From a virus: 21,091 nt of DNA. This document shows positions 1-21,091 of the stretch, in pieces (the first letter of the stretch is position 1; every line of letters begins with the position of its first letter). The position numbers were made by a program, and so were the translations under genes. Below the pieces are notes generated by a model that was not told where the DNA came from, did not search any database, and worked only from the letters and a program-made list of their open reading frames with translations. The stretch covers positions 1 through 21,091 of IMG/VR virus record IMGVR_UViG_3300008117_000417, one strand, 5' to 3'.

Positions 1-579
1 AGCGTCTGTTGCCAAACCTATTCTAATCAAATCTTGAGGTGTTAAAGAGAATTCTCCTATGTCAGACAAATCCACATCCATCAAGATATTTTGAATACCA
101 AGTGGAACACCCATAATCATGTAATCTCCACTCTCGTTTGTCTTTGCTGTGAACTTATAATATTTGTCGTAAATGTCCACAACAGTTGTGGCGGTTAAAG
201 CATCTATTCTTGATGGTAATGTTCCTGTGGCAGCATGTTTTGAATATGATTTCTCATATGGAAGTAGGTTATATCTATAACCATCTTCATTTCTATCATC
301 AACAGACCTATAAGGATAAATTGATGTTATGATTGGATTTGATTGGTCAACAACATCGATAGGAATAAAAACAGCAACTCGGGCATTAGGAACACCTAAT
401 CCATTATTGGCTGTAACTCTACCTACAAGAACACCGTAATCAGAGCAAGCTCTAACGTATATGTCTTCCTGTTGAAGTTTGAGAGATAAAATCTCAAGAA
501 ATTCGAACTCTTGGTCTATTTGAACGTTTATCGTCTTGTTAACACCGAGTTCGGTCCTAATCCTATACGATTGACCCAT
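1..579 (-). CDS. Partial phage structural protein with carboxypeptidase-regulatory-like fold
   Basis: The gene starts at an ATG at 577-579 and stays open to the window edge, so only the first 193 residues are visible. The protein begins MGQSYRIRTELGVNKTINVQ. Residues ~47-72 (YGVLVGRVTANNGLGVPNAR and following) and ~140-170 (KTNESGDYMIMGVPLG, then a MDVDLSD stretch) match the pattern of carboxypeptidase-regulatory-like/CNA-B beta-sandwiches: a G.V....G.gvpnA.V strand pair followed by T...G.Y....vp.G. Such domains are common in adhesins and phage tail or fibre proteins. It lies downstream of gp6, where T4-like phages keep further baseplate or fibre genes, so a virion role is likely. The exact function is unknown and the C-terminal part is missing. 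It is preceded by a tandem 20-bp repeat that may be a doubled promoter. The in-frame reading is certain; the fold is inferred from pattern. Confidence 0.75.
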   Translation of the reverse strand, partial: MGQSYRIRTELGVNKTINVQIDQEFEFLEILSLKLQQEDIYVRACSDYGVLVGRVTANNGLGVPNARVAVFIPIDVVDQSNPIITSIYPYRSVDDRNEDGYRYNLLPYEKSYSKHAATGTLPSRIDALTATTVVDIYDKYYKFTAKTNESGDYMIMGVPLGIQNILMDVDLSDIGEFSLTPQDLIRIGLATDA

Positions 580-581
580 TA

Positions 582-621
582 AGATGTTTAGTTATAAATA
601 GAGATGTTTAGTTATAAATAG
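582..621 (-). repeat. Perfect tandem duplication of a 20-bp unit carrying TATTTATAA
   Basis: Positions 582-601 and 602-621 are identical. On the minus strand each copy reads CTATTTATAACTAAACATCT. The pair ends 2 bases before the start codon of the partial structural gene. Each copy contains TATTTATAA, the core that recurs in other intergenic gaps of the window. The simplest reading is a duplicated promoter or leader element; an operator pair is an alternative. The repeat itself is certain, its role is inferred. Confidence 0.9.
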
Positions 622-686
622 TTAATGTGAATTTTTTTGGGAACACACATTAGAATTATAACTTAATAATAAAATAAATAAACCTG

Positions 687-2525
687 TTAAGATAATGTTA
701 CTGTTTGGAAGTTCTTAACTGATACTCTGATATCTTTGTTAGGGTATCTTATTTGATATACCTGATTTGGTTGTGCGAAAATTGTATCATCGACAGGACC
801 AATTGCCCTTGTTTCAGGGTTAGAATATACCATTGATGTTTCAGCAGATGAATACTGTCCTCCAACCTCATTAAACACATCAACACTTGTAACAGTCAAT
901 ACTCCATTTGAATTTTGTATTATACTCTTCAGCTCTGATAGATATACGTTCTGACCAAGTTGTCTTGTCTGTGGGTTAAAGTAAGATGAGACTTTATCGA
1001 TTACGTCAGAAATAACTTGTCCTGAGTTTTGTGCGGAGTCTAAAACAATTGAAACATCCACACTCAAATCAATAACTTCAGCACTTAAGATTGAAATATA
1101 ATCATTCATCATTCTATAGTTAGAAAGATAGTTTGCTATGTTTTGTCTCAAAGTATTCGAGACAATACTCGTTAACTTACCTGATGTATCATATGATAAT
1201 ATTTGAATCAAAATTTTATTATCGTTTTCAGTGATTGATACCTTAGCAGGAGCACCGTATTGTGATGGCATGTTTCTCAATATTGACTCATAGTCTTGAA
1301 CTGTTACCGCTCTTTTCTGTGCCGCGAAGTTAAAAGAGACGTAGTTTCTAATTTCTTCTAAAGAAGGAACACCTGCACCACCGATAGCCGCTGTAACGTT
1401 ATTACATCTTAAAGAGTTTACCACCGCAGAGTTTGTATTCTCTGAAGGTCCATTAACAAAGAAAGTTACTGTTCCAACTTGGTTGATAATGTTAGTTCCT
1501 AAGTTTGTCGCTAAACCACCACCAACTCTATATTGAACGAACAGTGTTGAGTTAGGTGTCAACGCAGAACCTAATGAAAGGTTATTTGAATATTTTTGTA
1601 AGTCCAATGTTGCACCAACTGTTGTGAATTGGTCTAAAGCATCTTGTGCTGTGTTCGTTCCTCCACCAAAAGTCATTTTCTTAAATCCTTCAGGTGTAAA
1701 TTCTGTTATAAATCTATTCTGAGTTTGAATATATCTACCAACTTTAATACCTGGTTGGTCTGATACTTTTGTTGGGTCTTCAACAAATACTCTATCTTCC
1801 GCTAAAGCATCTACTTCATACCATCTGTTCTCTAATCCTAAGAATTCAGCGGTTGTTGGAACGTTGGTATATTGTGTTCCGTTTTTCAACAACACACTTG
1901 TGATACCTAATACGTTCTTTTCAGGTAAGAATAATTCAAAGAAAGGTTTTACATCGTTTGGTGTAATAACTCTTTTGAATACTTTTGTAATACCATTAAC
2001 AACAACTTCTCTTTTTGTTATTGTGTAGTTGATAAGAACTCCGTTGGCATTAAAGTTTGGTATTTTAAGTCTATTAGGAAATCCCTCTGAGTTGTAAGGT
2101 GATGCAAAATCAATATCGTTTACATTTTCAAAAACGATACCCGCACCAATAACCTGAGAACCTCTTAATAATGTTCCCAAATATCTCTCATCTTCTTTAT
2201 CACCAAACGCTGGAACTGTAATTGAGAAATCAACCAAAGCAACGGATGGTCTTTGTCCCGGTATTTTTAAACCATAGGTTCTGGCGATGTTATAGATTGA
2301 TGATTTTTGTTGTGCATATTGAAGAACAGTTTCTTGGATACTTCTATCAATCTGGTAGTTAAGGTTATCCGCAATCGCCGCATTCAAATCAATGAAAACC
2401 GAGAATACTGAGGCGTCATTAAAATCTTGAATTAATTCAGGATAATACGTTCTTACGTAATTGAGAAGTTCGGTTCTTACTGCCTGATAATCTCTTGTAG
2501 TATATGATATTTTACGGTTTGCCAT
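687..2525 (-). CDS. gp6: Baseplate wedge protein gp6 (baseplate J-like)
   Basis: This 612-aa protein is close to the ~660 aa of T4 gp6, which forms the wedge ring that joins baseplate wedges and changes shape on sheath contraction. The N-terminal ~95 residues (SYTTRDYQAVRTELLNYVRT, then FNDASVFSVFIDLNAAIADNL) are the helical start typical of gp6/baseplate J-like proteins. A GSQVIGAGIVFEN segment lies near residues 121-133. The stretch at ~385-430 (SLEEIRNYVSFNFAAQKRAV, then TVQDYESILRN) is the characteristic J-family 'A..R.vt..DY..l' segment. It starts at ATG 2523-2525, 5 bases after the gp25 stop codon, so the two are almost certainly co-transcribed and probably coupled. The gp25-gp6 order is the same as in other contractile tails. 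No Shine-Dalgarno is visible; the upstream sequence is ATTTAACATAG. Confidence 0.93.
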   Translation of the reverse strand: MANRKISYTTRDYQAVRTELLNYVRTYYPELIQDFNDASVFSVFIDLNAAIADNLNYQIDRSIQETVLQYAQQKSSIYNIARTYGLKIPGQRPSVALVDFSITVPAFGDKEDERYLGTLLRGSQVIGAGIVFENVNDIDFASPYNSEGFPNRLKIPNFNANGVLINYTITKREVVVNGITKVFKRVITPNDVKPFFELFLPEKNVLGITSVLLKNGTQYTNVPTTAEFLGLENRWYEVDALAEDRVFVEDPTKVSDQPGIKVGRYIQTQNRFITEFTPEGFKKMTFGGGTNTAQDALDQFTTVGATLDLQKYSNNLSLGSALTPNSTLFVQYRVGGGLATNLGTNIINQVGTVTFFVNGPSENTNSAVVNSLRCNNVTAAIGGAGVPSLEEIRNYVSFNFAAQKRAVTVQDYESILRNMPSQYGAPAKVSITENDNKILIQILSYDTSGKLTSIVSNTLRQNIANYLSNYRMMNDYISILSAEVIDLSVDVSIVLDSAQNSGQVISDVIDKVSSYFNPQTRQLGQNVYLSELKSIIQNSNGVLTVTSVDVFNEVGGQYSSAETSMVYSNPETRAIGPVDDTIFAQPNQVYQIRYPNKDIRVSVKNFQTVTLS

Positions 2526-2530
2526 CTATG

Positions 2531-3004
2531 TTAAATATTGATAATTATAAAATCACTCTCACTAAATGTTTGTGAATTTGTTGCATAATCTATTTTGATT
2601 TTTGCAGTGTAATCTGCAGTTCCCTTACCGGGTAATCTATAAATGTCATACATTTTAGCATCACCAACTGTTACAGTATTTGTTTGAGTATCTGATTCAT
2701 TTGCTGGGTCAGCAGGTTCTATGGTTATTTTATTAACTAATAGATTTGGCATGTATCTTTGGATAGAATCCCTAATGTCAGCCTCAATAGCACTAAACGT
2801 TAATCCGTCAAAGGGTTCGAATACAAATTCATAAAGTCTTGTTCCAAAATCAGGAAGATAATATCTTGAACCTTTTCTTGTTAACAATAAATGAATTAAG
2901 TCAGCCCTAATTTCTTGTCTTTGAAATTCGGTTAGTTGTAAATAGTCCCCTCTCGTAGAATCCTGAAATGGGAAATTCAATCCATATGTAACTCCATCTG
3001 CCAT
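2531..3004 (-). CDS. gp25: Baseplate wedge protein gp25 (GPW/gp25 family)
   Basis: This 157-aa protein belongs to the gp25-like baseplate wedge family (T4 gp25 is about 132 aa). That family seeds sheath assembly in phages and is conserved in type VI secretion (TssE). Residues 31-64 hold the core signature: a helix EIRADLIHLLLTRKGSRYYL followed by PDFGTRLYEFVFEP, matching the family's 'L.t..Ger...P.fG..l...vFep'. The C-terminal beta-rich part (TADYTAKIKIDY) fits as well. It starts at ATG 3002-3004, 20 bases after the DUF5522 stop. A TATATTTAT element lies only a few bases before the ATG, so part of the transcription may start very close to, or upstream of, this gene. No Shine-Dalgarno is visible. 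Confidence 0.93.
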   Translation of the reverse strand: MADGVTYGLNFPFQDSTRGDYLQLTEFQRQEIRADLIHLLLTRKGSRYYLPDFGTRLYEFVFEPFDGLTFSAIEADIRDSIQRYMPNLLVNKITIEPADPANESDTQTNTVTVGDAKMYDIYRLPGKGTADYTAKIKIDYATNSQTFSESDFIIINI

Positions 3005-3008
3005 ATGT

Positions 3009-3018
3009 GATAAATATA
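3009..3018 (-). promoter_or_regulatory. Candidate promoter element TATATTTATC before gp25
   Basis: The minus strand reads TATATTTATC, ending 4 bases before the gp25 start codon. The same core precedes nrdJ, gp32, the 74-aa gene and the partial structural gene. It resembles the Bacteroidota -7 box TAnnTTTG except for the last base. At this distance a transcript starting just downstream would be nearly leaderless, so this copy is the least certain of the set. Confidence 0.3.
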
Positions 3019-3024
3019 CTTGGA

Positions 3025-3213
3025 TTATTTTTTTCTTAAATAGATATTACCCTTTTGAGCCTTTGGTTCAAAAGGACAATGTCTACAACCATTACCACAA
3101 CAATATCCTCTTTCTATATGATATTCCTCTGTAAAAACTTTTCTTCCGTTTTCCTCATAAAAATGAGAAGGGAGAAGTTTTGGCTTCTCCCTTTTTATAT
3201 TTTGTGTTTCCAT
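3025..3213 (-). CDS. DUF5522 small cysteine-rich protein
   Basis: I take the start at ATG 3211-3213, one base after the nrdJ stop codon (TAA G ATG). This gives 62 aa; a longer 78-aa reading from 3261 would overlap the end of nrdJ and adds nothing family-like. The signature is YEENGRKVFTEEYHIERGYC followed by CGNGCRHCPF, which I recognise as DUF5522: a conserved aromatic/Glu N-terminal part, then H..RGYCC..GCRHCP with four clustered cysteines. The family is known from Bacteroidota and other bacteria and its function is not established. The clustered cysteines suggest metal binding or redox chemistry, which is inference. Direct abutment to nrdJ suggests translational coupling and possibly a role near nucleotide reduction. 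A strong hairpin lies inside the 5' part of the gene. Confidence 0.85.
   Translation of the reverse strand: METQNIKREKPKLLPSHFYEENGRKVFTEEYHIERGYCCGNGCRHCPFEPKAQKGNIYLRKK
3168..3193. other. Perfect 10-bp stem-loop inside the DUF5522 gene
   Basis: AAGGGAGAAG at 3168-3177 pairs exactly with CTTCTCCCTT at 3184-3193 across a 6-base loop. On the plus strand a run of T follows directly (TTTTTAT), the form of a rho-independent terminator in that direction. On the coding (minus) strand the stem is followed by CTCATTTTTATG, so the T run is offset by four bases and termination would be weaker. In the sense direction it may attenuate read-through from nrdJ or protect the 3' end of the nrdJ mRNA. In the plus direction it could stop antisense transcripts. 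The structure is clear; the function is not. Confidence 0.6.
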
Positions 3214-3214
3214 C

Positions 3215-5077
3215 TTATACCAATGTAATCTCACAAGCTCCTCCAGCACAAGCCGCTTCACCTCTCAAATCAGTATCATCATCCATTTCAATAATTTTAG
3301 ATAAGTCAACATCTTTGAGTGTTTCCATAAGTTCTTCATACTTTTCTTTTGTGCAATCTTCAAATGGTGCTTGGATATACGTTCCTCCATCGTATGGAAG
3401 AACTGATAGTCCATTATAAGCTTCTCTGTTATCCCACATCCACTCACCAACCGCTGGCCACTCATGTTCTCTTATTGAAATAGTTGCCGATACGTTGTGT
3501 GCGTTGTTTCCATTTCTGTGTCCGGGTTTAATCCACTCTTGTTGAACTTTCTTCACTCTCTCTAATAATTGAATTGGTGATTCGTTTCTTAAGATTGACC
3601 CCTCAGGTGCTTTTTGTGGAATTCCGATAACCGCTGTGTCATGTGGTCTGAAGTATTCGTCTTCAACTAATTCAGGGTGATGAGTCTTTAAGTGTGAATA
3701 AATTGCTTCGTTCTTTCCAACTCTAACTCTTCTGATATAATAATCATTATGCCAAGCGTGGATACCTGAAGATGTTCCTAAAGTTAAAGATGTTGTTCCC
3801 GCAGGTTTAACTGTTGTTGTTCTTGCCGAAGGATTAATTTTTATTAACTCAGCAACTCTTTTATTTTCTTCTTTGACTACCTTAGCAGCAGATTTCATAT
3901 TCAAACCTAAAACCGCACCTGAACCGATACCTGTCATTGAAATTCCAATCAACGCATCTTTTTCAGTTGTTCTTTGCCAAATTGGTCTTAAGTAATGGAA
4001 GTCAGTATAACCTGCCTGTAATGTTCCGATAAAAGAAGCCGCTCTAACTCTATCTTCATAATCTTCTTGAGATACAACGTTAGATACGTTAACCTCTGTA
4101 AGGTTACAGAATTGGAATGGTCTCAATGCAATTTCACAACAAGGGTTTGTCCCCCAATCTTTATCGTTTGATAAGTAGATACCAGGTTCACCCGCTCCAC
4201 TTGCTTCAATTCTTTTCCAAAGGTCCATAAAATAATCCTTTGTGATTTTGTGTCTCATTAAAACAGCTGAGTTATTAGCTCTACCTCTTTGTGGATTTGT
4301 TTCCCACCATGCTCCACTCTTACAACCAATCATTTCTTCGTCAGTTGCCGAGAACAAAGAGATAAGTGCCGCTCTTCTGATACCACCTGCCAACACTGCG
4401 TCTGCAATATGACAAACCATATCATGAACTTCAATTGGTCTTAGTTTGTCACCATTTTCTTTAGAATCAAGAATACCTTCCAATTTGATAAGACATTCTT
4501 TAAGTGGTTGAGCACCTGGTGCTTTACCCCCTGAAGTAACAAGTCTTGCTCCTTTAGGTCTGATGTCTGAAAAATCAAATTCAATCTTTGAACCACCGAA
4601 GAAATATGATTTAACCAACACTTTAACTGCGTCAGCCCATCCTTCGATTGAGTCTGCAACCAACCATCTTCTTCCTCTTTCTTTATTTGGTTTTCTAATT
4701 TCAGGTAGAACATCAACGTGATGTTTCTGAACTGAATAACCTACACCTGTTCCACCCAAAAGTAAGAACATGATTTCAGAGAATACTCTCCAATCATCAA
4801 TCGGTGCAAAGGCACAATTGTAAATTCTGTTAGGTGAAATTTCAATTGGTTTACCCGCGAACTGCATTGACCTCATTGAAGGTAATACTTGCTTTCTGTA
4901 AACATACATGTAATTCTCTCTAATCTCTTTTTCGATTTCTGGATACTGCTTAATGTGCATCTCCATGTTTCTTGTGACAAGTTCTTGCCATGTCTCTCTT
5001 CTCTTTAGTTCTGGAATATACTTAGCGTATTTCATATACACTGTAATTTCCGATAAAATCCTGTTTGAAATGTCCAT
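3215..5077 (-). CDS. nrdJ: Adenosylcobalamin-dependent class II ribonucleotide reductase, monomeric type
   Basis: This 620-aa enzyme reduces ribonucleotides to deoxyribonucleotides using a B12-generated thiyl radical. The residues match the Lactobacillus leichmannii RTPR pattern. Cys88 (RIYNCAF) corresponds to C119 and pairs with Cys324 (QFCNL, C419). N311-P-C313-C-E315 corresponds to N406/C408/E410, with C313 as the radical cysteine. The C-terminal Cys610/Cys615 (CAGGAC) corresponds to the C731/C736 shuttle pair. Other family segments are visible: LLLGGTGVGYSVQ (105-117), ADAVLAGGIRRAALIS and KPAGTTSLTLGTSSG. No N-terminal ATP cone is evident. The protein is about 120 residues shorter than RTPR, with 64 of them missing between the first and second active-site cysteines, the interval that holds RTPR's dimer-mimicking insertion. 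It starts at ATG 5075-5077 after a 131-base gap containing a stem-loop and a candidate promoter. DUF5522 follows at once. Confidence 0.95.
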   Translation of the reverse strand: MDISNRILSEITVYMKYAKYIPELKRRETWQELVTRNMEMHIKQYPEIEKEIRENYMYVYRKQVLPSMRSMQFAGKPIEISPNRIYNCAFAPIDDWRVFSEIMFLLLGGTGVGYSVQKHHVDVLPEIRKPNKERGRRWLVADSIEGWADAVKVLVKSYFFGGSKIEFDFSDIRPKGARLVTSGGKAPGAQPLKECLIKLEGILDSKENGDKLRPIEVHDMVCHIADAVLAGGIRRAALISLFSATDEEMIGCKSGAWWETNPQRGRANNSAVLMRHKITKDYFMDLWKRIEASGAGEPGIYLSNDKDWGTNPCCEIALRPFQFCNLTEVNVSNVVSQEDYEDRVRAASFIGTLQAGYTDFHYLRPIWQRTTEKDALIGISMTGIGSGAVLGLNMKSAAKVVKEENKRVAELIKINPSARTTTVKPAGTTSLTLGTSSGIHAWHNDYYIRRVRVGKNEAIYSHLKTHHPELVEDEYFRPHDTAVIGIPQKAPEGSILRNESPIQLLERVKKVQQEWIKPGHRNGNNAHNVSATISIREHEWPAVGEWMWDNREAYNGLSVLPYDGGTYIQAPFEDCTKEKYEELMETLKDVDLSKIIEMDDDTDLRGEAACAGGACEITLV

Positions 5078-5126
5078 TGTTAAAATTTTAAATGTGTTTT
5101 TTTATCAAAAAATCGTTGATTTTAAA

Positions 5127-5136
5127 GATAAATATA
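5127..5136 (-). promoter_or_regulatory. Candidate promoter element TATATTTATC before nrdJ
   Basis: The minus strand reads TATATTTATC here, about 49 bases before the nrdJ start codon, in a 131-base gap. It begins at the 3' end of the stem-loop at 5136-5158, so a terminator and a new start point would lie back to back. It has the same core as the elements before gp32 and the 74-aa gene. No clear TTTG upstream box is seen. Confidence 0.4.
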
Positions 5137-5158
5137 TGGTCGGCACATAACCGACCAT
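5136..5158 (-). terminator. Stem-loop between the gp41 helicase and nrdJ, possible terminator
   Basis: On the minus strand ATGGTCGG pairs with CCGACCAT (8 bp) around the loop TTATGTG. It follows the helicase stop codon by about 50 bases. The sequence after the stem is ATATTTATCTTT rather than a pure T run, so intrinsic termination would be moderate. The same bases overlap the candidate nrdJ promoter. An operator-like inverted repeat is an alternative. Confidence 0.5.
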
Positions 5159-5208
5159 TAGTTTCAATAAAAAAAAATAAGTTTTTTTCAAAAAAAGTAG
5201 ATATTTAA

Positions 5209-6591
5209 TTAAGTTGTTTTTTGCTGTGCTTCTCTTTCTTTTCTTTTCTCGAGAAGCTCCTTAACTCTATCTCTTTTTCTTTCTTCTTGTTGTTCTTCGA
5301 AACCTAAGAAAGTTACTGATGATTCAGTATCAATCTCCAATAATTCATTATTGAATTTACAGTTTTCGAAAACAACACCATCCTTACCCAAACGGGATTT
5401 GGTGATTGCAATTGTTGCCAAATTCATCTCCTTTTGTTGAAGTGTCTTTGCAACAGTGATGATTACGTGACCAACCTGAGCCTTTTTAATTGAGCCACCC
5501 ATTTGGTCAGTCGTAACAACTTCGGACGAAATTGAAGACCTATTACCTTGTGTAGCGGTCCATCCAACAAGATTCAATTCGTGACACATGGCTTCGAACC
5601 CTCTCATTACAGAACCTTCGGCTTTCCACTCATCTTTTGCACTCGATTCAGGAAGAACACAATCAATATAATCCAATAGAATCAAATCAATCTTTGTCCC
5701 ATCAGCAATCATTTTTCTGACTTGGTTCTTAATTTGATTCATAGTCATAGTATCTGAAGCAAGTTTCTTGAGAACCAATTTGTTTTTCATTGTCTCTTGA
5801 ATCTCAGTAATCTTAGACATTACCTCTTCTTTGTGATTAGCTAGATTATCAGGTTCAATACCAGTCCATATTGTGAAGTGTTTCCTTTGAACAATCTTTG
5901 GGTTGTCTTCGAAGAATATCTGAAGAACATTATAACCCAAATTAAATGCGGTGTTTGCAATCTTGGTAAGTATCGTTGTCTTACCCACACCTGTCGGTGC
6001 CAAGATAACTCCAATCTCACCTTTCGCCAAACCTCCTTTGAGAAGTTTGTCAATTCCAACAATACCCATAGGTATTGGATGACGATAATCTTCTTCTAAT
6101 ACAGTATCAAGACCTGTAAAAATATCTGAAGTCCCCTTGTCTGTCTGACCAACCTGAAGAGCATCTCTCACCAAACCTTCAACCTTATCATAAGATTCAA
6201 AGTCACCTTCGGTGATAATCTTCTGTGCTCTGTCCATAGCTTTCTGAAGTTCTTGTTGTTTACAAAACTTCAAAGCCTTTTCCTGAACAAACACAGTCCC
6301 TTCAAACGGAGCTTCTTTTACTTGTTTGATTGTGTCCAACACAATCTTTGCTACAAGTTCTTGTGATACCTCAGATTTTACAATCTGTTCTAATGTATCG
6401 AAGTTGGGGGTAGACTCATATTTTGAGAAGTATTCCTTAATCATCTGGATGATGATTTTGAAATACTTGTTATCGAAATACGAAGATTCAATTACATCCA
6501 TGATAGACGATGAAAAGTCCTTATCTTCTATAATTTGGTTTAATAACTGTAACTGAAACTGATTGCCTAAATAATCGAAATTTTTATTCAT
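5209..6591 (-). CDS. gp41: Replicative DNA helicase, gp41/DnaB type
   Basis: This 460-aa protein matches the length of T4 gp41 (475 aa), the hexameric 5'-3' helicase that unwinds DNA at the fork and works with primase. The N-terminal ~150 residues are helical, as in DnaB-type collars. The RecA-like motor then follows: Walker A APTGVGKTT at 198-206, a DnaB-like IFFEDN at 225-230 in the position of the catalytic Glu, Walker B IDLILLDYID at 301-310, a TQGNR sensor at 347-351, and KSRLGKDG at 398-405 in the position of the arginine finger. The first Walker A residue is Ala instead of Gly, which gp41/DnaB proteins tolerate. The C-terminal tail (from ~434) is a highly charged Glu/Lys/Arg helix. It starts at ATG 6589-6591, 34 bases after the 150-aa gene, and is the last gene of the replication run. 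No Shine-Dalgarno at usable distance. Confidence 0.93.
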   Translation of the reverse strand: MNKNFDYLGNQFQLQLLNQIIEDKDFSSSIMDVIESSYFDNKYFKIIIQMIKEYFSKYESTPNFDTLEQIVKSEVSQELVAKIVLDTIKQVKEAPFEGTVFVQEKALKFCKQQELQKAMDRAQKIITEGDFESYDKVEGLVRDALQVGQTDKGTSDIFTGLDTVLEEDYRHPIPMGIVGIDKLLKGGLAKGEIGVILAPTGVGKTTILTKIANTAFNLGYNVLQIFFEDNPKIVQRKHFTIWTGIEPDNLANHKEEVMSKITEIQETMKNKLVLKKLASDTMTMNQIKNQVRKMIADGTKIDLILLDYIDCVLPESSAKDEWKAEGSVMRGFEAMCHELNLVGWTATQGNRSSISSEVVTTDQMGGSIKKAQVGHVIITVAKTLQQKEMNLATIAITKSRLGKDGVVFENCKFNNELLEIDTESSVTFLGFEEQQEERKRDRVKELLEKRKEREAQQKTT

Positions 6592-6625
6592 AAATTGAAA
6601 CTTACCCCTCTATATTATTAAATAC

Positions 6626-7078
6626 TTACTTACTCAAATCAAATTCCAAATATTGGTAACTTAATTCAGGATTTGAAAAAATGTCAGTCAATTCACGAAG
6701 GACATCTTTCAAAAATGGTCTTACGTCAACCGTATAACGAACTTTTGGTGGAAACTTTTTTCCGTCAAAAATTCTCTGACAAATTGTCTGTTCCCCAACC
6801 TTAACATAAATGTTAAAAATCTCAGGACCTTCAGTAAATGAAGTCTCCATAATCTTTGGGTCGTGAATGATAGACTCTTTGTTATCCATCATGTAGACAA
6901 CAGTCTTCATTTTAAGATAATACTCAAGGTCTTCTCTCAGTCCTCTAATGTATTCATAAAACTCCACAGAGTTTTTTGCCTTAGGGTTATACCCTCTTAC
7001 ATTAAAGAATCTTTGGACAACAATGTTGTCATTCAAGGTTAGCAAAAATTCCATTTTCGTGCTGTCTTGTTCTTTCAT
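6626..7078 (-). CDS. Hypothetical protein between RNase H and helicase
   Basis: I do not recognise this 150-aa protein. It starts at ATG 7076-7078, 4 bases after the RNase H stop codon, so it is firmly part of the replication operon. The sequence has alternating strands and helices: N-terminal MEFLLTLNDNIVVQRFFNVR, a charged helix FYEYIRGLREDLEYYLKM (~residues 40-57), then FNIYVKVGEQTICQRIFDG and a C-terminal helix RPFLKDVLRELTDIF. Two 'IVVQRFFNV / TICQRIFDG' strands look like an internal repeat of a small beta element. No signal peptide, membrane segment or catalytic motif is visible. Its position next to the helicase gene allows a helicase-loader or regulatory role analogous to T4 gp59, but nothing in the sequence shows this. 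Confidence 0.85.
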   Translation of the reverse strand: MKEQDSTKMEFLLTLNDNIVVQRFFNVRGYNPKAKNSVEFYEYIRGLREDLEYYLKMKTVVYMMDNKESIIHDPKIMETSFTEGPEIFNIYVKVGEQTICQRIFDGKKFPPKVRYTVDVRPFLKDVLRELTDIFSNPELSYQYLEFDLSK

Positions 7079-7082
7079 AGTT

Positions 7083-8084
7083 TTAATTTTTGTTTGTGTT
7101 TCGTTTTTCTTTTCTAGTTAATTTCATGAATGGTTTTAGGAAGTTTACCCAAGCCTCATCATTTTTGGGTAGGTAATTAAAAAGACCGTCTTCCATCATC
7201 AGTCTCATTAAATTCTTATATCCTCTATCGGTGGGGTCAATTGTATCGGTGTGGATTTGTTCTACAAGTTGTTTTCCTTCGTCCGTAATTAACGGATTGG
7301 TAAGGTCAACTATTTTAGAGTTTGTTGTATAAAACTCTTCTCCAAGTATACCGCTTTTAGTCCGTCCTGTCAAAATATTTGATAGGCTTTTTGGTGATTT
7401 TGGATGCATGTTTTTTCGGGCATAATCTAAAATTTCGTCGATTGTGCAGGTTTTTTCGAGCATAACCGGAAAAAGTTTCACCAAAGTTTTTTCCCCCAAC
7501 CCTTCAATACCATCAATATTGTCTGATTTGTCTCCAGTGAAAATTTTACACACGGTTACATTCTGATGAGGAATGTCCACCTTGTTAATAGAAATCTTGT
7601 CACCGTTTTTAAAATATTGTTTGTGAACTGGAGAATAAATTGTTACACGTTCGGAAATGAGTTGGGTCAGGTCTTTGTCCGCAGAGAATATAATGATGTT
7701 TTCTTGTGTTGCAATTTTACAATAGTAGGCAATAAGGTCGTCAGCCTCGTTATTCATCATCTCGACCTGTCGCACGAATACCTCCTCCAAATACGTCTTT
7801 ACTCTTGCCTTTTGTTGCAAGTAAGACTCGTATTTGTAATCATTCATATCCTGTCTTCGGTTTCCCTTATATTGAGGATATATACTTTTTCTAATTGAGG
7901 AATTGGAATCTCCGTCCCAAAATACAACTACTTTATCGTGGTTGTGTTCATCCAAGAATCTGCGAAGAGTATTAATAAAATGATAAACACCACCAACGTG
8001 AGCCCCATCATTATAAAGTTCTTTAACACCGTGAAAGCCAATCTTAAAAAGGTTATCACCATCTACTAATAAAGTTTTAGACAC
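7083..8084 (-). CDS. rnh: RNase H / FEN-family 5'-3' exonuclease (T4 rnh-like)
   Basis: This 333-aa flap nuclease, close in length to T4 RNase H (305 aa), should remove RNA primers and flaps from lagging-strand fragments. The metal-binding acidic residues are all visible: D8 and D10 in LLVDGDN, D57 in VFWDGDS followed by the arch segment SIRKSIYPQYKGNR, E113/D115/D116 in NNEADDLIAYY, D136/D138 in FSADKDL, and D185/D188 in the helix-3-turn-helix TGDKSDNIDGIEGLGEKT. The start is a GTG at 8082-8084: the frame is closed by a TAA four codons upstream and no in-frame ATG fits. An out-of-frame ATG overlaps the GTG (ATGTG) and opens a 6-codon ORF. The gene follows uvsX by 20 bases and precedes the 150-aa gene by 4. 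The C-terminus is basic (RKEKRNTNKN). Confidence 0.93.
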   Translation of the reverse strand: MSKTLLVDGDNLFKIGFHGVKELYNDGAHVGGVYHFINTLRRFLDEHNHDKVVVFWDGDSNSSIRKSIYPQYKGNRRQDMNDYKYESYLQQKARVKTYLEEVFVRQVEMMNNEADDLIAYYCKIATQENIIIFSADKDLTQLISERVTIYSPVHKQYFKNGDKISINKVDIPHQNVTVCKIFTGDKSDNIDGIEGLGEKTLVKLFPVMLEKTCTIDEILDYARKNMHPKSPKSLSNILTGRTKSGILGEEFYTTNSKIVDLTNPLITDEGKQLVEQIHTDTIDPTDRGYKNLMRLMMEDGLFNYLPKNDEAWVNFLKPFMKLTRKEKRNTNKN

Positions 8085-8104
8085 ATAGTTTATTTAAAGG
8101 GTTA

Positions 8105-9133
8105 CTAATCTTCTCTCTCTTCTTTTAAATCGAAATCACCATCCGCTCCGATGATATCTTTCCAATATTCGGCGTATTCCTTTTTGTATTTTTCAATCGA
8201 AGCCTTTTCTTCGGAAGCTTCTTTTCCAGCTAAGAACCCGTGTGGGGTAACGATAATTCTACCGTCATCAAATCCTAAACCGTTGATATGATTTTTCAAT
8301 ACAGATACCTTACTTCTAACTGCAAACTTTACAGAACGTTTGTCTTTGGTCGCGGTAATCTTAGTTGTTCCCGCACCTTTTTGATTACCAAATAAGAACA
8401 CCAATGATGAGTTTAACCATACAGCGTTTCCACCTTTAGCCATAATTTTGGGTTGACCGAATGGATTGTCAGGTAATTCAACCCAAGGTTGGTTGATAAT
8501 AATTAAAGTGTTTTCCCATTTAGAATCTGCCTTTCTTGAACCTGAAATTCTTTGGTTGATACCCATACCAATTTTGTCTGACAATACAGAGGCGTTATGT
8601 TGTTTACCACCTTTACCATCAAAGGTCATTTTACAAGGCACAGAACCCACAGAATCCCATATAAAACATAAGCTTGGTGATTGTGGTCCATCTTCATCTT
8701 CGTAGTCTAATTCACCCTTTTCCTGAGCATCCAACAATGAATTGATGTAGTCTGTAATTTGTTCAATATAACTGAAGTTATTGTTGAAGATGAAAAATCC
8801 ACCCCAATCCATTTCACCTGTTTCTTCATCTACCACTTCCTCACATTCAAAACCCATAAGTTTTGCGTGGTCAAACGACCACTTTTGTTCTGTGATGATG
8901 AACACAGGTAATATCTTTTTCTTTTGACAATCAACAGCCGCCTTAATTGCCGCAGTTGTTTTACCTGTATCTGAGTGACCCAAGAACATATTCAAGTGTC
9001 CGATTGCAGGTCCAGGAAGACCCACAGCATCTAAGAAATCTCCACCTAAGTCAAGAAATCTTTGAGGCTTATATTTTGCTGAAGTTGAAAACTTCTCTTT
9101 AACTTTATTAAAGTTGTTCTTCTTGATTGCCAT
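8105..9133 (-). CDS. uvsX: UvsX-type RecA-like recombinase
   Basis: This 342-aa strand-exchange ATPase would drive recombination-dependent replication and repair on gp32-coated single strands. The Walker A motif is GHSDTGKTT at 52-60. TEQ at 81-83 is in the position of the catalytic glutamate, and Walker B is CFIWDSVGS with Asp160. The disordered L1/L2 regions follow (MTFDGKGGKQHNASVLSDKI and beyond), then IIINQPW with Asn214/Gln215 as the nucleotide-sensing turn. The C-terminus (SIEKYKKEYAEYWKDIIG, then FDLKEERED) is acidic, as in RecA/UvsX tails. The length compares with ~390 aa for T4 UvsX. It starts at ATG 9131-9133 inside the last codons of the 102-aa gene (26-base overlap), indicating coupled translation. 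The RNase H gene follows 20 bases downstream. Confidence 0.93.
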   Translation of the reverse strand: MAIKKNNFNKVKEKFSTSAKYKPQRFLDLGGDFLDAVGLPGPAIGHLNMFLGHSDTGKTTAAIKAAVDCQKKKILPVFIITEQKWSFDHAKLMGFECEEVVDEETGEMDWGGFFIFNNNFSYIEQITDYINSLLDAQEKGELDYEDEDGPQSPSLCFIWDSVGSVPCKMTFDGKGGKQHNASVLSDKIGMGINQRISGSRKADSKWENTLIIINQPWVELPDNPFGQPKIMAKGGNAVWLNSSLVFLFGNQKGAGTTKITATKDKRSVKFAVRSKVSVLKNHINGLGFDDGRIIVTPHGFLAGKEASEEKASIEKYKKEYAEYWKDIIGADGDFDLKEERED

Positions 9134-9416
9134 TTTCTATTCTTTTAATGTTTGGTAATTTGTTTTCTTTCGGTCTTTTGTAGAAGATACTATCTTCTTC
9201 ATATAACGTGCCAATTTCCTCTTCGTGGAAAGTCACTAATCTAATGTGTAATTCCCCATCTTCATCCTCTTCTTTCAACATACCAAAGAGAACGGTATCA
9301 CCAACTTGTTTACTTCTACCTGAGAAGTAATTTTTATCTTTTAATTGACTTAATATCTCGTAAGACAATACTTTATTATCTCTCGATTGTATTTCAATTT
9401 CTTCTTTGAATGTCAT
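9108..9416 (-). CDS. Small acidic hypothetical protein overlapping uvsX
   Basis: I do not recognise this 102-aa protein. It starts at ATG 9414-9416, right behind the T run of the gp32 terminator, and its last 26 bases overlap the uvsX start. The sequence is charged and mostly beta-like in the middle: KQVGDTVLFGMLKEEDEDGE then LHIRLVTFHEEEIGTLYEED. The N-terminal helix is FKEEIEIQSRDNKVLSYEIL. No catalytic motif, membrane segment or signal peptide is visible. The position between gp32 and uvsX would suit a recombination mediator such as UvsY, which bridges those two proteins in T4, but the sequence does not resemble UvsY that I can see, so this is only a positional guess. The tight overlap makes it a real gene. 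Confidence 0.8.
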   Translation of the reverse strand: MTFKEEIEIQSRDNKVLSYEILSQLKDKNYFSGRSKQVGDTVLFGMLKEEDEDGELHIRLVTFHEEEIGTLYEEDSIFYKRPKENKLPNIKRIENGNQEEQL

Positions 9417-9420
9417 ATGA

Positions 9421-9449
9421 AAAAAATAAGGGTGGCTTTCACCACCCTT
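9421..9449 (-). terminator. Rho-independent terminator after gp32
   Basis: On the minus strand AAGGGTGG pairs with CCACCCTT (8 bp) around the loop TGAAAG, followed by A and then seven T. It begins 10 bases after the gp32 stop codon. The T run ends only about 3 bases before the start codon of the 102-aa gene, leaving no room for a promoter between them. Downstream expression therefore needs read-through or a promoter inside gp32. Confidence 0.85.
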
Positions 9450-9459
9450 GGTTATAAAA

Positions 9460-10314
9460 TTAGAATGGTAAATCAGTATCTACCTCCGCATCTGCCTGTG
9501 GGTCAGCAACCTTTTCTTTAGGTTTACTTCCACCAACTGTTGTTGTTTCAACTGATGAATCACCATAAACATATCCACCTTTTTCACTATCCCATTTTGG
9601 AGTCTCTCCACGAGCGATAGCCTCAAGGTATTCTACAGGTTTTTTAGAATAAACATCTGTCCAACTTAACTCGTCGTTAACCCAAGCATTTGCTTGTTCT
9701 TTTTCTTCATGAACAGGAGTTGGGTCATCATACATAATTGTAGATACACTTGTATACTCCTTACCTGCTGGTGTTTTAGATTTGGTCAACTCGATGATAA
9801 GGTCACGACCTTTTTCAGGGTCAGTGATATCACCTTTGTTTCTCCAAATTGGAATGATTTTATCCAAGATACCATCATTCTTATAGTTGTGTTTAAATCT
9901 CCAAAACTTTGGACCATCTTCTTCATGGTCTCTATCAATCACTTTTACGATATAGAATTTACGAGACTTATATTGTTTCGCCAATTCTTTATCAGATTCT
10001 TTACCTGTTGACATCAACTCTTCGTAAACCTCGTTTAAAGGCGAACGTTCGTTGTCATTTTTTCCTGGGTCATAGAACTTTTGCCATTGACCACCAACTT
10101 GGATTTCGTGATACCAAGCTTCTTTAAATGGTGATGAACCATCTTGAGTAGGAAGAATTCTTACTCTTCTTTGTCCTGATTTCTCTTTATCACCAAGGAT
10201 TAAAGCGAAATACTTTTTCATTCTTTCGTCTTGCGACATTTTACTTTGGGCCCCGCCCCCTGATTGTTGTGATTTCTCATACTGTGCCAATACGGCGTCT
10301 AATACATTACTCAT
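9460..10314 (-). CDS. gp32: Single-stranded-DNA-binding protein, gp32 type
   Basis: This 284-aa protein (T4 gp32 is 301 aa) should coat single-stranded DNA at forks and organise UvsX and the helicase. The OB-fold core is recognisable: RRVRILPTQDGSSPFKEAWY then HEIQVGGQWQKFYDPGK at ~49-84, which lines up with T4 'VRFLPSKNDEQAPF..LVNHGFKKNGKWY', followed by SRKFYIVKVIDRDHEEDGPK and FWRFKHNYKNDGILDKIIPI. His69 aligns with the T4 zinc-ligand His, but the protein has no cysteine at all, so the zinc module is lost. The N-terminal ~30 residues are a flexible basic/polar segment; the C-terminal ~60 are low-complexity and acidic, ending in DTDLPF, like the DDDIPF tip of bacterial SSB. It is flanked by terminators on both sides and has its own candidate promoter, as expected for a protein needed in large amounts. 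Confidence 0.9.
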   Translation of the reverse strand: MSNVLDAVLAQYEKSQQSGGGAQSKMSQDERMKKYFALILGDKEKSGQRRVRILPTQDGSSPFKEAWYHEIQVGGQWQKFYDPGKNDNERSPLNEVYEELMSTGKESDKELAKQYKSRKFYIVKVIDRDHEEDGPKFWRFKHNYKNDGILDKIIPIWRNKGDITDPEKGRDLIIELTKSKTPAGKEYTSVSTIMYDDPTPVHEEKEQANAWVNDELSWTDVYSKKPVEYLEAIARGETPKWDSEKGGYVYGDSSVETTTVGGSKPKEKVADPQADAEVDTDLPF

Positions 10315-10345
10315 TTTTTAAATAATTAAAGTGTTTAAATTGAAT

Positions 10346-10355
10346 TATAAATATA
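10346..10355 (-). promoter_or_regulatory. Candidate promoter of gp32 (TATATTTATA)
   Basis: The minus strand reads TATATTTATA 31 bases before the gp32 ATG. A TTTG lies 20 bases upstream (TTTGACATC), so the pair resembles the Bacteroidota promoter pattern TTTG-N19/20-TAnnTTTG with one mismatch in the -7 box. It sits just after the terminator of the preceding gene. This is the best-formed member of the set of similar elements. Confidence 0.5.
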
Positions 10356-10380
10356 GTTGAAAGTAGTGCTGATGTCAAAT

Positions 10381-10406
10381 AAAAAAGGTCATCTTTCGAT
10401 GACCTT
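10381..10406 (-). terminator. Rho-independent terminator after the 221-aa gene
   Basis: On the minus strand AAGGTCATC pairs with GATGACCTT (9 bp) around a GAAA tetraloop, followed by TTTTATTTG. It starts 8 bases after the stop codon of the 221-aa gene and isolates it from gp32. Confidence 0.9.
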
Positions 10407-10414
10407 CTTAAAAT

Positions 10415-11080
10415 TTAAACCAAGTCTTCACCTGGTTGGAACGAATTCCTAATATCACTTGGATTGATGTCCTCGACTTCGTCTGAAGTTAAAACATAAT
10501 CTTTTTTTCCTGTTTTTTCCATCTCGATTTTTTTGTCATCAAAGAAATCTGATAACTTTTGGTTGAAAGGATATGAGTCGTAAGTTCTTAATTCTAACTT
10601 TTCTTGTGGAGTCTTCTCTCTATACTTTTCGATTTTGTTTTCAATAGTGTTGAGTTTGTTCATCAGAGCATCCATTTCAGATAGTTTCGCTTCTAACTTT
10701 GAAATTTGACCAAAAAGGTTGTTGAAATAATCATCTTGTTTTTGTTCGATGTTTTTTTGAGAATCAACTAAGTCAGTTATTTCTAACTCCTCTGTGCCAC
10801 CTTCTTCATCACCTTCGGTAGAATTACCTTCATCGTCGATTACCTCAACGTCTGGGTCATTTTCCACATCGATTTTTTCAGGTGTTGCCGGTGCCGCTGG
10901 AGCTGCCGGAGCTTCAGGCGCCGCAGGGGCTCCTTCACCCGCACCTGTTGGTGGGATTGCTGCAGTCACTTCATCAGCCACAGCATCTGTTGGTGGTAAT
11001 GGAGCTTCTTGCTCATTAATGTATTTGTTGATACTCTTGTATCTTTGAATTTCACTTAGAATTTTTTTGTCTAAACTCAT
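10415..11080 (-). CDS. Hypothetical acidic coiled-coil protein with Pro/Ala-rich segment
   Basis: I do not recognise this 221-aa protein. It starts at ATG 11078-11080, 4 bases after the 74-aa gene. Residues 1-25 form a short helix (KKILSEIQRYKSINKYINEQ). Residues ~26-68 are a Pro/Ala/Gly-rich linker with repeated APAAPEAPAAPAAPATP. Residues ~69-105 are strongly acidic (DVEVIDDEGNSTEGDEEGG). Residues ~110-155 form a predicted coiled coil (QISKLEAKLSEMDALMNKLN, then TIENKIEKY). The C-terminal ~60 residues are mixed, with SYPFNQKLSDFFDDKK and DEVEDINPSDIRNSF. No signal peptide or enzyme motif is visible. The layout of helix, acidic region and coiled coil would suit a scaffolding, core or accessory virion protein, but this is only inference. 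It ends at a strong terminator. Confidence 0.8.
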   Translation of the reverse strand: MSLDKKILSEIQRYKSINKYINEQEAPLPPTDAVADEVTAAIPPTGAGEGAPAAPEAPAAPAAPATPEKIDVENDPDVEVIDDEGNSTEGDEEGGTEELEITDLVDSQKNIEQKQDDYFNNLFGQISKLEAKLSEMDALMNKLNTIENKIEKYREKTPQEKLELRTYDSYPFNQKLSDFFDDKKIEMEKTGKKDYVLTSDEVEDINPSDIRNSFQPGEDLV

Positions 11081-11084
11081 TTTA

Positions 11085-11309
11085 TTATCCGTTTAATAAT
11101 TGTTTTATTCCGTGTGCGGTTTCTACTTTAACTTTTCTGTTGGTGTAAACTTGATGTCCCGCTCTTTCAATCAAACCATCTTTTTCTCTGACAACATAAC
11201 ATTCGCCTGTGTCTAAATCACAAACTTCTTTTGTTCCGTTACCGTTGTCTTGCTCAGAAAATCTAACTGATTTTCCAAGGTAGTTGTCTAGGGCTGTTTT
11301 AATGTTCAT
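11085..11309 (-). CDS. Small hypothetical protein
   Basis: I do not recognise this 74-aa protein (MNIKTALDNYLGKSVRFSEQ...). It is hydrophilic with two cysteines in a CDLDTGECYVV stretch (residues ~30-40) and a probable small beta-sheet (YVVREKDGLIERAGHQVYTN). It starts at ATG 11307-11309, 46 bases after the stop of the giant hub-like gene, and is followed after 4 bases by the 221-aa gene, so the two form a small operon ended by the 10381-10406 terminator. A TATATTTATA element lies 15 bases before the ATG. A reading frame this short could be questioned, but the spacing to both neighbours and the upstream element support it. Confidence 0.7.
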   Translation of the reverse strand: MNIKTALDNYLGKSVRFSEQDNGNGTKEVCDLDTGECYVVREKDGLIERAGHQVYTNRKVKVETAHGIKQLLNG

Positions 11310-11324
11310 AAAAATTATGTTTAT

Positions 11325-11334
11325 TATAAATATA
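11325..11334 (-). promoter_or_regulatory. Candidate promoter element TATATTTATA before the 74-aa gene
   Basis: The minus strand reads TATATTTATA 15 bases before the ATG, within a 46-base gap. It has the same ten bases as the element before gp32. A TTG lies about 17 bases upstream, a poor match to the -33 TTTG box. No terminator is visible after the preceding giant gene, so read-through from it is also possible. Confidence 0.4.
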
Positions 11335-11355
11335 ATGAAATAGTTAAATTACAAT

Positions 11356-14300
11356 TTAGACGTATGTCAGTGGTGGTGTTAGTGTTATTATACTATATTG
11401 ATTATTTGGTTGTAGATTATTACTACTTGTCATCGTTATGTTATATCGGACACCAGGAATCGCATTGGCTATGGTCGGAACCGAGAATTTAAGTTTGGTG
11501 CTTCCTATAATTTGAATAGACCTTATATCTACAGCAACTCCATCAACAAATATTTCTCTAACAAACTCAAGGTTCGTTCCGTTAACCGTTATGATTGTTC
11601 CTGTGGACGCTGTTAATGGTGAGTATGAAGATACGGTTGTTGGTGGACATGTTGGTGTTGGAGCCGGTGTATTTCCTTGACTTTGTGGTTCTTGTGGTTT
11701 TTGTTGTTCTTCCACAACTACAGCTCCTCTTAATCCATTTTGAGCGGCACTCAAACCAGCAGCTATAAACAAATCACCAATGTCTTTATACCTTTGTTTG
11801 TCTTTCTCATATTCCTCTGATGACATACTATCAACTGGGAACGATGTCACATAATATTTCAAAATACCTCCTTGGTCTTGAATTTCATTAATTCTACTTC
11901 CAATAACATTTTTCATAAATGTGAGATATGAGTCAAGACTTTTAAATCTTGCTGCCGGTAGTTGCTTAAGACCACCAAGAGTTCTTGTGTTGACACAAAA
12001 GAAAGAATTTTGAATAAAATTTTCGGTCTGTGAGTAATTGTCCTTATCCAAAGTAATAAGACCGTAGTTATAATCCCAACTTGAAAACTGACCTGTATCT
12101 GAAAGGCTCTTACCGTAAGCCCTAACATAACTAATCATATAGATTATAGTTTGTAATGCAACATTATTAGGTGCTGATGCCTTGATAGCATCTGCAAAGT
12201 CTTTCTGACTTATGGTTGTTTGTGAAACACCAGTTGTTACCCATGAAATGTAAGAAGAATCCAAATTAGCGCTACATGAGTTTTGAGCAGCTAAAGAATT
12301 TTCATCAGCATCTTGAACGACGTTGTTCGCAGTCGCTTGAGTTGTTGTTCCTTGTGTCGTTGGTTGGTCTGTTTTATTAACAACTAACGCCTCAATTTTA
12401 GTAAGAAGATTTTGATTTATAGACTGAATGAAGTTATCTATTGGTGGTAAATCATATACCCCTTGTCTAACTCCTTCAAACTCAGTGATGAAATTTCCCG
12501 CACTAATTGTATGAGAAACACTTGTAATCATGTATGGACCGTTAAACATTGGAACGTGTCTCAAATTGAAATACATTGTAGGTTGAATTAGAGCATTTCC
12601 TAATGCGGTGACAGAACAGGTATAACTTCTACCCTTATAGTAATTGTATAAACTGGCGTTTTGGTTTCCTACGGTTCTTGTGTTTGTTTGATTAGCCATT
12701 TCAAGAACTGATTGAATTGACTCTGAAGTTGCTTTTCCGTTGTCTTGACCAACACTAAACGATGAGAATATGTTTTGATTTCTTATTCCAATATCAACGT
12801 TAAATCCAACACACTTGTTTGAAATCGCGTAGTCAGTTTTTCCTAGTTGGTCCTCCAATAAAGGAACCTCACTACTTCTTCTAAACTCAAAAGAGTCATC
12901 TCCATATCCTGAAACAATATTCGGTAATTTTAGGTGACCTGAAGGCTTACCAACATAGAAACAAACCATCTTAGGTCCAGACTTTCTATAATCTACATTT
13001 CTAAAAGTTCCCCACAAATTATCAGCAAACTCCAATGAACCCTCAGGACTTGGGACCGTCAATCCATCTACATCTTGGACATTATAAAAGTTGACATATG
13101 CAGGAAGTGGCATAACCGTGAAATTATTTTTCATCAGAATTCCACTTATCAAGGTGTAGACAGACATCCCCTCGTTGAGATAGTTCTTGTTCAACATATT
13201 TTTTATGTCAAATATGTCCAATATAATAGTATCACCAATATTTCTTGAAGCTCTATCCAAAAATAAAATGTCTTCGAAAAGCGTTTTAGTTTTGTAGTCA
13301 GAACCAGCAATCCACTTGTCGTTCAATGTTTTGAAAACCTCATATGTTTCGACCTTACCCTGCATACTTTGAATCTGTGAATTAATTGTTGCTTCGGTTG
13401 GTTCTGAAACATTAGGTAATCCGGCTTTAAAACCAGCAATAACTTGGTTTAACAATAAATCTTGATAAGTGTTGAGACCATTCAAATAGGTATTCAATTG
13501 ACCTTTGAAAGTCGAGGCATTTAAACTTGGGTTAAGAAGTTTTTGTGTTGCATACATCTTAATTAGTTTCGAACACAAAACGATGTTTTCAGTCGTAAAT
13601 CCAATATTATTATCCGGAAAAAAATCTGTAATGTAAGAACCATTATCTTTGTATTCTAATTCTCGTATCGTTGAAAAACCAACCTCTTTCTCAAGTGCTC
13701 TCCATTCATTTGGATATCTCTGTCTCGATTGGGCTAAGGTAACGTTTCCACCTCTTGTGGGGACGCTGTTCAAAACATATGGTGTGAATCTGATTGGACT
13801 AACAACTCTTTGAACTGAATTCTGATAACTCACATAAGAATCGAATATTCTTCTACTATAATTTGAAGGATTACCGTTTCTCAAGACTACATCATATTGC
13901 ATGAACCCTTTAATTTGTGAATTGAAATTGTCAAATTGTTTTGTAATTGTATCTTGAAAAAGTATTTCAACTTTGTTGGGTGGGTTGCCGCTCGGAATAG
14001 TTGGAAATACTGTCATTGTGCTTCTCATAAAACTTTGGAAATTTCTGAAATTTGAATCCATCTGAATAACAGTCGAATCTATCGAAGCTTGATTTATTCT
14101 ATAAGATACATTTGTAATTGGTTTACAATAATTCAAAAATTCTTGTTCCATTAAGTTCAATGTCTTAGCATCAAAAACAGCAAATATTTCTTCAATTTTA
14201 CTATATCCTGAAATAGAATTTAGAAGCATCGGAGATACCGCATCTTTAGCTGGAATATAAGTAATATACTCGTTATAAAGTGGTTTTTTTATTTCATCTG

Positions 14301-17300
14301 AGTTGAAGTATCCATAGTTTGGTGCGGACCATAAAGTTCTTACTGACCCGTTATACATGGATGGATTCGATGTCAAGTTAACTACGGTGGTTGCTTGAGT
14401 TTCTTTGTTCAAACATTCGAATTTAGTTTGATTCAAATTTACTCCGAAAGATGGAATAATATAATAATCATCGTCTAACTTTGAAGTAGTTGCTGGTACA
14501 CAAACGTTAGGTGTCGTAAAGGCGTCATTTATGTTCTTTGGAATTAAAACAGACCATGTTGATAAAGATAAACTAACACCATTTTGTGATGTGTTAATTT
14601 TTGAGTTAGGGAATGGATACAACAACATTCCATCGTTGATGGACGATTGTATTTCCGATGATGTGTAATTTTTATAAAGATTCGAACCGTTGTAAAAATA
14701 ATTGAAGTCATTCACCAACTTCGGATAGAACCCTGGTTGAATTTTAATTTGTTGGCTGTTTTGTGTTTGTAATTGTATTGTAATATTGTCCAAAGTGTCC
14801 TTCAACTTTACATCATATTGTTTACCCACATTATTTGTAATCGGGTCATAGTTATTGATGTAATCAAAATTCTTCCACACACTATCCAAGATATCCACAT
14901 TATCATCAACGTATTTTTTATATCTATGCCAAACCGAACCCAATTTCAAAACCCAAGCATATGGCATTTTGTGTATCGCCCCAAACTTATTGAACACTGA
15001 TGCAATATAATCCAATTCGGTTGCTTGACCCTGAGTTTTATATTTCTCTCTCAAAGTCCCCAATGGAAGTGAATTCAAAAATAAATAAGCAGCCGTAACG
15101 TAGGGATATGTGTTTCCTGTTCTATCATTTTCAACACCCTGCTGAATTGCGTTTGTAAAATACGGCGTGTTCAATATAGATGTTGACTTTCTAGCCGGTA
15201 GTGCACCCGATGGAGAACTGTATAAAGAAAAACCTTCTGTTGGTATAAATTCACTAGGTTTTCTTTGTGTGTAGAATTCATTCAAAGTTAATTGTGCAGT
15301 TTCTATTGGTTGAACTAAAAATTGCGGTTTAGTAACATTTAAATATGAAAAATTCGTAACAGGTCTATTGGTAGTGTAGTCATATATGTTTTCAAAGTTT
15401 GAAAGTTGATTTCTATCGGTGAAAACTTTCAAACTTCTGTTTGTGTTATAAACTTGTTGTTGTTGACTCACATCACTATTTGCCAAATTTTTAGAATTCC
15501 ATTCGTAATTTCTGAAAGGATATGTATCGATAATCAAAGGGTCATTGGGCGCTTCTTTTGCCAATTGTAACAACTCTCCTTTATTAACATTTACCTGTGG
15601 TTCTAACCCTAATTCGTCCGTTCCTAAAATAGTAAATGGACTTTCAATTTCAGCTTTGATATACGGTGTTATAAAAAAGTCTCTTATAAAATCTTGCCAA
15701 GATTTTCCTGTCCCTTCATTTGAATATTCTCTAAGATAACTTATAAAATTAGTAGACGTGTATGGTGTGTTTTTCAAATCAAACGCCAACAACGGTGCGT
15801 TTGTTGAAACAGAGACAACGATGTTGTTTGTGTCCGCAGCCTTATTTAAATTAACAATTTGGTTTTGTTGATTTGATGTCCCCCTTATGAAATTTGAATA
15901 ATGAGATGTCACAAATTGTCTTTCCCAAATCTCATATAAAAACTTTAGTATTTCTTTATTTGAAAATGGAATGTTTGTTTGTGGAAACTCAATAGCATTT
16001 ATACTAATTAAAGGTGTTGTCTTTTGGCTTTCAATCGGAGTTTGTGATGTAGGGACTGAAAACTTTTGATTCAAACCTTTCATATATTCCTCAACAAATT
16101 CTACCTCGGGCCAACTTTCGAACAAATATCCTTGAGTCAAGTCCACAACTGATGGGTCTCCAAGATATGTCAATTGAAATCTACCTTTTTTGTCATCGGG
16201 GGATTCAACAAAAAATGAAGGCCAAGGATAAACAGGTTCCTCTGCTGTCGACAGTCCTTGATTCAAGGTCGCCGCGTTTCTAGCAATGTTAACATTATTT
16301 CTTACCTCTATGTTTGGTGCTGAAGATACGTTGTTTTGTATTACCTGTTTCCTTACTGGGTCGGTTTTCACGTTCCAAGCATTTATATGAACATCATCTA
16401 AAAGTCTTAAGAATCCTTCAGTGTTTGCCATAATTACCGCTATAATGTTCCTTGCGGTAGGATTGAATCCGATACCTAACGATTGACTTTGAATTCGGTT
16501 CTTCAAATCTTGGCTTATAGCCGCCTCAAACTCTTGAAGCTTTTTGTTTGCCTCTGTCGTAATTTGATTTATTGTCTGAATAAATCGATTCTTTCCTTCG
16601 AATACGAATAATGGTGGGTCCGTTTTTTTCTGATTTCCATCTATTTTTTCTTCTCTTGGGGTGACTTTAAGTTCTATCTGCTGTTTGACTTGTTGTTCTT
16701 GTTGAGTAGTTGGTTTGACCACACCTAAGAACTGTTGAGTTGTCTTGGTTAAATTAACATTATTAATGTTAAAGGTGTCCTTCAACATATCATAACCCAA
16801 ATTATTTAATTTAATTTCAGAAGGTTGTCCAACACCAAACGTGGGATTTTCAGTTAAAATTGAAAGATACTTTGTAAAAATCCCTTTTAGTTCAGTAATC
16901 GCCACCTCTTCTTGTGTTAGGTTATTGAATAAATTAGACTTAAAAAAATAAATTCTTGTGTTATTATCTAAAACAATAGCCTTCGGGTCTAAGTATTTGA
17001 AGAACCAACTACTATTGTTACCATAAACCTCTTTTTGAAATTCTGTAACTGATTTCAAATAATTTCTAGCGTTGGTTAGTGGTTCTACGTTTACCTTTGG
17101 GTATGAGTTGACAATCTCCTGTTGAAATGTATCAAACTTATTAATCAATTGCATTAAGGTAAGTTCAGGAAAATCAGGAGGTATTAACCCTTTTGATTTA
17201 TATTCACTGTAAACTTCAACAATTTTTTGATAACCTTTTTCGCTCACAAAACTGGCGGAGGTAGACGTTGACGCCTTTGATGGGTCGGTGTTAACATTAT

Positions 17301-18162
17301 TAGTTTGAATGTTACTCTGTTGGGCTTGTAAGTTTTGGTTGGTTGTTGAGCTATTCGATGAGACGTCACTATTGTTAATATTATATCTCTTACCATACAT
17401 GTGTGGTGTCGCAATCAAGTGTGATATCGAAATCTCATTCAAAACATTAAACTTAAATCCTTTGAACTCTAAACTAACCGTGTAGTTACCAGTCGAACTG
17501 TTGAATCTCGCGTTGAACTTTTCTAAGTTAAGTTGATATCTGATTGCCTGACCATAATAACCTTTGAGGGTCAAATAGAATTGTGGGTAAGGTAAATTGA
17601 AGAAGGCAGCATAAGGTGAGTTGTTACCTAACTGAAACAAGGCTTTCCCTTGAACATCTTCAAGTTCTATTGATACGGTTGGAATAAAAGATGATGAAAC
17701 TTTTACATTGATACTTGTGATACCTAATAATCCATTATCTACAACATTTTCTTGGTCGACTACTGTGGCTTGTGTAAACGCTTTTGAACCATTTTGACTT
17801 AGATTAACCCTACTTAATGGTTGATTAGTTGCTTGGGATTGTAATGCGTTTTTACCTGTTAACTCATCATAGTATCCTGTTCCAAAATAATTGTTTTGAC
17901 CAGGTCTTAGAAAATTAATTTTGGCAATAGATACAGTTTGTCTGTTACTGGTACCAGGTGCCGCACCAACAAGTAACTTTGTCCTTGGCAACACATCCGC
18001 CTCAAGATTCGCATACATGATGAGATTTTCATGGTCAACCAATCTTTCATAAACTTTACCGTCATTATTTATTGTTCGGTTCGGGTCAACAAGTATGATG
18101 TTATTATAGTCAAATTCAACATATATGTTACCGTTGTTATCCGCTTGAATGTTACCTGCCAT
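11356..18162 (-). CDS. Giant baseplate hub-like protein with C-terminal IPT/TIG domain
   Basis: This 2268-aa protein is the largest gene in the window. Residues ~141-247 (GITSINVKVSSSFIPTVSIE, then LPYPQFYLTLKGYYGQAIRY and TGNYTVSLEFKGF) look like the first barrel of a hub/tail-tube fold. Residues ~1830-1910 (YTCSVTALGNALIQPTMYFN then NGPYMITSVSHTISAGNF and EFEGVR) look like the end of a gp27/VgrG-type hub: '..pg..v.l....f.G.Y.it.v.H.i..g.f.t'. Between them lie ~1,550 residues I cannot assign, with Gln/Asn/Thr-rich linkers at ~262-300 and ~490-515. Residues ~1960-2130 (helical, with WDYNYGLITLD and RFKSLDSYLTFMKNVI) faintly resemble lysozyme-like cell-wall hydrolases. After a Gln/Pro linker, ~2171-2266 form an IPT/TIG domain (SPLTASTGTIITVNGTNLEF; VDGVAVDIRS; FSVPTIANAIPG). 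The ATG lies inside the end of the 107-aa gene (11-base overlap), so translation is coupled. Hub identity is likely, the rest is inference. Confidence 0.75.
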   Translation of the reverse strand: MAGNIQADNNGNIYVEFDYNNIILVDPNRTINNDGKVYERLVDHENLIMYANLEADVLPRTKLLVGAAPGTSNRQTVSIAKINFLRPGQNNYFGTGYYDELTGKNALQSQATNQPLSRVNLSQNGSKAFTQATVVDQENVVDNGLLGITSINVKVSSSFIPTVSIELEDVQGKALFQLGNNSPYAAFFNLPYPQFYLTLKGYYGQAIRYQLNLEKFNARFNSSTGNYTVSLEFKGFKFNVLNEISISHLIATPHMYGKRYNINNSDVSSNSSTTNQNLQAQQSNIQTNNVNTDPSKASTSTSASFVSEKGYQKIVEVYSEYKSKGLIPPDFPELTLMQLINKFDTFQQEIVNSYPKVNVEPLTNARNYLKSVTEFQKEVYGNNSSWFFKYLDPKAIVLDNNTRIYFFKSNLFNNLTQEEVAITELKGIFTKYLSILTENPTFGVGQPSEIKLNNLGYDMLKDTFNINNVNLTKTTQQFLGVVKPTTQQEQQVKQQIELKVTPREEKIDGNQKKTDPPLFVFEGKNRFIQTINQITTEANKKLQEFEAAISQDLKNRIQSQSLGIGFNPTARNIIAVIMANTEGFLRLLDDVHINAWNVKTDPVRKQVIQNNVSSAPNIEVRNNVNIARNAATLNQGLSTAEEPVYPWPSFFVESPDDKKGRFQLTYLGDPSVVDLTQGYLFESWPEVEFVEEYMKGLNQKFSVPTSQTPIESQKTTPLISINAIEFPQTNIPFSNKEILKFLYEIWERQFVTSHYSNFIRGTSNQQNQIVNLNKAADTNNIVVSVSTNAPLLAFDLKNTPYTSTNFISYLREYSNEGTGKSWQDFIRDFFITPYIKAEIESPFTILGTDELGLEPQVNVNKGELLQLAKEAPNDPLIIDTYPFRNYEWNSKNLANSDVSQQQQVYNTNRSLKVFTDRNQLSNFENIYDYTTNRPVTNFSYLNVTKPQFLVQPIETAQLTLNEFYTQRKPSEFIPTEGFSLYSSPSGALPARKSTSILNTPYFTNAIQQGVENDRTGNTYPYVTAAYLFLNSLPLGTLREKYKTQGQATELDYIASVFNKFGAIHKMPYAWVLKLGSVWHRYKKYVDDNVDILDSVWKNFDYINNYDPITNNVGKQYDVKLKDTLDNITIQLQTQNSQQIKIQPGFYPKLVNDFNYFYNGSNLYKNYTSSEIQSSINDGMLLYPFPNSKINTSQNGVSLSLSTWSVLIPKNINDAFTTPNVCVPATTSKLDDDYYIIPSFGVNLNQTKFECLNKETQATTVVNLTSNPSMYNGSVRTLWSAPNYGYFNSDEIKKPLYNEYITYIPAKDAVSPMLLNSISGYSKIEEIFAVFDAKTLNLMEQEFLNYCKPITNVSYRINQASIDSTVIQMDSNFRNFQSFMRSTMTVFPTIPSGNPPNKVEILFQDTITKQFDNFNSQIKGFMQYDVVLRNGNPSNYSRRIFDSYVSYQNSVQRVVSPIRFTPYVLNSVPTRGGNVTLAQSRQRYPNEWRALEKEVGFSTIRELEYKDNGSYITDFFPDNNIGFTTENIVLCSKLIKMYATQKLLNPSLNASTFKGQLNTYLNGLNTYQDLLLNQVIAGFKAGLPNVSEPTEATINSQIQSMQGKVETYEVFKTLNDKWIAGSDYKTKTLFEDILFLDRASRNIGDTIILDIFDIKNMLNKNYLNEGMSVYTLISGILMKNNFTVMPLPAYVNFYNVQDVDGLTVPSPEGSLEFADNLWGTFRNVDYRKSGPKMVCFYVGKPSGHLKLPNIVSGYGDDSFEFRRSSEVPLLEDQLGKTDYAISNKCVGFNVDIGIRNQNIFSSFSVGQDNGKATSESIQSVLEMANQTNTRTVGNQNASLYNYYKGRSYTCSVTALGNALIQPTMYFNLRHVPMFNGPYMITSVSHTISAGNFITEFEGVRQGVYDLPPIDNFIQSINQNLLTKIEALVVNKTDQPTTQGTTTQATANNVVQDADENSLAAQNSCSANLDSSYISWVTTGVSQTTISQKDFADAIKASAPNNVALQTIIYMISYVRAYGKSLSDTGQFSSWDYNYGLITLDKDNYSQTENFIQNSFFCVNTRTLGGLKQLPAARFKSLDSYLTFMKNVIGSRINEIQDQGGILKYYVTSFPVDSMSSEEYEKDKQRYKDIGDLFIAAGLSAAQNGLRGAVVVEEQQKPQEPQSQGNTPAPTPTCPPTTVSSYSPLTASTGTIITVNGTNLEFVREIFVDGVAVDIRSIQIIGSTKLKFSVPTIANAIPGVRYNITMTSSNNLQPNNQYSIITLTPPLTYV

Positions 18163-18475
18163 AATAATAAAAATAATTTTCCAAAGCTCCTTTATAATCC
18201 TGTAATGATGGAATCAACGGGAATGGAACTACAAGTATTGCACCATCGTAGATATTGTTTTCTAAACCGCCAAATTGTGGATTGGCTTGTAATATTAACC
18301 AACCGAAATATGGAGAGTTGTAGAATTGTTGTGATACCTTATCCAATCTACTTTGTGCAATCTTATAAATGTATGTTTTGTCCGTAGTCTTTTGTGGAAT
18401 ATTCACATATGGAACTACAGTCTGCTCTCCATTTATAAGAAACTCACTATATCTATTATAATAAGGAAATCCCAT
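18152..18475 (-). CDS. gp53: LysM-like baseplate protein, gp53-type
   Basis: This 107-aa protein is probably a short counterpart of T4 gp53 (196 aa), the wedge protein with a LysM-like fold that clamps neighbouring wedges. Residues ~35-85 have the LysM-type pattern: YIYKIAQSRLDKVSQQFYNS, PYFGWLILQANPQFG, then IYDGAILVVPFP, i.e. 'D.vS..fY.sp.fgWlIl.aNp.i.d...i..G..L.iP'. That is also how phage gp53/LysM tail-assembly proteins read. No signal peptide. Its ATG overlaps the stop of the upstream OmpA-like gene by one base (TAATG), and its own end overlaps the start of the giant gene by 11 bases; the three are one translationally coupled unit. An alternative is a gpX/LysM tail protein like those of P2-type phages. 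Confidence 0.75.
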   Translation of the reverse strand: MGFPYYNRYSEFLINGEQTVVPYVNIPQKTTDKTYIYKIAQSRLDKVSQQFYNSPYFGWLILQANPQFGGLENNIYDGAILVVPFPLIPSLQDYKGALENYFYYYGR

Positions 18476-21091
18476 TAGTTAAGTTTTACTTTCGAAATAA
18501 ATATTGTTCCTTGGGGGTCGTTCCAAGTTGCTTTATCTGTCGATTGGTTTGTTGATGCTCCAAGAGCTTTGATTAATTTCTTTTCATTATCACTCGGATT
18601 AGTATTTAATTCATAATCAAATAGTCTAGTTTTACTTTGGAATGGTGTATATTTTATGAAATTCTTTAGTTTATTTGTTTCCATTTCATTTAAAAATGCT
18701 TGAGTCAACGCGTTTTCCTTTTCAAACAATGGTTTCGCAATACCAGTCCAATAATTATCAAACTCTTGGGATATGTTTGGATTACCATTACCCAACAACC
18801 TAGTGTTACCAATAATATTACCAATTAACGCATTTTTAAATGTTTGATAATTTTCACTTTTCAAATCATTCGATAATAACATATACTCTCTTTTGAATGG
18901 TAGTTTTGTAAACACATCATCTTTAGAATATTGATTGAATACAACACTTTCTAAGGATTTTGCTGTGGTATTTTCTTTCGTTTCACCATAAACCAAATTA
19001 CCTTTATAAGAGTTTCCTTGATAATTGAATTCTGTTGATGATGTTGACAGAGTATAAAACTCATTCAAATTTGTTTTTATTTTTTTAATATCATCGGTCA
19101 TTTCTATTTGGGTATTCGCAGCAGTGCTTCCAGCACTTACTTGAGTTGTCCCACTTACTTTATATAATTTTAAAAATCCATTTTTTTCTTGTAATCCATC
19201 AAGTTGAGGTGTTCCCAGTCCAGTATTATATGGTGCGGTATTTGCTCGACTTACAAATTGTAAATAAGTTTGTTGAGCATTTACCATGTCTTGATTTATT
19301 TTAGTGAGTGCATTTTGGAATGTTCCTTTTTTATTTTTGACATAATTAACAAAATTTTTTCTCAATTCTCTGATTGCCTTTTCGTTGAATTGTCTTTCTG
19401 TTCTTGTCATAAAAAACATAAAAGTATAAATTCTTGCACTGCTCCAATTTTGAAGTATAGCATTATTATATTGATTTAGAGCATCTTTACTCTTATTCAC
19501 AACAGTTTGGAAATATGTTTGTGTTGTTGTAACAAAATTATCCATAAATTGTTGATAAGATATTGTTCCGGTTTCTCCGCTTGCGGTCACTACCGTTGTT
19601 ATTCTATCACCAATCGTATTTTCGTTTGATTGCCCATTAAGATTTGGAGCCTGATTTACCGTTGGTGCCGCAGCTTGATTAACCAATTGTAAGAACTCTT
19701 TATCTAAAACCTTCAAACTATCATCAGTCACATCCGCTCTATCATCCCACATTTCAGTATTAGCATAATAGTTGAATGTTAACGCGTTTTGTAATTTATC
19801 AATTGACTCCTTCAATCCACTTCCCCCAACAAACTTGAATGACATCGTAATGTTTGCAATCATAGGTTGAACACCAATACCTTCAGGATTAATATCCAAA
19901 CTTTCATAAGAAATCTGAAGTCCATCAGGAATGATTTTGGTGTTATAAAAGTCTCCGATTCTCAACACTAATACTGGTGGTGCACCAAACGCAGTATTCA
20001 CCGCATCGTTAAATTGTAATTCTTGTTTTCCCCCAACTTCTTTAACCGTTGGTATTGTATCACCAGGTCTCATACATTGTTGTAAGAAGGTAAGTCTTGA
20101 GTTCAATCCTTCAGGGGTTGTTGAGTGAAACGCTGGTTGGAAGAACTTTAATTTCTCTTTCAGTGAATCAAAAACCATAGGGGTTTCTTCTTTGATAGTT
20201 TCAAAGTAATCACACTCAGATAGTAAAGTCCTTAAAACTCTTTTGGTTATGTTGTCAGGTTTTTTTATTTTAGTTTCAATATTTTGTCCTGATATTGGTC
20301 TTACGGGTTCGTTACCGGGTCCTCCCGCGGGTTGTGATGGTTGTGCGGGTTGTTGATTTGGAACACCTGATGTTGCAACTATTGATGAAATACTCACTCT
20401 TCTACATCCCATAGCACTCAATGAATATATTTGTGAATTGTTGTTAGCAGTTTCACTGTCATCACTATCGCTACAAGTAAAAGTAGTTTCAACAAATTTG
20501 CCTTCTTTTGGCTCCCATCTTTTAGCGTTCGCATTTTCACCCTTTGGGATTTGTTTAAACTTAATTCGTCCTAAATTAATAAACTTACTCAAAGATGGTT
20601 CTGATTGAAAGAATTTGATAACAGAGTCAATTCTTCTTTCGGATAATGTCAAATTATAAGGAGTAGTACCAGCACCAGACGCACTTCCTTCAAGTGTGAT
20701 TGTAACAATTCTATTTGGATTATTCTCCAAAGTACTAGCTAATTGAACAAAAAAATTATTTTGAACTTCATCATAGTTTTTGATAACAACATTTGAAAAG
20801 AAGTTTTGTAGGTCAGGTTTATTATAATTCGTGTTTCCCGTTTGACCTAAATAAATTGTATAGTATGATGGGTAACTAGATACCGTCCCTTTTACTGGGT
20901 CGTTATTTGGAAAATATAAAGAAAAGTTTTGGAATTGCTTCAAATCGTCGCTCGGTGTGTTTTGACTTGGCTCAGCTACCAATGTCGCTTGATTACCTAA
21001 GTTGTCTTTTCCAGTTGCAACACTATCCCTGACAAATCCTAATTGTTCTCTACTTAAATCACCTGAATTGATAATTTGTTGTAGTTCGTTT
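18475..21091 (-). CDS. Baseplate/tail protein with OmpA-like domain, 5' end outside window
   Basis: The reading frame is open to the right-hand window edge: 871 residues are visible and the true start lies outside. A TTG at 20980-20982 could be taken as a start, but the frame continues upstream (GDLSREQLGFVRDSVATGKD) without a stop, so that start is almost certainly wrong. Visible residues ~60-238 form an OmpA-like domain: VTITLEGSASGAGTTPYNLT followed by LSERRIDSVIKFF is the 'i.GhaS..G....N..LS.rRa..v..ff' peptidoglycan-binding core, and CRRVSISSIV its final strand. Residues ~365-450 (LVLRIGDFYNTKIIPDGLQI, IGVQPMIANITMSFKFVGG, NALTFNYYANTEMWDDRAD) resemble tail-tube/baseplate initiator proteins. 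A long helical region spans ~528-610. The rest is unassigned. The gp53-like gene follows with TAATG overlap. A baseplate part that touches the cell wall is a reasonable reading; the assignment of the tube-like part is inferred. Confidence 0.75.
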   Translation of the reverse strand, partial: NELQQIINSGDLSREQLGFVRDSVATGKDNLGNQATLVAEPSQNTPSDDLKQFQNFSLYFPNNDPVKGTVSSYPSYYTIYLGQTGNTNYNKPDLQNFFSNVVIKNYDEVQNNFFVQLASTLENNPNRIVTITLEGSASGAGTTPYNLTLSERRIDSVIKFFQSEPSLSKFINLGRIKFKQIPKGENANAKRWEPKEGKFVETTFTCSDSDDSETANNNSQIYSLSAMGCRRVSISSIVATSGVPNQQPAQPSQPAGGPGNEPVRPISGQNIETKIKKPDNITKRVLRTLLSECDYFETIKEETPMVFDSLKEKLKFFQPAFHSTTPEGLNSRLTFLQQCMRPGDTIPTVKEVGGKQELQFNDAVNTAFGAPPVLVLRIGDFYNTKIIPDGLQISYESLDINPEGIGVQPMIANITMSFKFVGGSGLKESIDKLQNALTFNYYANTEMWDDRADVTDDSLKVLDKEFLQLVNQAAAPTVNQAPNLNGQSNENTIGDRITTVVTASGETGTISYQQFMDNFVTTTQTYFQTVVNKSKDALNQYNNAILQNWSSARIYTFMFFMTRTERQFNEKAIRELRKNFVNYVKNKKGTFQNALTKINQDMVNAQQTYLQFVSRANTAPYNTGLGTPQLDGLQEKNGFLKLYKVSGTTQVSAGSTAANTQIEMTDDIKKIKTNLNEFYTLSTSSTEFNYQGNSYKGNLVYGETKENTTAKSLESVVFNQYSKDDVFTKLPFKREYMLLSNDLKSENYQTFKNALIGNIIGNTRLLGNGNPNISQEFDNYWTGIAKPLFEKENALTQAFLNEMETNKLKNFIKYTPFQSKTRLFDYELNTNPSDNEKKLIKALGASTNQSTDKATWNDPQGTIFISKVKLN

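Follow-up and report, generated by a model that had tools for sequence, protein, structure and literature searches.

The hubs of contractile phage tails usually span a few hundred residues, as an earlier note on this DNA had assumed and as the lengths of T4 gp27 (391 aa), P2 gpD (387 aa) and Mu gp44 (379 aa) bear out. In the Anabaena myophage A-1(L), the sections of PMC10966104 used here describe a protein, gp15, with lysozyme (residues 56-265), endoglucanase (266-430) and peptidase (736-899) domains, hydrolysis being reported for the latter two, and a LysM protein, gp16, that joins hub and wedge. In RcGTA, according to the excerpted text of PMC7296036, the domains of the T4 hub are divided between a hub protein and a 1304-aa megatron, which bears a big peripheral domain and a central domain that overlays a portion of the T4 hub.

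We analyzed a stretch of 21,091 nucleotides (the window) from IMG/VR virus record IMGVR_UViG_3300008117_000417, in which a single open frame on the minus strand (11356..18162), with an ATG start, encodes a protein of 2268 aa, about six times the usual length of a tail hub. We consider it likely that this protein serves as tail-tip hub in a large myovirus and that a very large, conserved insertion has expanded it. This reading draws on a second barrel (D2) recognized by fold and by a gpD-family profile, a first barrel (D1) recognized by fold, a gp53-like neighbor and a separately encoded spike candidate.

The giant protein resembles A-1(L) gp15 (8kea), as portrayed in the sections cited above, in combining a contractile-tail hub barrel with extra domains that include lytic-type folds, but it is about 2.5 times longer, its sole lytic-type fold has no acidic residue that is invariant, and its insert has no assigned fold. 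It shares D2 with P2 gpD through the PHROG_52 profile and with Mu and MuSo2 by fold, and differs from the hubs of T4, P2 and Mu in adding a large interior, a glucosaminidase-like part and an IPT/TIG domain. Like the RcGTA megatron, it is a large multi-domain tail-tip protein, whereas in the excerpted RcGTA account the hub domains are split over two proteins. Unlike in VgrG, D2 is followed, after a gap of 44 residues (1906 to 1951), by a glucosaminidase-type fold and a TIG domain and not by a gp5-type OB spike.

The giant frame and its relatives

The uninterrupted frame pointed out in the earlier note is real: complete relatives in IMG/VR comprise 98 distinct sequences, each a single protein of 2259-2618 aa. 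These derive from four scans, represented by the best 80 of 261, 425, 341 and 311 confirmed relatives, respectively; the most distant family members lie outside these best-80 sets, and shorter or split forms may occur among them. We examined 233 family loci, some from a contig taken at least twice. A query-like start was present in 211, and in 181 of these the frame also reached its stop codon within the available sequence, yielding the 98 distinct proteins. The 22 loci without a query-like start comprised 18 cut by a contig end, three of full size (L095, L147 and L234, with frames of 2442 aa from an alternative start) and one broken across frames. In L077 the longest frame is 1716 aa although the match covers the whole protein, which may reflect a frameshift or sequencing error.

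A chance joining or misassembly of neighboring genes might be suspected in a 21-kb virus contig, and in L077 the gene is indeed spread over different frames, but the 98 distinct relatives, all complete and all with this one frame, refute this explanation, and the 11-base overlap with the upstream gene is identical in 94 of 96 relatives; we assign an artefact a vanishingly small probability. A tail hub with an insert is a design that is stable across the relatives found.

Searches of 84,980 bacterial and archaeal genomes returned 49 pattern matches, none of which held, and confirmed no relative, and no match at E ≤ 1e-5 to the giant protein was found among 50,697 phage records. Whole-protein searches of the window protein against Pfam, PDB sequences and phage records returned nothing useful; matches to Chorion_2 (Pfam, E = 0.038) and to a single phage protein (E = 7) were taken as chance. 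The collections searched may omit records very close to the window. In the open-licence literature searched we did not find the family described, and the word 'hub' is absent from the main text of PMC9723584, on freshwater Bacteroidetes phages, and from the accessible portion of the moraphage paper PMC12619734. A Foldseek search of BFVD at E ≤ 1e-3 returned three viral proteins that match the C-terminal half; no hub function has been explained for any of them. They include the uncharacterized A0A6J5L837 (E = 4e-60, 31% identity over 1066 columns) and A0A8S5LAH1, named 'Lysozyme' in Myoviridae sp. ctPuP5 (E = 3e-9, 18% over 560 columns); with TM-scores by query as low as 0.33 and 0.09, respectively, these matches rest largely on sequence. 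A0A8S5LAH1 raises the possibility that this hub also has a distant form outside the giant-hub lineage.

Barrels at the two ends of the protein

The protein was modeled with AlphaFold2 as residues 1-1200 and 1069-2268, using 57 sequences each, with mean pLDDT values of 58.7 and 63.2, respectively. Neither model had a Foldseek match in the PDB at E ≤ 1e-3, and all VIA-align Z values were below 8 for both. In the first model, 31 of the 50 VIA-align rows (Z 3.9-5.0) cover an N-terminal tail-tube/hub-type barrel, D1 (residues 49-237; 17452..18018, minus strand), placing its end at 236-238, and the titles of all but one of these rows name phage, GTA, SaPI, monocin or T6SS tail, neck or baseplate chains. 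The best row was 6yeg_A (4.9 Å over 95 residues), and the remaining 19 match helices beyond D1. Model confidence over D1 is low (pLDDT 32-63 by blocks of ten), and HH comparison with gpD, Mu and T4 hub profiles gave no match, so that D1 is weakly identified, by its modeled fold, as a tail-tube/hub-type barrel.

In the second model, all ten VIA-align rows at about residues 1787-1906 (D2; 12445..12804, minus strand) are hubs, spikes or baseplates, with Z values of 5.6-7.2. The highest-scoring are pyocin R2 6u5h_A (Z 7.2, 7.9 Å, 105 residues), cyanophage A-1(L) 8kea_A (Z 6.7, 3.5 Å, 82 residues) and PVC 6j0m_A (Z 6.5, 7.6 Å, 111 residues), followed by the Anabaena and Algoriphagus systems (7b5h, Z 6.3, 2.3 Å, 70 residues; 7aef, Z 6.2, 2.3 Å, 69 residues) and by Pam3, Milano, Chi, MuSo2 and Mu rows at Z 5.6-5.9 (7yfz_t, Z 5.9, 3.3 Å, 76 residues; 8fqc_C1, Z 5.8, 2.6 Å, 72; 8vjh_A, Z 5.7, 3.0 Å, 76; 3cdd_B, Z 5.6, 3.1 Å, 76; 9ki1_G, Z 5.6, 2.9 Å, 76). 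The aligned chain ranges, such as 187-325 of the pyocin hub, indicate that D2, itself modeled at a low pLDDT of 31-60, corresponds to the second barrel of the hub. By a route that does not involve the models, an overlapping stretch (residues 1848-1928; 12379..12621, minus strand) matches positions 459-534 of the 677-position PHROG_52 profile at E = 1e-4, and P2 gpD matches the same profile at E = 1.3e-187. PHROG_52 was detected at E ≤ 0.1 in five of 19 family members, and in four of the five longer related records it matches the giant frame alone, the fifth having no match. HH comparison of D2 with gpD alone or with ten gpD/Mu hubs gave a weak signal, reaching a probability of at most 9% (P = 0.004), and neither Mu gp44 nor T4 gp27 gave a match. 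Together, the modeled fold and the PHROG_52 profile support the prediction of D2 as a hub C-terminal barrel. No real match came from HH profile comparisons between D1 and D2, among the segments, or between the segments and the giant protein encoded upstream; the matches between I1 and I2 and between D2 and I3 are products of overlapping segment cuts.

The two segments in which the earlier note had read hub-type strands fall mostly inside D1 (~141-247) and in D2 (~1830-1910). The fold comparisons support tail-type barrels near both ends, where it had proposed hub-type ones, with profile support absent for D1. Hub, tube and terminator proteins all occur among the D1 matches, D1 has no sequence support and both barrels are modeled at low confidence, all of which would suit a different tube-fold tail protein, for instance a distal-tail-like or fiber-network component, that merely carries a hub-like barrel. 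We think this rather unlikely, given that the D2 rows are hubs, spikes and baseplates, that the gpD family is matched and that a gp53-like gene lies directly upstream, and we retain the tail-tip hub as the preferred assignment.

For the analysis of conservation, 227 of the 233 loci (longest frame of at least 1900 aa) gave 120 unique sequences, or 121 with the window protein. Median pairwise identity was 0.69 in D1, 0.57 in the interior, 0.72 in D2, 0.37 in the glucosaminidase-like part and 0.31 in the tail, the tail figures coming from a single global alignment that gives low scores to tails it can hardly align. Interiors were more than 75% identical in 473 pairs, 147 of which had tails at least 30 points lower (e.g. 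0.96 versus 0.56). The barrels are thus the best-conserved regions and the C-terminal end the least conserved, as would be expected if a structural ring carried a cell-facing end that changes.

In a coevolution analysis by MI-APC (Neff 49), the top pair, 166-230, is consistent with a strand pair in D1, and pairs 1680-1806 and 1606-1819 may reflect contacts around D2; most of the remaining signal resembles gap or phylogeny noise, and D1-D2 pairs are absent from the 40 most enriched block pairs. The missing D1-D2 link would agree with barrels that sit in different rings or are swapped between chains, the insert then being a tether and not a lobe. RcGTA provides a precedent, with its hub and megatron sharing the T4 hub domains between two proteins in the excerpted text of PMC7296036. 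We hold such an arrangement to be unlikely and favor a single ring to which each chain would contribute both barrels.

The interior and the C-terminal domains

D1 and D2 are separated by 1,549 residues (238-1786), in close agreement with the ~1,550 of the earlier note. The interior (residues 265-1786, about 1,520 aa; 12805..17370, minus strand) has no assigned fold. Three interior profiles built from 22 sequences gave zero, three (E 0.24-0.7) and one (E 1.1) matches in PDB sequences, all taken as chance, and HH comparison with hub profiles gave no match. Helical hairpins are modeled with confidence at residues ~310-610, 1069-1200 and 1440-1570, with pLDDT mostly 70-90 for those at residues 345-565 (16468..17130, minus strand). 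No credible fold match was obtained for these helical parts, the aligner having barely probed regions outside the domains listed here. An IpaD/SipD-like helical arrangement at residues 345-565 (Z 4.5-5.9) was rejected, since helical bundles match by chance in such a range.

The stretch that leads into D2 (residues 1600-1786; 12805..13365, minus strand) is modeled at a pLDDT of 24-44 and is conserved to about the same degree as the barrels: the share of columns conserved in at least 98% of sequences is 0.40 over residues 1601-1700 and 0.28 over 1701-1800, compared with 0.33-0.35 over 1-200 and 0.36 over 1801-1900. On sequence grounds this stretch may be a linker domain of the hub itself, in which case the true insert would be nearer 1,340 residues.

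Beyond D2, the lysozyme-like part of the earlier note took shape as a glucosaminidase-type fold in a well-modeled stretch (residues 1951-2146; 11725..12312, minus strand). All four VIA-align rows there (Z 7.1-7.9), three of them starting at residue 1981 or later, show this type of fold: the AtlA catalytic domain 7qfu (Z 7.9, 3.6 Å, 134 residues), the T6SS effector 4kt3 (Z 7.4, 3.5 Å, 124), the peptidoglycan hydrolase 3vwo (Z 7.2, 3.6 Å, 130) and the amidase entry 5t1q (Z 7.1, 3.5 Å, 136). We take 7qfu and 3vwo to belong to the GH73 family and 4kt3 to be Tge2. The rows agree with a GH73-type fold, but Z values below 8 are also compatible with a common arrangement. While the fold is that of GH73 glucosaminidases, the site expected to hold the catalytic glutamate, placed at a helix end from the aligned ranges, is not acidic: all 121 sequences have C, S, T or A at position 2011 and Y at position 2012. 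No acidic residue is invariant across residues 1940-2149, where the highest D/E share at near-full occupancy is 0.89, at position 2119 near the end, and the Pfam Glucosaminidase profile did not detect the domain in the five long records. We read residues 1951-2146 as a predicted non-catalytic descendant of a glucosaminidase. Cysteines 1963 (12274-12276) and 2056 (11995-11997) are conserved throughout the alignment and perhaps form a disulphide.

The protein ends in the IPT/TIG domain that the earlier note had proposed (residues ~2172-2263; 11374..11649, minus strand), whose profile matches SGBP-B in the PDB at E = 8e-4 and whose model aligns to 7k44 with Z 7.0 (2.7 Å, 64 residues, 25% identity). 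Bacteroidetes surface glycan-binding proteins are among its best matches by sequence and by fold. Pfam TIG matched one of 19 family members, the window protein not being the one matched. This end is hypervariable among relatives. GTSGTSG-type linkers precede the TIG part in L031, L068 and L080, and Pfam Collagen gave weak matches in two of 19 members.

Neighboring genes and the proposed tail tip

Directly upstream of the hub gene, and overlapping its start by 11 bases, lies a 107-aa gene (18152..18475, minus strand) that matches the baseplate wedge subunit PHROG_7145 (E = 2.4e-4) and is referred to here as gp53-like. It occupies this position in 95 of the 96 relatives with enough DNA, and its product may be of LysM nature. 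In P2 and T4, in contrast, the genes preceding the hub are U (before D) and 51 (before 27), and neither phage has a gp53-like neighbor there. Further upstream comes a giant tail protein with an OmpA-like stretch (E = 1.7e-5, below the curated cut-off); the window covers its C-terminal part (18475..21090, minus strand), and the protein is complete in L002 (4703-9688, 1661 aa). The OmpA-like stretch is flanked by two better-conserved blocks, as if inserted in another tail protein, and 48 residues of the L002 protein are missing, in frame, from the window copy. Neither the 1661-aa nor the 107-aa protein had a match among phage records. At the other end, the window encodes a gp6/Baseplate_J-like wedge protein (687..2525, minus strand; PHROG_219, E = 5e-25, and Pfam Baseplate_J over the cut-off) and a gp25-like wedge protein (2531..3004, minus strand; Pfam GPW_gp25, E = 3.5e-13).

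All five longer records, including the query's own, encode a gpV/gp5-like spike candidate of about 506-610 aa as a separate gene, tens of kilobases from the hub gene. These candidates, which resemble gpV/gp5 at their start, vary in length (for instance L249 3192-4712, L250 3211-5037 and L251 3024-4553); PF04717 falls below the cut-off in three of the five records, and PHROG_430 gave E values of 0.0013-0.0033 in the two tested. A search for PAAR in the five records gave no match. With a spike candidate encoded elsewhere, the earlier suggestion that the giant protein forms a decorated spike is unlikely.

In L002, a tube protein (PHROG_4542) and a hub-annotated protein (PHROG_150) precede the giant upstream protein, and a 620-aa protein between the tube and hub genes could, as we read its sequence, be the tape measure. 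Several tail proteins are enlarged in this lineage: the sheath reaches 1070 aa (L253 10109-13321, on the 309-kb record of L038), with a PHROG sheath match confined to residues 857-1068. The same record (G001) contains at 275622-275930 a separate 252-aa frame with a Pfam Glucosaminidase match below the cut-off (E = 1.4e-4), possibly an endolysin.

The earlier note had left open whether the hub absorbed an insertion or several baseplate genes had fused. A fusion, with an interior derived from known wedge, spike or tape-measure proteins, would explain a size equivalent to several baseplate proteins combined, and the 1661-aa upstream protein and 1070-aa sheath are likewise enlarged. However, gp25, gp6, the gp53-like protein, tube, sheath and gpV/gp5-like protein are all encoded by separate genes, in the window or in related records, as is the candidate tape measure, and the three interior profiles have no convincing match in PDB sequences. 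We therefore regard a fusion as improbable, and an insertion into a hub fits the data.

Building on the domain identities (weakly so for D1) and the gene order, we infer the following arrangement. Three chains would form a ring of six barrels, two per chain, capping the tail tube. The gp53-like protein would tie this ring to the wedges, as the LysM protein gp16 does in the cited sections on A-1(L) (PMC10966104), and the separately encoded gpV/gp5-like spike would be seated below it. Between the barrels the insert would leave the ring as a large outward lobe, with a mass of about 170 kDa in each chain if a residue is counted as 110 Da, which makes half a megadalton for the trimer. Both the glucosaminidase-like domain and the TIG domain would hang towards the cell, where they may bind wall or surface glycans rather than cut them. 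A more tentative proposal, which we put forward as a possibility somewhat short of even, is that the insert constitutes a previously undescribed, lineage-wide structural module, its half-megadalton lobe on each hub trimer taking over part of a wedge or receptor-carrying role alongside a lytic domain turned to binding.

The window is a 21-kb fragment; bS21 (PF01165 over the cut-off) is encoded in three of five related records, which points to the freshwater Bacteroidetes phages discussed in the accessible text of PMC9723584. The giant-hub phages are probably large and probably infect Bacteroidetes. In the named relatives identified through gp6 (Flavobacterium phage immuto, Microcystis phage Mel-JY01 and LR756508), the largest nearby proteins, of 1265, 1336 and 1400 aa, respectively, had no match to the giant protein; those of immuto and Mel-JY01 presumably resemble, by motif, tail protein I-type chains.

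Hubs belong to the core of contractile injection machines, and in T4, P2 and Mu they stay under 400 residues. Hubs with extra domains are already known from A-1(L) gp15 and the RcGTA megatron, as far as the cited sections describe them, and the larger size is what is new here. The complete members studied here keep some 1,500 extra residues between their hub barrels, and the lineage thereby shows how large an insertion the ring may accommodate. The giant hub, so far unannotated, can mark a group of large phages that is well represented. It is also a target for cryo-EM and for designs in which cargo is loaded onto contractile tails.
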